Shown here piece after piece: positions 1-64,000 of a stretch of DNA of 64,000 bases (its first letter is position 1; every line of letters starts with the position of its first letter). The notes beneath the pieces are model-generated. The model made no database searches, was not told where the DNA came from, and was given only the letters and a program-made list of their open reading frames with translations. Source of the DNA: Halobacillus amylolyticus (GTDB taxonomy: Bacteria > Bacillota > Bacilli > Bacillales > Halobacillaceae). The DNA is taken from the NCBI RefSeq assembly GCF_022921115.1, contig NZ_CP095075.1:3918001-3982000 (forward strand). Direction: 5' to 3'. Position numbers and translations under genes: made by a program.

Positions 1-60
1 GCTGAATACTTCTCCATAATTAAGGGGTTCCTTTTGGGGATTTCCAGATAATATACCCAT
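1..60 (-). CDS. Start of a DUF3231-like protein (partial)
   Basis: On the minus strand an ATG at 60-58 opens a frame that runs off the left edge, giving 20 residues beginning MGILSGNPQKEPLNYGE. A good ribosome site (AAAGGAG) lies 7 bases upstream at about 67-73. The peptide resembles, from memory, the first residues of DUF3231 (ferritin-like, spore-associated) proteins of Bacillaceae. The start is clear; the family is tentative because most of the protein lies outside the window. Confidence 0.6.
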   Translation of the reverse strand, partial: MGILSGNPQKEPLNYGEVFS

Positions 61-147
61 TTAATCTGCTCCTTTATTTTAGGCTTCATAGAGTATTATT
101 TTATAAAAGCAGATTTTTATTCATTTTTGTCAAAGCAGTAAAAAATG

Positions 148-173
148 AAAAAGGACTCGTTTAAGGGCCTTTT
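148..173 (-). terminator. Possible terminator after the CotF-like relic
   Basis: Read on the minus strand, AAAAGG and CCTTTT arms flank a loop and are followed by a T-rich stretch (TTTTTCATTTTTT). It lies just past the stop codon of the CotF-like fragment. The stem is short, so this is a weak call. Confidence 0.35.
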
Positions 174-193
174 AGATCTAATTTTTATGTTTG

Positions 194-420
194 TTAGAAC
201 GATGTCGACAGGGCTTTCTTTGCAAAGCTTTGCTCATTTTTCAATAATTCATTAAGATCGTAGGAAGGATAATATCCTCTTTCATGCATAAATGAATAAA
301 CTTTGGCGTGCATCTCGATTGTTCGGTTTAAATGCAGGTGTAGTAAGTGTCTCAACTCAGGTGTCGCTGTTTCTACTTATGGCAATCGCATAATTTCTAC
401 TGCCTGTTATCACTCTTAGT
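194..420 (-). pseudogene. Remnant of a CotF-like spore coat gene
   Basis: The minus strand encodes a run ending at the stop codon 196-194 that reads ETATPELRHLLHLHLNRTIE, then a segment with MHAKVYSFMHERGYYPSYDL. This is the typical C-terminal half of CotF-type coat proteins. Just upstream the text SRNYAIAIS continues the family pattern but in another frame, so a frameshift near 370 separates the pieces. No N-terminal half or start codon is visible. It is a decayed copy; two intact CotF-like genes lie near 37 kb. The family call is from motif memory. Confidence 0.6.
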
Positions 421-537
421 CAGAGGCCTTTCAAAATCTAGGATGTAGTGGGGGATGAATGACTCTTTTTTATTAACTCAACTTCCACCCCCACTAAAAG
501 TTGAATAAGTATTGATTTTTCAAGGTTCATCACTTTT

Positions 538-845
538 CTATTTAGGCGGCTTGACCGATCTGTATCCTTTTTTCAAGAAAAGCGGCAACTGATTAAAAAA
601 ATTTCTCCAGAAACTGTTCAATCTTTTCGCCCGTCAACAGAAGTTCGGACGATAGTGTCTCACAGAAAAGTCCAGTAAAACCAATAGAGCTTCCGTGTAC
701 TTCATGTCCACCAATTCAGCGCAGACCCAATCGCTTTTGGATCAATCTCTTCTCGGGAACTGATGGAAAGCATCAAATATCGTGTAAATACAATGGTTGT
801 ATGAGCTACGAGGGCATCATAACTGTAAAATTGTCTTTATACCCT
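538..845 (-). pseudogene. Remnant of an IS4-type transposase
   Basis: The minus strand carries pieces of a transposase C-terminus in changing frames. The best segment reads YDALVAHTTIVFTRYLML followed by a degenerate SREEIDPKAIGSAL, then ALLVLL in a second frame, then EQFLEKFF and LPLFLKKGYRSVKPPK before a stop at 540-538. The YDALVAHTTIVFTRYLML block matches what I know of IS4-family DDE transposases, around the last conserved region before the C-terminal tail. No terminal inverted repeats and no upstream catalytic region remain. Several frameshifts show the copy is dead. Confidence 0.55.
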
Positions 846-979
846 ATTCATTAGATGGGCCTACGGACGTTGTCTCATTATATTTAGGCTATTCGTGAAT
901 TAAACTATGGTAAGACAAACACCTATCCGTATTCCTTACATATGGTAATGAATGTAGCCCACAAAGAGGAGTGGATTGA

Positions 980-1816
980 ATGTTTTATCACGTAAAAGAG
1001 TTACAATATGAGGCAAAGGTTTCACGTCCCGATCCGGAGTATGCAAAAAAGCTTCAGGAGGTTTTAGGGGGACAGTGGGGAGAAATATCTGTTATGATGC
1101 AGTATCTCATGCAAGGATTTAATGTCAGAGCAAATAAAAAATACCGTGATTTACTTTTGGATATTGGAACAGAGGAAATCGCTCACGTTGAAATCCTGTC
1201 TACTTTAATTGCCCGTTTATTAGATGGTACGTCGCTGGAATGCCTTGAAGGGCAAGAGAATGCGTACAAAACCGATCCTGCTGTTGCAGCTGTTCTGGGA
1301 GGAATGAACCCGCAGCATGCCATCGTTTCCGGCCTTGGTGCCATGCCATCTGACAGTGTGGGAAACCGCTGGACGGCAGATTACATTATTTCAAGTGGCA
1401 ATCTTCTAGCCGATTTCCGTGCTAATTTAAATGCAGAATCGCAGGGACGCCTGCAGGTAGCACGCCTTTACACTATTTCAGATGATCCTTTAGTTAAAGA
1501 TACATTAAGTTTTCTATTAGCTCGTGATACCGCCCATCAAAACCAATGGATTGAAGCCATTCACGAACTTGAACAGGAAGCACAAGATGTCGTTGTTCCA
1601 ACAACCTTCCCTCGCGAATGTGAGTTGCAGGCGGTATCTTATGATTTCTACAATACTTCAAGAGGTCAAGCAGATGCTGATGGTCCTTGGGCACAAGGAG
1701 TAGCACCTGATGGAAGAGGGGCGTTTAACTACGTATCTCAACCTGTCCCTTATGGGGATAAAGCAAAACTATCTCCAGCACCAAAAGATGTTTATGATAC
1801 CCCGCCTTCTTATTAG
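980..1816 (+). CDS. Manganese catalase
   Basis: Non-haem dimanganese catalase, 278 residues, splitting hydrogen peroxide to water and oxygen in the cytosol or spore. The ferritin-like four-helix core shows the expected ligands: E35 (in WGE), E66 and H69 (in TEEIAHVE), E153 (in NAESQ) and H186 (in DTAHQ). The start is set by a ribosome site AAGAGGAG about 8 bases upstream. The C-terminal tail from about residue 220 is rich in Pro, Gly and Tyr, as in the YdbD and CotJC-like relatives of bacilli. It is a single gene, closed by a perfect bidirectional terminator shared with murB. Upstream DNA is IS and coat-gene debris, so its promoter was not identified. Confidence 0.93.
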   Translation: MFYHVKELQYEAKVSRPDPEYAKKLQEVLGGQWGEISVMMQYLMQGFNVRANKKYRDLLLDIGTEEIAHVEILSTLIARLLDGTSLECLEGQENAYKTDPAVAAVLGGMNPQHAIVSGLGAMPSDSVGNRWTADYIISSGNLLADFRANLNAESQGRLQVARLYTISDDPLVKDTLSFLLARDTAHQNQWIEAIHELEQEAQDVVVPTTFPRECELQAVSYDFYNTSRGQADADGPWAQGVAPDGRGAFNYVSQPVPYGDKAKLSPAPKDVYDTPPSY

Positions 1817-1861
1817 AAAAAGATCATAATCGACGCTGGCTAACTAGTGAAGGGATCTAAC

Positions 1862-1892
1862 AAAAAACTGCGCATGGGGTGCGCAGTTTTTT
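1862..1892. terminator. Bidirectional terminator between catalase and murB
   Basis: A perfect 13-base stem (AAAAAACTGCGCA with TGCGCAGTTTTTT) encloses a 5-base loop. A/T runs on both sides let it end transcription of the plus-strand catalase and the minus-strand murB. Confidence 0.92.
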
Positions 1893-1895
1893 ACG

Positions 1896-2816
1896 TTATT
1901 CTATATCTTCACCAATAATTCTAACTTCCCTTTCAAGTTCGACACCAAACTTTTCCTTTACTGTCTTCTGGACGTGTTCAATTAGGGAAATATAGTCTGT
2001 TGTTGTTGCATTATCCTTGTTAACGATAAAGCCAGCATGCTTTGTTGATACTTCAGCACCGCCGATATTTGTTCCTTGCAGCTTGCTATCTTGAATCAGC
2101 TTGCCTGCAAAATATCCTGGAGGGCGCTTAAACACACTTCCGCATGACGGGTATTCAAGTGGCTGTTTGGACTCTCTTTTATATGTGAGGTCATCCACAA
2201 TGGCTTTAATTTCTTCATATTTGGCAGGTTTAAGATTAAAAGTAGCCTCAATGACAATGTCGCCATTATCGGGAATGTTACTCGTGCGATAATCTAAATC
2301 GAGCTCAGATGCTAATCTTTTTACGATATTACCCTGCTTATCGACAACATAAGCATAATCGAGTACATCTTTGATTTCCCCACCATAAGCACCTGCATTC
2401 ATGTAAAGAGCACCGCCTACTGTACCGGGGATCCCACACGCGAATTCAAGTCCTGACAGGCGTTGTTCCATGGCATGGAAGGAGGCATCAATGATTCTTG
2501 AACCACTTTGCGCGACAAGTGTATTTTCTTCTGAAGAAATCTTATTAAGATGTGTGAGATTAATAACAATTCCGCGAATTCCACCATCTTTTATAATCAA
2601 ATTCGAACCATTTCCTAGTAACGTAAACGGAATGTTCTCCTCATTTGAGAATTTCACCACATTTTGAATTTCTTCATAGGTGGTAGGGGTAATAAAAAAG
2701 TCAGCTTTCCCACCCAGTTTTGTATATAAATGATTTCTTAAATCTTCCTCAGCTTTAATATTTTCTGCTTTCACAAGCTCTAACAATTTATCGTGAGTTT
2801 TTTGTTTATTGAACAT
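1896..2816 (-). CDS. murB: UDP-N-acetylenolpyruvoylglucosamine reductase
   Basis: MurB, 306 residues, reduces UDP-GlcNAc-enolpyruvate to UDP-MurNAc with NADPH and FAD in cell wall synthesis. The FAD-binding domain is visible (LGNGSNL near residue 72, then [21 protein letters not shown]). The substrate domain carries YRTSNIP, the proton-donor serine in [11 protein letters not shown] and the glutamate in REVRIIGE at the C-terminus. The longest frame could begin 9 bases earlier at 2825, but the AGGA ribosome site touches that ATG and is well spaced from the one at 2816. It stands alone, away from a dcw cluster, and resembles the second MurB copy of some bacilli. The reverse-strand neighbours share its terminator. 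Confidence 0.94.
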
Positions 2817-2979
2817 GAACACCATTCCTATTTGAAGTTTTCTTCATTACTGAAGTTTATAACAAATCCAATCATAATCAAAGTGATTTTTATACAATTA
2901 TATCGTAGGAGAAGTGAAATAATCCTTGAAAAAAGCAAATTGATTTAAAAAATCTCCTCATTAATTTCGTCGAAACTGT

Positions 2980-2993
2980 TGACAGCGTTTTCA
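2980..2993 (+). promoter_or_regulatory. cre site over the glpF promoter
   Basis: TGACAGCGTTTTCA matches the CcpA operator consensus TGWAANCGNTNWCA at all but one defined position. It overlaps a TTGACA -35 box at 2979-2984, so CcpA binding should block transcription. CcpA repression of glpFK is known in B. subtilis; here it is inferred from the sequence. Confidence 0.75.
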
Positions 2994-3040
2994 TTATGGT
3001 ATAAGTTGTAAGTAACAAGTTAACTACGTGACGGAGACAT

Positions 3041-3110
3041 GGAGACTCACACTAATTCTAGCACTTTACTTAAGGGAAGTGCTTGCGATTTAGTGGGGTC
3101 TCTTTTTTGT
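3041..3110 (+). promoter_or_regulatory. glpF leader terminator/antiterminator (GlpP type)
   Basis: A long hairpin pairs GGAGAC-CACTAA with TTTAGTG-GTCTC, has an inner GCACTT/GAAGTGC stem, and is followed by a run of T. It lies between the promoter and glpF. In B. subtilis the antiterminator GlpP with glycerol-3-phosphate prevents termination at such a leader. The hairpin is seen; GlpP control is inferred from the family and no glpP gene is in the window. Confidence 0.8.
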
Positions 3111-3151
3111 TTTCCAGAATAAGGTTAACTAAAAAAAGGAGTGAGACTACT

Positions 3152-3982
3152 ATGTCGGAATTTGTTGCTGAACTTATTGGTACGATGATCCTCATCATTT
3201 TTGGCAGTGGAGTTGTCGGTGGAGTCGTTCTAAAAGACTCTAAGGCTGAAGGTGCAGGTTGGGTTGTCGTTACAATTGGGTGGGGGCTGGCCGTTACTAT
3301 GGGGGTTTATGCTGTAGGAAGCTTTACAGGGGCCCATATTAACCCGGCTGTTACGCTCGGTTTTGCAGCTGCAGGCGAATTTCCATGGTCAAAAGTTCCG
3401 TTATACGTTAGTGCACAAATGATTGGAGCTGCCATTGGAGCTGTCATTGTATTTTTCAATTACTTGCCGCACTGGAAAAAAACGAAGGATCAGGCAGCAA
3501 AGCTTGGTGTGTTTGCTACAGATCCGGCCGTACGAAGTCCTTCCTCCAACTTAGTCAGTGAAATGGTTGGAACATTCGTATTGCTAATGGGGCTTATGTT
3601 TATTGGTGCGAATGACTTTACCGAAGGATTGAATCCCCTCATTGTTGGTGCCCTAATTGTAGCGATCGGTATGTCCTTAGGGGGAGCAACAGGGTATGCG
3701 ATTAACCCAGCACGTGATCTTGGTCCGCGAATTGCCCACGCCTTACTTCCTATTCCCGGAAAGGGTGGATCGGATTGGGGATATGCTTGGATTCCGGTAG
3801 TTGGCCCCATATTAGGCGGAATCTATGGTGCAGTATTTTACCGTGCGTTATTCTTAGGGGAATTTACAGCTTTGTTTTGGGTTTTAAGCGTGGTCATGGC
3901 GGTGATTTTAGTTGGTGCAGCCAGATCCGAGCTAAAAAAAGGTGAAACCATGGCAGATAAAATAGAAGAAAAAGTAGTCTAA
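3152..3982 (+). CDS. glpF: Glycerol uptake facilitator
   Basis: Aquaglyceroporin, 276 residues, lets glycerol diffuse across the membrane. Both half-helix signatures are present: NPA at 64-66 (GAHINPAVTLG) and NPA at 185-187 followed by RD (GYAINPARDLGPR), the Asp being typical of glycerol channels rather than water channels. About six membrane helices plus an extra C-terminal hydrophobic stretch (FTALFWVLSVVMAVILVGAA) are visible. The frame is open further upstream, but AAAAAAGGAGTGAG before 3152 fixes the start, and the earlier part overlaps the leader hairpin. glpK follows 73 bases downstream in the same operon. Confidence 0.95.
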   Translation: MSEFVAELIGTMILIIFGSGVVGGVVLKDSKAEGAGWVVVTIGWGLAVTMGVYAVGSFTGAHINPAVTLGFAAAGEFPWSKVPLYVSAQMIGAAIGAVIVFFNYLPHWKKTKDQAAKLGVFATDPAVRSPSSNLVSEMVGTFVLLMGLMFIGANDFTEGLNPLIVGALIVAIGMSLGGATGYAINPARDLGPRIAHALLPIPGKGGSDWGYAWIPVVGPILGGIYGAVFYRALFLGEFTALFWVLSVVMAVILVGAARSELKKGETMADKIEEKVV

Positions 3983-4031
3983 AAGCAGTACAAAAACTTG
4001 GTGATTCAGCAACTTTTCGAACACGTATTAA

Positions 4032-5549
<1,518 letters not shown>

Positions 5550-5565
5550 AGAGTGATGAAAAAGG

Positions 5566-5612
5566 CTCCAAACCTACTAGTCTAGCTGTCTAGTATAGGT
5601 TGGAGTTTTTTT
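5566..5612 (+). terminator. Terminator after glpFK
   Basis: CTCCAAACCTA pairs with TAGGTTGGAG around an inner CTAG/CTAG stem, followed by seven T. Confidence 0.88.
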
Positions 5613-5675
5613 CTACTGAAAAATTCCTTACGGATGTAGAAGCAAAGGAAGCGCTTTTCTATTAGGAAAGTTCCA

Positions 5676-5690
5676 TATTTTCTGAATATT
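5676..5690 (+). promoter_or_regulatory. CodY-like box upstream of ilvD
   Basis: TATTTTCTGAATATT matches the CodY motif AATTTTCWGAAAATT at 13 of 15 positions. It ends two bases before a plausible -35 (TTGCGA 5693-5698) with a 17-base spacer to TATCAT (5716-5721). CodY represses branched-chain amino acid genes when these amino acids are abundant, which fits ilvD. The site is seen; binding is inferred. Confidence 0.6.
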
Positions 5691-5779
5691 GATTGCGAAT
5701 TTTGTTGCAAATCTGTATCATACTTGTAAATAGTTTTTTGATAATAGTTAGTGCTTTTACATTAGAGAGGATGGGGACA

Positions 5780-7474
5780 ATGGATGAGAAAAAGGATTTG
5801 CGTATCCGCAGTAAAGTGATCAGTGAAGGGGTAAACCGTGTGCCTAACCGTTCCATGCTGCGAGCGGTCGGCTTCAAGGATGAAGATTTTAAAAAGCCGA
5901 TGATTGGTATTGCCAGCACATGGAGTGAAGTAACTCCTTGCAACATACATATTGATGACTTGGCGAAAGAGGCCAAACAAGGAGCGGCTGACAATGGCGG
6001 AGCTCCGATGATCTTTAACACGATTACTGTTTCTGATGGCATTGCGATGGGCCATGAAGGCATGCATTATTCACTACCAAGTCGGGAAATCATTGCCGAT
6101 TCCATCGAAACGGTTACGAATGCAGAACGTTTAGACGGGGTTGTTGCGATTGGTGGATGTGACAAGACTACACCGGGCTGTGTTATGGCCATCGGGCGTT
6201 TGAATATCCCTTCCGTCTATGTGTATGGGGGAACAATCCAGCCTGGTAAGTTGAACGGGAAGGATATTGACATTGTGTCCTCCTTCGAGGCTGTCGGCCA
6301 GTATCATGAAGGGACGATCAATGATGAGCAACTTCATAAAGTAGAGTGTCACGCCTGTCCGGGTGCTGGGGCCTGTGGCGGGATGTACACAGCAAATACA
6401 ATGGCCGCGGCGGTTGAAGCATTAGGAATGAGCATCCCAGGTTCGTCTTCTACCCCGGCCGTAAATGACTATAAGGAACAAGAATGTAAACAAGCAGGCG
6501 AAATGGTTGTACAGCTGCTTGAAAAAGGGATCTATCCTCGTGACATTATGACGAAAGAAGCTTTTGAAAATGCCATAACCGTAGTGATGGCTCTTGGCGG
6601 GTCAACGAATGCGTTGCTTCATTTAACGGCAATGGCTCATTCAGCGGGGGTTGATCTTTCCCTTGATGATTTTGAAAGGGTACGCCAAAACGTTCCCCAC
6701 ATTGCAGACATGAAACCGAGCGGGAAATATGTTATGCAAGATTTATATGAAAGCGGTGGTGTCCCTGCTGTAATGAAACTGCTTCTTGAACATGACCTGC
6801 TTCACGGTGATTGCTTAACAGTTACTGGAAAAACGTTAGCTGAAAATCTTGCTGAAGCAGACCCATTAAAAGAGGGGCAGAAAGTGATCGTGCCGTTTGA
6901 TGAGCCGATCAAACCGAATGGACCACTTGTCTTACTAAAAGGAAACCTTGCGCCTGAAGGGGCTGTTGCAAAAATGTCTGGTCAAAAGATCAGCCGTTTT
7001 GAGGGGCCTGCACGCGTTTTTGATAGTGAAGCAGAGGCGACTACAGCCATTGTTGAAGATCAAGTGAAGGAAGGCGATGTTGTCGTCATCCGTAACGTTG
7101 GTCCAAAAGGTGGGCCTGGAATGCCAGAGATGCTTTCGATCACATCGATGATTGTCGGGAAAGGTCTTGGAGGTAAAGTCGCTCTATTGACGGACGGGCG
7201 ATTCTCAGGGGGCTCGCATGGATTTGTGATTGGACATGTCGCTCCTGAAGCGTTCGTCGGTGGGCCAGTCGGGCTTCTGAAAGAGGGCGACAAAATTACA
7301 ATCGATAGTGATACACAACAAATTAATTTTCACGTAACAGATGAAGAACTAGAGCAACGTAAGAAAGAATGGGTTAAACCTGAGCCGAGGCATAAGACAG
7401 GTATGTTGGCAAAGTATGCGCGCCTTGTTTCCTCGTCAGCAAAAGGTGCAGTTACTGACCTTGAACTAGAATAA
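5780..7474 (+). CDS. ilvD: Dihydroxy-acid dehydratase
   Basis: Dehydrates 2,3-dihydroxy-isovalerate and 2,3-dihydroxy-3-methylvalerate to the 2-keto acids before valine and isoleucine; 564 residues. The cluster cysteines are C54 (TPCN), C127 ([10 protein letters not shown]) and C199 ([16 protein letters not shown]). TPCN with [12 protein letters not shown] is the pattern of the [2Fe-2S] clade, unlike B. subtilis IlvD with its CGSCSGMFTANSM pattern. The frame extends upstream to 5693, but AGAGAGG at 5764-5770 points to the ATG at 5780. It stands alone, without ilvBHC or leuABCD, behind a CodY-like box and before a strong terminator. Confidence 0.95.
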
Positions 7475-7478
7475 AAGT

Positions 7479-7505
7479 AAAAAAGAGCCATTTCGGCTCT
7501 TTTTT
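7479..7505 (+). terminator. Terminator after ilvD
   Basis: AAAAAAGAGCC and GGCTCTTTTTT form a stem around a 5-base loop. Confidence 0.9.
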
Positions 7506-7543
7506 ACTGGAATGATAAAAACGGCAGCACTAGGAGGTTTAAC

Positions 7544-8119
7544 ATGACGACACTTGGTCTGATTCGTCACGGAAGTACGCCTTGGAATCAAGAGGGAAGG
7601 GCGCAAGGAAATTCGGACATTCCATTAGATGAACAGGGGAGAGGGGAAGCAGAGAAGCTGGCTGAACGTCTGCTTCATGAGAATTGGGAGATCATTTACT
7701 CGAGTCCTCTAAAAAGGGCAAACCAAACCGCAGAAGTTATAGCTGAGCAGTTAAACATTGATGAAATTGATTTCGATCAAAGAATTAAAGAGGTAGCCGG
7801 TGGTCAAATAGAGGGGACGACGGAAGAAGAGAGAATTGAAAAATGGGGGAGAGATTGGCGTGATCTTGATCTAGGTATCGAAAAACAGCCAAGTGTAATC
7901 GAACGAGGCATGTCATTTATCAAGGAAATCGTTGAAAAACATCCGAATCAACGGGTGCTTATTGTGAGTCACGGTGCTTTTATTGGCCATCTTGTAGAAT
8001 GGTTGGTTACTACTATGAATGAGGATAAGAGGTTGGATAATACATCTGTAACCATTTTAAATAAAACTGAGGGAAAGTGGATATGTGATTTGTACAATTG
8101 TACGAAGCATATCGTGTGA
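7544..8119 (+). CDS. Histidine phosphatase (phosphoglycerate mutase-like)
   Basis: A 191-residue member of the histidine phosphatase superfamily, which transfers phosphate through a catalytic histidine. The RHG motif is at residues 8-10 (LIRHGSTPWN), followed by the typical GRAQGNSDIPLDEQGR, the SSPLKRANQTAE segment with the second arginine, an acidic EVAGGQIEG region and a C-terminal SHGAF with the second histidine. Relatives include PhoE and cobalamin or broad-range phosphatases; the substrate cannot be told from sequence and no cob genes are near. The start is supported by CTAGGAGG 8 bases upstream. It is monocistronic with its own terminator. Confidence 0.88.
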   Translation: MTTLGLIRHGSTPWNQEGRAQGNSDIPLDEQGRGEAEKLAERLLHENWEIIYSSPLKRANQTAEVIAEQLNIDEIDFDQRIKEVAGGQIEGTTEEERIEKWGRDWRDLDLGIEKQPSVIERGMSFIKEIVEKHPNQRVLIVSHGAFIGHLVEWLVTTMNEDKRLDNTSVTILNKTEGKWICDLYNCTKHIV

Positions 8120-8190
8120 ATAATTTGGTAAAAAAGACCCCTTTTATAGAGACCAACGAATGGCACAAAACCTAATTAAGTTTTCTAAAG

Positions 8191-8226
8191 AAAGAGATAC
8201 GTCTAATGAGGCGTATCTCTTATTTT
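8191..8226 (+). terminator. Terminator after the histidine phosphatase gene
   Basis: AAGAGATACG pairs with CGTATCTCTT around a short loop and is followed by ATTTT. Confidence 0.85.
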
Positions 8227-8323
8227 AATGGGATTTTTGCGGGTTTTAGGGTGGGTTTGATCTGTAAGGGAATATCTGAGCAAAATTTTTAATTTCTTTT
8301 ATTTAAGTGGTACACAAGTTTCG

Positions 8324-8353
8324 TTGACACTGATAATCATTATCAACTATGAT
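8324..8353 (+). promoter_or_regulatory. Siderophore operon promoter with Fur box
   Basis: TTGACA (8324-8329) and TATGAT (8348-8353) are 18 bases apart. Between them lies TGATAATCATTATCA (8331-8345), an exact 7-1-7 Bacillus Fur box. Iron-loaded Fur would cover the promoter and shut the siderophore operon. Confidence 0.93.
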
Positions 8354-8368
8354 TGTGTTGCAATCAAT

Positions 8369-8383
8369 TGAAAATAATTATCA
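8369..8383 (+). promoter_or_regulatory. Second Fur box of the siderophore operon
   Basis: TGAAAATAATTATCA differs from the 7-1-7 Fur box at one arm position. It lies just downstream of the promoter, 22 bases before the first start codon. Confidence 0.75.
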
Positions 8384-8404
8384 ATTAGTGGAGGGATTTT
8401 TTCC

Positions 8405-9757
8405 ATGCAGACTCAAGCGAAGGATACAAATCAATCATTATTAACGACACAAGAGCTAAGAGAATCTAATGCTCGCTCTTACCCACGCAGGATTCCGATA
8501 GCAATCGATCAGGCAAAAGGGATTCATGTTACAGATATGGATGGGAAGCAGTACTATGACTGTCTAGCAGGAGCGGGTACGTTGGCTCTTGGACATAATC
8601 ATCCAACTGTAGTCGAAGCCATGACGGACATGCTGAAAAGTGGAAAACCTTTACATACGTTAGATCTTACAACACGTGTAAAGGAAACATTTGTAAGTGA
8701 ATTATTCTCTACCCTGCCACAGGGGTTTGCTGAAAAAGCTAAAATTCAATTTTGCGGTCCTACAGGTGGGGACGCGATTGAAGCAGCTATGAAACTAGTA
8801 AAAACTGCAACAGGTAAAGGGGGGATTTTATCGTTTCATGGGGGCTACCATGGGTCTACAAATGGAACGATGGCAATCAGTGGAACGTTAGGACCTAAGG
8901 AAAACGTTCAGGGATTAATGCCTAATACTCATTTTCTACCTTATCCCTACGATTATCGTTGCCCATTTGGTGTAGGAGGGGAAGCAAGCCACCAGTTAAG
9001 CAGCCAGTATATTGAGAACATGTTAGATGATCCAGAGAGTGGGATTCTGCCGCCTGCAGCCATGATTTTAGAAGTCGTTCAAGGTGAAGGAGGATCGATT
9101 CCTGCGAATGTAGAGTGGTTAAAAGAAATGAGACGAATAACAAGGGAAAGAGGCATTCCGCTTATTATCGATGAGATCCAAACAGGTATCGGGCGTACAG
9201 GTAAGTTCTTCGCTTTCGAACACGCAGATATCGTACCTGACGTCATTGTTTTATCAAAAGCTATCGGAGGCAGCTTGCCGTTATCCGTAGTTATTTATGA
9301 TAAAGAGTTGGATAAATGGTCTCCCGGTGCCCATATTGGAACGTTTAGAGGGAACCAATTGGCTATGGCAGCGGGAACCGCCACGATCAAATATATTAAA
9401 AAGAATCATTTGGCGGCACACGCTGAAGAGATGGGGGAACGATTGATAAACAAGCTAGCTAACATTCAAGAAAGAGCTCCTGAATTAGGAGATGTGAGGG
9501 GCAGAGGATTGATGATTGGGATTGAAATTGTCAACCCAGCGATGAAGCAAGCCGGCAATGGCAGCTATCCTGCCAATCCAGACCTGGCCGGTGCGATTCA
9601 GCGTCAGTGCCTGGAACGTGGATTGATCGTGGAAGTTGGCGGGAGACATGGAAGCGTGATTCGAATGTTACCTCCATTAACCATTACGAAAGATCAAATT
9701 GATGAAGTAGCGGCTATTATAAATGCATCGATTACCGCTGCACTAGAAATGAGGTAG
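8405..9757 (+). CDS. dat: Diaminobutyrate--2-oxoglutarate aminotransferase
   Basis: Class III PLP aminotransferase, 450 residues, making L-2,4-diaminobutyrate from aspartate semialdehyde and glutamate. Conserved points include the SFHGGYHGSTNGTMAISG region, the IIDEIQTGIGRTGKFFAFEH segment in two parts, and the PLP lysine K285 in LSKAIGGSLP. It is the RhbA equivalent and first gene of the siderophore operon. The next gene decarboxylates its product, so the pair makes 1,3-diaminopropane. The start has GGAGG about 12 bases upstream, a slightly long spacing. The ectoine gene ectB is a close relative, but the company of NIS synthetases favours siderophore use. Confidence 0.92.
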   Translation: MQTQAKDTNQSLLTTQELRESNARSYPRRIPIAIDQAKGIHVTDMDGKQYYDCLAGAGTLALGHNHPTVVEAMTDMLKSGKPLHTLDLTTRVKETFVSELFSTLPQGFAEKAKIQFCGPTGGDAIEAAMKLVKTATGKGGILSFHGGYHGSTNGTMAISGTLGPKENVQGLMPNTHFLPYPYDYRCPFGVGGEASHQLSSQYIENMLDDPESGILPPAAMILEVVQGEGGSIPANVEWLKEMRRITRERGIPLIIDEIQTGIGRTGKFFAFEHADIVPDVIVLSKAIGGSLPLSVVIYDKELDKWSPGAHIGTFRGNQLAMAAGTATIKYIKKNHLAAHAEEMGERLINKLANIQERAPELGDVRGRGLMIGIEIVNPAMKQAGNGSYPANPDLAGAIQRQCLERGLIVEVGGRHGSVIRMLPPLTITKDQIDEVAAIINASITAALEMR

Positions 9758-9762
9758 TTCCA

Positions 9763-11286
9763 GTGGAATCCATATATCAAACGAAGGATAACAAACCATT
9801 CGATGATCTGTTTTTGCACAAAGGACCTAAAGGAATAGAGGCTTATGAAGATGTTGTGAAACAAGTATCAACTAAACTTAAGGAAGTTTTTTCTAATGTT
9901 GATCGTCCATACATTGGTAAGAAACCATCTGAAATCCAAAAAGAAATCCTTGGGTTGTCCCAGCTAGCTAAGCGAGGGGAATCATTAAGTGATTTTTTAG
10001 AGGCAATAGATGTACCTATTTTAAAAAACAGCCTTCATATATCCCATGAGAAGAGTGTAGCTCATTTACATTGTCCTCCATTACTTTCTGGGATCGCAGC
10101 TGAAATGATGATCAGTTCACTTAATCAATCCATGGATTCATGGGAACAAAGTACAGCAGCTACCTATGTAGAAAAAGAAATGATTTCATGGTTAACAAAT
10201 CGATTTGGGCTTCCCGCTGAAGCAGATGGAGTATTTTCAAGCGGGGGCAGCCAATCCAATTATATGGGGCTTCTATTGGCCAGGGATTCCTTTTGTGAAA
10301 AGTATTGGGGATGTACTGTACAAAAACATGGGTTACCTGAAGGCTTTAAAAGGATGAAAATTCTATGCTCTGTGGAAGCTCACTTTACTGTCCAGAAGTC
10401 CGCTTCGCAGCTAGGGTTAGGGGCGGATGCGGTCGTAACAATAAAAACAGATGATCATCATAGGCTCAGTGTCCCTCACTTATATGAAAAATTACGTGAG
10501 TTAAGGGAAGAAGGCTCCTTACCATTTGCTTTAGTTGGGACTTGCGGGACGACGGATTTTGGCAGCATTGATCCACTTGCAGAACTGGCTGAGGCAGCTC
10601 ACTCGAATGGGTTGTGGCTTCATGTCGACGCTGCGTTTGGCGGAGCATTGATAGTAAGCCATACTCATGCCTATAAGTTAGATGGGATTCAATCCGCAGA
10701 TTCGATTACTGTAGACTTTCACAAATTATTTTATCAGCCAATCAGTTGTGGTGCTTTTCTAGTCAATGATAGCCGTTCATTTACCTATACAAACCATCAC
10801 GCTGACTATTTAAATCCTGAATCAGATGAAGCAGAAGGAATTGTTAATTTAGTAAACAAATCTGTTGTGACTACGAGACGATTTGATGCGTTTAAACTTT
10901 TTGTCTCATTAAGAGTTGTTGGCATAGATCGTTTTCGTGAAATGATTGATCACACTTTTTCACTTGCTAAAAAATCCGCACAGCTCATCGATAGGTTAGA
11001 AGCATTTAACGTATTAAATGTAAATCCAGAGTTAAATACTGTTATCTTTCGATTTCAACCTGAGGCTGTTCCTGAAGAACAACTAAATACGTTGAATCAT
11101 TCCATCCAACAACAGTTGCTGCATAAAGGAATAGCTGTTATTGCAAAAACCAAAGTTCAAAAGGCTACGTATTTAAAATTTACTTTGCTTAATCCAAGGA
11201 CGGAAATTCAAAATATCCAATCTATTATAAAGGAGATAGAATTTCTTGGGGTTAAGGAACTGGAAAAAAGGAGGATGATCCAATGA
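9763..11286 (+). CDS. ddc: L-2,4-diaminobutyrate decarboxylase
   Basis: Group II PLP decarboxylase, 507 residues, converts L-2,4-diaminobutyrate to 1,3-diaminopropane. The PLP-contact DAAFGG (289-294) and the Schiff-base lysine K321 in DFHKLFYQP are visible, as is the SSGGSQSNYMGL phosphate-binding segment. The start is a GTG six bases after the stop of dat, with GAGG about 9 bases upstream. It is the RhbB equivalent. The stop overlaps the next start by four bases, so translation is likely coupled. The diamine is the backbone of schizokinen and rhizobactin 1021. Confidence 0.92.
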   Translation: MESIYQTKDNKPFDDLFLHKGPKGIEAYEDVVKQVSTKLKEVFSNVDRPYIGKKPSEIQKEILGLSQLAKRGESLSDFLEAIDVPILKNSLHISHEKSVAHLHCPPLLSGIAAEMMISSLNQSMDSWEQSTAATYVEKEMISWLTNRFGLPAEADGVFSSGGSQSNYMGLLLARDSFCEKYWGCTVQKHGLPEGFKRMKILCSVEAHFTVQKSASQLGLGADAVVTIKTDDHHRLSVPHLYEKLRELREEGSLPFALVGTCGTTDFGSIDPLAELAEAAHSNGLWLHVDAAFGGALIVSHTHAYKLDGIQSADSITVDFHKLFYQPISCGAFLVNDSRSFTYTNHHADYLNPESDEAEGIVNLVNKSVVTTRRFDAFKLFVSLRVVGIDRFREMIDHTFSLAKKSAQLIDRLEAFNVLNVNPELNTVIFRFQPEAVPEEQLNTLNHSIQQQLLHKGIAVIAKTKVQKATYLKFTLLNPRTEIQNIQSIIKEIEFLGVKELEKRRMIQ

Positions 11287-13082
11287 CTGACTCTAGACTA
11301 GTGGCAGAGAAAGCCACGATGCAAAGCTTCGTCAATTGCTATCTACGGGAAACAGGTCAATACAAAATAGAAAGCAGCAAGAATTTACCACAGCTAACGA
11401 TGAACGTAGAAAGAGTTATTGTCTGTGCGTTGCCATACCAAAGCAGGACGCTTCTCTTTCCTGTTGATTATTGGTCGCTTACAGGACGTCATAAATTGAT
11501 ATTTCCACTCTATTTAAAAATATCAGACAGTTATGAACTTGTTTCTCTTGACTATATTTCACTCGTTTCCTTAATTACGAAAGAACTGTCTCTCAAGCAT
11601 CAACAAGAGGAAGCGCAGGATGAACTTATGCTAAGAGTGATTCTCAGCTGTCAGAACATGAAAAGGTATATCGAATATCGCAGTGCGGAAGCGGAGAAGT
11701 TAGTCCAGGAAGACTTTGATTTTATTGAAGCGGAACAATCGCTATTATTGGGGCACTTATTGCATCCGACACCTAAAAGTAAACAAGGGATATCAAAAAA
11801 AGAAGACGAGCTCTACTCACCTGAAATGAAGGGGGATTTCCAACTCCATTATTTTAGGGTGAACAAAGATTATATCATTCAAGACAGCAGTTTATGTGAT
11901 TCTGCGGGTGATCAAATGATAGAACAGCTGAACAGTGATCCCGAAATAGACGTTGAAACCTTAGAGCAAATTCTTGAGGAAAGTGAGAATTCGGTGGTAT
12001 TCCCAATCCATCCTCTACAAGCTAAGGAAATGCTTGAAGAGGATGAAGTTTTATCTTTGATGGATAAGAAAGAGCTGGTTTATCTAGGCCCAATGGGTTC
12101 AAAATACTCACCGACATCATCATTCCGTACCGTGTTTAGGAAAGATTCCAAATACATGTATAAGTTTTCGCTACCCATAAAAATTACGAATTCGTTACGA
12201 ATCAATCAGCAAAAGGAATTAGATAGAGGGGTTGAGGTTTCTCATCTGTTAAACACAGAAGTTGGAGAGAGTCTATCCAAAGCTCACCCCAATTTTGAAG
12301 TGATCCAAGATCCTGCCTATATCAAACTTAAGCTGCCTCACTCAAGTTCGGCCTATGATGTCGTTCTACGTAACAATCCTTTTCATTTAGAAAGTGATCA
12401 AATTACGTTGATTGCTGGATTATGTCAGGACCATGCTTATAGTCAACGGTCGAGATTACAAGTAGTCATAGAGAATATTGCCACGACTGAAGGAAGGTCA
12501 TTAGAAGCAGTCAGCCTGGATTGGTTTAAGCGATATTTATCATTAACCCTGGATCCGCTGATGTGGTTGTACAAAACATATGGAATTGCCTTGGAGGCTC
12601 ATCAACAAAATTCCTTAGTAAAGTTGGAAAACGGATACCCCGCTCATTTTTATTACCGTGATAATCAGGGGTACTATTTCAGCGAATCGAAAGTGGATCT
12701 TCTTAGAGCCTATTTACCAGAATTAAATGAGAAAAGTGATACGATTTGTTCTGATGAAATTGCTGTTGAACGGTTTAGATATTACTTTTTCTTAAATCAT
12801 CTATTTGGTTTAATCAATAGCTTTGGAATGAATCGGTTAATTACAGAAGAACGTTTACTCGATGTTTTAAGAGAACGACTAGCGTACCATCACGACCAAA
12901 CAAATGAATCACTAACATTATTGAATTCGCTTTTGAATGACCCGACATTGCCTTGTAAAGCAAATCTGTTAACCCGATTCTATGACATGGATGAATTGGA
13001 AGGTACATTAGAAAATCAGTCTGTATATACTCGTGTGGACAATCCTCTTTTTAGAGAGGAGGAAGAAGTATATGGAACATAA
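11283..13082 (+). CDS. NIS siderophore synthetase, IucA/IucC family (RhbC-like)
   Basis: ATP-dependent NRPS-independent siderophore synthetase, 599 residues, condensing citrate with the acetylated, hydroxylated diamine. The nucleotide-binding stretch GPMGSKYSPTSSFRT and the following KFSLPIKITNSLRI are characteristic, as is LEAHQQNSLV further on with its catalytic-region His, Gln and Asn. The C-terminal FhuF-like part lacks an obvious iron-sulfur cysteine cluster. By position after ddc it matches RhbC, which attaches the first arm. AAAAGGAGG lies well placed before the ATG. The next gene starts 11 bases inside its end. Confidence 0.9.
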   Translation: MTDSRLVAEKATMQSFVNCYLRETGQYKIESSKNLPQLTMNVERVIVCALPYQSRTLLFPVDYWSLTGRHKLIFPLYLKISDSYELVSLDYISLVSLITKELSLKHQQEEAQDELMLRVILSCQNMKRYIEYRSAEAEKLVQEDFDFIEAEQSLLLGHLLHPTPKSKQGISKKEDELYSPEMKGDFQLHYFRVNKDYIIQDSSLCDSAGDQMIEQLNSDPEIDVETLEQILEESENSVVFPIHPLQAKEMLEEDEVLSLMDKKELVYLGPMGSKYSPTSSFRTVFRKDSKYMYKFSLPIKITNSLRINQQKELDRGVEVSHLLNTEVGESLSKAHPNFEVIQDPAYIKLKLPHSSSAYDVVLRNNPFHLESDQITLIAGLCQDHAYSQRSRLQVVIENIATTEGRSLEAVSLDWFKRYLSLTLDPLMWLYKTYGIALEAHQQNSLVKLENGYPAHFYYRDNQGYYFSESKVDLLRAYLPELNEKSDTICSDEIAVERFRYYFFLNHLFGLINSFGMNRLITEERLLDVLRERLAYHHDQTNESLTLLNSLLNDPTLPCKANLLTRFYDMDELEGTLENQSVYTRVDNPLFREEEEVYGT

Positions 13083-13637
13083 GGTTTTTGATCACACGAT
13101 AAACCAGTCGATTTCATTTAGGCCATTTGATTTAAAAAGGGATTTCCAGTTTGTTTTTAAATGGATGCATGAGAGTCATGTTATTCCATATTGGCAACTC
13201 AATTTTTCTAAAGAGGAATTGTTGGAGCATATGGAAAAAGCAATGGATGATCAGCATCAGTGTTTATATATAGGACTACTGGACGGCCAGCCTATGAGCT
13301 ACTTTGAGTCTTACTGGGTGAAGGGGATGTGGTGGAAGGCAGTTATCCGGCACAACCATTTGATCAAGGCATTCACCTGCTGATTGGTGAAAAAGATTAC
13401 CTCGGCAAAGGGCTGGCACTTCCACTATTAAGGGCTATGGTAAGCGTCCAATTTAACTATCTAAACACTCAAAGAGTGATTGCTGAACCTGATCATAGAA
13501 ATAAGAAAATGATCCATGTTTTTGAAAAATGCGGTTTTAAACAAGTGAAACCTATTAAACTGCCTGATAAAACAGCGATGTTAATGTGTTGTGAGCGCGA
13601 TATTTATGAAAAGAGGTGGGCACATGTCTACTCATGA
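13072..13637 (+). pseudogene. Siderophore N-acetyltransferase (IucB/RhbD-like), frameshifted
   Basis: A GNAT-fold acyltransferase that would acetylate the hydroxylamino-diaminopropane arm. The first part reads MEHKVFDHTINQSISFRPFD up to SYFESYWVKG; the rest, QPFDQGIHLLIGEKDYLGKG through FEKCGFKQVKP, is in another frame. The GEKDYLGKGLA segment is the acetyl-CoA loop. Adding one G to the G4 run at 13323-13326 restores a continuous protein of about 188 residues (YWVKG then DVVEGSYPAQP). No other damage is seen, so a sequencing undercall is as likely as a real mutation. GAGAGGAGG precedes the ATG at 13072, which overlaps the upstream gene by 11 bases. Confidence 0.85.
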
Positions 13638-14978
13638 GGAAGACAAAGAACAGGTTTATGATGTCATCGGAATCGGTTTAGGACCTTTTAACTTAGGGCT
13701 TGCTGCGTTATTAGACGACGTAGATGAGATGGATGGAATGTTTCTTGATAAGAAGCAGGAGTTTGATTGGCATCCAGGAATGATGATCGAAGGCACCACA
13801 CTACAAGTTCCTTTTTTGGCTGATCTCGTAAGTATGGCGAATGTAAAGAGTGAATATAGTTTCTTGAATTATTTGCAGCAGCATGGGCGTTTATATCATT
13901 TTTATTTTCTCGAAAAATTTCATATCTCACGTAAGGAATATAACCACTACTGTCGTTGGGTATCCAATCAATTAAGTAGATGCAAGTTTAGTATGGATGT
14001 ACAATCTGTTCATAAATTTCAACTGGATGATGGAGAAGAAGTGTATGAAGTGCATGTTGAAAATCTTATTCAACAGAGAAACGAGCGATTATTGACGAGG
14101 AACCTTGTTGTAGGGATAGGTTCTGTACCTGCTATCCCCTCAAATCTGCACAACAATGTAGGGGAGACACTCTTTCATACCTCAGAATATTTGGTGAACA
14201 AGGAAAGGGTATCAAAAGCAGATTCGATTACGGTAGTAGGATCAGGACAAAGTGCAGCGGAGGTTTTTCTGGACTTGCTGAAAGAAAAGGGAGAAGAAAC
14301 TGAATTACATTGGTACACACGGTCTAAAGGCTTTTTTCCAATGGAATATTCAAAATTAGGTCTTGAATATTTTTCACCAGATTATACTGAGTTCTTTTAT
14401 AAATTATCCCAACATAAGAAGGATGGACTAGTAAAGGATCAGGATCTTTTATACAAGGGAATCAGTATGGAAACGATCTCAGAATTATACGATTGTCTGT
14501 ATGAAGGAACGGTCGGAAACCAAAGCATGAATGTTCACTTACAAGCGATGTCCGAAATCATGTCTATTAATCAAGCAGGTTCGAAGTGGACCATGCAAGG
14601 ACGTCACTCGGTAACAGGGAGGACTTTAAACATGAAAGTGATGTTGTCATCCTTGGAACGGGTTATAAAACGGCGAACCCGCAGTTTCTCTCTCCAATTT
14701 CTCATCTTATTAACCGGGATGATCAGGGAAGATATCAAGTAGCACAAGACTATAGAATTTCCAGTGACAATGCGATCTTTGTACAAAACGCTGAAATGCA
14801 TACACACGGTGTGGGGGCTCCTGATCTTGGCCTGGGTGCTTATCGAAATGCTGTCATTATCAACAGTATCGCCGGAAGAGAAGTCTTCCCGTTGCAGGAT
14901 CAAAATGTTTTTCAAACGTTTGGGACTGTAAAACAATCACAGAAAGAAGGGGTAGCATGTTATACAAGGATGAGCTAA
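13624..14978 (+). pseudogene. Diamine N-monooxygenase (IucD/RhbE-like), frameshifted
   Basis: Flavin-dependent N-hydroxylase that would oxidise 1,3-diaminopropane to the hydroxamate precursor. The FAD motif GIGLGPFNLGLAALL is near residue 16, the NADPH motif VVGSGQSAAEVFLDLL near 205. The conserved DVVILGTGYKT and the C-terminal HGVGAPDLGLGAYRNA are encoded in a different frame from about 14620 on. One extra G in the GGG at 14617-14619 would give VTGEDFKHESDVVILGTGY without a break. The first-frame stop is at 14742; the second ends at 14978. The start ATG at 13624 has AAGAGGTGGG just upstream. The gene after it overlaps the last 22 bases. Confidence 0.87.
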
Positions 14979-16756
14979 AAGAAGTTTTGAACAAGGGAAG
15001 ATGGGGACAAGTGAACAAACAGCTTTTAGCCAAGATGATTTCTGAATATATGTATGAGGATATGATTCAGCCGGAGGTTATTTCTGAGGGTGAGCTTACA
15101 GCATATAGACTCGTTATTAATCAATGTAAGTCCTATCAATTTCTCGCGAAAAAGCGGTATTTTGATAGCTTCGATGTTCGAGCAGACTCTGTTGAAGTCG
15201 TGGAAGATGGAGATGTGAAAGAGGCAGCAAGTGCGATTGAGTTGCTCCTTGATTTACAACAACTAATTGCCATGTCACCTGAAACGGTTAGTCATTTAAT
15301 CAAAGAACTAAATCACACATTGTTGGCTGATGCCCATATCTCAAGGGAGGATGCACCAAGCTCTGATCAATTAATACATGAGGATTATGCGTTGCTTGAA
15401 GGGGAAATGACGGGGCACCCCTGGATTACGTACAACAAGGGGCGAATCGGGTTCGGTTATGATGACTATTTGGCATACGCCCCTGAACAACAGCAGGAAG
15501 TAAAATTACTCTGGATTGCTGTCCATCACAGCAAGGCAAATTTTCATTCTGTCCAGAGCCTTTCTTATGAAACCCTTATCGATCAAGAGCTATCCACTGT
15601 TGAAATTGAGCGATTTACGAATGAGATAAGGAAATACGGAGTTCAACCAGAGGACTACTACTTTATGCCCGTCCACGTGTGGCAATGGAAAAATGTGATT
15701 ATTCAACAGTTCGCTGAGGAGATAGCAAACAGATATCTTATTCCATTAGGGGAGGGAAAAGATGACTATCTACCACAGCAATCGATTAGAACATTTGTTA
15801 ATCAAACGGATCACAAGAAAAATCATGTCAAACTGCCGATGAGCATTTTAAATACACTTGTATATAGAGGGCTCCCATCTGAAAGAACTGTCATTGCCCC
15901 ACAAATAACAGAATTTATCAAAGGTATTTATGAAAAAGACTCATTTTTAAAAGATGAATGCCAGGTGATTCTGCCAGGTGAAGTCGCTAGTATTAATGTC
16001 GATCATCGTTATTATGGTCAGATCAAGCAAGCTCCTTATCAATACCATGAAATGCTAGGTGTCATTTTTAGAGAAAGCATTTATTCATACCTTGAAGAAG
16101 GGGAGCAGGCTATCACGTTAGCTGCCTTGCTTCATGAAGATAAACAGGAAAAGCCTCTTATACAAAGTTTAATCGAGAACTCTGATCTTCCTGCAGACAA
16201 GTGGATTGATGACTTGTTCCAAGTAGTGATGGATCCACTTCTCCATTTTCTGTATCAATATGGGACGGTATTTTCCCCGCATGGTCAAAATACCATACTT
16301 GTTTTAAAAAATTATAAACCACATCGGTTAGCTGTGAAAGATTTTGTTGATGATGTCAATATTAGTGACCAGCCTTTTGAGGAGTTGAATGCGCTGCCAG
16401 ATGAGCTTAAGCAAGTACTAAGAAGTGAACCGCCGGAAGGCCTGACTCAGTTTATTTTTACAGGGTTATTCATTTGTCATTTACGATACTTGGCGTCCAT
16501 TATGGACAACCATCAGTTATTGCCTGAAAGAGAGTTTTGGGATAAATTAGCTGGTGCGATTATTGATTATCAAAACAAATTCCCGCATTTAGAAGACCGT
16601 TTTCGTTTGTTTGATTTTTTTAAGGGGGAGTTTACTAAGCTGTGTTTAAATCGTAACCGCATGGTTGACTATGGATACGAAGATGGCGAGGATCGTCCGC
16701 ACGCTTCAGAGTTTGGAAAAGTTACCAATGCTTTGGCTCGTTTGACGATAAAATAG
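14957..16756 (+). CDS. NIS siderophore synthetase, IucA/IucC family (RhbF-like)
   Basis: Second NIS synthetase of the operon, 599 residues, expected to add the second diamine arm to the citrate mono-amide. Family marks: GHPWITYNKGRIGFG near residue 155, QSIRTFVN, KLPMSILNTLVYRGL, and the catalytic FSPHGQNTILVL near 435 followed by VKDFVDDVNIS. The sequence is clearly different from the first synthetase, as expected for an IucC-type partner. The ATG at 14957 has GAAGGGG close by and overlaps the monooxygenase end, implying translational coupling. It is the last gene; no exporter, receptor or ABC importer follows. It corresponds to RhbF, completing an rhbABCDEF-like order. Confidence 0.9.
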   Translation: MLYKDELKEVLNKGRWGQVNKQLLAKMISEYMYEDMIQPEVISEGELTAYRLVINQCKSYQFLAKKRYFDSFDVRADSVEVVEDGDVKEAASAIELLLDLQQLIAMSPETVSHLIKELNHTLLADAHISREDAPSSDQLIHEDYALLEGEMTGHPWITYNKGRIGFGYDDYLAYAPEQQQEVKLLWIAVHHSKANFHSVQSLSYETLIDQELSTVEIERFTNEIRKYGVQPEDYYFMPVHVWQWKNVIIQQFAEEIANRYLIPLGEGKDDYLPQQSIRTFVNQTDHKKNHVKLPMSILNTLVYRGLPSERTVIAPQITEFIKGIYEKDSFLKDECQVILPGEVASINVDHRYYGQIKQAPYQYHEMLGVIFRESIYSYLEEGEQAITLAALLHEDKQEKPLIQSLIENSDLPADKWIDDLFQVVMDPLLHFLYQYGTVFSPHGQNTILVLKNYKPHRLAVKDFVDDVNISDQPFEELNALPDELKQVLRSEPPEGLTQFIFTGLFICHLRYLASIMDNHQLLPEREFWDKLAGAIIDYQNKFPHLEDRFRLFDFFKGEFTKLCLNRNRMVDYGYEDGEDRPHASEFGKVTNALARLTIK

Positions 16757-16832
16757 AAGCAAAAGGTTTCGTTTTTGTTAAAAAGTGGTAGAACGTATTA
16801 TGTGTCATATTATCTCTGAAAGGAATGAAATA

Positions 16833-17765
16833 ATGGTACAACATATACGTTTAGGTAAATCTGATCTGAAAGTGAATCCTATTGGTCTTGGCACAAATGC
16901 GGTCGGCGGACATAATTTATATCCTGATTTGGACGAGGAAGCAGGCAAGGATGTTGTTCGAACAGCGATTGAACATGGCATGAATTTTCTGGACACAGCG
17001 TTTATTTATGGTCCGGAACGTTCAGAAGAGCTGACAGGACAAGTGGTGAAAGAGCATGGGAAACGTGATGAGATTGTCCTCGCAACAAAAGGAGCTCACC
17101 AATTTAAAGGAGATGATGTTGTGTTTAATAATTCTCCTGCCTTTTTAAAAGAAGCGGTCGATGCCAGTCTGAATCGGCTGCAGACGGATTACATTGATTT
17201 GTTCTATATTCATTTTCCTGATGAAAATACACCTAAGGATGAAGCTGTGGGCGCGTTGAAGGAATTGAGGGATGCTGGTAAAATACGCTCGATTGGGGTG
17301 TCCAACTTTTCTGTGGACCAGTTGAAAGAAGCGAATAAAGATGGTTACGTTGACGTAATCCAGTCGGAATACAATTTGTTCAAACGTGAAGCAGAACAGG
17401 AATTACTTCCCTATACAGCGACGAATGATATTACTTTCGTTCCCTATTTTCCGCTGGCATCAGGTTTGTTAGCAGGTAAGTATGATAAAAACGCAACATT
17501 TGATGACATTCGTGCGGAGAACCCTCTTTTTCAGGGAGAAGAGTTTGTACGGAACCTGGAAAAAGTAGAGAAAGTCCGTGATATTGCTGAATCTAAAGGA
17601 GCCGAGATAGCACATGTTGTCCTTGCGTGGTACTTAACCCGTGATTCTGTTGATGCGATTATTCCTGGGGCGAAGCGGAAAAGTCAGGTTGTCGATAATC
17701 TTCGGACAATGGACGTTAAGCTTACGGATGATGAAGTGGAGCGGATTGATCAGATATTCTCATAG
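16833..17765 (+). CDS. Aldo/keto reductase
   Basis: NAD(P)H-dependent carbonyl reductase of the AKR fold, 310 residues. The tetrad is visible: Asp and Tyr in [15 protein letters not shown], Lys in ATKGAHQF and His in [10 protein letters not shown]. The C-terminal [15 protein letters not shown] binds the cofactor phosphate. It resembles B. subtilis IolS and YccK-type reductases; the substrate is unknown. A longer frame starts at 16785, but AAAGGAATGAAATA before 16833 and family alignment ([13 protein letters not shown]) favour the later start. It follows the siderophore operon after 76 bases without a clear terminator between them, so readthrough is possible. Confidence 0.88.
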
Positions 17766-17776
17766 TAAGTAGACAG

Positions 17777-17803
17777 CCTGCCCTTGATTGGGCGGGTTTT
17801 TTT
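17777..17803 (+). terminator. Terminator after the aldo/keto reductase
   Basis: CCTGCCC and GGGCGGG pair around a 6-base loop and are followed by seven T. Confidence 0.88.
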
Positions 17804-17834
17804 GATAGTGAACATGAAAATAGGCGAGAATTGT

Positions 17835-17870
17835 AAATACGCATTTATTGGCCTCAGATCGTGCATAAAA
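17835..17870 (+). repeat. Short direct repeat, copy 1
   Basis: A 36-base unit begins AAATACGCA and ends ATCGTGCATAAAA. A second copy lies 26 bases further on. The middle differs between copies. No coding function is seen. Confidence 0.6.
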
Positions 17871-17896
17871 CGAGTTAACTACGAAAAAACTCCCTG

Positions 17897-17931
17897 AAAT
17901 ACGCAAATACCTCACTAAATCGCGCATAAAA
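17897..17931 (+). repeat. Short direct repeat, copy 2
   Basis: A 35-base unit begins AAATACGCA and ends ATCGCGCATAAAA, matching copy 1 at both ends. Confidence 0.6.
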
Positions 17932-17946
17932 ATTTGATGCTTCTAA

Positions 17947-17983
17947 AAATGGCCGCTTCACTACCAGGAGGCGGCCATTTTTT
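17947..17983. terminator. Hairpin with T run, likely bidirectional terminator
   Basis: AAATGGCCGC pairs with GCGGCCATTT, with A before and T after. It stands 180 bases past the reductase, behind its own terminator, so it may be a backup. Confidence 0.7.
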
Positions 17984-18055
17984 ATAGCATAGATCACCTA
18001 ATTTTAGAAAAATTCAAATTAATGGTTGCATTTCCACCTCATCCATCGTAAACTG

Positions 18056-18093
18056 TTTTATAACAGATAGAGAAAATAAAATCTGTTATAAAA
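18056..18093. promoter_or_regulatory. Perfect inverted repeat before the zinc-ribbon gene
   Basis: TTTTATAACAGAT (18056-18068) and ATCTGTTATAAAA (18081-18093) are perfect inverted 13-base arms, 12 bases apart. The right arm runs into the ribosome site, so it may be an operator or an RNA hairpin occluding translation. Related TGTTATATAACA and ATAACAG elements recur at 18251-18293 before aceA. Confidence 0.65.
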
Positions 18094-18107
18094 AAGGAGG
18101 AAGCAAA

Positions 18108-18236
18108 ATGAAAACGAATCAAACGCGTCAAACAGTTGGAATACCTTGCCCGCAGTGTGGTGCGGAGATAGAGGGGAGCAACTACACATATATGATGGAG
18201 TGTAATCATTGCCTAGCTAAGAAAGAAGAAGAATAA
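18108..18236 (+). CDS. Small zinc-ribbon protein, 42 residues
   Basis: A 42-residue frame with an excellent ribosome site (AAAAAGGAGG, 8 bases before ATG). It reads IPCPQCGAEIEG, then a spacer, then MMECNHCLAKKEEE. Two CxxC pairs 18 residues apart make a single zinc ribbon, with no room for another domain. It loosely recalls YhfH-type mini-proteins of bacilli, but I am not sure of the family. It sits between a perfect inverted repeat and isocitrate lyase, and may share control with that gene. A metal-sensing, RNA-binding or protein-adaptor role is possible but not shown. Confidence 0.75.
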   Translation: MKTNQTRQTVGIPCPQCGAEIEGSNYTYMMECNHCLAKKEEE

Positions 18237-18250
18237 TTTTTCGTCATTGT

Positions 18251-18293
18251 TGTTATATAACATTATTAAAAAATAACTTATAATATATAACAG
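18251..18293 (+). promoter_or_regulatory. Palindrome and -10 box upstream of aceA
   Basis: TGTTATATAACA (18251-18262) is a perfect palindrome. TATAAT (18279-18284) is a good -10, but no -35 is well spaced, which suggests an activator. The ATAACAG half-site at 18287-18293 repeats the arms seen at 18056-18093. Confidence 0.45.
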
Positions 18294-18376
18294 TGAAGGG
18301 CTGGGCAATACAGATTAAATCAGCAGGGTATGAACTTAATTAGGATTTTAGTGAAAAATTACAAGGAGGAATTGCT

Positions 18377-19671
18377 ATGGGGAATGAGCGCGTTGAAAGC
18401 TTGCGTCAACAATGGGAACAATCAGACAGATGGGAAGGAGTAACAAGGCCCTATGAAGCGGAAGATGTGATTCGCCTAAGAGGATCTATAGATATACAAC
18501 ACACATTAGCTGAAAAAGGGTCAGAAAAACTGTGGAAACTGCTTCATGAAGAAGAGTTTGTTCATGCACTTGGGGCATTGACCGGAAATCAAGCTATGCA
18601 GCAAGTTAAAGCAGGGTTAAAGGCAATTTACTTAAGCGGCTGGCAGGTAGCGGCAGATGCCAATTTGTCTGGACACATGTATCCAGACCAAAGTTTATAT
18701 CCGGCGAATAGTGTCCCGCAGGTGGTCAAACGTATTAACCAGGCTCTGCAGCGCGCGGATCAAATTCATCACATGGAAGGAAACAGCGAGACCGATTGGT
18801 TTGCCCCGATCGTTGCTGATGCAGAAGCAGGGTTTGGCGGGCAGCTGAACGTTTTTGAACTAATGAAGGGATGATTGAAGCTGGGGCAGCTGCTGTCCAT
18901 TTTGAGGACCAACTTTCCTCTGAAAAAAAATGCGGGCACCTTGGTGGAAAGGTGCTTCTGCCAACACAGACAGCTGTCCGGAACTTAATCTCAGCCAGAT
19001 TTGCCGCTGATACCATGGGGGTACCAACCATTATCATCGCCCGGACGGATGCCAATGCAGCCGACTTGATTACGAGTGACGTTGATCCAATTGATGAGGA
19101 ATTTATGACAGGTGAACGGACACCAGAAGGATTTTTCAAAACAAAAGCAGGCATTGATCAAGCAATTGCTCGCGGATTGGCCTACGCCCCTTATGCTGAC
19201 TTGGTATGGTGTGAGACATCTGAGCCGGATTTAGAGGAAGCTAGACAATTCGCCGAAGCGATTCATGAAAAGTTTCCAGGAAAGCTCCTAGCCTATAATT
19301 GTTCGCCATCCTTTAACTGGAAGCATAAACTTGATGATGCTACAATCGCTCATTTTCAGCAAAAGTTAGGTGAAATGGGCTATAAATTCCAGTTTGTCAC
19401 ATTGGCTGGATTCCATGCACTTAATCACGGAATGTTTGAGCTTGCTCGTCAGTATAAAGAGCGGGGAATGGAGGCTTATTCTGAGTTGCAGCAAGCTGAG
19501 TTTGCCAGTGAGCGTTACGGCTATTCCGCGACTCGTCACCAGCGTGAGGTAGGCACAGGCTATTTTGATGAAGTGGCCCAAGTGGTTACAGGTGGAACCT
19601 CTTCAACCACAGCATTAAAAGGATCAACGGAGTCTGAACAATTTAAAAATGAGACAGTAACGCAATCCTAA
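18377..19671 (+). pseudogene. aceA: Isocitrate lyase, frameshifted
   Basis: Cleaves isocitrate to glyoxylate and succinate in the glyoxylate shunt. The first frame runs from [19 protein letters not shown] to [18 protein letters not shown] and stops at 18874. The second continues [20 protein letters not shown] with the catalytic cysteine in KKCGHLGGK, then NCSPSFNW. Adding one G to GGG at 18868-18870 gives LMKGMIEAG and a full protein of about 431 residues. Everything else is intact, so an undercalled homopolymer is likely. A good AAGGAGG precedes the start. Malate synthase is not in the window. Confidence 0.9.
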
Positions 19672-19672
19672 G

Positions 19673-19709
19673 CAATAAGGCTCACCGACTTTGAGGTGGG
19701 CCTTATTTG
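19673..19709 (+). terminator. Terminator after aceA
   Basis: AATAAGGC-CACC pairs with GGTG-GCCTTATT around a short loop. Confidence 0.8.
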
Positions 19710-19803
19710 CTGCCTCTTCCTGCCGCATCATCTTAGGCACACTCTATCCACCAAATCATAAAATGATAACGAACTTCATGGGATCGAACGAAGGGGTGAT
19801 GGT

Positions 19804-21249
19804 ATGGGAGTGCGAACAGGAAAGCAGTATAAGGAAAGAATAAATCGACTGAAGACAGACGTATGGATTAAAGGAGAACGAGTGAAGGGGAAGATTTCCG
19901 AACATCCAGCTTTTAAAGGAATCATAAAAAGTCAGGCCGAATTATATGACTTACAACACATAACGAGACTACAGGATAGGATGACATATGCTCTTAATTC
20001 TGATGAAGAACGTACAGGAATGTCCTATTTAATTCCTAAATCACGGGCTGATCTGGAGCGGCGAAGAGAAATGATTCAAGTATGGGCCCGCCATTCAGCG
20101 GGGTTAATGGGCAGAAGTCCAGATTATATGAATACGGTGTTAGCTGCCTTTGCGAGTTCAGTGCATGTGCTAAAGGGTGAACCAAATTGTTTCCCAGAGC
20201 GTTTAGAAAGGTTTTATGAGTATGCCTGTACACATGATCTATCCTTCACACATACATTCGTAAATCCTCAAAATAATCGTTCAAAATTGGCATTTATAGA
20301 AGAGGATGTAACCAATGCGCGAGTGGTTAAACGAATCGAGGAAGGACTCGTAATCAGTGGAGCAAAGCTATTGGCAACTCAAGGGGGGATCACTGACGAG
20401 ATCATTGTATTCTCAGCCCCGGGAGTACAGGATAAAGCTCATGCGTTTGCTTTTTCTATTCCTAGTGATACAGAAGGCTTGAAGTTTATCTGTAGGAAAT
20501 CGTTTGTAAGTGATGATTCCAGCTATAATTCACCGCTTAGCTCACGATTTGAAGAGATGGATTCAATCGTCCTATTTGATGAGGTGGTTGTGCCTTGGGA
20601 ACGCGTGTTTTTTTATGACAATATTAAAGCAGCGAACGAGTTTTATACAAAAGGAAACTTTGTACCCTTTACCCTCCACCAAATTGTCTCAAGGCAAGTA
20701 ATTAAGGCAGAGTTTATTCTTGGTTTGGCGCAAATGATCGTCGATACAATTAATATAAGTGAATATCAGCATGTCCAAAGCAAAGTGGCAGAGATTATTA
20801 AGGGGCTTGAGTCTTCAAAAGCATTACTGCTTGCCTCAGAAAAAAATGCTACGCGTAATGCCCAAGGGATCATGATTCCCAAGCGGATGCCACTTTACGT
20901 AGCTGTCAATCAGTTCCAAGAAAGTTACCCGAGATTTACTGAGATCATCCAATTGCTTGGAGCGAGTGGGATGGTTACGATCCCAGAGGAAGCACAATTT
21001 CGATCATCGATTGGAAGTAAGCTGGATCATTATTTGCAAGGGTTTGAAGTCGGAGGGCGTGAACGTGTCCAATTATTTACTTTAGCTTTTGATCTATGTA
21101 TGAGTGGGTTTGGTTCAAGACAGTCGTTATATGAAAGGTTCTTTTTTGGTGATCCGATCAGATTATCACAAATCATTTATCAAACCTATCAAACAGAGGC
21201 ACATACCACTTTTGTAAAAAAGATGATGGAAAAAGAACAAGCTGACTAA
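19804..21249 (+). CDS. 4-hydroxyphenylacetate 3-monooxygenase-like oxygenase (HpaB family)
   Basis: FADH2-dependent aromatic hydroxylase family, 481 residues, with an acyl-CoA dehydrogenase-like fold. Recognisable segments: the N-terminal TGKQYKERINRL, SYLIPKSRADLERRREMIQ with ARHSAGLMGRSPDY, THTFVNPQNNR, and the C-terminal FGSRQSLYERFFFGDP. It is close to the B. subtilis YoaI type. It needs a flavin reductase (HpaC), which is not nearby. The real substrate, 4-hydroxyphenylacetate or another phenol, is unknown. AAGGGGTGATGGT precedes the ATG. It is monocistronic and convergent with a small minus-strand gene. Confidence 0.87.
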   Translation: MGVRTGKQYKERINRLKTDVWIKGERVKGKISEHPAFKGIIKSQAELYDLQHITRLQDRMTYALNSDEERTGMSYLIPKSRADLERRREMIQVWARHSAGLMGRSPDYMNTVLAAFASSVHVLKGEPNCFPERLERFYEYACTHDLSFTHTFVNPQNNRSKLAFIEEDVTNARVVKRIEEGLVISGAKLLATQGGITDEIIVFSAPGVQDKAHAFAFSIPSDTEGLKFICRKSFVSDDSSYNSPLSSRFEEMDSIVLFDEVVVPWERVFFYDNIKAANEFYTKGNFVPFTLHQIVSRQVIKAEFILGLAQMIVDTINISEYQHVQSKVAEIIKGLESSKALLLASEKNATRNAQGIMIPKRMPLYVAVNQFQESYPRFTEIIQLLGASGMVTIPEEAQFRSSIGSKLDHYLQGFEVGGRERVQLFTLAFDLCMSGFGSRQSLYERFFFGDPIRLSQIIYQTYQTEAHTTFVKKMMEKEQAD

Positions 21250-21269
21250 GAAAGTCAGCTTGTTCTACT
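21231..21269. terminator. Convergent terminator, T-rich on the minus strand
   Basis: A perfect 12-base stem, GAACAAGCTGAC with GTCAGCTTGTTC, has a 7-base loop. On the minus strand it is followed by TTTTT, so it mainly ends the small minus-strand gene; the left arm lies inside the end of the HpaB-like gene. Confidence 0.8.
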
Positions 21270-21399
21270 TTGTATTTCGTCTTTTAGCACGTTGCTCTAA
21301 CTGTGAATCAGGCTGTTGATCTGCGACATCTTCCGTTAAGCCTTGTTTGTTTACCGTAGGGTCAACTTTTCTTTTGTCTGAATTACTTTTCTTGCTCAT
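21265..21399 (-). CDS. Small hydrophilic protein, 44 residues
   Basis: A 44-residue frame preceded by a strong GGAGGTG ribosome site 5 bases before ATG. It begins MSKKSNSDKRKVDPTV and ends with a basic AKRRNTK. It is very polar, without cysteines or hydrophobic segments, and probably disordered, like many small spore or stress proteins of bacilli. No family was recognised. A perfect hairpin with a T run on this strand closes it. Confidence 0.7.
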   Translation of the reverse strand: MSKKSNSDKRKVDPTVNKQGLTEDVADQQPDSQLEQRAKRRNTK

Positions 21400-21460
21400 A
21401 AGCGACACCTCCATTGATTAGTCTGGCTTACTAAGCAAACGTTTATCCGCATTTTATCTC

Positions 21461-22597
21461 TTACGGCTGCAAGATAACTTTTATACAATCGTCATGCTTT
21501 TCATCAAAGATATCGTAGCCGTGCTCCGCTTTGTCAAGCGGCAGACGGTGTGTAATAATATCGGTTGGATCAAATTCCTCATTTTTAATTTTTTTATATA
21601 ATTCGGGCATGTAATGGATCACTGGTGCTTGACCCATTTTTAATGTGATGTTCCTTGCAAAGAAATCACCGAGCGGGAACTGATTATAACGTGTTCCATA
21701 TACCCCAACGAGGCTTATCGTTCCGCCTTTTCGCACGATTTTACTTGCCAGCTGAATAGCGCCCATTGCTCCACCTTGGAGTTTCAAAGCACTTTCAACC
21801 ATCTCAGCAACATTTTTCTTTCCGTCCATTCCCACGCAATCAATGACGGCATCAGCACCGCCGCCCGTAATCTCTTTGATGTGGGAGCCAAGGTCTTTTG
21901 TTTTTGAGAAGTCAAATACTTCTACCTTGTTTGTGCGCTTAGCGTGTTCTAAACGATATTTTACATAATCAATGGCAATAACCCTTTTTGCTCCTTTCAT
22001 CCAGGCGAATTTTTGGGCTAACAACCCAACAGGACCGCAGCCGAGGACTACGACCGTATCATCTTTTTTGACTTCTGCTTGTTCAATGCCCCAGTAAGCT
22101 GTCGGAATAATATCAGATAGGAAAAGTAACTTCTCATCTTCTAGTTCACTATCTTCCGGAACAACAAATGGTGTAAAGTTTCCATAAGGGACACGCAGGA
22201 GCTCGGCCTGTCCGCCTGGGTAACCACCAAATGTATTGGAATAACCAAGAAAACCGCCAGCTTCACCATATTCATTTGAGTTATCACATTGACTTTCAAG
22301 ATCCATTTTGCAATACATACATTCTCCACAGGCAACGTTAAATGGTATGATCACCCGATCCCCTTTTTTTACTCTAGTGACTTCTGGGCCGACTTCTTCA
22401 ACAATGCCCATTGGTTCATGTCCAATGATATAATCTTCAGGGAAGTGGGGGATCATGCCGTGGACTAGATGCAGGTCTGATCCACAGATGGCAGTATTTG
22501 TGATTCTTACTAAAATATCATCCCTTTTTTTAATGGTTGCATTAGGTACTTCCTTCACTTTGACATCCTTAATTCCCTGGTAAGTAACAGCCTTCAT
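21461..22597 (-). CDS. Zinc-dependent alcohol dehydrogenase
   Basis: Medium-chain dehydrogenase, 378 residues. The catalytic zinc ligands are seen in NTAICGSDLHL (Cys) and GHEPMG (His-Glu); the structural zinc site is CGECMYCKMDLESQC. The NAD-binding motif is VVVLGCGPVGLLAQK. It resembles AdhB and formaldehyde-dehydrogenase-like enzymes of bacilli, including the long insert GGFLGYSNTFGGYPGGQAE typical of that group. The substrate is not predictable. AAAAGGAG lies about 8 bases before the ATG. Divergent from the next small gene. Confidence 0.9.
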   Translation of the reverse strand: MKAVTYQGIKDVKVKEVPNATIKKRDDILVRITNTAICGSDLHLVHGMIPHFPEDYIIGHEPMGIVEEVGPEVTRVKKGDRVIIPFNVACGECMYCKMDLESQCDNSNEYGEAGGFLGYSNTFGGYPGGQAELLRVPYGNFTPFVVPEDSELEDEKLLFLSDIIPTAYWGIEQAEVKKDDTVVVLGCGPVGLLAQKFAWMKGAKRVIAIDYVKYRLEHAKRTNKVEVFDFSKTKDLGSHIKEITGGGADAVIDCVGMDGKKNVAEMVESALKLQGGAMGAIQLASKIVRKGGTISLVGVYGTRYNQFPLGDFFARNITLKMGQAPVIHYMPELYKKIKNEEFDPTDIITHRLPLDKAEHGYDIFDEKHDDCIKVILQP

Positions 22598-22701
22598 ATT
22601 GAGTTCTCCTTTTCTAATATAAGCAATAGTGGATAAGTAGCATGTGTGGTTATTCTTTGCCGTTTAGCAAAAGCTATGAGGGAATAAAGGAGGTTTTTAT
22701 T

Positions 22702-22923
22702 ATGAGTAAGCGTAAAAAACAAGAATCGATTGGTGAACGTTATTATGAAGCGGCTGATTATCAGCGGAGGGATGATACGTCCCAGGGGTTAGCAACTACG
22801 CATGAGCAAGTGACTGACACGTTGACCGAGGGAACGTACGATGCCCAAATTGACCAGGTTGATAAGGATGGACGGCTTGTGAGTCATGAAGGAAAGTCAA
22901 TTACAAGAAAACGCAAGAAATAA
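22702..22923 (+). CDS. Small YozQ/DUF4025-like protein
   Basis: A 73-residue hydrophilic protein beginning MSKRKKQESIGERYYEAADY, with GLATTHEQVTDTLTEGTYDA in the middle and a basic tail. The GLATTHEQV-D-EGT pattern recalls DUF4025 (YozQ) proteins of bacilli; I hold this as tentative. AAAGGAGG 8 bases before 22702 fixes the start over a longer frame from 22642. The stop is followed within 6 bases by the left end of an insertion sequence, which probably removed its native terminator. Confidence 0.7.
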   Translation: MSKRKKQESIGERYYEAADYQRRDDTSQGLATTHEQVTDTLTEGTYDAQIDQVDKDGRLVSHEGKSITRKRKK

Positions 22924-22960
22924 AAAAAGAGGGTGGGACAAAACCCAGTCTCCTAAACGA

Positions 22961-23010
22961 AGAGTAGCCCGCCGAACAAAGTTTTTGTTCGGCGGGCTAC
23001 TCTTTTATTT
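22961..23010 (+). terminator. Left-end hairpin of the IS
   Basis: A perfect 20-base stem beginning AGAGTAGCCCGCC closes on a 3-base loop and is followed by TTTATTTT. It lies between the left repeat and the transposase start, a position that stops outside transcription from reaching the transposase. Confidence 0.88.
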
Positions 23011-23100
23011 TAATCTAAATAAATTCTATTTTGAAAACAAAATAAGGACACACTCTGATAAAATTATAGTTACCACACAATAACCATCGGAGGTGTCCTT

Positions 23101-24762
23101 ATGTTTAAACAGTATAACATGAATCAAGTGATTTTGCCCCTGGATTTAGAAATGAAACTCCAAGAAAATGATATCGCCTATGCCGTCCACGATCTAGTCG
23201 AACAGATTCCAAACGAAGCCTTCGCTGCTTTCTTACGGAAGACGGGCTGTCCGGCTTACCATCCCCGAATGATGATGAAAATCATTGTATGCGCCTACAC
23301 GCAATCGGTTTTCTCCGGAAGGAAAATCGAAGCGCTTCTCCAAGATAGTGTCCGCATGATGTGGTTAGCTCAAGGTTATGAACCGAGCTATCGAACCATT
23401 AATCGATTCCGTGTCCACCCCGACGTGCAAGCCCTCCTCCGTGAGTGCTTTGTCCAGTTCCGTTGCCAACTTGTTCAGGAAGAGTTGATTGATGACGAAG
23501 CGATTTTCATCGATGGAACCAAGATTGAAGCCAATGCCAATAAGTTTACATTTGTCTGGCGTAAGGCTGTGGAAAATTACAACGCCAATCTGATCGAAAA
23601 GTCCAACCGCATGTATGATGAATTGGTTGAAAAGGAAATCATCCCAGAAATCGTACGGGAAAATCCGGAAGAATTATCGGTCAAAGAGCTTACAGATATA
23701 GCTGAAAGGTTGGAAGAAAAGGTCGAAGAATGGAGCCAGAAAATCGAAGAGAGCGAAGAAGTGAGCGAACGGAAACAACTTCGTTCCGAGCGCAAAGAGC
23801 CAAAGCAATCCCATAAACAGTTTCAGGATTTTGCGGCGCGCAAGCAGAAATACGAAAGCGACACGGAAATCTTTGGAGAACGAAACAGTTATTCCAAGAC
23901 CGACCATGACGCCACGTTTATGCGAATGAAAGATGATTATATGAAGAACGGGCAACTGAAAGCCGGTTATAATATACAGGTGGCGACCGAAGGCCAATAT
24001 GCGCTCGCTTATGATGTTTTTCCGAACCCAACGGATACGCGCACGTTCCTTCCTTTCCTGGATCACATCGAACAACACTTCTTTGAACTACCCGATCATC
24101 TTGTCGCCGATAGTGGGTATGGAAGCGAAGAAAATTATGAAGAAGTCCAGGAGAATCGCAAGCGCACGCCATTGATCACGTACAATACGTACCGCAAAGA
24201 GAAGAAGAAAAGTTTTAAAAAGAAGGCATTTCATTCAGCCAATTGGGAGTACAGCGAAGAAGATGATGCATTCATTTGTCCGAACGGAAAACAACTGACG
24301 TTCCGGTATTTTTCCCACAAGACTGATCGTTATGGCTTTGTCCGGAAGTTTAAGGTGTACGAGTGTGAAGACTGTTCCGGTTGCCCTCTCCGTAGTCAAT
24401 GTACCAAGGCTAAAGAAGGCAACAATCGCAAGATCTATTACAATGAAAAATGGGAAGAACAAAAACATATGGTCAGAGAACTGCTTTCAGAAGAGAAAAT
24501 GGGCGAACTTTATGGTAAACGTAAAGTCGATGTAGAACCATTTTTTGGATTTCTGAAGGCTAATTTGCGTTTCACTCGAATGTCCGTAAGGGGTCAGGAG
24601 AGTGTGAAGAATGAATTAGGATTTGCCTTCATGGCGGTGAACTTGAGAAAGTACACCGCTCAAAGGCAGCAGAGTAAGGCCAATAACTTTCCTCATTCAA
24701 TAAAAAAAGGTTCCGATCATCAAAAACCGATGATCGGAACCTTTTTTATTATTTCAGGCTAG
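23101..24762 (+). CDS. IS1182-family transposase
   Basis: DDE transposase, 553 residues. Order of parts: an N-terminal DUF772-like region (HPRMMMKIIVCAYTQSVFSGRKIE), first catalytic Asp in FIDGTKIEANANK near residue 143, a Glu/Lys-rich coiled coil at about 190-255, the second Asp in HLVADSGYGSEENYE near 341, a CxxC-type pair (CEDCSGCPLRSQC), and the last Glu in KVDVEPFFGFLKANLRFTRM near 480. CGGAGGTG lies 9 bases before the ATG. Oddly, the last 20 or so codons run through the right-end hairpin terminator, giving the tail GSDHQKPMIGTFFIISG. All motifs are intact. Confidence 0.93.
   Translation: MFKQYNMNQVILPLDLEMKLQENDIAYAVHDLVEQIPNEAFAAFLRKTGCPAYHPRMMMKIIVCAYTQSVFSGRKIEALLQDSVRMMWLAQGYEPSYRTINRFRVHPDVQALLRECFVQFRCQLVQEELIDDEAIFIDGTKIEANANKFTFVWRKAVENYNANLIEKSNRMYDELVEKEIIPEIVRENPEELSVKELTDIAERLEEKVEEWSQKIEESEEVSERKQLRSERKEPKQSHKQFQDFAARKQKYESDTEIFGERNSYSKTDHDATFMRMKDDYMKNGQLKAGYNIQVATEGQYALAYDVFPNPTDTRTFLPFLDHIEQHFFELPDHLVADSGYGSEENYEEVQENRKRTPLITYNTYRKEKKKSFKKKAFHSANWEYSEEDDAFICPNGKQLTFRYFSHKTDRYGFVRKFKVYECEDCSGCPLRSQCTKAKEGNNRKIYYNEKWEEQKHMVRELLSEEKMGELYGKRKVDVEPFFGFLKANLRFTRMSVRGQESVKNELGFAFMAVNLRKYTAQRQQSKANNFPHSIKKGSDHQKPMIGTFFIISG
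24703..24747 (+). terminator. Right-end terminator within the transposase tail
   Basis: GGTTCCGATCATC pairs perfectly with GATGATCGGAACC, preceded by A and followed by T runs. The annotated reading frame passes through it and ends 15 bases later. Confidence 0.88.
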
Positions 24763-24787
24763 TTATGTCCCAGCCCCTTCATAAGTC

Positions 24788-25186
24788 TCAAAGGGAAGGA
24801 ATGCCAGGTTTGACAGCTTCTTCAGCCCTTTTTATGAAATTCTCTATTTCATATAAATGTTTGGTATGACGGTCAAACTGTTCCTTATTTCTTTCATCCA
24901 GAGCCCAGTTTATTTTATACAGATTATAATTTCTTGCCAGTAAAAGGTCATCCATAGTAGCTACATATCCCTGTTTATAATAACTTTCGAGCCTACTTGC
25001 TGACATATAAAAGTCATGATCGTCAAATGATAGCGACAAATACCAACCAATTGGATCCACGTAATGCGGTGGAGCTGTCACTTCAATCATGTCGTGCTTC
25101 TTAAATGAATCCGTTTGACGGAGTTCTTGATAGGCGGATTCATTGGTATAGTCAAAGGCATGTTTGACGATAAAATACAAGTCCAT
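24788..25186 (-). CDS. Unknown protein with Fur-controlled promoter
   Basis: A 132-residue cytosolic protein beginning MDLYFIVKHAFDYTNESAYQ. No signal peptide, membrane segment or cysteine is seen. The region LYKINWALDERNKEQFDRHTK loosely resembles the short IDEAL motif of Bacillus proteins; this is weak. The start has a strong TAGGAGGGG. A Fur box sits inside its promoter at 25218-25236, so it should be made when iron is short. Its 3' end is 10 bases from the IS right end, so the insertion landed just behind it. Function unknown; an iron-sparing or regulatory role is only inferred from the operator. Confidence 0.75.
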   Translation of the reverse strand: MDLYFIVKHAFDYTNESAYQELRQTDSFKKHDMIEVTAPPHYVDPIGWYLSLSFDDHDFYMSASRLESYYKQGYVATMDDLLLARNYNLYKINWALDERNKEQFDRHTKHLYEIENFIKRAEEAVKPGIPSL

Positions 25187-25206
25187 ACAGGATCCCCTCC
25201 TACGTT

Positions 25207-25237
25207 CTATTTTAATTGAAAATGATTATCATTGTCA
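25207..25237 (-). promoter_or_regulatory. Fur box and promoter of the unknown minus-strand gene
   Basis: GAAAATGATTATCATTGTC (25218-25236) matches the 19-base Fur consensus at 17 positions. On the minus strand TTGACA and TAAAAT flank it with an 18-base spacer, the same layout as the siderophore promoter. It could also affect the plus-strand fragment starting at 25322. Confidence 0.85.
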
Positions 25238-25321
25238 AAAGGGTGAATTTTATTAACTTTGAATGGGAAAAACTGTGCTAAAATAACGAGAATCATTGAT
25301 GTAAGTTAAGGGGGGAGCAAT

Positions 25322-25522
25322 ATGAATAAGCCTAGGGTTCTAATCATTGAAGATGAAGAGAAAATCGCACGCGTATTGGAGCTCGAACTGAGTTATGAAG
25401 GGTATGAAGCGGTCAAAGCTTTTGATGGAGTTGAAGGCTTGAAAAAAATATCAGGAAAATCGTGGGGTTTACTTTTGCTTGATGTAATGCTCCCTAGTTT
25501 AGGAAAACGATTGATCCCTTGA
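25322..25522 (+). pseudogene. Truncated response regulator receiver domain
   Basis: Sixty-six residues of an OmpR-type receiver domain: VLIIEDEEKIARVLELELSY holds the acidic pair and LLLLDVMLPSL the phosphorylation Asp. After that the sequence leaves the family (GKRLIP then stop), and no other frame continues it. The last third of the receiver, the DNA-binding domain and a partner kinase are missing. It keeps a strong ribosome site (AAGGGGGGAG). It is most simply a deletion remnant. Confidence 0.8.
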
Positions 25523-25629
25523 TGCTGCTATTTGTTTACATAGTTGTTTAAACATATTGTAATCATAATTCCTAACGGTTTGATATAATGATAAAAAGAC
25601 AAAAATTAAAGAGGGTTACTAATGAGGGG

Positions 25630-26232
25630 ATGGATATGAAACCGATCAAGGAATTGATCCTTGCTATCAAGTTTGACAAAGATCAAGTCATTGAAATACC
25701 TAGTGAGCTCCAATTAATTGGGCAGGGTAGAAGTGCGGCTGTGTTTAGGGTGGTTGGTTCAATGAAGGCAGTAAAGGTTTTCTATTCCGAACAGCGGGAT
25801 TTGGCTGAAAAGGAAGGGAAGATTTATGAGCAGCTTTCAAATTATGTATATTATCCCCAGTTGATTGAAGTGGGCGAAGGATACTTAGTTATAGAGTATT
25901 TAGAGGGAATGACCCTTTACGACTGTTTAGTTAGCGGTATTCCAATCACTCCTAGCATGGTAGATATGGTCGATGAGGCGTTGAATTATGCCCGTGCGAA
26001 AGGATTGAACCCTTCTGATATTCATCTTAGAAATATTATCCTGACAAATGATCATAAAATAAAATTGATTGATGTGGTAAGGTTTACTCAGGAAAAAGAA
26101 TGCCCTCATTGGCCAGATCTAAAGAGGGCCTATTATGCTTATTACCAAAGACGCTTTTTTCCTAAGAGGTTTCCACCATTTTTTATTGAGATGGTCATAA
26201 GATTATATAGAAGACGGCTTTTGCCGATTTAA
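25630..26232 (+). CDS. Serine/threonine kinase-like protein (YrzF-like)
   Basis: A 200-residue mini-kinase. It shows the glycine loop IGQGRSAAVFRV, the ATP lysine in MKAVKVF, the hinge-like LVIEYLEGMTLYD, and a catalytic-loop equivalent SDIHLRNIIL in which Asp and Asn are spaced as in canonical kinases although the His before Asp is replaced. The metal-binding Asp is in IKLIDVVRF. The C-terminus is basic (YYQRRFFPKRFPPF, YRRRLLPI). It resembles YrzF/YbdM-type proteins of bacilli. Start at 25630 or 25636 (GAGGGG just upstream); the longer frame from 25588 lacks a ribosome site. Targets unknown. Confidence 0.75.
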   Translation: MDMKPIKELILAIKFDKDQVIEIPSELQLIGQGRSAAVFRVVGSMKAVKVFYSEQRDLAEKEGKIYEQLSNYVYYPQLIEVGEGYLVIEYLEGMTLYDCLVSGIPITPSMVDMVDEALNYARAKGLNPSDIHLRNIILTNDHKIKLIDVVRFTQEKECPHWPDLKRAYYAYYQRRFFPKRFPPFFIEMVIRLYRRRLLPI

Positions 26233-26265
26233 GCCATGATGAATGCTTCATCATGGCTTTTTTTG
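26231..26265 (+). terminator. Terminator after the kinase-like gene
   Basis: AAGCCATGATGAA and TTCATCATGGCTT pair perfectly around a 3-base loop, followed by T. Confidence 0.9.
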
Positions 26266-26282
26266 GTTCTATAAAGTAAAAA

Positions 26283-26329
26283 CCTTCCACCTCAGGTCAT
26301 CCAAATTTTGGATGACCTGAGGTGGAAGG
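26283..26329. repeat. Long palindrome, copy 1 of 3
   Basis: A perfect 23-1-23 palindrome with core CCACCTCAGGTCATCCA. It sits between the converging kinase-like and TrmB genes. The same core arms recur at 28434 and 30311. There is no T run, so it is not a standard terminator. Confidence 0.92.
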
Positions 26330-26340
26330 AAATGGTTGGG

Positions 26341-27099
26341 TTAGTAACGTAGCTTCATGAGGATGTTTTTGATTTCTTCGTCTTGCATGAGGATGGATTC
26401 ATATTTTTTTGTGATCTCTGTCAGAGCTATATCGTGATAGAAGAATTCAGTGAAAAACTTGACGAGCGGATTTGACATGGTTTTTAAGCCATGCCATGTT
26501 TGATTCTCTACACCAGCGAAAAGCATTTCTCTTTCATCAATGATGATGAGTTTATGCCTTTCTAATGCCTCGTGTCTTTCATCAGGCAGGAGCACATGGA
26601 TATCGCTTAGCAGTGATTGGACTTCTCCAACAGACAATACTTCTACCTTAATCCCTCGCTTATTATGTGATTCTAGTTCGGAAAGCATTGGCTGGATATC
26701 GTCACTCCAACCTGATAGGTAAATGGAATGCTCTGCTTGCTCTATAAGCTCTTTAACTAATGAAGTGATGGCCGGTTGACCTTGCAATGTCCACACTCGG
26801 TCATCGTTAGGGGTTAAAGTATATTCACGATGTTTAAGCTCTTTCACGTTTTCCTCAAACTCGAGGGTTAATTTTTTTATAGTTGTTTCTAAGGATAGGG
26901 CACTATAAAGCTTTTTACGTTCATGAAAGGAAGTGAGCAGCAAGCCTTTTTCCACTAACCTGTTAAGAACTTCATAGACCTTCGATTTTGGAACATGAGA
27001 ATATTTTACGATTGAACTAGCATCAAGCGGCTGATCACTTGCGGTTAAGACTTCAAATACTTGACTTTCATATTGAGTAAATCCAAATTTTTCTAGCAT
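26341..27099 (-). CDS. TrmB-family transcriptional regulator
   Basis: A 252-residue regulator. The N-terminal winged helix is typical (LEKFGFTQYESQVFEVL, then SHVPKSKVYEVLNRLVEKGLL), followed by a coiled linker rich in Lys and Glu, and a C-terminal PLD-like effector domain (HSIYLSGWSDDIQPML through LIIIDEREMLFAG). Such proteins sense sugars or other small molecules. The start at 27099 is set by GAGGG; a longer frame begins at 27123. It is divergent from an MFS transporter across a region with a clear inverted repeat, so it probably controls that transporter and itself. Confidence 0.87.
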   Translation of the reverse strand: MLEKFGFTQYESQVFEVLTASDQPLDASSIVKYSHVPKSKVYEVLNRLVEKGLLLTSFHERKKLYSALSLETTIKKLTLEFEENVKELKHREYTLTPNDDRVWTLQGQPAITSLVKELIEQAEHSIYLSGWSDDIQPMLSELESHNKRGIKVEVLSVGEVQSLLSDIHVLLPDERHEALERHKLIIIDEREMLFAGVENQTWHGLKTMSNPLVKFFTEFFYHDIALTEITKKYESILMQDEEIKNILMKLRY

Positions 27100-27195
27100 A
27101 GTTACACCCTCATTTAAAAACATTTAGTGCTTAAAGAATACACATATTTATTCATTTCGTAAAATCAATAATTTCCTCTTGTTTTTACGTGGATA

Positions 27196-27223
27196 TTTGG
27201 TTACCATTATGGTGGTAACCAAA
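27196..27223. promoter_or_regulatory. Inverted-repeat operator between TrmB and MFS genes
   Basis: TTTGGTTACC and GGTAACCAAA are perfect 10-base inverted arms separated by 8 bases, ending 19 bases before the MFS start codon. The place and symmetry suit an operator for the divergent TrmB regulator. Confidence 0.7.
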
Positions 27224-27241
27224 TAGAAAGGGACGTTTTAT

Positions 27242-28417
27242 ATGGATAAAAAAGTGTACATGTTAGCGATTGTATCCTTCGTTGTTGGAACAGTTGAATT
27301 AATTATAGGGGGGACGTTAGATTTAATTGCAACTGATTTAGGCGTGACGCTAGGTCAAGCCGGCCTGCTGATTACCGTTTTTTCACTTGTATTTGCGATC
27401 GCTTCACCGATCTTGCTAACGGCAACCGCTAAATATGAGCGGAAGAGTTTAACTCTCGTATTTCTATTGATCTTTTTTCTAGGAAATATGCTTGCATTCT
27501 GGAGTCCGAACTATGCGGTGATCATGCTTGCTCGAGTCATTTCCGCTGCTAGTGGGTCATTGCTCGTTGTACTTGGTGTTACGATTGCGTCGACGATTGT
27601 GAAAAAAGAGTATCGGGCGCGTGCAATCGGTACGATTTTTATGGGAATTAGTGGATCGCTTGTGCTCGGTGTACCGATTGGTTTAACAATTGGCAATGCA
27701 TTCGGCTGGCGTGCCCCGTTTCTGTTTATTGCGATCCTAACCTTGCTTTCAATGGCAGGTGTGGCAATTTTCTTAGGGAAAATTGAACCTAAACCCGTGA
27801 TTCCCCTTAGGGAGCAGATGCGTACATTAAAGGATAATAAAATTTTCACGGCTCAGTTAACGTCGTTTTTATTTTTGACGGGTCACTTAACGCTTTATGC
27901 TTATTTAACACCATTTCTTAAGTCAACGATGGACTTGAATGCGGCTTGGGTGAGCATTGTGTACTTGATCTTTGGAGTTGCAGCAGTACTTGGAGGCGGT
28001 ATCGGCGGTATTATATCTGACAAGTGGGGGGCAGAGCGCAGTATTATTGGCATCATTACTGTCTTTGCCGTCGCGATTTTTATGATTCCATTTGTTACAT
28101 TCTCACTCCCGTTATTCTTAGTGGTTATGGTTGTGTGGAGTATGTTGAGCTGGGCGATTACTCCTGCACAGCAAAGCTACTTGATTCACTCAGCTCCGGA
28201 AACTTCTGAGATTCAACAGAGTTTGAATAATTCTGCTTTGCATTTCGGAATTGCACTAGGATCAACTGTAGGAGCCTTTGTTATTGAACAGGCTTCTGTC
28301 ACTCATAATGCCTCTGTTGGCGGGCTATTTGTTATACTTGCCCTAGGAACAGCCTATTTCTCCATTACAAGAAACAACAAGGTACATGTATCACAAAAAT
28401 CAGTACACACTTCCTGA
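27242..28417 (+). CDS. MFS transporter (DHA1 efflux type)
   Basis: A 391-residue major facilitator with twelve predicted helices. It starts MDKKVYMLAIVSFVVGTVEL, then holds VEYRARAIGTIFMGISGSLVLGVP-type loop and helix 5 features in pieces, resembling AraJ/YdhP-type sugar or drug efflux proteins. AGAAAGGGACG lies upstream of the ATG. Divergent from a TrmB-family regulator with a shared operator. The substrate is unknown; a link with sugars or arabinose-like compounds is suggested only by the regulator family. Confidence 0.85.
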   Translation: MDKKVYMLAIVSFVVGTVELIIGGTLDLIATDLGVTLGQAGLLITVFSLVFAIASPILLTATAKYERKSLTLVFLLIFFLGNMLAFWSPNYAVIMLARVISAASGSLLVVLGVTIASTIVKKEYRARAIGTIFMGISGSLVLGVPIGLTIGNAFGWRAPFLFIAILTLLSMAGVAIFLGKIEPKPVIPLREQMRTLKDNKIFTAQLTSFLFLTGHLTLYAYLTPFLKSTMDLNAAWVSIVYLIFGVAAVLGGGIGGIISDKWGAERSIIGIITVFAVAIFMIPFVTFSLPLFLVVMVVWSMLSWAITPAQQSYLIHSAPETSEIQQSLNNSALHFGIALGSTVGAFVIEQASVTHNASVGGLFVILALGTAYFSITRNNKVHVSQKSVHTS

Positions 28418-28433
28418 TTATTTAACATTTTAT

Positions 28434-28474
28434 CCCACCTCAGGTCATCCACAATTTGGATGACCTGAGGTGGG
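28434..28474. repeat. Long palindrome, copy 2 of 3
   Basis: Perfect 18-base arms (CCCACCTCAGGTCATCCA and its complement) flank five bases. It follows the MFS gene by 16 bases. Confidence 0.92.
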
Positions 28475-28555
28475 TTCATGAGTGTTTTTACACAATATGG
28501 CTATTATTAGTGATAGAATGGTATCGTAATTCATTAATATGGGAGGATGATGGAT

Positions 28556-29170
28556 ATGTTTAAGAAAATGGCTACAGATGCTTTAGGCTTAAGTGACATC
28601 GGCAGTGTTATCAAACCTGAGGATTACGATAAAGTAGACGCTGACGATTATGTCATGCATGAAGATGATGAAAAAATTTACTTCCTAATTAAATCGAAAG
28701 CAGATGAATATTGCTTTACAAATAAGGCGCTTATTCATGTCGATGGCACGAGTGCGGCGAGTAAGCAGCGCACACTCCGCAGGTATTCTTACAGTACCAA
28801 TCAATTCTCAAATGTTGAACTTGAAACAGCGGGTACCATTGATTTAGATGTTGAAATTAAATTTCAGTTAGGCAATACTCAATTTGATATTGATGTGCAT
28901 AAGAAATTTATCGAAGATCTTAAAGACCTCTATAAATCATTACTTAAAATAGACGAGATTAATCATGAGAATGACATCGTAACTGGTTATGCTAAGCAAA
29001 GCTTACAGACAGCTTCCTCAACTTTGCAAAATAGCCGCAGTCAAGAAACTCGTGTGTCAGAAGAATTTAAGGATATTAATGAAGCTGCATTTAACTGGCT
29101 GTTAGAAACAAAAGAGAAGTATCATGTGAAAGATTTCGGTCATGTATTTGAGTTGTTCATCCATAACTAG
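28556..29170 (+). CDS. PH-domain protein (YvbH-like)
   Basis: A 204-residue soluble protein. Residues about 25-130 look like a bacterial PH domain (EKIYFLIKSKADEYCFTNKALIHVDG, then KQRTLRRYSYSTN), followed by a helical part (KFIEDLKDLYKSLLKIDE to FNWLLETKEKYHV). This layout matches YvbH-like proteins of bacilli, whose role is unknown. Three ATG codons lie close together; GGGAGG overlaps the first, so 28556 has the best spacing. It stands alone and converges with the SMR pair through a shared terminator. Confidence 0.78.
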   Translation: MFKKMATDALGLSDIGSVIKPEDYDKVDADDYVMHEDDEKIYFLIKSKADEYCFTNKALIHVDGTSAASKQRTLRRYSYSTNQFSNVELETAGTIDLDVEIKFQLGNTQFDIDVHKKFIEDLKDLYKSLLKIDEINHENDIVTGYAKQSLQTASSTLQNSRSQETRVSEEFKDINEAAFNWLLETKEKYHVKDFGHVFELFIHN

Positions 29171-29173
29171 TTT

Positions 29174-29212
29174 AAACCAGCACCCTCTGTCTTTAGAGGA
29201 TGCTGGTTTTTT
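29174..29212. terminator. Bidirectional terminator
   Basis: AAACCAGCA-CCTCT pairs with AGAGG-TGCTGGTTT, then TTTTT. It serves the plus-strand PH-domain gene and the minus-strand SMR operon. Confidence 0.88.
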
Positions 29213-29525
29213 AGCTTATTAATTTTAAACCGACAGCTGCAGTTATGATAATTCCGATACAAACGAGCCGTTTCCATTCGGCTGGTTCATCGAAATAGAT
29301 CATCCCTAGAATCGCACCGCCAGCGGCACCAGTACCTGTCCAAACAGCATAGGCTGTTCCCATAGGTAGTTCCTTCATCGCTATTGAAAGGCAAACGAAG
29401 CTGAGCGCAAACCCGAGTAACATAGCTATGAGGGCTGTAACGGAACGAGACTTATGGTACTGGTTGATCATCGTCACACCAAACATCTCAAACAATCCAG
29501 CGGCTATTAAGATAATCCAGCTCAT
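29211..29525 (-). CDS. gdnD: SMR guanidinium exporter subunit (YkkD/GdnD-like)
   Basis: A 104-residue small multidrug resistance protein with four helices. The membrane glutamate E13 ([13 protein letters not shown]) and the signature [16 protein letters not shown] are conserved. It overlaps the upstream SMR gene by four bases, so the two are co-translated and likely form a heterodimer, as YkkC-YkkD do. Being under a guanidine-I riboswitch marks it as a guanidinium/H+ exporter rather than a general drug pump. Confidence 0.9.
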
Positions 29526-29866
29526 GCTGTTTCACCTTCCTTCTTGTCATGGGAATCAGTTAATACCTTCAATCCAATAATTCCGCTTAACAAAAATAAG
29601 ATGAGTAGGATTTTTGACCACTGAAATGGCACTCCAAATAGGAGGATTTCGGCCAGGACAGTCCCTGCAGTTCCTAAACCGGTAAATACAGCATAGGCTG
29701 TTCCAACTGGGAGCTTCTTACCAGATGCAATAAGTAAGTGAAAGCTGATATAAATAGCTATTAATGTTCCGGACCAATCCAGCCAACTGTCGGCATGTTT
29801 CAGTCCAATTACCCAGCCGACTTCGAAGAGTGCGGCTACGATTAATTTCCCCCATTCCTTATTCAT
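29522..29866 (-). CDS. gdnC: SMR guanidinium exporter subunit (YkkC/GdnC-like)
   Basis: A 114-residue SMR protein with four helices and the key glutamate in [16 protein letters not shown], followed by [16 protein letters not shown]. It is the first gene after the guanidine-I riboswitch, and its partner follows with a four-base overlap. Riboswitch-linked pairs of this kind remove guanidinium from the cell. The charged C-terminal tail ([11 protein letters not shown]) is cytosolic. An upstream GGGAGG sits about 7 bases before the ATG. Confidence 0.9.
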
Positions 29867-29884
29867 GGCGTATGCCTCCCTTTT

Positions 29885-30010
29885 AAATAAAAAAGGAGAT
29901 ATCTGCTAATGAGATATCTCCCGGGCTTTTTTCCCTCCGTGTCACAGCGTGATTAACTGTGTGTCTTCTCTCGGACCAGTCCGCTCATATGAACGCGGAA
30001 CCCTAGAAAA
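29885..30010 (-). ncRNA. Guanidine-I (ykkC) riboswitch with terminator
   Basis: Read on the minus strand, the conserved blocks occur in order: CTAGGGTTCCGC, then CTGGTCCGAGAG, then ACACGGAGGGAAAAAAGCCC, then GGGAGA. The aptamer covers 29917-30010. It is followed by GGAGATATCT/AGATATCTCC and a T run (29885-29921), whose 5' arm shares bases with the end of the aptamer. Guanidine binding should prevent this terminator and turn on the SMR pair. The match to the known RNA family is very good by eye. Confidence 0.95.
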
Positions 30011-30030
30011 CAGCTTATAAAGTTATGTTT

Positions 30031-30059
30031 AGTATAGAATAGAAACTTTGTTCAGGCAA
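30031..30059 (-). promoter_or_regulatory. Promoter of the guanidine riboswitch operon
   Basis: On the minus strand TTGCCT (30059-30054) and TATACT (30036-30031) are 17 bases apart, placing the RNA start shortly before the aptamer. Confidence 0.6.
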
Positions 30060-30093
30060 ATAATAGGGGAACAATGAAGAAGAAGGAGGTAAA

Positions 30094-30288
30094 ATGATGG
30101 GTAGAGATGAGCATAACAGCGGTAAAGGGAAGAAGAAACACAAACTTCCGCAGACTCCAGATCAGCAAAAACATCCTGGCAGGGATATAGAATTCTCTGA
30201 GGAAATTGCAGACCATGAGGATTTTGAAGCATTAGAAAGAAGTCGTGAAGCAGATCAACGGGTCCACAACAAAAACCAAAATAAATAA
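30094..30288 (+). CDS. YfhD family small protein
   Basis: A 64-residue hydrophilic protein. The segments HKLPQTPDQQ, GRDIEFSEEIADHEDFEA and SREADQRVHN fit the YfhD family of bacilli, whose role is unknown and which are probably disordered. AAGGAGG stands 5 bases before this ATG and 8 before a second ATG at 30097, so either may be used. It is divergent from the SMR operon and is followed by palindrome copy 3. Confidence 0.8.
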   Translation: MMGRDEHNSGKGKKKHKLPQTPDQQKHPGRDIEFSEEIADHEDFEALERSREADQRVHNKNQNK

Positions 30289-30310
30289 AAAGTAAAAATT
30301 GCCAAAATTG

Positions 30311-30351
30311 CCCACCTCAGGTCATCCAAATTCTGGATGACCTGAGGTGGG
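30311..30351. repeat. Long palindrome, copy 3 of 3
   Basis: Perfect 18-base arms identical to copy 2, with a five-base centre that differs. It lies 22 bases after the YfhD-like gene. Confidence 0.92.
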
Positions 30352-30400
30352 AATATTTGTGTTTTGAAGTAATATCTATTTTTTGTACAGTATAAAATGT

Positions 30401-30428
30401 TTGAACTTAATTTATTTTATGGTAAAAT
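30401..30428 (+). promoter_or_regulatory. Likely promoter of the betaine-binding protein gene
   Basis: TTGAAC and TAAAAT are separated by 16 bases, about 65 bases before the start codon. Confidence 0.5.
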
Positions 30429-30493
30429 ACAAAATTGTGTTGAAATCTGTCAGCTTTATATAGTTACATATAAAAAATGGAGGAGGAATGAAT

Positions 30494-31393
30494 ATGAGAA
30501 AATTACGCAAATGGTTACCTGTTGTTTGCTTGAGTATCCTTCTTGTGCTTACTGCTTGTGGGGAGTCCGAATCTGGTTCTACTAGTAGTGATGGTGAGGA
30601 AGATACTTCAGGAGATAAAGGCACAATTAGTATCGGTATGAACAACTGGGCAGAAAACGTCGCTGTCTCAAATATGTGGAAAATTATTCTAGAAGAAAAG
30701 GGCTACAATGTAGAGCTTAAACAAGTACAAAAAGGCTTTCTTTACGAAGCACTCTCAAGTGGTGATTTAGATATTGGGATGGAAATATGGTTACCAAACA
30801 CAGATAAGGCCTTCTATGATAAATATAAAGAAGATATTGACTGGCGTGATACGTGGTATGAAGGTACGAAACTAGGAATTGCCGTGCCATCCTACATGGA
30901 AGATGTTAATACAATTGAAGATCTTAAAAAGCAGCCTGAGAAGTTTCCTGATCAAAGAATCGTAGGAATTGATGCAGGGTCAAGCATTATGTCTTTTACA
31001 GAAAAGGTGCTAAAAGAGTATAACCTGGATAACTATACACTTGCATCATCCTCTGGGCCGACAATGATGGCTGAACTGAAAAACTCCATGCAAGAAGAAG
31101 AACCGATTGCGGTTACACTTTGGAAACCTCACTATGCATTTGCCCAACTGGATCTTAAATTCTTAGAAGATCCAAAAAATGTTTATGGTGATTCTGAAGA
31201 CATTTCTTATGCAGCACGATTAGGGTTAGAAGAGGATCAGCCTGAAGTGGTTAAATGGTTCGATAACTTCATGATGAATGACCAACAACTAGGAAGTCTA
31301 ATGGCTGCATTGAATGACGCGGAGAGTCCTGAAGAGGGAGCACAGAACTGGATCGATAATCATCAAGATGTTATAGCTGAGTGGACTAAATAA
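30494..31393 (+). CDS. Glycine betaine-type ABC substrate-binding lipoprotein
   Basis: A 299-residue OpuAC/ProX-like binding protein anchored as a lipoprotein. The signal peptide ends in a lipobox LTAC at about residues 20-23 (LLVLTACGES), followed by a Ser/Gly-rich linker. The binding domain has NNWAENVAVSNMW, DIGMEIWLPNT and TLWKPHYAFAQLDLK, with tryptophans that could form the aromatic cage for quaternary amines. The start at 30494 is 7 bases after AGGAGG, better than the ATG at 30488. No ATPase or permease is next to it, so it is an orphan that must dock to a system elsewhere. Betaine, proline betaine or carnitine are possible ligands. Confidence 0.85.
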   Translation: MRKLRKWLPVVCLSILLVLTACGESESGSTSSDGEEDTSGDKGTISIGMNNWAENVAVSNMWKIILEEKGYNVELKQVQKGFLYEALSSGDLDIGMEIWLPNTDKAFYDKYKEDIDWRDTWYEGTKLGIAVPSYMEDVNTIEDLKKQPEKFPDQRIVGIDAGSSIMSFTEKVLKEYNLDNYTLASSSGPTMMAELKNSMQEEEPIAVTLWKPHYAFAQLDLKFLEDPKNVYGDSEDISYAARLGLEEDQPEVVKWFDNFMMNDQQLGSLMAALNDAESPEEGAQNWIDNHQDVIAEWTK

Positions 31394-31402
31394 GAATGTA
31401 AA

Positions 31403-31437
31403 AACAACCTGCTAACACTAAAGCAGGTTGTTTTTTT
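31403..31437 (+). terminator. Terminator after the betaine-binding protein gene
   Basis: AACAACCTGC and GCAGGTTGTT pair, followed by a T run. Confidence 0.9.
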
Positions 31438-31564
31438 GAATTTTATAATCTTATCAGGAGGGCTCTCCAGCGAAGATACTTTAGTTTTGGCTTATCATAG
31501 GAAAGTTTTTTATAGTGAATGTTACAATAGAAAGATAAAAAGGAAAATTAAAAGGGGAGATCTA

Positions 31565-32509
31565 GTGCTACATTCTATAGATCAAGCAAAAAAATCGATT
31601 GGACAAGTTATTATCGGAAAAGATGAGGTCATAGAATTGCTTTTTACCGCAATACTCTCAGATGGACATGTTTTATTAGAAAGCGTCCCTGGTTCTGGCA
31701 AGACAAAACTTGCCAAGAGTTTTGCGAAAATCATGAATGGTCAATTCAGCCGGGTACAATTTACTCCTGACGTTCTACCAAGTGATGTGACAGGGATTCA
31801 GTTTTTTAATCCGAAAACACAGGAGTTCGAACTACGGGAGGGGCCCGTTATGACGAACGTGCTTTTAGCGGATGAGATCAATCGGGCAACTCCGAAGACT
31901 CAATCAAGCCTGCTTGAAGTGATGGAAGAGAAGCAAACAACGGTTGATGGAGAGACGTTACATATTGCCCCACCTTTTTTCGTTATTGCGACACAGAATC
32001 CTGTAGAGGGAAATCACGGAACATTCCCTCTGCCTGAGGCACAACTTGACCGTTTTATTTTTAAAATAAATATGGGCTATCCGTCAATGAATGAAGAGAA
32101 AAATATTCTCAATACCTATCGTTTAGAGGAGCCGATTCAAGAACTGCGGGCATCGCTTAAAATGGAGGAGGTGCTTCGATTACGTGAAGAAGTAAAGAAA
32201 ATTACAGTTGCCCAAGACACTGTTAATTACTTGCTTGACTTAGTCAGACTAACGAGAAATCACCCAGATATTGATTTAGGTGTCAGTACAAGAGGAGCAC
32301 TTGTATTTATGAGAGCAGTGCAAGCAAGGGCATTATTGAAAGATCGATCGTATGTCACTCCTGACGATGTAAAAGTGCTTGTTCCTTATGTATTTGAACA
32401 TCGAATCGTGCTTTCTATGGAGGGGGCCATCAGAAAAACGACGGAACAGGTGGTCGCTGAAATTATTGAACAAGTTCCTGTTCCGGTGGAGGCAGGGGAA
32501 AACTCTTGA
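31565..32509 (+). CDS. MoxR-family AAA ATPase
   Basis: A 314-residue chaperone-like ATPase. Walker A is VPGSGKTKLAK, Walker B LLADEINRATPKTQ, sensor 1 IATQNPVEGNHGTFPLPEAQLDRF split over two segments. MoxR proteins act with DUF58 partners to mature or remodel envelope protein complexes; here the DUF58 gene overlaps its stop by four bases. The start is a GTG at 31565 behind AAAAGGGGAG; a longer open frame reaches back to 31436 but crosses a terminator. It corresponds to the B. subtilis YeaC-YeaD-YebA module. Confidence 0.9.
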   Translation: MLHSIDQAKKSIGQVIIGKDEVIELLFTAILSDGHVLLESVPGSGKTKLAKSFAKIMNGQFSRVQFTPDVLPSDVTGIQFFNPKTQEFELREGPVMTNVLLADEINRATPKTQSSLLEVMEEKQTTVDGETLHIAPPFFVIATQNPVEGNHGTFPLPEAQLDRFIFKINMGYPSMNEEKNILNTYRLEEPIQELRASLKMEEVLRLREEVKKITVAQDTVNYLLDLVRLTRNHPDIDLGVSTRGALVFMRAVQARALLKDRSYVTPDDVKVLVPYVFEHRIVLSMEGAIRKTTEQVVAEIIEQVPVPVEAGENS

Positions 32510-33723
32510 GGCAATGGCACAAAGAAATAGATAGTGATTCACGTAAACAATATGATTTTTTGATTGCCTCTTTTATTTTAACATTTGTAGTAGCGGTGTA
32601 TACGGACAGAACCATCCTGCTGATTCCCTCCGGATTAATGTTGACGTTATTTATCGCTAGTAAAGCCTATGACAGGTGGAGCGGTGGGAAGCTTCATTTG
32701 GTCAATCGAAGACAGTCGATTCGCATGTTTCCTAATGATCAAGGGAACATCTACTTTAAATTGCAAAATTATTCAAAGGCACCTGTAATTAATGGGAAAC
32801 TTCAGTTCGTAACAGGGTCTACTGTGGTATCAGAAGCTTATCCTTATCGAGATACACCCGCCGGATACAAGTATTCTTTGCCCCTTTCATTAATGAGAAA
32901 AGGTGAGACTACCGTGCAACTCCCTGTAGTTGCGAAACAAAGAGGCGTGGCTAGGATTAGTGATATTACATTCTTTTTTCCTCATTTAATAAAATTTAAC
33001 CCGAACATGATGAAATACTTGCCTGATTTTGAGACAGAACTAATCGTTTACCCTGAGCTTAAATCAGTAAAGGGAATAGAAGCCATTTTTGAAATAGCAC
33101 AAGGCAGTCATGCTGCACTTCTTTCTCCATATGAAGATGTGTTAACACCCCTAGGTACGAGGGAGTATGTCTCGAGTGATCCTTTCCATCGAATTCATTG
33201 GAAGGCATCTGCCAAAACACAGCAATTAAGGACGAAGGTTCTCGAGAAACAGGTAGATATCAGCTGGTCTATCGTTGTTAATATTTCAGAAGAAACGAAG
33301 CTTGGAAATGTGCATATTTCAAAACAGTTGGAAAATCTGCTCTCATATGCAGCTTTTTTAAGCCAATATGCAGTTAGAAAGGGCTACCAGGCAGATATGT
33401 ATATTAATGGACGTAAACAGCAAAATCCACCTTACTATTATCAGGAAGAAGGTATAGGGAATCAACATTTACGTGAATCTTTAGAAACGTTGGCAAGAAT
33501 TAGGAAGGATCAATTTATCTTGCCGTTAGATGAGTTAGTACATAGGATGGAAGCTCAATTATATAAAAGGAAAACAATCATTATTATTGGTGAAATTCCC
33601 AATGGGGCCCGAAAACAGCTGGAAATTTGGCAGGCTAGAGGGATACGTTTGTTTCAAGTTATGGAAGAACAAGGTCAAGCTGTTGCTGTTCCTTTAGAAA
33701 AAAGGAGGGCGGTTCATGCTTGA
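32506..33723 (+). CDS. DUF58 protein
   Basis: A 405-residue protein with two N-terminal helices (QYDFLIASFILTFVVAVYT, TILLIPSGLMLTLFIASK) and a beta-rich region, then the DUF58 core with EDVLTPLGTREYVSSDPFHRIHWKASAKT split around residue 225, where the R-x-Y and HWK marks sit. DUF58 has a vWA-like fold that works with MoxR. The TTG start overlaps the MoxR stop, with GGAGGCAGGGG upstream. The next gene overlaps by eight bases. Confidence 0.87.
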   Translation: MRQWHKEIDSDSRKQYDFLIASFILTFVVAVYTDRTILLIPSGLMLTLFIASKAYDRWSGGKLHLVNRRQSIRMFPNDQGNIYFKLQNYSKAPVINGKLQFVTGSTVVSEAYPYRDTPAGYKYSLPLSLMRKGETTVQLPVVAKQRGVARISDITFFFPHLIKFNPNMMKYLPDFETELIVYPELKSVKGIEAIFEIAQGSHAALLSPYEDVLTPLGTREYVSSDPFHRIHWKASAKTQQLRTKVLEKQVDISWSIVVNISEETKLGNVHISKQLENLLSYAAFLSQYAVRKGYQADMYINGRKQQNPPYYYQEEGIGNQHLRESLETLARIRKDQFILPLDELVHRMEAQLYKRKTIIIIGEIPNGARKQLEIWQARGIRLFQVMEEQGQAVAVPLEKRRAVHA

Positions 33724-34942
33724 GAGTCAGAGATCGATTACCCAATTCTACCAATATGTAAGTGAAGGTGTCTTGTTATATTTTTTGTTGTTTCCTTTTA
33801 TTCATATCAGCGAGCTTGTGGTCAACTTTTGGTTTTATATTCTGTCGCTTCTTCTATCTTTTGTTTGTTTTAAGGTGGCCAGATTAAGGAATCTGACATT
33901 TGCTCCTTTCGTGCTTGCAGTACCTGTAGTAGTAGCTGCAGCTATCTTTTTATTTAGTTTTCCTGTATCCATAGCAATCCTTGCGACATCGGTTCTTGTC
34001 TGGCGTTTTTTAGTACATGAACATGAACCAAATAAAGAAAATGAAGCGATTATTTTGCTATCAAGTATTGTATTTGTGTTTGTAGAATTGATGGTTACTT
34101 ATGAACGAGTACTTGTATATGCTTTGATGTTCCAGTTTATCGTCATTTTATTTGGTCATCTAATCGCTCATTTCTATCAAGTTCCACAAAACGAACGAAA
34201 AAAAGGGAAACAGAGCCTTTACAGTGGCTTTTTACTATTTATCTCCGGAGCTACCGTAGTGATCTTAGCTTTAAGTCCGGTAAGGTGGATCGTCGAATCC
34301 GTTTGGCTTTTAATTACAGGTCTTTTTTTGCAAGGAGTAAAGGGTTTTCTTTTTACCTTAGAATCAGTAGGAATAGATGTTTCGAACATTCAACCGATCG
34401 ATAAAAAGCCAAGGATTGACATGAATAACCAGTTTGAAGAAGAAGGGACGAAAGAAAATCTTGAAAAGCTAATACCTGATGAAAACCAGGTTAGCGAGGT
34501 GGGACAGGTTATTCAATGGGGATCGATTATAGCAATTGTGATCATTGTAACAATCGTTATTTTTGTTATGAGCCGGAAAAGAAAACAACAAGTGGAAGAG
34601 AAAAGTAACACTCCTTCTGTTTACTATTCTTCCATTTCAGATGAAGAACTCCAGGAAAACAAGGAAAAACGTTCACTGTTTTGGAGAAGTAAAGAGACAG
34701 GGGCCGTTCGTAAGCAATTCTATCAGTTTGAGAAATTCGCCAATAAACAAGGTTTTGGAAGAAAAAAGAGTGAATCAATAGAAGAATGGTTCAGCCGTGT
34801 ACAGTTCAATGTAGTGAAAACTGATTTATATCAAAAAGTACGATATGGTGAGGCACAGTTGAATGAAAGCGAGAAGGAACGGTTCTTTGAAGAAATTAAA
34901 CAATTGCGAACAGAAATACACAATAGAATAGAAAGAAGATAG
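33716..34942 (+). CDS. Membrane protein with C-terminal DUF4129-like domain
   Basis: A 408-residue membrane protein, third gene of the MoxR operon. There are about seven hydrophobic helices (for example LLYFLLFPFIHISELVV, FVLAVPVVVAAAIFLF, IIAIVIIVTIVIFVM near 270), followed by a cytosolic part with KQFYQFEKFANKQGFGRK and ESIEEWFSRVQ, similar to DUF4129. The equivalent B. subtilis gene (yebA) encodes a transglutaminase-like domain between the membrane part and this tail; here no Cys-His-Asp transglutaminase core is seen. AAAAGGAGGGCGGTTC precedes the ATG. It likely forms one complex with the two upstream proteins. Confidence 0.75.
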   Translation: MLESQRSITQFYQYVSEGVLLYFLLFPFIHISELVVNFWFYILSLLLSFVCFKVARLRNLTFAPFVLAVPVVVAAAIFLFSFPVSIAILATSVLVWRFLVHEHEPNKENEAIILLSSIVFVFVELMVTYERVLVYALMFQFIVILFGHLIAHFYQVPQNERKKGKQSLYSGFLLFISGATVVILALSPVRWIVESVWLLITGLFLQGVKGFLFTLESVGIDVSNIQPIDKKPRIDMNNQFEEEGTKENLEKLIPDENQVSEVGQVIQWGSIIAIVIIVTIVIFVMSRKRKQQVEEKSNTPSVYYSSISDEELQENKEKRSLFWRSKETGAVRKQFYQFEKFANKQGFGRKKSESIEEWFSRVQFNVVKTDLYQKVRYGEAQLNESEKERFFEEIKQLRTEIHNRIERR

Positions 34943-35024
34943 TCAACCACAGGTGTATGTTTAATCGATTTCCTTACCGGAAATAGTCATTATAGATAAC
35001 CGATTCTATAACTAAAAGGAGTCG

Positions 35025-35840
35025 ATGAACCATATGGATTTGAAAACTGAAATTAAAAAGTTAGAACAAGTACACTTGGAGAAACCTCAACGAGTATTCA
35101 CTATGTATTTGAATACAGACCCTTCTGATCCCGAACAGCAAGGTGGTGAATGGCGAATTCATCTTAAAAATGGACTAAATAACTTTGAATCATATCTTCA
35201 ACAGGAGAATGACTCTGAGGAAAAACGAAATTTTGCGGTTGTTAAGGAGAAAGTGCAAAATTATATTGATGAAAATGAACAGCATTTTGCTAAAAGTGTC
35301 GTGCTTTTTGCTACAGCAGATGAATCCGTTTGGTTTGCTGAGCGATTGCAAATGCCGGTAACGAGTGAGTTTTATTGGGAAGAGTCCCCTGTGCTTGACC
35401 AACTAAAAGAGATGCAGGAGGCCTTTCCAAAAACAGGTGTCGTTTTAACACAAAAAAATAAAATTAAATTAATTGATGCAGAGCTTGGTCGGTTGAATGA
35501 TACTCAGATGCTTGAGCTTGATTTAGATACTGAAGACTGGAAGCAGCACCAAGGACCGCACCACGCGGATGCATCCATGGGAAAGGGTGGTGCGAAAAGC
35601 TCCAAGCAAGATGAATTCCAGGAACGCTTTGAAGCAAATCGTTATCGCTGGTATAAAAATGTCGCACCAAAGCTTGATAAGCTAGCTAAAGATTATGGTT
35701 GGAAGCAAATTTATTTAGTCGGTAATAAAGATGAGACCAAGGACCTCAAGGAGCATATGAATAAGGACATTTATGAGATGATTAACAAAAATCTGTTAGA
35801 TCATGAGGAAATGCATGTCCTTAAAGAAGTAGTGAGTTAG
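35025..35840 (+). CDS. VLRF1/BAERF-like release-factor-fold protein
   Basis: A 271-residue soluble protein resembling the bacterial aeRF1-like (VLRF1) family. The start of the core reads PQRVFTMYLNTDPSDPEQQGG, with KSVVLFATADESVWFAERLQMP, then VVLTQKNKIKLIDAELGRL, a charged loop QGPHHADASMGKGG and RWYKNVAPKLDKLAKDYGW. Such proteins are related to peptidyl-tRNA release factors but most are uncharacterised; a role in ribosome rescue is family inference. AAAGGAG is 3 bases before this ATG and 12 before another at 35034, so the start is uncertain by three codons. Confidence 0.7.
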   Translation: MNHMDLKTEIKKLEQVHLEKPQRVFTMYLNTDPSDPEQQGGEWRIHLKNGLNNFESYLQQENDSEEKRNFAVVKEKVQNYIDENEQHFAKSVVLFATADESVWFAERLQMPVTSEFYWEESPVLDQLKEMQEAFPKTGVVLTQKNKIKLIDAELGRLNDTQMLELDLDTEDWKQHQGPHHADASMGKGGAKSSKQDEFQERFEANRYRWYKNVAPKLDKLAKDYGWKQIYLVGNKDETKDLKEHMNKDIYEMINKNLLDHEEMHVLKEVVS

Positions 35841-35891
35841 ATGCTTAGGTGATACGGACTTGAGAAGTCTGTATCACCCTTTTAGTGTCGT

Positions 35892-36242
35892 TCAAAAAAG
35901 AGAAACTAGGTAAATTCCTAAGATAGTGAGTAAAGTTGAACCTACCCCGTAAAAAAATGCGAAGAAGTACGCTCTCTTTTTAATTAAATCAAATACTTCA
36001 TAGCTAAATGTAGAGAAAGTTGTGAAACCCCCGCAAAACCCTACAGTTACTAATAACCGTACCCAATCAGAAAGAGGAAGCGAATCTTGGAAGCGGATCA
36101 TAAGGCCAAGCAGCATCCCGCCGGTAACATTTACAATAGCTGTTCCCCATGGAAGGGGCGCGTTTCTATTGAATCTGCTTATTTCATAACGAAGAACAGC
36201 TCCAATCATCCCTCCTATAAATACACTGACTGATGAGATCAT
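35892..36242 (-). CDS. crcB: Fluoride exporter CrcB, second subunit
   Basis: A 116-residue Fluc/CrcB channel subunit with four helices. Marks: GGMIGAVLRYEISR, WGTAIVNVTGGMLLG and GFCGGFTTFSTFSYE, the last with the phenylalanines that line the fluoride pore. It overlaps its partner by four bases, so the two probably form an antiparallel heterodimer as in other Gram-positives. No fluoride riboswitch was found upstream of the pair. Confidence 0.92.
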   Translation of the reverse strand: MISSVSVFIGGMIGAVLRYEISRFNRNAPLPWGTAIVNVTGGMLLGLMIRFQDSLPLSDWVRLLVTVGFCGGFTTFSTFSYEVFDLIKKRAYFFAFFYGVGSTLLTILGIYLVSLF

Positions 36243-36607
36243 TTGCCACCCCCCACCTTAAAACCCATCCATGTCATGGCAAGTCCGCCAACTAATGAAA
36301 GCATGATATAAACAACTCCTGTAAATAAATGCTCTTCAAACAGCCTGACACTTTCTACGGAGTAAGTGGAAAAGGTAGTTAAAGATCCAACAAATCCTGT
36401 TGTGACTGCTTTCTGAATTGTCTTAGACAATGCTGAAACAAGGAATTTTTGATATAAAAAACTTAGCAGAAAACATCCCGCCAAATTTGCAAACAATGTA
36501 CCATAAGGGAGAAGTCCCCCTAGATTGAAAGCTTCTGACAGCCAATATCGTATCGCAGATCCTGCCCCGCCGCCTAAAGCAATCCCTAAGTAAACAGAAC
36601 TTCTCAA
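36239..36607 (-). CDS. crcB: Fluoride exporter CrcB, first subunit
   Basis: A 122-residue Fluc/CrcB subunit with four helices. Marks: GGGAGSAIRYWLSE, YGTLFANLAGCFLLS and GFVGSLTTFSTYSVES. It starts with TTG, with GGGGAG about 10 bases upstream. The asparagine in the second helix and the TTFSTYS break are as in channel-forming members. It is the first gene of a two-gene minus-strand operon. Confidence 0.9.
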   Translation of the reverse strand: MRSSVYLGIALGGGAGSAIRYWLSEAFNLGGLLPYGTLFANLAGCFLLSFLYQKFLVSALSKTIQKAVTTGFVGSLTTFSTYSVESVRLFEEHLFTGVVYIMLSLVGGLAMTWMGFKVGGGK

Positions 36608-36780
36608 AGTGCATCATCTCCCCTCAAGCTTTTATTATTGTATCACGTTAGGAAAAAGCTTAATAATGCGAAAATGTGTGCTGGAAAAGAGAAAAGAAGT
36701 TAGAAGTTGGCTCTATTGTGGAACACCATACATATAAGATGGTCAAGCTTATTTCGCAAAAGTGAGAAAGGGTGAAAGAT

Positions 36781-36987
36781 ATGCAATTAACATTAGAAGT
36801 TAATGGAATGACTTGCGATCACTGTGAGAAAGCGGTAAAAGATGTGTTAAATGCACTTGAAGGGGTTTATGGTGTCGATGTTGATGTAAGTAGTGGAAAA
36901 GTGGATGTGACTTATGATGAATCCTATGTAAGCAAAGATTTAATGAAAGAAGCAATTAAAGCTCAAGGTTATCAGCCTGTAGGTTAA
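36781..36987 (+). CDS. copZ: Copper chaperone (heavy-metal-associated domain)
   Basis: A 68-residue CopZ-like HMA protein carrying Cu(I) in the cytosol. The metal motif is MTCDHC near residues 10-15, followed by the usual beta-alpha-beta-beta-alpha-beta pattern (AVKDVLNALEGVYGVDVDV). The start at 36781 is spaced properly from AAAGG; a GTG at 36772 directly follows the ribosome site and is less likely. No copA or csoR lies next to it, so it is an orphan chaperone here. Closed by a strong bidirectional terminator. Confidence 0.92.
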   Translation: MQLTLEVNGMTCDHCEKAVKDVLNALEGVYGVDVDVSSGKVDVTYDESYVSKDLMKEAIKAQGYQPVG

Positions 36988-36990
36988 TAG

Positions 36991-37033
36991 AACAGCCTGA
37001 CCCTTCTAATCAGGAAGGGTCAGGCTGTTTTAA
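36991..37033. terminator. Bidirectional terminator between copZ and the coat genes
   Basis: A perfect 16-base stem begins AACAGCCTGACCCTTC with a 7-base loop. T and A runs lie on the outer sides. Confidence 0.9.
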
Positions 37034-37044
37034 ATTTTAAACGA

Positions 37045-37383
37045 TTATTGTACCGAGTATGGCAACTGTGTTTTATACCCGTTAAATTGCTGATAAGATT
37101 GTTGGATCTTCGGCTGCTCGGCTTGTTCAACAGCATACCAGCCATTTTTGAACATAAGATTGTACAAATTGCGTTGACAGTCCTGTGTTTCTTTAAAAAT
37201 CGTAGATAGATCTTGGTACAATGTTTCATTACTTGCTTCGTTTAGAGCAACGGAGTATGCACCAGTCATATATTTTTCAGTTGTGAGCTGATCATTAATA
37301 AAATCACGCTCGTTCATCTGAGGAGTCTTAGGAACAGATGTTTCAGGGTTCTGAATTTTATTGGAAGGTTGATTCTGATTCAT
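37045..37383 (-). CDS. CotF-like spore coat protein
   Basis: A 112-residue CotF-family protein. It has an Asn/Gln/Pro-rich N-terminus (MNQNQPSNKIQNPETS) and the helical CotF core (FINDQLTTEKYMTGAYSVAL, then ETLYQDLSTIFKETQDCQ and LYNLMFKNGWYAVE). Such proteins are placed in the spore coat. The ATG at 37383 is 7 bases after AAGGAG; an earlier GTG overlaps the ribosome site. It follows another small coat-like gene after 12 bases and corresponds by position next to proline dehydrogenase to B. subtilis YusN. Confidence 0.85.
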   Translation of the reverse strand: MNQNQPSNKIQNPETSVPKTPQMNERDFINDQLTTEKYMTGAYSVALNEASNETLYQDLSTIFKETQDCQRNLYNLMFKNGWYAVEQAEQPKIQQSYQQFNGYKTQLPYSVQ

Positions 37384-37395
37384 GTGGATCACTCC

Positions 37396-37653
37396 TTAGT
37401 TAGGCTTGTTTTGCATGTTCAAGTGATTAAGAATTCGATCATAATGTCGTTGGTGCATCTGCCCAGCTTGTTCTAAGGCTTGCTGTAGTTCTGGCGTTTG
37501 ACAATTTTGTGCAAAAAAATGGGCTTTCTTGCATGCATTTAAATTCCAAGATAGCATATCTGAAATATAAAGCTGGTCCTTGGTGCTTACGATAGCAGGT
37601 ACTTGAGCCATCGGTTGTGATTCCTTAAATTGGCCGAATTGATTTTGCTGCAT
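37396..37653 (-). CDS. Small spore coat-associated protein
   Basis: An 85-residue protein, first gene of the coat pair. It begins with a Gln-rich stretch (MQQNQFGQFKESQPMAQ) and then a helical part (LYISDMLSWNLNACKKAHFFA, EQAGQMHQRHYDRILNHL), similar to short CotF-related proteins whose helices pair with the neighbour. GGAGAG lies 8 bases before the ATG. Likely expressed in the mother cell during sporulation; no sporulation promoter was identified with confidence. Confidence 0.75.
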   Translation of the reverse strand: MQQNQFGQFKESQPMAQVPAIVSTKDQLYISDMLSWNLNACKKAHFFAQNCQTPELQQALEQAGQMHQRHYDRILNHLNMQNKPN

Positions 37654-37790
37654 AATCGTTCACTCTCCTTATCATCATTCATTTTAGTATGATCGATATT
37701 CAATTTAATATGAGATAAATAAATAAGTTCCTGTCGAATTTCTGTACGAAATAATACCCATTTTCATGAAAAGGTGATAAAATATCATTA

Positions 37791-37804
37791 TGTTACCGGT
37801 TACA
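37791..37804 (+). promoter_or_regulatory. Candidate cre site before putB
   Basis: TGTTACCGGTTACA matches the cre consensus TGWAANCGNTNWCA at all but one defined position and is nearly palindromic. It lies 86 bases before the proline dehydrogenase start, so carbon catabolite control is plausible. Confidence 0.5.
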
Positions 37805-37890
37805 AATTAAATTTTTCGTAATATTCTACTCTTATGGTTTACTTAAAGATAAGCTTCTATGGTCGAACATTAGTGGCAGGGGGTTTTTGT

Positions 37891-38808
37891 ATGGAACAAC
37901 TTCTCCGTAATTTCTTTTTATTTTTATCTAAAAATCGGTTTTTCACTAAGCTAGCCAAACGTTATGGATTGCGGTTTGGAGCAGGCCGATTTGTCGCAGG
38001 TGAAACCATTCCTAACGCTGTAACTACGATTCAACAATTGAATGGAAAGAGTCTGTCTGTGACTATTGATCATCTGGGTGAATTTATCGATACAGAAAAG
38101 GAAGCAAAAGAGGCTGCAGATGGGTGTATTGCAGCCGTAAAGGCGATAGCCGACAATGGGCTGGATTCCCAGCTGTCCTTAAAACTTACCTCGATGGGGC
38201 TTGATATATCAGAAGATATCGTTATCGAAAACATGAGACGAATTCTCAAAGTTGCAGAAGAGAAGGATGTATTTATAACGATCGATATGGAAGACCATGA
38301 ACGTTGTCAAAGGACGCTTGATATTTTTAAGCAGCTGCGTTCAGAGTTCGAGCATATTGGTACAGTTCTACAAGCATACTTATACCGTACGGCAGAGGAT
38401 GTTGAGGACTTAAATCAATACAATCCAAATCTTCGTCTTGTAAAAGGGGCATATAAGGAATCACCTAAAGTTGCTTTTCCAGATAAGAAAGATGTTGATG
38501 AGAACTATAAGAAAATTATTAAAATGCACTTGTTAAACGGCAACTATACAGCCATAGCCACACATGACGATGCAATGATTGAATATACAAAGCAAATCGT
38601 TGAGGAAAGTAATATACCTAAAGATCAGTTTGAATTCCAAATGCTTTACGGAATTCGTGTAGAACGCCAACAGGAATTACAACAAGAAGGCTATAAAATG
38701 CGTGTCTACGTCCCTTTTGGGAACGACTGGTACGGATATTTTATGCGTCGTTTAGCTGAGCGGCCGGCCAATGTAGCCTTCGTTCTTAAAGGTGTTATCG
38801 GGAAATAG
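37891..38808 (+). CDS. putB: Proline dehydrogenase
   Basis: Flavoenzyme, 305 residues, oxidising proline to pyrroline-5-carboxylate. The FAD barrel is visible: LSLKLTSMGLDIS, VFITIDMEDHERC, LQAYLYRTAEDVEDL, RLVKGAYKESP, ATHDDAMIEYT, and the substrate-binding YGIRVERQQEL with the RRLAERP motif at the C-terminus. The start at 37891 has AGGGGG; the open frame to 37834 has no ribosome site. It corresponds by position to B. subtilis YusM (fadM). The second enzyme, P5C dehydrogenase, is not nearby. A candidate cre site lies upstream. Confidence 0.93.
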   Translation: MEQLLRNFFLFLSKNRFFTKLAKRYGLRFGAGRFVAGETIPNAVTTIQQLNGKSLSVTIDHLGEFIDTEKEAKEAADGCIAAVKAIADNGLDSQLSLKLTSMGLDISEDIVIENMRRILKVAEEKDVFITIDMEDHERCQRTLDIFKQLRSEFEHIGTVLQAYLYRTAEDVEDLNQYNPNLRLVKGAYKESPKVAFPDKKDVDENYKKIIKMHLLNGNYTAIATHDDAMIEYTKQIVEESNIPKDQFEFQMLYGIRVERQQELQQEGYKMRVYVPFGNDWYGYFMRRLAERPANVAFVLKGVIGK

Positions 38809-38819
38809 CTCATCTATAG

Positions 38820-38858
38820 AAAGGCATAAACACGCAATTAGGTTTGTGCTTTTCTTAC
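38820..38858 (+). terminator. Weak terminator after putB
   Basis: GGCATAAAC and GTTTGTGCT can pair with one wobble and one mismatch, followed by TTTCTT. Confidence 0.35.
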
Positions 38859-38952
38859 AGAATTATCTACAAAAAGATTGCGAAATGTCAGAATATATTT
38901 TATAGTAAAATTAGATACTTGGAAATGCCAAGGTATTTTTTTAACCATAAAA

Positions 38953-38970
38953 TGAATGAGTGTTCATTCA
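38953..38970 (+). promoter_or_regulatory. FadR operator
   Basis: TGAATGAGTGTTCATTCA is a perfect 7-4-7 palindrome and fits the B. subtilis FadR box (TGAATGA, four bases, TCATTCA). It lies 30 bases before fadN. Long-chain acyl-CoA should release FadR and induce the operon. Confidence 0.92.
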
Positions 38971-38999
38971 AAAAGTGAAATAGAATGGGAGGATATCAC

Positions 39000-41399
39000 A
39001 TGACTCGAAAAATCGAGCGCGCAGCTGTTTTAGGTTCAGGTGTAATGGGAGCCGGAATTGCTGCCCATCTGGCTAATATGGGGATTCCAACATTAATGTT
39101 GGATGTTGTACCTCGTGAGCTAAATGAAGCTGAAAAAAAGAAGGGGTTGTCACTAGAAGATCGTGCTGTCCGTAATCGTATTGTCTCAACTAATAAAGCA
39201 GCATTGAAGAAACAGAAGCCATCACCACTAACCAGCAAAGCAAGCTTGGACCTAATTGAAGTCGGTAATATGACGGATGATATGGAAAAACTTCAAGAGG
39301 TTGATTGGGTGATCGAGGTTGTTGTAGAAAACCTTGACATTAAGAAAAAGGTTTTTGCAGGCGTGGATCGTTATCGCAAACCAGGAAGTATTATCAGTTC
39401 AAATACATCCGGGATATCCATAGAAGCGATGGCAGCAGATTGTAGCGAAGATTTTCAAAAACATTTTCTTGGTACACATTTTTTCAACCCGCCTCGTTAT
39501 TTAAAGTTACTGGAAGTTATCCCTACGAAAAACACCGACCCTGATGTATTAGCTTTTATGAAGACATTTGGTGAAGATGTCCTTGGTAAGGGAGTTGTGG
39601 AAGCAAAGGATACCCCTAACTTTATTGCTAATCGAATCGGAACGTATGGCTTACTCGTGACTGTACAAGAAATGCTTAAAGGCAAGTATAGTGTCGGTGA
39701 AGTTGATTCTGTCACAGGTCCTTTAATCGGGAGACCTAAAAGTGCAACGTTTAGGACCCTTGATGTCGTAGGACTAGATACATTTATTCATGTGGCAAAC
39801 AATGTTCATGACCAGGTCGAAGGAAAAGAAAAACAAATGTTCGAAGTTCCTGATTTTATGAAATCCATGCTTGAAAAGGGCAGGCTGGGCGCAAAAAGCG
39901 GGCAAGGATTTTTCCTTAAGAAGCGAGGGGCAGAAGGAAGTGAAATTCTCCAGTTAAACACTGAAACACTTGATTATGAACCAAGACAGAAACTTAAAAC
40001 GCAAGCTACAGAAATTGCTAAGCAGGAAAAAGGAGCAAAGCGAAAATTAAAAGCGATTGTATCTGCTAAAGGTGACCGTGCTGGGGACCTCATATGGTCA
40101 ATCATGAAGCCTGTTCTTGTGTATTCAGCTGAATTATATGGAGAGATAGCTGACGATGTTCCTTCTATTGATGAAGCGATGCGCTGGGGTTTCGGCTGGG
40201 AAATGGGTCCTTTTGAAATATGGGATGCAATTGGAGTCAAAGAATCTGTTGAGCGGATGAAGTCCGAGGGAGAAACAATGCCTTCATGGATTGAAGAAAT
40301 GGTTAGTGAAGGGCATGAACATTTTTATAAACAAAAAAATGGAAACGTTTACTATTATGACCGAGGTTCTTACGAACAAAAACATTCTAACCCGAAAAGC
40401 ATAAACCTGAAACGATTAAAGGAGACGAAAGAAGTTGTCAAGAAAAATTCTGGATCAAGCTTGGTTGATCTTGGTGATGGAGTGCTTGGGTTGGAATTTC
40501 ACTCCCAAAGTAACGCCATTGGGCTTGATATTATTAAGATGATTAATTATGCCATTGATGAAGTGGATCGTAACTATCAGGGGCTGGTAATCGGGAATCA
40601 AGGCAAAAACTTCTGTGTTGGCGCGAATCTTGGAATGATGCTAATGGAAGCACAGGATTTCAACTTCTTTGAAATTGAAATGGTTGTGAAGCAATTCCAG
40701 GATGCCATGATGAAGATAAAATATTCAGATAAGCCAGTTGTCTCTGCTCCATTCGGCATGACATTAGGTGGAGGTGCAGAAGTTTGCTTGCCTGCTTCGG
40801 CGATTCAGGCTTCCAGTGAAACATATATGGGGTTAGTGGAACCAGGAGTAGGCCTCATTCCTGGCGGAGGCGGAAATAAAGAACTCTATATAAAACACCT
40901 GCGCAATATTCCACAGGGATTGGATGTTGATTTACAGGAGATAGCTAACAGCGTTTTTGAAAAAATCGCAATGGCTCACGTATCAACATCGGGAGAGGAA
41001 GCGAAAGAGAATGGTTTCTTGGATCAGCAGGATGCCATCAGTACCAATGGGGATCATTTACTATACGATGCGAAACAAAAGGTACTTGGGCTAGCTAAAT
41101 CCGGTTATAAGAAGCCTAAGCGAACAAAGGTACCTGTTGTAGGAGAACAGGGTTATGCAACGATGCTGCTTGGTGCGAAATCTTTAGTGCTAAGCGGATA
41201 TGCCAGCGAACACGATCTTAAGATAGCTGAAAAGCTTGCTTACGTATTAGCAGGTGGACGCGTAAAAGAAGGAACCCTCGTTGATGAACAATACTTACTT
41301 GATTTAGAAAAAGAAGCATTTTTAAGTTTAATTGGTGAAGCCAAGACCCAAGCGAGGATGCAACACATGTTAGTGAAAGGTAAACCACTTCGCAATTAA
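39000..41399 (+). CDS. fadN: 3-hydroxyacyl-CoA dehydrogenase / enoyl-CoA hydratase
   Basis: Two-domain beta-oxidation enzyme, 799 residues. The N-terminal NAD-binding fold starts AAVLGSGVMGAGIAAHLANMG in the first 30 residues, with the dehydrogenase motif GTHFFNPPRYLKLLEV and catalytic His. The crotonase domain begins about residue 480 (SNAIGLDIIKMI, VIGNQGKNFCVGANL, FGMTLGGGAEVCLPAS, EPGVGLIPGGGGNKEL). ATG at 39000 is 7 bases after GGGAGG; a start at 38985 overlaps it. First gene of fadNAE, directly after a FadR box. Confidence 0.95.
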   Translation: MTRKIERAAVLGSGVMGAGIAAHLANMGIPTLMLDVVPRELNEAEKKKGLSLEDRAVRNRIVSTNKAALKKQKPSPLTSKASLDLIEVGNMTDDMEKLQEVDWVIEVVVENLDIKKKVFAGVDRYRKPGSIISSNTSGISIEAMAADCSEDFQKHFLGTHFFNPPRYLKLLEVIPTKNTDPDVLAFMKTFGEDVLGKGVVEAKDTPNFIANRIGTYGLLVTVQEMLKGKYSVGEVDSVTGPLIGRPKSATFRTLDVVGLDTFIHVANNVHDQVEGKEKQMFEVPDFMKSMLEKGRLGAKSGQGFFLKKRGAEGSEILQLNTETLDYEPRQKLKTQATEIAKQEKGAKRKLKAIVSAKGDRAGDLIWSIMKPVLVYSAELYGEIADDVPSIDEAMRWGFGWEMGPFEIWDAIGVKESVERMKSEGETMPSWIEEMVSEGHEHFYKQKNGNVYYYDRGSYEQKHSNPKSINLKRLKETKEVVKKNSGSSLVDLGDGVLGLEFHSQSNAIGLDIIKMINYAIDEVDRNYQGLVIGNQGKNFCVGANLGMMLMEAQDFNFFEIEMVVKQFQDAMMKIKYSDKPVVSAPFGMTLGGGAEVCLPASAIQASSETYMGLVEPGVGLIPGGGGNKELYIKHLRNIPQGLDVDLQEIANSVFEKIAMAHVSTSGEEAKENGFLDQQDAISTNGDHLLYDAKQKVLGLAKSGYKKPKRTKVPVVGEQGYATMLLGAKSLVLSGYASEHDLKIAEKLAYVLAGGRVKEGTLVDEQYLLDLEKEAFLSLIGEAKTQARMQHMLVKGKPLRN

Positions 41400-41420
41400 A
41401 ACATAAAAGGGGGAAGGACC

Positions 41421-42596
41421 GTGAAGGATGCAGTAATTGTAGCAGGGGCCAGAACACCTGTGGGCCGTGCAAAAAAAGGAACACTTGCCCATACGCGCCC
41501 GGATGATCTGGCCGCCTTAACGATTAGAGAAACATTAAATAGAGCAGGAAATTATGATGGACCAATCGATGATCTCATTATTGGCTGTGCCATGCCTGAA
41601 GCCGAACAAGGAATGAATATGGCACGCAATATAGCTGGGCTAGCTGGCTTGCCGCATCAAGTGCCGGCAGTTACAATCAACCGCTACTGTTCATCCGGAC
41701 TACAGAGTATCGCTTATGCAGCCGAAAAGATTATGCTTGGGCATAGTGAGACAGCACTTGCAGGCGGAGCTGAGTCAATGAGCTTAATTCCCATGGGCGG
41801 CCACGTTATCAAACCCAATATTCAACTTGTCGAGCAAGCACCTGAATATTATATGTCAATGGGGCACACAGCTGAGGAAGTTGCGAATCGTTTTCATATT
41901 TCTCGTGAAGATCAGGATGCTTTTGCTGTCCAAAGTCATGAACGTGCAGCTAAAGCCTTGAAAGAAGGAAAGTTTGAGGATGAAATTGTTCCAGTTGAAG
42001 TAAGGAACAGAGTTCTAGGTGCTGACAATAAACTTGCAGAACATACGACGACTTTTTCCATGGATGAAGGGGTGCGAGAGGGAACGACAGCAGAAGTTTT
42101 AGCTAAGTTAAAACCAGCCTTCTCTGTAACGGGTTCTGTGACAGCAGGAAATTCATCACAAATGAGTGATGGGGCAGCATCTGTCCTCGTGATGGATCGT
42201 GAAAAGGCTCAAGCTGAGGGTTTGACACCATTGGTAAAGTTCCGTTCTTTCGCCGTAGCAGGAGTGGAACCCGAAATCATGGGTGTAGGTCCTATTGAGG
42301 CTGTTCCTAAGGCTCTGAAATTAGCTGGACTTGAGCTTTCTGACATTGGTTTGTTTGAACTAAATGAAGCTTTTGCTTCTCAATCTTTACGAGTGATTCG
42401 CAAGCTTGGTATAGACATAAATAAGGTCAATGTAAATGGTGGAGCGATTGCATTAGGTCATCCGCTTGGCTGTACAGGGACAAAGCTTACATTAAGTTTA
42501 ATTCATGAAATGAAAAGAAGAAACGAGCAATTTGGAGTTGTCACCATGTGTATTGGCGGTGGAATGGGAGCTGCAGGAGTATTTGAGCTATTATAA
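41421..42596 (+). CDS. fadA: Acetyl-CoA acyltransferase (thiolase)
   Basis: Thiolase, 391 residues, the last step of beta-oxidation. The nucleophile is C90 (NRYCSSGLQSIA); the C-terminal GGAIALGHPLGCTGTK and CIGGGMGAAG carry the catalytic His and second Cys. GTG start, with AAAGGGGGAAGG 8 bases upstream. It follows fadN by 21 bases and precedes fadE by 14, in the B. subtilis order fadN-fadA-fadE. Confidence 0.95.
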   Translation: MKDAVIVAGARTPVGRAKKGTLAHTRPDDLAALTIRETLNRAGNYDGPIDDLIIGCAMPEAEQGMNMARNIAGLAGLPHQVPAVTINRYCSSGLQSIAYAAEKIMLGHSETALAGGAESMSLIPMGGHVIKPNIQLVEQAPEYYMSMGHTAEEVANRFHISREDQDAFAVQSHERAAKALKEGKFEDEIVPVEVRNRVLGADNKLAEHTTTFSMDEGVREGTTAEVLAKLKPAFSVTGSVTAGNSSQMSDGAASVLVMDREKAQAEGLTPLVKFRSFAVAGVEPEIMGVGPIEAVPKALKLAGLELSDIGLFELNEAFASQSLRVIRKLGIDINKVNVNGGAIALGHPLGCTGTKLTLSLIHEMKRRNEQFGVVTMCIGGGMGAAGVFELL

Positions 42597-42610
42597 GAGG
42601 GGGAACTAGG

Positions 42611-44392
42611 ATGAGTGAAACGAAGGAAATAATCAAAGGCGGCGGTTTTCTAGTAGAGGATTTATCAGCGGATGATGTAATTACACCTGAGGATTTTACT
42701 GATGAGCATCATATGATTGCGAAGACGACAGAGGATTTCGTTTTAGGTGAAGTAGTTCCAAAGATTGAAAAGCTAGAAAATCAAGAGTTTGAACACTCTG
42801 TAGCATTGCTGAAAAAAGCTGGTGAGCTTGGCTTACTAGGTGCTGATGTGCCAGAAGAATATGGCGGCCTGCAATTAGATAAGATCAGTTCCTCTCTCAT
42901 TACAGAAAAAATCTCTAGGGTTGGCGGCTTTTCTGTCACACATGGAGCTCATGTTGGAATTGGTTCACTTCCTATCGTGTTTTTCGGGAACGAAGACCAG
43001 AAACAAAAGTATTTGCCCCAATTAGCTACAGGAGAGAAATTGGCTGCCTATGCTCTTACTGAACCTGGATCAGGATCTGATGCCTTAGGTGCGAAGACAA
43101 AAGCAACGCTTAATGAAGCGGGTACACATTATGTCTTAAATGGTGAGAAACAGTGGATTACGAATTCTGCCTTTGCTGATGTGTTCGTTGTTTACGCAAA
43201 AGTTGATGGAGAAAAGTTTACCGCATTTATAGTTGAACGTGATTATAAAGGGGTTTCTACAGGACCTGAAGAGAAGAAGATGGGGATCAAGAGTTCCTCA
43301 ACACGTACATTAGTGCTTGAAGATGTCGAAGTTCCTGTTGAGAATGTACTTGGTGAAATCGGAAAAGGACATGTGATCGCATTTAATATTCTTAACGTGG
43401 GTCGCTATAAGCTGGCTATAGGCGGTGTTGGCGGAGCGAAAAAAGCCATCGAAGTAGCCGTGAAATACGCTAGCGAACGAAAACAGTTTAAAACACCGAT
43501 CTCAAGTTTTCCGTTAATTCAAGAAAAGCTGGCATCTGTAGCGGTGAACACCTATGCTAACGAAAGTTCCGTCTACCGTACGGTCGGGTTGTTTGAACAA
43601 AGCATGGGTAAATTAACTAAGGAAGAATTAAAAGATGGGGCCGCAGTGGCAAAGGTGATTGCAGAATATGCTATTGAATGTTCCTTAAATAAGGTGTTTG
43701 CTACTGAATTGTTGGATTTTGCTGCTGATGAAGCCGTTCAAATTCACGGCGGATATGGGTTTATGCAAGAGTACGAAGTTGAGCGCATGTATCGCGATTC
43801 ACGGATTAATCGTATTTTTGAAGGGACAAATGAAATTAACCGAATGATTGTTCCAGGCACATTGCTTAAGAAAGCCATGAAAGGTGAACTGCCGCTGTTA
43901 CAAAAAGCCCAGGCGCTACAAGAGGAAATCATGACAATGATGCCTGAGGAGCCAGGCGATGAAGCCCTTGAAAAAGAAAGGTATATCCTGAAAAATGCCA
44001 AGAAAATTGCCTTGTTAGCAGCTGGACTTGCCGCACAGAAATACGGTGAAAAACTAGAGAATGAACAAGAAATACTCGTGAATATCGCGGACATTACCGG
44101 CGAGATTTATAACATCGAATCTGCCATCTTACGGACAGAGAAAGCCATTCAAAAACAGGGAGAAGATAAAAACAAACAAAAGCTTCTTTACACACAAGTT
44201 TATGTACAGGAGGCCTTCAACCGAATTGAAGGCCACGCGAAAGAAACATTAATTGCTGCCGAGTCTGGTGATTCGTTACGCATGATGCTTGGTGCTTTAC
44301 GTAAACTAACACGCCATACACCTACGAATGTGATTGCTAAAAAGCGTGAAATTGCTAGTTCATTAATTAAAGAACAAAAGTATGTGGTTTAA
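42611..44392 (+). CDS. fadE: Acyl-CoA dehydrogenase
   Basis: FAD enzyme, 593 residues, first step of fatty-acid beta-oxidation. Marks: AYALTEPGSGSDALGAKTKA, QWITNSAFADVFVVYAK, SERKQFKTPISSFPLIQEKLA, QIHGGYGFMQEYEVERMYRD in part and the catalytic Glu in IFEGTNEINRM. It has the extra C-terminal helical region (about 150 residues) found in the longer FadE type. AGAGGGGGAAC precedes the ATG. Electrons should pass to ETF, which is not encoded here. Confidence 0.95.
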   Translation: MSETKEIIKGGGFLVEDLSADDVITPEDFTDEHHMIAKTTEDFVLGEVVPKIEKLENQEFEHSVALLKKAGELGLLGADVPEEYGGLQLDKISSSLITEKISRVGGFSVTHGAHVGIGSLPIVFFGNEDQKQKYLPQLATGEKLAAYALTEPGSGSDALGAKTKATLNEAGTHYVLNGEKQWITNSAFADVFVVYAKVDGEKFTAFIVERDYKGVSTGPEEKKMGIKSSSTRTLVLEDVEVPVENVLGEIGKGHVIAFNILNVGRYKLAIGGVGGAKKAIEVAVKYASERKQFKTPISSFPLIQEKLASVAVNTYANESSVYRTVGLFEQSMGKLTKEELKDGAAVAKVIAEYAIECSLNKVFATELLDFAADEAVQIHGGYGFMQEYEVERMYRDSRINRIFEGTNEINRMIVPGTLLKKAMKGELPLLQKAQALQEEIMTMMPEEPGDEALEKERYILKNAKKIALLAAGLAAQKYGEKLENEQEILVNIADITGEIYNIESAILRTEKAIQKQGEDKNKQKLLYTQVYVQEAFNRIEGHAKETLIAAESGDSLRMMLGALRKLTRHTPTNVIAKKREIASSLIKEQKYVV

Positions 44393-44400
44393 ATAACGGA

Positions 44401-44443
44401 AAGCCCTGGCTGTGAAGTTACTCATAGTCAGGGTTTTACTTTT
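44401..44443 (+). terminator. Terminator after fadNAE
   Basis: AAGCCCTG-CT-TGA pairs with TCA-AG-CAGGGTTTT, with a few mismatches, then TTTT and further T. Confidence 0.7.
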
Positions 44444-44454
44444 CTGCTGTTCTT

Positions 44455-44640
44455 GTGTCAAGCTGCGGCGCCCAGACACGCAAGACTAGCAGTTCGCCTT
44501 CATGAAGAAAAACCACTTCACTGCGCCGCTCCGCTTATACTTGGCCCCACACGACGTGGGGTCGTTCGGCGTTGAAACAGGACGTTTCGGTTTTAGCCGA
44601 ACTTCCCCTACCCGGGCACCTGCGCTTTTGTTGAAAGGAA
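44455..44640. repeat. GC-rich intergenic element, non-coding
   Basis: This stretch is much richer in G and C than its surroundings. It holds small hairpins such as CCCCAC/GTGGGG (near 44553-44569) and TTCGG/CCGAA (near 44588-44603). A 62-codon open frame crosses it, with GVETGRFGFSRTSPTRAPA in the product, but there is no ribosome site. From memory, such sequences recur between genes in bacilli and have been mis-annotated as small proteins. It is most likely a dispersed non-coding repeat; only one copy lies in this window. Confidence 0.5.
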
Positions 44641-44725
44641 TTACTGTCATTATGAACTATCAAATGATATTTTTAGTGTTAGTGTGGTAGAATAAGAATC
44701 AACCATGAGTGAAGGAGGATAAATA

Positions 44726-45085
44726 ATGTCATTAACCTTCTATTGGTATCCTAATTGTGGAACATGCAAGAAAGCTAAAAAATGGTTGGACGATCAAGGG
44801 TTAAATTATGAAACAGTACATATCGTTGATCAAACACCAAGTGAAGACGAGCTTCAAGAACTTATTAATCATAGTGAAATCCCAGCCCGTAAGTTTTTTA
44901 ATACAAGCGGGAAGAAGTATCGCGAACATAATATGAAAGATAAGTTAAAGAATGCATCAGAAAAAGAAATGATTCAGTATCTTGCTTCTGATGGTATGTT
45001 AATTAAACGGCCGATTGTAACAGACGGAAAGAAAGTGACCATTGGATTTAAAGAAGAGCAGTTCACTGCCACATGGGTCCAGTGA
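44726..45085 (+). CDS. yusI: ArsC/Spx/MgsR-like protein (YusI)
   Basis: A 119-residue thioredoxin-fold protein. It has the CxxC of the family in YPNCGTCKKAKKWL (residues 11-14), then EIPARKFFNTSGKKYRE and the late ASDGMLIKRPIV where arsenate reductase-like proteins keep the active Arg. B. subtilis places YusI here, beside fadE and gcvH. Its role is not established; it is not a normal arsenate reductase since it lacks ars neighbours. GAAGGAGG precedes the ATG. Confidence 0.85.
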   Translation: MSLTFYWYPNCGTCKKAKKWLDDQGLNYETVHIVDQTPSEDELQELINHSEIPARKFFNTSGKKYREHNMKDKLKNASEKEMIQYLASDGMLIKRPIVTDGKKVTIGFKEEQFTATWVQ

Positions 45086-45163
45086 GCAGAAGGCTGGAAA
45101 TAAAAGCACAAAGCTTTTATGTTTATAATTATTATTTATTATTTTTAATTTGGAGGGATAGGT

Positions 45164-45547
45164 ATGAGTTTACCTAAAGATTTACGTTATTCTGAAGAGC
45201 ATGAATGGGTGAAAGAGGAAGACAGCAAAGTTCGTATTGGAATTACCGACTTCGCACAATCTGAACTTGGGGATATTGTCTTCGTAGAACTTCCAGAAGT
45301 AGGCGACGATATTGAAGCAGATGAGCCATTCGGCAGTGTTGAATCTGTTAAGACAGTGTCAGAGTTATATGCGCCGCTAAGTGGAAAAGTGGTAGAAATT
45401 AATGAGGAGCTTGAAGACAGTCCGGAATTCGTTAACGAATCCCCATATGATAAAGCGTGGATGATCGTTGTTGAACCAAATGATTCATCTGAAATGGACG
45501 AGCTAATGTCTCCTGAACAGTATGAAGAAATGATTAACGAAGACTAG
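45164..45547 (+). CDS. gcvH: Glycine cleavage system H protein
   Basis: Lipoyl carrier, 127 residues, moves the aminomethyl group between the P, T and L proteins; in bacilli it is also the entry point for lipoate made in the cell. The lipoyl lysine is in [20 protein letters not shown] near the start and the acidic C-terminus are typical. GGAGGGAT lies upstream of the ATG. No glycine riboswitch or gcvT/gcvP is nearby, as in B. subtilis, where gcvH stands apart in this same neighbourhood. Confidence 0.95.
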
Positions 45548-45629
45548 GAGAACATTTTCTTAGAAGAAGGTACAGGCAAGGTTACCTGTGGTCTTTGCCT
45601 GCATGATCATAGACTGATATTAATCATGT

Positions 45630-45662
45630 GCAGACCATGCTAACACAGCATGGTCTGCTTCT
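45630..45662 (+). terminator. Terminator after gcvH
   Basis: A perfect 12-base stem GCAGACCATGCT with AGCATGGTCTGC closes on a short loop; the T tail is short. Confidence 0.65.
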
Positions 45663-45680
45663 GTATAGTGGGTGATAGGG

Positions 45681-46028
45681 TTGAATGAAGAAAGAATTGT
45701 GATCGTTGAAGGGATTACTGATAAAAAGAAGCTGAACAAAGTCTTGAAAGACCCTGTTGAGATTATATGTACACACGGGACGTTAGGTGTTGAGCGAATG
45801 GAGGAGTTAATCCTCGATAACAACCTTGATCATCGTCCTGTATTTATCTTGGTTGACGAAGACGATTCTGGCTATAAACTTCGAAAGCAGCTAACAGAGG
45901 AACTCCCTCATGCGCTCCATATTTATATTGATAAAGCTTTTAGAGAAGTTGCAGCCACACCAGAGCCCGAATTGGCTCGTGCTCTGCTTAGCCGGCATTT
46001 TAACGTTAAGCCGATTTACTTAATTTAG
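45681..46028 (+). CDS. yusF: Toprim-domain protein (YusF)
   Basis: A 115-residue stand-alone toprim domain related to ribonuclease M5. It has the catalytic Glu in VIVEGITDKKKL near the start and the DxD motif in FILVDEDDSGYKLR. Metal-dependent cleavage or binding of nucleic acid is family inference. TTG at 45681 gives the best fit to the family and has GGTGA upstream; an in-frame GTG at 45672 is possible. It starts a run of three small genes like yusF-yusE-yusD. Confidence 0.83.
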   Translation: MNEERIVIVEGITDKKKLNKVLKDPVEIICTHGTLGVERMEELILDNNLDHRPVFILVDEDDSGYKLRKQLTEELPHALHIYIDKAFREVAATPEPELARALLSRHFNVKPIYLI

Positions 46029-46038
46029 GAGGGGCAAC

Positions 46039-46353
46039 TTGCTTTCTTTAGAACGATTAAATGTAGCTAAACAACTCTGCGAGCAAAAGCAAGCACTTAC
46101 ATTTATTCACAGCCCTTTTTGTGGAACCTGTCACGTTGCCAGGAAAATGTTAGACACAATTGAAGACTTGTACCAGACAGAGCTTTTTTATGAATTAAAC
46201 GCCTCTTTGAATCCAGACCTGATGCAGGACTATAAGATCGAAAGTGTTCCTTGTCTGCTAATAATGAAGAGCGGGTATGTGATAGAAAAAGTGTATGCCT
46301 TTCACTCTGTGCCAAATATGCTTGACAAAGTATCAGAATATGTAGAAAGATAG
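46039..46353 (+). CDS. yusE: Thioredoxin-like protein (YusE)
   Basis: A 104-residue thioredoxin fold. The active pair is in IHSPFCGTCHVARKML, and the cis-proline loop is ESVPCLLIMKSG, with an extra cysteine in it. TTG start behind AGGAGGGG. It follows the toprim gene by 10 bases. Substrates are unknown; general cytosolic thiol-disulfide exchange is likely. Confidence 0.85.
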   Translation: MLSLERLNVAKQLCEQKQALTFIHSPFCGTCHVARKMLDTIEDLYQTELFYELNASLNPDLMQDYKIESVPCLLIMKSGYVIEKVYAFHSVPNMLDKVSEYVER

Positions 46354-46455
46354 CCTTATTTCCCGGGAAATGAAGAACGATTCTATGCAATCAGGGAAGG
46401 TTTCTGCCCCCTTTACCTCGAAAACTTTAAATAAAGTTACTAAGGGGGGCTTGTT

Positions 46456-46779
46456 TTGGTTGAAATGATAGAGGAATGGATCAAACGGGTGAATAACAGA
46501 AAAGACTTACTCCCAAAATGGAAGAAGAGACAAGTGTTTTTAAAGATTCAAGATCATCGGTCTGAGTTTATTAATGTATCTATTACAAGAGAGGGGATGA
46601 AACTTGTGCATGAAAACACCGTCAGTAGCGCACTTACGATTTCGTCCTCTAATAAAGTTTTCCAACAGCTTTTTGGTGGTAATTTGAAATTAACTTCACT
46701 ACCACGTTCCATCGTTAGACTTGAAGGCGAATATAGGGATATCCTTTTAGTTGAATCACTACTGGTGCTTTCTCATTAA
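46456..46779 (+). CDS. yusD: SCP2-like small protein (YusD)
   Basis: A 107-residue protein beginning MVEMIEEWIKRVNNRKDLLP, with beta strands such as FINVSITREGMKLVHE and VRLEGEYRDILLVES. It resembles YusD, a protein with an SCP2 sterol-carrier-like fold; I am moderately sure from position and pattern. TTG start with AAGGGGGG 6 bases upstream. Its end overlaps the minus-strand thioredoxin-like gene by four bases. Function unknown. Confidence 0.7.
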   Translation: MVEMIEEWIKRVNNRKDLLPKWKKRQVFLKIQDHRSEFINVSITREGMKLVHENTVSSALTISSSNKVFQQLFGGNLKLTSLPRSIVRLEGEYRDILLVESLLVLSH

Positions 46780-47192
46780 ATTAAAGTACCAATCGCCTCT
46801 ACAATAGTTAATAAAGATGCTTTATCACCAAACTGATGTGTGATGTAACCATCTTTATTAATTATGATCGTGGTTGGTACTCCTGCACAATTGTACGCAT
46901 CGTACACTTTACGATGATTGTCTACTAGGGTTGGCTGGGCGAGGAACTTTTCAGCGAAAATTTCACCATCTTCAATATTTCTCTCACGTCCCTGTACATT
47001 AATTGTTACCATTTGTACTTTTTCATGATTTATTGATTGAAAGAGCTGTTCTTTTCTTGGTAAATCGACCCCACAGTCTGGACACCAAGAGACCCAAAAT
47101 GTTAATACGATTACTTTGCCAAGGTCATTACTTAATTGGTACGTTTCATTAGAATCTATATATGGTAACTGAAAGTCTATAGCTTTTTTCAA
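46776..47192 (-). CDS. TlpA/ResA-like thiol-disulfide oxidoreductase
   Basis: A 138-residue AhpC/TSA-type redoxin. The active motif is WVSWCPDCGVDLPRKEQ (CPDC, not the common CEPC or CPPC) and the cis-proline loop is CAGVPTTIIINKDGY. There is no signal peptide or membrane anchor, so it appears cytosolic, unlike ResA. The longest frame starts with ATG at 47210 without a ribosome site; TTG at 47192 has GAGAGGTGA 7 bases upstream and is preferred. It converges with the yusD-like gene with a four-base overlap and is divergent from the SAM-riboswitch region. Confidence 0.8.
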   Translation of the reverse strand: MKKAIDFQLPYIDSNETYQLSNDLGKVIVLTFWVSWCPDCGVDLPRKEQLFQSINHEKVQMVTINVQGRERNIEDGEIFAEKFLAQPTLVDNHRKVYDAYNCAGVPTTIIINKDGYITHQFGDKASLLTIVEAIGTLI

Positions 47193-47215
47193 TTTTTGTT
47201 CACCTCTCATTTTAA

Positions 47216-47244
47216 TTGACTTAAATGCATGACCATGCTAACAT
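47216..47244 (+). promoter_or_regulatory. Promoter of the first SAM riboswitch
   Basis: TTGACT and TAACAT are 17 bases apart, ending about 28 bases before the riboswitch. Confidence 0.5.
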
Positions 47245-47272
47245 ATTTTTTAAGCGAATAGCGACATCTATA

Positions 47273-47425
47273 CTTATCCAGAGTGGCTAAGGGACTGGCC
47301 CTATGATGCCCGGCAACCGGTTTGAATGAACACGGTGCTAACTCCAGCAAAGCATCTCGCTTTGAAAGATGAGAAGAGAATCAATGAGGACATCTCTTCT
47401 TATGACGAAGAGATTTTTTTGTGTT
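47273..47425 (+). ncRNA. SAM-I (S-box) riboswitch 1 with terminator
   Basis: The aptamer has the hallmark order CTTATCCAGAG, GGGACTGGCCC, ATGATGCCCGGCAACC, a GGTGC-CC block and the 3' P1 strand GATGAG. An antiterminator (AGAAGAGA with TCTCTTCT) overlaps a terminator stem ATCTCTTC/GAAGAGAT followed by seven T at 47414-47421. With SAM bound, transcription should end here. No gene lies between it and the next promoter, so it is either a tandem regulator or a free-standing RNA. Confidence 0.93.
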
Positions 47426-47431
47426 TTTTTG

Positions 47432-47460
47432 TTGACAGTGGATATACAGGGTGCTAGAAT
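47432..47460 (+). promoter_or_regulatory. Promoter of the second SAM riboswitch and metNPQ
   Basis: TTGACA and TAGAAT are 17 bases apart, right after the terminator of riboswitch 1. It could drive metNPQ independently of the first leader. Confidence 0.8.
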
Positions 47461-47511
47461 CCTGTTTGTGATGCTTAGTCAACCTAAAGCAGTAATGCAT
47501 TAAAATATATA

Positions 47512-47684
47512 TCTCTTATCCAGAGAGGTGGAGGGACTGGCCCGTTGATGCCCGGCAACCGTCAAGTTTTTGTTAACTTGAAAAGGTGCCAATTCCTGCA
47601 AAGTTAACAACTTTGGCAGATAAGAGAACAGACCACCAGGACGTGTAAACGCCTTTCTGTTCTCTTGCAGAAAGGCGTTTTTTG
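47512..47684 (+). ncRNA. SAM-I (S-box) riboswitch 2 with terminator, metN leader
   Basis: P1 is TCTCTTATC with GATAAGAGA. GGGACTGGCCC, GTTGATGCCCGGCAACC, and AAGGTGCCAATTCCTGCA follow in the conserved order. The terminator is AACGCCTTTCTG/CAGAAAGGCGTT with T6 at 47649-47684, and CTGTTCTCTT can instead pair with AAGAGAACAG as antiterminator. SAM should switch off metNPQ. Confidence 0.96.
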
Positions 47685-47702
47685 TATAGAGGAGGAACAA
47701 TT

Positions 47703-48728
47703 TTGATTTCGATAAAGGATTTGTCTAAGGTCTTTCATACGAAAGATCAAGACGTTCGTGCAGTAGATAAAATGGATCTTTCCATTGAAAAAGGGGAGAT
47801 TTTTGGGGTCATTGGGTATAGTGGCGCAGGTAAAAGTACGTTTATCAGGCTTTTGAATCGTCTTGAAGAGCCGAGCGATGGAAATGTCACTATTGATAAT
47901 CAAGATGTGACGAAATTGAACAAGAATAAGCTTCGTTTAGCTAGGCAAGAGATGGGCATGATTTTTCAACACTTTAACCTACTATGGTCAAGAACGGTTT
48001 TCGATAACATTGCCTTTCCATTAGAAATAGCAGGAATGAAAAAAGAGGACCGTAAAAATCGGGTCAACGAATTGATTGATCTTGTCGGGTTATCTGGAAG
48101 AGGAGGCTCTTATCCATCCCAGCTAAGTGGTGGCCAAAAGCAACGTGTAGGGATTGCTCGTGCTTTAGCTAACAATCCGAAAGTGCTGCTGTGTGATGAG
48201 GCTACTTCAGCTCTAGATCCGGAAACAACGGATTCTATTTTAGATTTGCTAGTGGATATTAATAATAAATTAGGGCTAACAATTGTACTGATCACTCATG
48301 AAATGCACGTAATTCGCAAAATATGTCATCGTGTTGCTGTAATGGAACAAGGGCAAGTCGTCGAGTCGGGCGATGTATTAGACGTATTTTTATATCCGAA
48401 ACAGCAAGTAACTAAACGTTTTGTTGATCAAGTAATGGGGGACCCTGATCGAAAACACTCACTCGAGCTTATTAATGAAACCTATAAAACAGGTGAGATT
48501 ATTAAACTTCATTTTGTTGGTGAAAGCACCAATCAGGCGCTGATTAGTGAATTGTCTAGAAAATTTGATGTGGATATTAATATCCTCCATGGAAAAATAA
48601 CCCAGACGCAAAAAGGAGCATATGGAACGCTGTTTGTCCAATTCAATGGAGACAAAGGAGAAATTGATCGGGCCATTGCTTATATTAAAACCACCTCAGT
48701 TCAACTGGAGGTGAGTCCGAATGTTTAA
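47703..48728 (+). CDS. metN: Methionine ABC transporter ATP-binding protein
   Basis: ATPase of the D/L-methionine importer, 341 residues. Walker A GYSGAGKSTFIR, signature LSGGQKQRVGIARAL, Walker B VLLCDEATSALD, H-loop LITHEMHV. The C-terminal NIL domain (about 260-341), where methionine binds to inhibit transport, is present (IIKLHFVGEST to VQLEVSPNV). TTG at 47703 is 8 bases after AGGAGG; a longer frame to 47682 lies in the riboswitch terminator. First gene of metN-metP-metQ. Confidence 0.95.
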   Translation: MISIKDLSKVFHTKDQDVRAVDKMDLSIEKGEIFGVIGYSGAGKSTFIRLLNRLEEPSDGNVTIDNQDVTKLNKNKLRLARQEMGMIFQHFNLLWSRTVFDNIAFPLEIAGMKKEDRKNRVNELIDLVGLSGRGGSYPSQLSGGQKQRVGIARALANNPKVLLCDEATSALDPETTDSILDLLVDINNKLGLTIVLITHEMHVIRKICHRVAVMEQGQVVESGDVLDVFLYPKQQVTKRFVDQVMGDPDRKHSLELINETYKTGEIIKLHFVGESTNQALISELSRKFDVDINILHGKITQTQKGAYGTLFVQFNGDKGEIDRAIAYIKTTSVQLEVSPNV

Positions 48729-49389
48729 TAACCTGTTTCCTAACGTGAAGATAGAGGATATGATCACGGCAACGAATGAAACGTTGTACATGACGATTAT
48801 TTCTGTTGCGGGAACTTTTATTCTCGGGCTAATTCTTGGTTTACTTTTATACTTGTCAGGTCCCGGGGGCATTTGGAAAAATAAAGCCCTAAATTGGGTC
48901 ACTGCAGCAGTAGTAAACGTTTTTAGGGCTATTCCGTTTATTATCTTAATCCTGCTATTATTTCCTTTTACTGACTTTCTTATGGGAACGATTCGCGGTC
49001 CAAAAGCGGCATTGCCTGCGCTGATTATAGGTGGTGCACCATTCTACGCGAGACTGGTGGAGATTGCATTGAAAGAAGTGGATAAAGGTGTACTTGAGGC
49101 TGCTAAATCGATGGGGGCTAAGTATTCCACGATTATCTTTAAAGTTCTGCTTCCAGAGTCGATGCCAGCACTTGTTTCAGGTATTACAGTTACAGCCATA
49201 GCTTTAATTGGTTATACAGCAGTGGCTGGCGTGATCGGAGCCGGTGGACTAGGCGACTTTGCTTATTTCTACGGTTTTCAGCGTAGTGACTTTGATGTGG
49301 TGTTATTCTGTACAATATTAATTGTAATCATTGTATTCATTTTCCAATTCATCGGCGATTTTATATCCCGTAAGTTGGATAAAAGATAG
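48721..49389 (+). CDS. metP: Methionine ABC transporter permease
   Basis: Membrane permease, 222 residues, with about five helices. The EAA loop that contacts MetN is seen in LEAAKSMGAKYSTIIFKVLLP. Helices include VAGTFILGLILGLLLYLSG-like and ALVSGITVTAIALIGYTAVAG stretches. It starts eight bases inside the end of metN, with CTGGAGGTGAG upstream, so the pair is coupled. Also called metI. Confidence 0.95.
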   Translation: MFNNLFPNVKIEDMITATNETLYMTIISVAGTFILGLILGLLLYLSGPGGIWKNKALNWVTAAVVNVFRAIPFIILILLLFPFTDFLMGTIRGPKAALPALIIGGAPFYARLVEIALKEVDKGVLEAAKSMGAKYSTIIFKVLLPESMPALVSGITVTAIALIGYTAVAGVIGAGGLGDFAYFYGFQRSDFDVVLFCTILIVIIVFIFQFIGDFISRKLDKR

Positions 49390-49417
49390 TTTTTAATTAG
49401 AAAAGGGGATGGAAAAG

Positions 49418-50275
49418 TTGAAAAAATTATGGACTAGTATTTTGGCGGTATTATTTATTTTAGTTCTAGCAGCATGTGGTTCTTCTGAAGAGGAGAATTC
49501 ATCTGGTGACAACAGCGAGGGTGGAGAAGGGCAAACAGAAATTACTGTAGGGGCCACAAGTGTGCCGCACTCTGAAATTCTGGAGCAGGCAAAGCCGATC
49601 CTTGAAGAAAAAGGAATCACTCTAAAGATTGAAGAATATCAAGACTATATTTTACCGAACAAGGATTTAGCAGCAGGGGTTCTTGATGCTAACTACTTCC
49701 AGCATATCCCTTACTTGAATGCCCAGGAAGAGCAACATGGATATGATTTTGCAAACCTTGGTGGCATTCATATTGAGCCTATGGGTATCTATTCCAAGAA
49801 TATTTCTAGTTTAGATGAGATTCAAGAAGGAACAACGGTCATTATGAGTCGGTCTGTTGCCGATCACGGTCGTATTCTTTCCTTACTTGAAAAAGAGGGA
49901 TTAATCAAGTTGGACGAAAGTGTCGATAAAGTAGAGGCGACTGTTGATGATATTGTAGAAAACCCTAAAAATTTGAAATTCGATACAGGAATAGATGCAG
50001 CTTTTCTTCCGGAAACGTATAAGCGTTCAGAAGATGCACTTGTAGCTATTAACACGAATTACGCTATTCAGGCGGGGTTAAACCCGACTGAGGATGCTCT
50101 TATATTGGAGGACTCTGAGTCTCCATATGTAAATGTAATTGCAGCAAAGAGTGAAGATAAAGATTCTAAAGCATTAAATACTCTAGTAGAAGTGCTCCAT
50201 TCTGAAGAAATTCAGACCTTTATTATGGAAGAATATGAAGGTGCAGTTGTTCCTGTAGACGGTTCTGCAGAATAA
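49418..50275 (+). CDS. metQ: Methionine-binding lipoprotein
   Basis: Substrate-binding lipoprotein, 285 residues, of the NlpA/MetQ family. The signal peptide ends in LAAC (LFILVLAACGSS) and is followed by a Ser/Glu-rich linker. The domain has TVGATSVPHSEILEQAKPIL, EFQDYILPN-like EYQDYILPNKDL, DANYFQHIPYL and the late YAIQAGLNPTEDALILE. TTG at 49418 is well spaced from AAGGGG; the ATG at 49409 overlaps it. Last gene of the operon, ended by a terminator. Confidence 0.94.
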   Translation: MKKLWTSILAVLFILVLAACGSSEEENSSGDNSEGGEGQTEITVGATSVPHSEILEQAKPILEEKGITLKIEEYQDYILPNKDLAAGVLDANYFQHIPYLNAQEEQHGYDFANLGGIHIEPMGIYSKNISSLDEIQEGTTVIMSRSVADHGRILSLLEKEGLIKLDESVDKVEATVDDIVENPKNLKFDTGIDAAFLPETYKRSEDALVAINTNYAIQAGLNPTEDALILEDSESPYVNVIAAKSEDKDSKALNTLVEVLHSEEIQTFIMEEYEGAVVPVDGSAE

Positions 50276-50286
50276 TGTAAGGAATA

Positions 50287-50330
50287 AAATGCGTGACCCC
50301 GTTTATACTATTCGGAGTCACGCATTTCAT
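50287..50330 (+). terminator. Terminator after metNPQ
   Basis: AAATGCGTGAC and GTCACGCATTT pair, with an inner CCG/CGG, followed by CATTT. Confidence 0.8.
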
Positions 50331-50347
50331 TTAGGGAGGCATTATTC

Positions 50348-50710
50348 ATGGAACAAGAAGTAAATTGGACAACAGCTTTTTTACAAGAGTATAAGCATGG
50401 AATAGGAATCTTTGCCGATAAAATGCCGGAAGTTGCTCATCATTTTAATGAGTTTTCGGAAAGCTGCTTTAAAGAAGGAGAACTTTCTAAAAAGCAAAAA
50501 CAGTTAATGGCTTTAGGGATAAGCATTGTTGCACAAGATGAATATTGCATGGTTTACCATACGAAGGGCTGTGTAGATCAGGGAGCAAGTGAACAGGAAG
50601 TTATGGAAGCATGTGGTGTAGCCGCAGCGTTTGGGGGCGGTGCTGCACTGAGTCAGGCAGTAACACTTGTACAAGATGCTTACACAGATTTATCAAAAAC
50701 CAAACACTAG
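50348..50710 (+). CDS. yurZ: Carboxymuconolactone decarboxylase-like protein (YurZ)
   Basis: A 120-residue AhpD-like fold protein. The helix with the redox or proton-relay pattern reads AQDEYCMVYHTKGCVDQGAS, holding one Cys, a His three residues on and a second Cys in HTKGC; it is not the exact CxxC of AhpD peroxidases. SKKQKQLMALGISIV and the Ala/Gly-rich VAAAFGGGAALSQAV are typical. GGGAGG precedes the ATG. It lies between metQ and suf genes, exactly where B. subtilis has YurZ. Function unknown. Confidence 0.83.
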   Translation: MEQEVNWTTAFLQEYKHGIGIFADKMPEVAHHFNEFSESCFKEGELSKKQKQLMALGISIVAQDEYCMVYHTKGCVDQGASEQEVMEACGVAAAFGGGAALSQAVTLVQDAYTDLSKTKH

Positions 50711-50886
50711 GAAATAGGTTGAAAATTGGAGAAAATCCAATGTATGATAAATATATAGTTGTATGAACTTGTATTTTTATTCAAAATCAGGATACAAACC
50801 AATTTTTAAGTTTATACCGACTTTGGCGAGGGTAGAGTACTGTGGTATGCTAAATTGTGTAAAAAATCTGAAAGGGTTGATTTATT

Positions 50887-51075
50887 ATTAGTGACTATCT
50901 GAGTTTGAATTACACTGCTGAAATGGAAAAAGCGATGCATCAAGCACACAACATAAGCTACGCAGAGTACAGCAGCAGGTTGGATGAAAGATTAAAAGTC
51001 GAGGAAAAGCGCCAACGAGAATTCGAACAAAGTCAGAAAATGGTCGCACAAGTAGATCGTCAACTTCATAAATAG
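50887..51075 (+). CDS. Small helical protein, apparent ATT start
   Basis: A 62-codon frame reading SDYLSLNYTAEMEKAMHQAH, then NISYAEYSSRLDERLKVEEKR and ending MVAQVDRQLHK. It is amphipathic, highly charged and coding-like, and is followed at once by a strong terminator. An in-frame TGA lies just upstream, and no ATG, GTG or TTG stands before the SDYLSLNY block. The codon before it is ATT, with AAAGGG about 10 bases upstream, so an ATT start (known for infC) is proposed. A start at the internal ATG (50923) would lose 12 residues. No function is known. Confidence 0.55.
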   Translation: MSDYLSLNYTAEMEKAMHQAHNISYAEYSSRLDERLKVEEKRQREFEQSQKMVAQVDRQLHK

Positions 51076-51085
51076 ACGAGTGAAG

Positions 51086-51118
51086 AATCAGGTGGTTTAA
51101 GTCCACCTGATTTTTTTG
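51086..51118 (+). terminator. Terminator after the small helical protein
   Basis: AATCAGGTGG and CCACCTGATT pair around a 7-base loop, followed by T. Confidence 0.9.
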
Positions 51119-51337
51119 TTATGTATCTTTATGTTAATATAATAAGGAAAGAATTAGAATGAAATGCGTGATAAGGTCTATCCTTATCCAAATGTTGAAG
51201 TGTTCCCGAATCAGTGGAAATGAGTTGATATCAGATTCTAAATGATATAAGATTGTAATGAGAATAAATTGAGAATGGTTTTTGATCCACAACAACCAAC
51301 ACATTCAATAATAATAGATTTACTGGAGGTATTATTT

Positions 51338-52123
51338 ATGGCAGGATCAACGCTTGAAATCAAAGATCTTCACGTAGAAATTGAAGGTCAGCAAATCTTA
51401 AAAGGTGTAAATCTGACAATTACAGGTGGAGAGTTCCACGCTGTTATGGGGCCTAACGGAACGGGTAAATCGACACTTGCCTCTGCTGTTATGGGACACC
51501 CGAAATATGAAGTGACTCAAGGTGAAATTCTCCTTGATGGAGAAAACGTTCTTGAAATGGAAGTGGACGAGCGTGCTCAAGCAGGCTTATTCTTGGCTAT
51601 GCAATACCCAAGTGAAATCAGCGGTGTAACGAACTCCGACTTCCTTCGTACAGCGATTAATGCTCAGCGTGAAGAAGGCGATGAAATTTCTTTAATGAAA
51701 TTCATTAAGGAAATGGATGGCACGATGGATACCCTTGATATGGATAAGAATATGGCCCAGCGTTACCTTAATGAGGGATTCTCTGGCGGTGAGAAAAAAC
51801 GTAATGAAATTCTTCAGCTGATGATGGTTAAGCCAGCCATTGCTATTTTGGATGAAATTGATTCTGGTTTAGATATTGACGCATTAAAGGTGGTAGCAAA
51901 AGGGATCAACCAGATGCGTAATGATACATTCGGATGCTTGATGATTACACACTATCAACGTCTTCTTAATTATATTACACCAGACAAAGTACACGTGATG
52001 ATGCAAGGGCGTGTTGTTAAATCGGGTGGACCTGAATTAGCACAACGTCTTGAAGAAGAAGGTTACGATTGGATCAAGCAAGAGCTTGGCATCGAAGACG
52101 AAACAATCGGTCAACAAGCGTAA
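51338..52123 (+). CDS. sufC: SUF Fe-S assembly ATPase
   Basis: ABC-type ATPase, 261 residues, of the SufBCD scaffold. Walker A is MGPNGTGKSTLASAVMGHP, signature FSGGEKKRNEILQL, Walker B AIAILDEIDSGLDIDALK. Not a transporter: it drives shape changes in SufB-SufD. The start at 51338 has CTGGAGG; a longer frame from 51269 lacks a ribosome site. First gene of sufCDSUB. No promoter was identified with confidence in the 210 bases upstream. Confidence 0.96.
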   Translation: MAGSTLEIKDLHVEIEGQQILKGVNLTITGGEFHAVMGPNGTGKSTLASAVMGHPKYEVTQGEILLDGENVLEMEVDERAQAGLFLAMQYPSEISGVTNSDFLRTAINAQREEGDEISLMKFIKEMDGTMDTLDMDKNMAQRYLNEGFSGGEKKRNEILQLMMVKPAIAILDEIDSGLDIDALKVVAKGINQMRNDTFGCLMITHYQRLLNYITPDKVHVMMQGRVVKSGGPELAQRLEEEGYDWIKQELGIEDETIGQQA

Positions 52124-52141
52124 TAGATAGGAGGGATCATT

Positions 52142-55102
<2,961 letters not shown>

Positions 55103-55133
55103 TTGTTTTTATATACTAAAAGGAGGTATTTAA

Positions 55134-56531
55134 ATGGCTAAAAAAGAGCCAGAGGTTGGAGAATATCAATACGGCTTTCATGAAAAAGATGTCTCTATTT
55201 TTCGTACTGAAAAAGGCTTGACAGCAGAAGTTGTTAAGCAAATCTCCGATTACAAAGAAGAACCACAGTGGATGCTTGATTACCGTCTGAAGTCGCTTGA
55301 GCAGTTCTACAAAAAGCCAATGCCTCAATGGGGCGGTGACTTGTCCGAACTGGACTTTGATGATATTACCTATTACGTCAAACCATCTGAAGGTTCTGAA
55401 CGTTCATGGGATGAAGTACCTGAAGAAATCAAGAACACTTTCGATCGTCTTGGAATTCCTGAAGCAGAGCAAAAATATCTAGCTGGGGTTTCCGCACAGT
55501 ACGAATCTGAGGTTGTCTATCACAACATGGAGAAAGACCTTGAAGATCTAGGTGTTATCTTCAAAGATACAGACTCTGCACTGAAGGAAAACGAAGAGCT
55601 CTTTAAAGAGTACTTTGCTAAAGTAATTCCATCATCTGATAACAAATTCTCAGCGTTAAACTCGGCGGTATGGTCTGGCGGTTCCTTCATTTATGTTCCA
55701 AAAGGACAAAAAGTAGAAACGCCATTACAGGCTTATTTCCGAATTAATTCTGAGAACATGGGACAGTTCGAGCGTACACTGATCATTGTTGACGAAGGCG
55801 CATCTGTTCACTATGTAGAAGGTTGCACGGCTCCAACTTATTCTTCCAGTTCCCTGCACAGTGCGGTTGTTGAAATCTTTGTTAAAAAAGATGCCTATTG
55901 CCGTTATACAACGATTCAGAACTGGGCAAATAACGTTTATAATCTTGTTACTAAGCGTGCTGTGGCTGAAGAAAATGCAACAATGGAGTGGGTAGATGGA
56001 AACTTAGGCTCTAAGCTTACCATGAAATATCCATCTGTTCTTCTAAAAGGTGAAGGTGCCCGAGGAATGACGCTTTCTATCGCCCTTGCCGGTAAGGGAC
56101 AGCACCAGGATGCTGGAGCAAAAATGCATCACTTGGCTCCTAATACTTCCTCTACTATCGTTTCGAAATCAATCTCTAAACATGGTGGTAAAGTAACATA
56201 CCGTGGGATTGTACAATTTGGACGTAAAGCGGAAGGTGCCCGCTCAAATGTTGAGTGTGATACGTTGATTATGGATAATAAATCTACGTCAGATACGATT
56301 CCTTATAACGAAATCATGAATGAAAACATCTCTCTAGAACACGAAGCGAAAGTTTCTAAAGTATCTGAAGAGCAACTGTTCTATCTGATGAGCCGCGGCA
56401 TTTCCGAAGAGGAAGCAACTGAAATGATCGTAATGGGCTTCATTGAACCATTTACGAAAGAACTTCCAATGGAATACGCTGTAGAAATGAATCGTCTTAT
56501 CAAATTCGAGATGGAAGGTTCTATTGGTTAA
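55134..56531 (+). CDS. sufB: SUF scaffold protein SufB
   Basis: The 465-residue partner of SufD, on which clusters form. The SufB core is clear: [58 protein letters not shown], and the late [20 protein letters not shown] with conserved Cys, followed by [22 protein letters not shown] pieces. AAAGGAGG 8 bases before the ATG. Last gene of the operon, followed by a strong terminator. Confidence 0.96.
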
Positions 56532-56545
56532 TAAAAGAACCACTG

Positions 56546-56578
56546 CCGCACGGATGTTTACATCTGTGCGGTTTTTTT
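56546..56578 (+). terminator. Terminator after the suf operon
   Basis: CCGCAC-GATGT pairs with ACATC-GTGCGG, followed by seven T. Confidence 0.92.
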
Positions 56579-56823
56579 AATTTCGGCTATTTTCTAGGAG
56601 TTTGTTGCTAGTTAAAGTAATTTATTTACCTTTATAAAAGGATGGATCAACAGGTAGCAGAGGGAAATATGCGAGCCCCCTGAGGTCTTCATATACAACA
56701 ACAATCTTTACTAAAATTCTCTTTATGACCACTTGAAGAGTTGCATTCTCTTTCTAAATCATGTTTTCGTCATAGAAAACATGATACTATAATATTATCT
56801 CTAATACAGATAGAAGGTTGTCC

Positions 56824-57642
56824 ATGTTTATCGCAATTGCTTTAGTAATCGGGTTTTTAGCATCTTTTGTTGGAAGCGTAGCGGGATTAGGCGGAGGGTC
56901 TATATTAGTTCCTGCTCTTTTATTCTTAGGTGATCACCATCATATGTTTGACTGGGTCACGCCACAGAAGATTGTAGGAATCTCACTAGTTGTCATGATT
57001 TTCACAGGACTTTCATCAACATTGTCCTATCTTAAGCATAAACGAGTAGATTTGAAGGCAGGATTACTTCTGTTGATTGGGAGTATTCCAGGGGGCATCT
57101 TTGGGTCGTGGCTCAATCAATTTTTTCGAACAGATAGTTTTGCATTAATATTTGGAAGTGTAATGATCGTTATATCGCTATTATTTTTCCTGCCTAGGAG
57201 TCGAGGGAAAGGAAACAGGTTCTCAATCAATGGTATAAAGAGGACGGCTGTACTAAATGATCAAACAATTTCCTATACATTTCCATTAGGGATTGGTTTC
57301 GTTTTATCCTTTAGTGTGGGGGTATTATCAGGACTGCTTGGAATCGGAGGGGGCTCGCTTACTGTACCCGTTTTGATCCTGCTTTTTAGATTCCCACCAC
57401 ATATTGCAACAGCTACATCGATGTTTATGATATTCTTTGCAAGTATAACAAGTTCAGCAACACATATTTATTTAGGTCATGTCGAATGGAGCCGTGCCTT
57501 GTACTTTATCCCGGGTGCTTATGCAGGTGGTATGTGCGGTGCATTTGTTAATCGGAAATTAAATGGGCAAGCAGTGGAATGGTTTTTACGTATTTTGCTT
57601 ATCCTAGTTGGAATACGGTTAATTTGGCAAGGGATTGGATAA
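56824..57642 (+). CDS. TauE/SafE family membrane protein (YunE-like)
   Basis: A 272-residue putative anion exporter. Two repeats are visible, each with a glycine-rich loop: SVAGLGGGSILVPALLF and LLGIGGGSLTVPVLILLF. About eight helices. Members move sulfite, sulfonates or other organic anions; substrate unknown. Start at 56824 follows AGAAGG; a TTG at 56818 is in frame. The 240 bases upstream show no other feature. The yunD-like gene follows at once, as in the B. subtilis yun region. Confidence 0.85.
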   Translation: MFIAIALVIGFLASFVGSVAGLGGGSILVPALLFLGDHHHMFDWVTPQKIVGISLVVMIFTGLSSTLSYLKHKRVDLKAGLLLLIGSIPGGIFGSWLNQFFRTDSFALIFGSVMIVISLLFFLPRSRGKGNRFSINGIKRTAVLNDQTISYTFPLGIGFVLSFSVGVLSGLLGIGGGSLTVPVLILLFRFPPHIATATSMFMIFFASITSSATHIYLGHVEWSRALYFIPGAYAGGMCGAFVNRKLNGQAVEWFLRILLILVGIRLIWQGIG

Positions 57643-57653
57643 GGAGACTGATA

Positions 57654-59039
57654 ATGAAAGAAAAGATCTTTTTATACTATACCAGCGACTTGCATAGTCA
57701 CTTTGAGAATTGGCCTCAAATTGTCGGCTATTTCAATCAACGAAAAAAGATACATCATATAAATGAAGAAAGTTACTGGCTGTTAGACAATGGCGACCAT
57801 GTGGATCGTTTTCACCCGATAACAGAAGGGTTGATGGGCAAAGGCAATGTCGAGCTTTTGAATCAGGCAGGCTACAGCTTCGCGAACTTAGGTAATAACG
57901 AAGGAATTACATTATCCTATGAAGATTTATATTCATTATATGATGAAGCTGATTTTGATGTGGTTTGCGCCAACTTACATTCGCAAGAACCCACCCAGCC
58001 AGATTGGTTAAAACCATACAAAATTTTTCAAACGAAGCATGGAGTTAAGGTAGCTGTTCTTGGTTTAACTGCACCATTTGAAACATTTTATAGGATGTTG
58101 GGCTGGTCGATTACTTCGCCTTTTGATGTATTAGACCGTCTTATTACAGAGATTCAGGAACAAGCTGACATTGTTGTGCTACTCTCGCATCTCGGTATGT
58201 ACGATGATGAAGAGATCGCGAGACATTATCCGGGAATTGACGTTATTATTGGTGGACATACTCATCACCTTTTTCAAAACGGTGAGCATAAAGGGAATGC
58301 TATCTTAACTGCTGCTGGAAAACACGGCACACATTTAGGAGAAATCATATTAGAGTGGGATCATGCGGCACAATCCTTAAGTAAAAAGGAAGCTTATGCA
58401 GTATCTACGGAAAATATGAATAAGGATGCCGTTGCAAATGAACAACTGGAAGAGATGAGAAGACGTGCGGTTGAGCATCTGCAAACTCCTGTAGCTTACT
58501 TGGAGAAGACTTTAAAAATTGCCTGGTTTAAGGAAACACCGCTTATGAGAAAATTCACGAAAGAAATGCAGCGTTGGACAGGTGCTGACCTCGCAATGTT
58601 GAATGCTGGTGTGTTGCTTGATCATCTAGGTGAAGGGCAAGTGACATCTGAGGATATCCATAGAATATGTCCGCATCCAATGAATCCGTGTAAAGTGGAG
58701 CTTGCTGGGGACGAACTGCTTGAGGTCATTCGAGTGGCTCATACAAGAAAATTAACGGAAATTCGCTTGAAAGGTTTAGGTTTTCGAGGTGAAGTGATTG
58801 GTAAAATGGTGTTTACGGGTGTTGACATCGAGGTTGTTGAAGGTTCTGACGGTGAATTTCATGTGAAAAGCGTACGTATGAATGGAATGAATATTGATAA
58901 ACAAAAAACTTATACCTTGGCTACCGCAGATACTTTTACATTCGGAAGGCTTTTTCCTGAAATTGCCTATGCTAAAAATAAAACGTATTATATGCCAGAA
59001 CTGCTTCGCGATGTTCTTGCAAAATCTCTAAGCACTTAA
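57654..59039 (+). CDS. yunD: Metallophosphoesterase / 5'-nucleotidase-like protein (YunD)
   Basis: A 461-residue UshA-like enzyme without signal peptide. The metal site is complete: YTSDLHSHF, LLDNGDHVDRF, FANLGNNEG, VVLLSHLGMYDD and IIGGHTHHLF. The C-terminal 5'-nucleotidase domain starts about residue 280 (LAMLNAGVLLDHLGEGQV, CPHPMNPCKVELAGDEL). Cytosolic location is inferred from the absent signal. AAGGAGACTGATA precedes the ATG at 57654, while a longer frame goes back into the TauE gene. Substrate likely a nucleotide, not certain. Confidence 0.88.
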   Translation: MKEKIFLYYTSDLHSHFENWPQIVGYFNQRKKIHHINEESYWLLDNGDHVDRFHPITEGLMGKGNVELLNQAGYSFANLGNNEGITLSYEDLYSLYDEADFDVVCANLHSQEPTQPDWLKPYKIFQTKHGVKVAVLGLTAPFETFYRMLGWSITSPFDVLDRLITEIQEQADIVVLLSHLGMYDDEEIARHYPGIDVIIGGHTHHLFQNGEHKGNAILTAAGKHGTHLGEIILEWDHAAQSLSKKEAYAVSTENMNKDAVANEQLEEMRRRAVEHLQTPVAYLEKTLKIAWFKETPLMRKFTKEMQRWTGADLAMLNAGVLLDHLGEGQVTSEDIHRICPHPMNPCKVELAGDELLEVIRVAHTRKLTEIRLKGLGFRGEVIGKMVFTGVDIEVVEGSDGEFHVKSVRMNGMNIDKQKTYTLATADTFTFGRLFPEIAYAKNKTYYMPELLRDVLAKSLST

Positions 59040-59151
59040 AAATGAGTTCCAAGGCTTTGCAATCATTCTTTCAAGATATAATGAAGCGATGATCAGCCGT
59101 CTGATGGTTCAAATCATAAAATGTGATACAACTTATACAACTTGATGCTTA

Positions 59152-59191
59152 AACCCCTCTTTCCCGACATATAGATAGGGCAGGAGGGGTT
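59152..59191 (+). promoter_or_regulatory. Hairpin covering the yunB ribosome site
   Basis: AACCCCTC (59152-59159) pairs with GAGGGGTT (59184-59191), which includes the ribosome site of yunB. It could also act as a terminator after yunD since TTGTTTT follows. Either a translation control or a terminator is possible. Confidence 0.5.
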
Positions 59192-59196
59192 GTTTT

Positions 59197-59964
59197 ATGG
59201 GAACTAAAAAGACGAATCCACCCTCAATAGGGAAAAGAATTCTTATCACATTTATTTGTTTTGCTATCATTACAGGTTCATGTTTATGGTTAATTGACAG
59301 AGGAATTACACCAGTTTTACAAGGAATTGCCGAAACAAAGGCACAGCAGTTAGCAAGAGACGCTATCAATGAAGCAGTGAGCAGACAGATAGCAGAAGAT
59401 TTACAATTTGAAAATTTGGTTAGGATTGAAAAGGATAATGAGGGAAATATCACCTATATGGGCTGGAATTCCGCAGTTGTCAATAAAGCATTAAGAAATA
59501 CTACACTACGAGTGCAAAATTTCCTTAGACGAATGGAGCAAAATGAATTGCCGTTGGAAGATACGACATTAGATTCAGATATAAATAGAAACGGAAAAGA
59601 AAAAGATAAGGGAGAAGAGCCAGCCACATTGATTGAAGTTCCGATTGGCTTAGCCACGAACAACACGATCCTGGCTAACCTTGGGCCAAAGGTTCCAGTG
59701 CAGCTTCAAGTCATCGGCGATGTTCAATCACAATTTGTAAATGAGATTAAGGAATATGGGATTAACTCAGCTTTTTTTGAGTTATCCCTTAACTTTAAAG
59801 TGAGTTTACGAGTGGTTATTCCTTTTTCAGGAGAAACGATCATTGTAGACAATGACATTCCTATCGATACGAGTACCATAGTGGGAGAGGTTCCTGAGTT
59901 TTATAATGGCGACGGAGAGGAGGAATCTCCAACCTTTTCACTACCAATGACAGGCTTGCAATAA
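59197..59964 (+). CDS. yunB: Sporulation protein YunB
   Basis: A 255-residue protein with one N-terminal helix (ILITFICFAIITGSCLWLI) and an outside domain. The pattern AQQLARDAINEAVSRQIAED, DKEGNITYMGWNS-like NEGNITYMGWNSAVVN, VPIGLATNNTILANLGPKVPV and SQFVNEIKEYGINSAFFE is characteristic of YunB/SpoIIR-linked families in spore formers. YunB is needed late in B. subtilis sporulation under SigE. An ATACAA element near 59135 might be part of a SigE -10, but this is weak. Confidence 0.9.
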   Translation: MGTKKTNPPSIGKRILITFICFAIITGSCLWLIDRGITPVLQGIAETKAQQLARDAINEAVSRQIAEDLQFENLVRIEKDNEGNITYMGWNSAVVNKALRNTTLRVQNFLRRMEQNELPLEDTTLDSDINRNGKEKDKGEEPATLIEVPIGLATNNTILANLGPKVPVQLQVIGDVQSQFVNEIKEYGINSAFFELSLNFKVSLRVVIPFSGETIIVDNDIPIDTSTIVGEVPEFYNGDGEEESPTFSLPMTGLQ

Positions 59965-60016
59965 TCGATAGATCTTGGTAAACTATTTAAGAAATTAAAT
60001 ATGCGTGACCTTATCA

Positions 60017-60270
60017 GATCGGTGAGGTAGAGGCGCAGGCTTCATTAGTAATTCAGTGTGAGGATGACAACGATGACCACGTTTACGAAAGGGGAGACCT
60101 GCCGAAGTTTATTGCAGCAGTCACGCTGCATTATTCTGGTGTGTACCTGAACAAGGGATACACTGTCATGCATGCTTTTAAGGTGCATGGTGCGCTACTG
60201 ATCGAAATGGAGGATAATCAAATTGCTGCTGTAGGGCAATGATAGGTTATTTTCTATCATTGTCTTTTTT
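60017..60270 (+). ncRNA. Lysine (L-box) riboswitch with terminator
   Basis: The aptamer 60017-60203 has P1 GATCGGT/ACTGATC and the conserved blocks GAGGTAGAGGCGC, TTCATTAGTAA, GAGGATGACAACGATGA, CGAAAGGGGAGACCTGCCGAAG and a late TGTACCTGAACAAGGGATACA. A terminator follows at 60235-60270 (GGCAATGATAG with CTATCATTGTC, then T6). High lysine should stop transcription of the NhaC-family gene downstream. Confidence 0.95.
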
Positions 60271-60366
60271 GCGTTTAAAAGCTTTTCAAAATTCCTCAAT
60301 TTTATCTCCAGTAGTCTTCCGCAAAGCACCTCTTTATCATCTTAAGATAAACGGAGGGGAAACATT

Positions 60367-61929
60367 TTGGAAGGAACAATTTATTCACTTATTCCACCAT
60401 TACTCATGCTTGTTCTTGTTATTGCAACGAGAAAAGTTATCCTGTCCCTGGCGGCAGGTATCATTGTCGGAGCTTTAATGCTTACACAATTCAATGTAGT
60501 AGATGGTCTGCAAATGATTTGGACTGTATTTGCTACCATTTTTTATAGCGAAGGTGCTATCAACACAGGTAATATTTATCTGCTAACTTTCTTATTACTG
60601 CTTGGTGTTGCAACAGCTTTTATGACAGCTTCCGGTGGTAGCAGAGCTTTTGGTAAATGGGCAGTAGCCCGTATTAAAACTCGTAAAGGGGCAAAGCTTG
60701 TTCCAGTCTTATTAGGTATTACCATTTTTATCGATGATTATTTTAACGCGTTAGCTGTTGGGCAGGTGGCGAGGCCTGTTACAGATCGTCATAAAATTTC
60801 TCGGGCAAAATTAGCGTATTATATAGATTCCACCTCGGCGCCAATTACCGTTATTTCACCGATTTCAAGCTGGGGAGCTTATATTATTGGAACAATTGGC
60901 AGTATTTTAGCAGCTAATGAAATTGCCAATTATCAAGCGTTTGAGGCCTTTATTAGAATGATTCCATACAATTTTTACGTTTTTGCAGCCCTGTTACTCG
61001 TCTTCTTGACTGTATTTATGAAAATAGATATTGGTTCAATGCGTACGCATGAAAAGCGAGCCGTGCAGACAGGTGAGCTGATCGACCCTAATAAAACAGG
61101 AGATGTTCCGGGAGATTTAAACGATGAATTCGAAAGGCACGACCATGGACGGATCTCCCATCTAATTTGGCCTATTGTGACGTTAATCTTAGTAACTGTT
61201 GCATCAATGGTTATTACAGGGATACGAAATTCAACAGAAGCAGTAAACCTGATAAGTATTTTTGCTAACACTAATGTAAACATTTCTTTATTCATAGGCG
61301 GTGTATTAGCTGTTCTTGTGGCAGGAGGTCTTTATATTAGACAGGAAGAGCCCAAGTCGGGTATCAATCATGTCTTAACGGAAGGTGTGAAGGCAATGCT
61401 TCCGGCCGTGTATATCCTCATCTTTGCATGGATGATTGGCGATGTAATTGGTCAGCTTGGAACAGGTGAGTATTTAGTTACCCTTGTTAACCAGTCATCG
61501 ATTAACACAGCATTCTTACCTTTCCTTATTTTTATTGTGGCAGGTTTCATGGCCTTAGCTACAGGAACATCTTGGGGCACGTTTGGGATTATGCTTCCAA
61601 TCGCAGGTGAAATTGCCGCTGGAATTGATGTGAATTTAGTATTACCAGCTTTATCCGCAGTTCTTGCTGGGTCTGTGTTTGGTGATCATTGTTCACCGAT
61701 CTCTGATACAACTATCCTTTCTTCAACTGGGGCTGGCTCCAATCACATTGACCATGTGATGACACAGTTGCCATATGCATTCATTGCGGCTATCGCTGCT
61801 GCTGTTGGTTATTTAATACTTGGATTTACTGGACAACTGCTGTTGGCGTTCTTGTTGACATTAATTGTGATAGGTATCTCAGCAGTATTGATCCACTATA
61901 TTTTTCTAGGAAATTATTCGATAAAGTAA
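60367..61929 (+). CDS. NhaC-family transporter under lysine riboswitch control
   Basis: A 520-residue Na+/H+ antiporter superfamily protein with about twelve helices. Marks: LGVATAFMTASGGSRAFGKW, TIFIDDYFNALAVG, DSTSAPITVISPISSWGAY, FMALATGTSWGTFGIMLPIA and GSVFGDHCSPISDTTILSS. These are NhaC signatures. Because a lysine riboswitch controls it, the likely role is lysine uptake; lysine-regulated NhaC-like transporters have been proposed in Firmicutes by comparative genomics. TTG start behind GGAGGGG. It ends with a strong terminator. Confidence 0.9.
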   Translation: MEGTIYSLIPPLLMLVLVIATRKVILSLAAGIIVGALMLTQFNVVDGLQMIWTVFATIFYSEGAINTGNIYLLTFLLLLGVATAFMTASGGSRAFGKWAVARIKTRKGAKLVPVLLGITIFIDDYFNALAVGQVARPVTDRHKISRAKLAYYIDSTSAPITVISPISSWGAYIIGTIGSILAANEIANYQAFEAFIRMIPYNFYVFAALLLVFLTVFMKIDIGSMRTHEKRAVQTGELIDPNKTGDVPGDLNDEFERHDHGRISHLIWPIVTLILVTVASMVITGIRNSTEAVNLISIFANTNVNISLFIGGVLAVLVAGGLYIRQEEPKSGINHVLTEGVKAMLPAVYILIFAWMIGDVIGQLGTGEYLVTLVNQSSINTAFLPFLIFIVAGFMALATGTSWGTFGIMLPIAGEIAAGIDVNLVLPALSAVLAGSVFGDHCSPISDTTILSSTGAGSNHIDHVMTQLPYAFIAAIAAAVGYLILGFTGQLLLAFLLTLIVIGISAVLIHYIFLGNYSIK

Positions 61930-61935
61930 ATATAT

Positions 61936-61973
61936 TGGAAGAGGAGTGCTCTTGAAGTGCTCCTCTTTTTTAT
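61936..61973 (+). terminator. Terminator after the NhaC-family gene
   Basis: AAGAGGAG pairs with CTCCTCTT with further inner pairing, followed by TTTTT. Confidence 0.85.
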
Positions 61974-62189
61974 GGGAAATTTATTTCAGTCCCAAATAAA
62001 GAAGCAGAAGCTACTGATCTTCCCTATAGATGTACCCATAATATAGCTTTGACATCTCTTTAACAGTATGGTTATAATCTAAGTATAAATAATCAGAAAA
62101 AAATAAAGATTTAAAACATTCTCTTTCACTTGCTTGTCACATACAAGTATAGAAGGAGAATTCTGATTATTAAAGGGAGGTCTTCAGAC

Positions 62190-63722
62190 ATGGAAAATCG
62201 ATCACAATGGGGGTCAAGGGCAGGATTCTTATTTGCTGCCATGGGTTCAGCAATTGGTTTAGGCAACATTTGGCGCTTTCCTGCTACAGCTTATGAAAGC
62301 GGCGGCGGAGCATTTATTATTCCTTACTTATTTGCTTTATTAACTGCTGGTATACCATTATTAATTTTAGAGTACACGGTGGGGCACAAATATCGCGGCT
62401 CTGCTCCTAAATCACTTGGGAGAGTGCGAAAAGGCTTTGAATGGATTGGTTGGTGGCAAGTTACCATAGCATTCGTTATTTCGACCTATTATGCCGTAAT
62501 TATTGCTTGGGCAATTATGTATGCTTATTACTCATTTAATCTTTCTTGGGGTGATGATCCGACAAGCTTTTTTGTTGGAGAGTTTTTAACGTTAACAGAT
62601 CCAGGTACATTTGGAGGACTTGTACCTAAAGTTTTACTTCCTCTTCTTATCGTATGGGTAATTACATTAGGGGTCCTTTCAAAAGGCGTTAAAAAAGGAA
62701 TTGAGAAAGCTAATAAAATTTTCATTCCAACCTTAGTTGTGTTATTTATCATCATCGTTATTCGTGCTATTACACTTGAGGGGGCTGCATCTGGTTTGTC
62801 TGCGTTCTTCACCCCTGATTGGTCGAGTATAGCCGACCCGCAAGTATGGGTTGCGGCATATGGACAAATATTCTTTAGTTTATCCATCGCTTTTGCTATT
62901 ATGATTACTTACTCTTCGTATTTACCGAAGAAATCAGATATTACAAACAATGCCTTTATTACAGGTTTTGCAAACTCTTCCTTTGAAATTCTTGCAGGGA
63001 TTGGAGTATTTGCAGCCATTGGATTTATGGCTTTCACCTATGATACAACTGTAAGTCAACTGGCTGCTGAAAAGGGAGTCGGAGGGGTCGGCCTTGCATT
63101 CATGGTATTCCCGGAAATTGTTAGTCAAATTCCAGGTATTCCAAGAATCTTTGGCTTTCTGTTCTTCGCTTCCCTCGTGTTAGCTGGATTGTCGTCACTT
63201 ATCTCTATTACTGAGACCTATGTAGCTGCGGTATCTGAGAAATTTAATATCTCAAGAGGTAAGTCTATTATGTTCGGCGGCGGCTTTGCTGCGGCTCTCT
63301 CTCTTCTTTATGCAACACAGGGAGGACTGAACCTATTAGATACAGTTGACCACTTCATTAACAATTTTGGTGTGGCCTTAGCTGGATTGTTTGAAGTTGT
63401 AGCTTTAGCTTGGTTTGCTAAAGGTCTTAAGGGATTTCAATCTCATGCAAATGAAATATCTGATATTAGATTGGGAACGTGGTGGCGCTTCTGTTTAGGT
63501 GTCATTACGCCGATCGTCCTTGGTTATATGATGCTGCAAAACCTGCGAGCAGAATTATCGGCTGCATATGGAGGGTACCCGATTGATTTCCTATTCAACT
63601 TTGGATGGATCGTCGCAATTGGTGCAATCTTTGTTGGTTCATTAATGTCAATGAAAAAATGGCCGAACAATGAATTGGATCAAACAGATTCAGATGATGA
63701 TAAGAAGGAGGTTGCTCGCTAA
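62190..63722 (+). CDS. Sodium:amino acid symporter (NSS family, MetP-like)
   Basis: A 510-residue neurotransmitter:sodium symporter-fold protein with eleven or twelve helices. The start has the sodium and substrate motif GSAIGLGNIWRFPATAYESGG in two parts, then QIFFSLSIAFAIMITYSSY (unwound helix 6) and SLVLAGLSSLISITETY (helix 8). Bacterial NSS proteins carry amino acids such as methionine, alanine, tyrosine or tryptophan. The small gene after it is a MetS-like subunit, pointing to a methionine/alanine type system. AAAGGGAGG before 62190; longer frame unlikely. Confidence 0.92.
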   Translation: MENRSQWGSRAGFLFAAMGSAIGLGNIWRFPATAYESGGGAFIIPYLFALLTAGIPLLILEYTVGHKYRGSAPKSLGRVRKGFEWIGWWQVTIAFVISTYYAVIIAWAIMYAYYSFNLSWGDDPTSFFVGEFLTLTDPGTFGGLVPKVLLPLLIVWVITLGVLSKGVKKGIEKANKIFIPTLVVLFIIIVIRAITLEGAASGLSAFFTPDWSSIADPQVWVAAYGQIFFSLSIAFAIMITYSSYLPKKSDITNNAFITGFANSSFEILAGIGVFAAIGFMAFTYDTTVSQLAAEKGVGGVGLAFMVFPEIVSQIPGIPRIFGFLFFASLVLAGLSSLISITETYVAAVSEKFNISRGKSIMFGGGFAAALSLLYATQGGLNLLDTVDHFINNFGVALAGLFEVVALAWFAKGLKGFQSHANEISDIRLGTWWRFCLGVITPIVLGYMMLQNLRAELSAAYGGYPIDFLFNFGWIVAIGAIFVGSLMSMKKWPNNELDQTDSDDDKKEVAR

Positions 63723-63823
63723 TGGCTATTGTCATGTTTATTATAACTATTGTTATTATTTGGGGTGGCCTGACTCTCAGTATTGCCAATGCAGTAAGAA
63801 AGTCTAAATCAAGGAATAGTTAA
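63722..63823 (+). CDS. MetS-like NSS small subunit, 33 residues
   Basis: A 33-residue single-helix protein: a hydrophobic stretch (MAIVMFIITIVIIWGGLTLS) and a basic tail (RKSKSRN). It starts within the stop codon of the NSS gene (TAATG), with AAGGAGG upstream. This matches MetS-type small subunits that accompany MetP NSS transporters and are needed for transport in Corynebacterium. It is short and easily missed in annotation. Confidence 0.88.
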   Translation: MAIVMFIITIVIIWGGLTLSIANAVRKSKSRNS

Positions 63824-63828
63824 GATAA

Positions 63829-63870
63829 AAGCCCGGGTATTCTGTTAGTACAGAATACTCGGGCTCTTTT
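63829..63870. terminator. Bidirectional terminator before the M23 peptidase
   Basis: GCCCG-GTATTCTG pairs with CAGAATAC-CGGGC, with A on the left and TTTT on the right. Confidence 0.9.
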
Positions 63871-63871
63871 C

Positions 63872-64000
63872 CTATTGTTCACGGGCTAATTTTTCCCATC
63901 TCTTTAAATAGGGATAAGGATCAAAGGACCATTCATGCTCGCCATTATCCTGGTACATTCCGTAGTGTAAATGTGGAGGGAATTTTCCTGATGTTCCTGG
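63872..64000 (-). CDS. M23 metallopeptidase, C-terminal end (partial)
   Basis: The last 42 residues of a minus-strand protein. PHLHYGMYQ is the catalytic HxH of LytM/M23 peptidases, here followed by the tail EHEWSFDPYPYLKRWEKLA. The rest lies beyond the right edge. In B. subtilis YunA, a protein of this type, stands next to YunB, so this is probably its equivalent. It would act on peptidoglycan outside the cell. Confidence 0.85.
   Translation of the reverse strand, partial: PGTSGKFPPHLHYGMYQDNGEHEWSFDPYPYLKRWEKLAREQ

Follow-up and report, generated by a model that had tools for sequence, protein, structure and literature searches.

Upstream of the metNPQ operon of Halobacillus amylolyticus, which encodes a methionine ABC transporter, lie two complete SAM-I riboswitches, one after the other on the same strand and with no gene between them, and on their far side a gene for a ResA/TlpA-like protein is oriented divergently. 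All coordinates refer to the window, i.e. the whole stretch of 64,000 nucleotides that was analysed (contig NZ_CP095075.1). The features of the locus are as follows:

46776-47192, minus strand: divergent gene for a ResA/TlpA-like thioredoxin-fold protein (Pfam AhpC-TSA and Redoxin; NCBIfam matches below cut-off)
47216-47244, plus strand: putative promoter 1, TTGACT-17-TAACAT, with TG before the -10 hexamer and a probable transcription start near 47251
47251-47270, plus strand: 5' leader (20 nt) of the riboswitch 1 RNA, conserved, unpaired in the consensus fold
47271-47375, plus strand: SAM-I aptamer 1 (RF00162, 89.5 bits)
47369-47403, plus strand: predicted antiterminator of riboswitch 1 (47369-47379 pairs with 47393-47403; 11 pairs, segment -13.2 kcal/mol)
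47392-47420, plus strand: predicted terminator 1, an 8-pair hairpin (47392-47414) with a T-run, -8.3 kcal/mol
47432-47460, plus strand: putative promoter 2, TTGACA-17-TAGAAT, with TG before the -10 hexamer
47513-47626, plus strand: SAM-I aptamer 2 (RF00162, 95.9 bits)
47622-47666, plus strand: predicted antiterminator of riboswitch 2 (47622-47632 pairs with 47656-47666)
47647-47683, plus strand: predicted terminator 2, a 14-pair hairpin (47647-47680) with a T-run, -21.1 kcal/mol
47703-48728, plus strand: metN, methionine ABC transporter ATPase with a NIL domain (probable TTG start)
48721-49389, plus strand: metP, MetI-type permease (NCBIfam, Pfam)
49409-50275, plus strand: metQ, MetQ/NlpA lipoprotein (NCBIfam, Pfam)

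The top NCBIfam matches of the three transporter genes all fall under the respective cut-offs: TIGR02314 MetN for metN (389.7 bits, cut-off 499.7), MetI for metP (192.8 bits, cut-off 212) and TIGR00363 for metQ (186.3 bits, cut-off 228.85); in Pfam they match ABC_tran and NIL, BPD_transp_1, and Lipoprotein_9, respectively. The inferred start of the divergent tlpA-like gene adjoins promoter 1. Between this gene and a thioredoxin-like gene there is an open frame of 107 aa (46456-46779) without NCBIfam or Pfam match, which matches in a part of the relatives with 28-62% identity. Other Rfam matches in the window comprise a Bacillaceae-1 RNA (44546-44612, minus strand), a guanidine-I riboswitch (29916-30017, minus strand) and a lysine riboswitch (60020-60205, plus strand).

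Both aptamers match RF00162 over its full length on the plus strand, with E-values of 5.5e-20 and 7.7e-22 for the first and the second, and with scores above the gathering score of 44.4. The genome contains 17 SAM-I matches, among which the pair in front of metN, with a gap of 137 nt from aptamer to aptamer, is the sole close pair on the same strand. The locus was compared across 44 genomes of the family, 43 of which possess an orthologous metN locus; one genome (G043), where MetN matches reach only about 50% identity, was left out. Two aptamers are found at 30 of these 43 loci and a single one at the other 13; these counts rest on the metN loci, and a pattern search missed most of the tandems with long gaps. 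The pairs occur in 9 of the 11 genomes of the same genus and in 21 of the 22 genomes of the largest sister genus, so that the locus comparison proposed in an earlier, sequence-only reading of this DNA finds both riboswitch units conserved in 30 of the 33 genomes of the two genera. That reading had described two tandem SAM-I riboswitches, each with its own promoter and terminator, the second leading into metNPQ, which agrees with the RF00162 matches, with folding and with the comparison of loci.

At the family metN loci the motifs that contact SAM, at positions which we take to be those of the SAM-I crystal structure, are intact in all 30 copies of aptamer 1 and in all 43 copies of aptamer 2. 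The L2 loop motif is preserved in 29 of 30 and 43 of 43 copies, and the pseudoknot partner motif in 30 of 30 and 37 of 43 copies, respectively. Both aptamers presumably bind SAM. Among the 30 tandems the mean pairwise identity amounts to 80% for aptamer 1 and 81% for aptamer 2, to 58% and 63% for the expression platforms of riboswitch 1 and riboswitch 2, and to 16% for the linker. Compared with each other, the two aptamers share 70% identity within a genome and likewise 70% across genomes, which indicates that they have been separate for a long time and rules out a recent local duplication.

Folding predicts for each riboswitch a terminator in competition with an antiterminator, the latter recruiting the 3' strand of the aptamer helix P1. 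Two terminator-like hairpins were found in the region 46800-47900, against 0.8 expected (sd 0.9). Both elements are predicted for riboswitch 1 in 29 of 30 tandems, terminator 1 of one genome (G003), whose T-run is interrupted, having escaped detection by the script, and for riboswitch 2 at 43 of 43 loci. The antiterminator of riboswitch 1 is present at all 29 loci scored. Terminator 1 (mean -9.9 kcal/mol, range -11.4 to -6.6, 29 loci) is weaker than terminator 2 (mean -18.0 kcal/mol, range -26.5 to -9.2, 43 loci), with partly overlapping ranges.

The promoters are no better than chance when only their own sequence is considered (three promoter-like sites in 46800-47900, against 3.2 in shuffles, sd 1.9), and become credible because the comparison across loci shows their conservation. 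This holds also for TTGACA-17-TAGAAT, which had been called a good promoter: it does not stand out from shuffles. The comparison finds it at every one of the 43 metN orthologues in the family, 64-87 bases upstream of aptamer 2 (64-100 nt over all the loci compared). It matches the consensus at 11 of 12 positions, against 9 of 12 for promoter 1. In 29 family tandems promoter 1 sits at -55 or -56 relative to aptamer 1; in the thirtieth (G006, locus L019) it is intact and displaced from the aptamer by an insertion of about 160 bp, and this genome was excluded wherever promoter 1 must adjoin aptamer 1 (n = 29). With this insertion, the locus is a natural experiment on whether transcription from promoter 1 continues to reach riboswitch 1. 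Both sites are probably used as promoters, and if transcription starts near 47251, the discrete terminated RNA predicted for riboswitch 1 would count about 170 bases rather than the approximately 150 that had been suggested.

While the distances between each promoter and its own aptamer are kept, the aptamers of the 30 family tandems lie anywhere between 134 and 286 nt apart. The linkers of these and of 27 tandems from named genomes (overlapping sets, gaps of 75-286 nt) contain no frame longer than 51 codons and none in common; the mechanical frames of the H. amylolyticus linker, of 43 and 44 codons, overlap the aptamer or promoter 2. In agreement with the earlier statement that no gene stands behind riboswitch 1, no coding gene directly after it was found in these 30 and 27 tandems. 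The steady spacing of promoter and aptamer, the variable gap and the lack of a recurring frame together give the picture of two separate modules.

The named genomes were collected by a pattern scan for promoter 1 and the SAM-I core, which gave 59 stretches; a covariance model built for this analysis identified SAM-I in 35 of them, 27 as pairs and 8 as singles, two of the latter (L112 and L129) in stretches cut at the end of the locus. The 27 tandems belong to Halobacillus (20), Pontibacillus (3), Piscibacillus (2), Salirhabdus (1) and Tenuibacillus (1); the 20 Halobacillus loci largely repeat family genomes, and the named set is therefore not an independent sample. In all 27, metN follows riboswitch 2, and in 26 the divergent tlpA-like gene lies upstream, the remaining stretch (L136) being cut before that position. 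Promoter 2 is present in the 20 tandems of Halobacillus, the 3 of Pontibacillus and the 1 of Salirhabdus. It was not found in the three tandems of Tenuibacillus and Piscibacillus, which occupy the same syntenic place with gaps of 75-111 bases, and the two gates would therefore act in series there. A single aptamer was found in Paraliobacillus (two loci) and in Virgibacillus salexigens (one locus).

Outside the family, the order was sampled with 46 genomes, one per family, and the best 30 metN loci of these 46 were scanned. SAM-I is present at all 30, and at 29 of them just once; the only one with two (L167) has both promoter 1 and promoter 2. Another genome, G044, which lies outside the 30 scanned order loci, carries a SAM-I pair before MetN (L064) with a promoter-like site between the aptamers.

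SAM-I tandems were also noticed in front of other genes. At least six of the 11 genomes of the same genus possess, at another locus (L029, L030, L032-L035), a compact tandem of the one-promoter layout, with a gap of 61-71 nt and a terminator between the aptamers but without a second promoter; according to Pfam, the gene behind it encodes thiolase domains in one case (L029) and an AMP-binding domain in another (L030). A genome from another family of the order (G213) exhibits a two-promoter SAM-I tandem before an O-acetylhomoserine sulfhydrylase-like gene (L068), here too adjoined by a divergent tlpA-like gene, both genes being identified by eye. A further SAM-I pair, without an evident internal promoter, precedes a gene in G309 (L067) that by eye is homoserine dehydrogenase-like.

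We consider it probable that riboswitch 1 acts as a second SAM gate, placed on the upstream promoter and secondary to promoter 2. A second control gate had been among the options offered by the sequence-only reading and is the best supported of them, with the series tandems of Tenuibacillus and Piscibacillus speaking for it. According to this model, metNPQ would be guarded by two SAM-I switches that act independently through transcription termination. When SAM is high, each RNA would bind it, its helix P1 would sequester the antiterminator strand and the terminator would end transcription, while at low SAM both antiterminators would form and the operon would be read. Promoter 2, under riboswitch 2 alone, would be the main promoter, and promoter 1 would provide a second SAM-gated input, whose transcripts would face the weak terminator 1 and then, after readthrough, the strong terminator 2. 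The arrangement may have originated by addition of an internal promoter to a serial SAM-I tandem, a one-promoter form still seen in Tenuibacillus and Piscibacillus.

SAM-I control of methionine uptake through metNPQ is established for this riboswitch class, and in the order sample all of the scanned metN loci (the best 30 of 46) have such a riboswitch. Judging from the layout of the relatives with a single switch, riboswitch 2 and its promoter 2 should suffice for such control. By simple arithmetic, riboswitch 1 would lower the leak only for the share of transcription contributed by promoter 1, i.e. at most about twofold if the two promoters are equal, and therefore the claim that switches in series sharpen the response fails to carry over to this locus unless promoter 1 sometimes dominates; the claim does fit the one-promoter layout of Tenuibacillus and Piscibacillus. 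Given that promoter 2 is closer to the consensus, the conservation of riboswitch 1 exceeds the apparent need of a minor gate. Also against the gate are the 13 of the 43 family loci that manage without aptamer 1, its probable threefold loss within the tandem clade, the overlapping strengths of the two terminators, and a conserved leader for which gating in cis does not account.

This leader, the 20 nt before aptamer 1, has a mean pairwise identity of 81% in 29 loci, compared with 38% for the spacer of promoter 1, 35% for the 33 bases upstream of that promoter, and 58% for the most conserved 20 bases, aligned without gaps, ahead of aptamer 2; in gapped alignments the values are 85% for the leader of aptamer 1 and at most 73% for that of aptamer 2. 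It drops to the level of shuffles in five relatives without aptamer 1, in four of which (G004, G010, G031 and G034) the divergent tlpA-like frame is still present. A sequence that is conserved together with aptamer 1 and vanishes with it should be tied either to the riboswitch 1 RNA or to a DNA element that was lost at the same time. An extended helix P1, which was considered as a cause of the conservation, is unsupported: the consensus fold leaves the leader unpaired, although some single sequences pair it.

The leader gives a specific reason to ask whether riboswitch 1 and promoter 1 are kept chiefly for an RNA of about 170 nt that is set free at high SAM and acts in trans through the unpaired leader, as SreA does in Listeria. 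The promoter, aptamer and terminator form a complete unit that promoter 2 bypasses, inspection by eye showed no such leader ahead of the genome's other 15 SAM-I riboswitches, only a partial likeness at L015, and SreA likewise comes from a methionine ABC operon, as far as the accessible part of its description goes (PMC8079631). However, the leader is not common, by eye, to Pontibacillus, Piscibacillus and Tenuibacillus, and the target search that the earlier reading had recommended gave no site that tracks the presence of aptamer 1. In 44 genomes, at up to three mismatches and with short or G-U seeds outside the search, the leader has 134 complementary sites and its reversed pattern 56; 25 of the 134 are riboswitch 1 itself. 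Once these are set aside, the 30 genomes that carry aptamer 1 show 77 sites against 41 reversed, and the 14 that lack it 32 against 15. The excess is about twofold in either set, so it is not linked to the presence of the RNA. Of the remaining sites, the one found most widely occurs in 7 of the 44 genomes, in the three inspected within an open frame of about 65 codons, and several others are common to two or three relatives. Nor does the leader pair above the level of shuffles with riboswitch 2/metN, tlpA or the body of riboswitch 1 (mean z of 0.45, 0.30 and 0.18). With no trans target found by complementarity and local pairing within this scope, we regard the free RNA as a possible but unlikely reason for the retention of riboswitch 1. 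That the unit is a stand-alone gene for a SAM-sensing small RNA, which would signal to other genes through a 5' seed while riboswitch 2 runs metNPQ, likewise appears improbable.

The other source of conservation would be the DNA itself: the leader and promoter 1 might be kept as an operator or as a divergent promoter shared with tlpA, with riboswitch 1 insulating metNPQ from the transcription that this promoter directs towards it. The -10 element of promoter 1 (ATGCTAACAT) reads almost the same on both strands and adjoins the start of the divergent tlpA-like gene, with which it may be shared; moreover, promoter 1 is retained in three relatives without aptamer 1 (G004, G010 and G034), and in decayed form in G031. 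Yet the same three relatives also retain the TTGAC of the -35 element, which is useful to the plus strand only, and on the minus strand only the symmetric -10 was seen, without a convincing -35 by eye. Besides, the leader has gone with aptamer 1 where tlpA stays. We therefore hold a role as DNA to be quite unlikely.

If riboswitch 1 were a neutral relic of duplication in the course of being lost, its absence or decay in some members of the tandem clade would be expected. In the MetN tree (84 of 85 rows, with unsure placement of long branches), G004 with G010, G031 and G034 fall inside the clade of tandems, which is most simply explained by three losses of riboswitch 1; G034 still has a decayed aptamer readable between promoter 1 and the terminator, and in G010 the terminator hairpin is kept and the aptamer is gone. 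On the other hand, 30 of the 33 genomes in the two genera maintain aptamer 1 together with its antiterminator, its terminator and promoter 1; the aptamer is as conserved as aptamer 2 beside a linker that is not conserved, and a relic is very unlikely. A lost gene between riboswitch 1 and promoter 2, whose leader riboswitch 1 would have been, is suggested by the lack of an evident gene directly behind this riboswitch; the proposal has a negligible probability and was ruled out, since no linker scanned holds an open frame of more than 51 codons, metN follows riboswitch 2 throughout the named tandems, and 29 of the order loci scanned (the best 30 of 46) have just one SAM-I.

The locus can be compared with several known systems. 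Double SAM-I riboswitches are represented by 164 examples in the survey of Sherlock et al. (2022, PMC9481103), in whose accessible text they are termed pseudo-cooperative, and the metN pair resembles them in the occurrence of one class twice, with no gene between and with a gap below 300 nt (137 nt here, pairs up to 300 nt being considered there). Same-class tandems are usually explained as sharpening the response along one transcript, and the model in that text requires a transcript that passes both switches, whereas the metN pair has a conserved promoter 2 between them, so that many metNPQ transcripts may pass the second switch only. Such a promoter breaks the logic of sharpening because transcription of metNPQ can skip the first switch. 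As far as the same text goes, a promoter between two riboswitches is described only for pairs of adenine and T-box(Tyr) elements. SAM pairs before metN-metI-metQ were reported to be enriched in Bacillota (Morales and Merino 2025, PMC12452182), where SAM SAM accounts for 41% of the contiguous arrangements that the available part of that article lists for metN; the operon, the riboswitch class and the doubling are the same as here, but the available part mentions a promoter for ilvB and does not treat internal promoters of SAM pairs. Among the titles and opening lines of abstracts that we searched, which mostly leave out subscription papers, neither an internal promoter in a SAM-I pair at metN nor the conserved leader of aptamer 1 was found described.

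SreA of Listeria is the SAM riboswitch of the methionine ABC operon lmo2419-2417, released as a terminated RNA at high SAM and acting in trans (the part of PMC8079631 available to us); the operon and the riboswitch are of the same kind as here, but SreA is described as one riboswitch and not a pair, and our searches revealed no target for the candidate RNA. The tandem of SAM-I and AdoCbl riboswitches of metE in B. clausii, as presented in the accessible text of PMC9481103, likewise places two full riboswitches in series, but for two different ligands. In the genome of H. amylolyticus, too, a SAM-I riboswitch and then a cobalamin riboswitch precede a gene that by eye is metE-like (L013, C1:1957842), as in B. 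clausii.

The genus itself thus combines both layouts at different loci, with one promoter before the thiolase or AMP-binding enzyme gene and with two before metN, and the metN loci of related genera provide natural one-promoter, two-promoter and single-switch versions, which makes the purpose of a doubled riboswitch directly testable. Compared with the published systems, the doubling of SAM-I at metN is already known, and the variant described here is the conserved internal promoter that allows riboswitch 1 to be bypassed.
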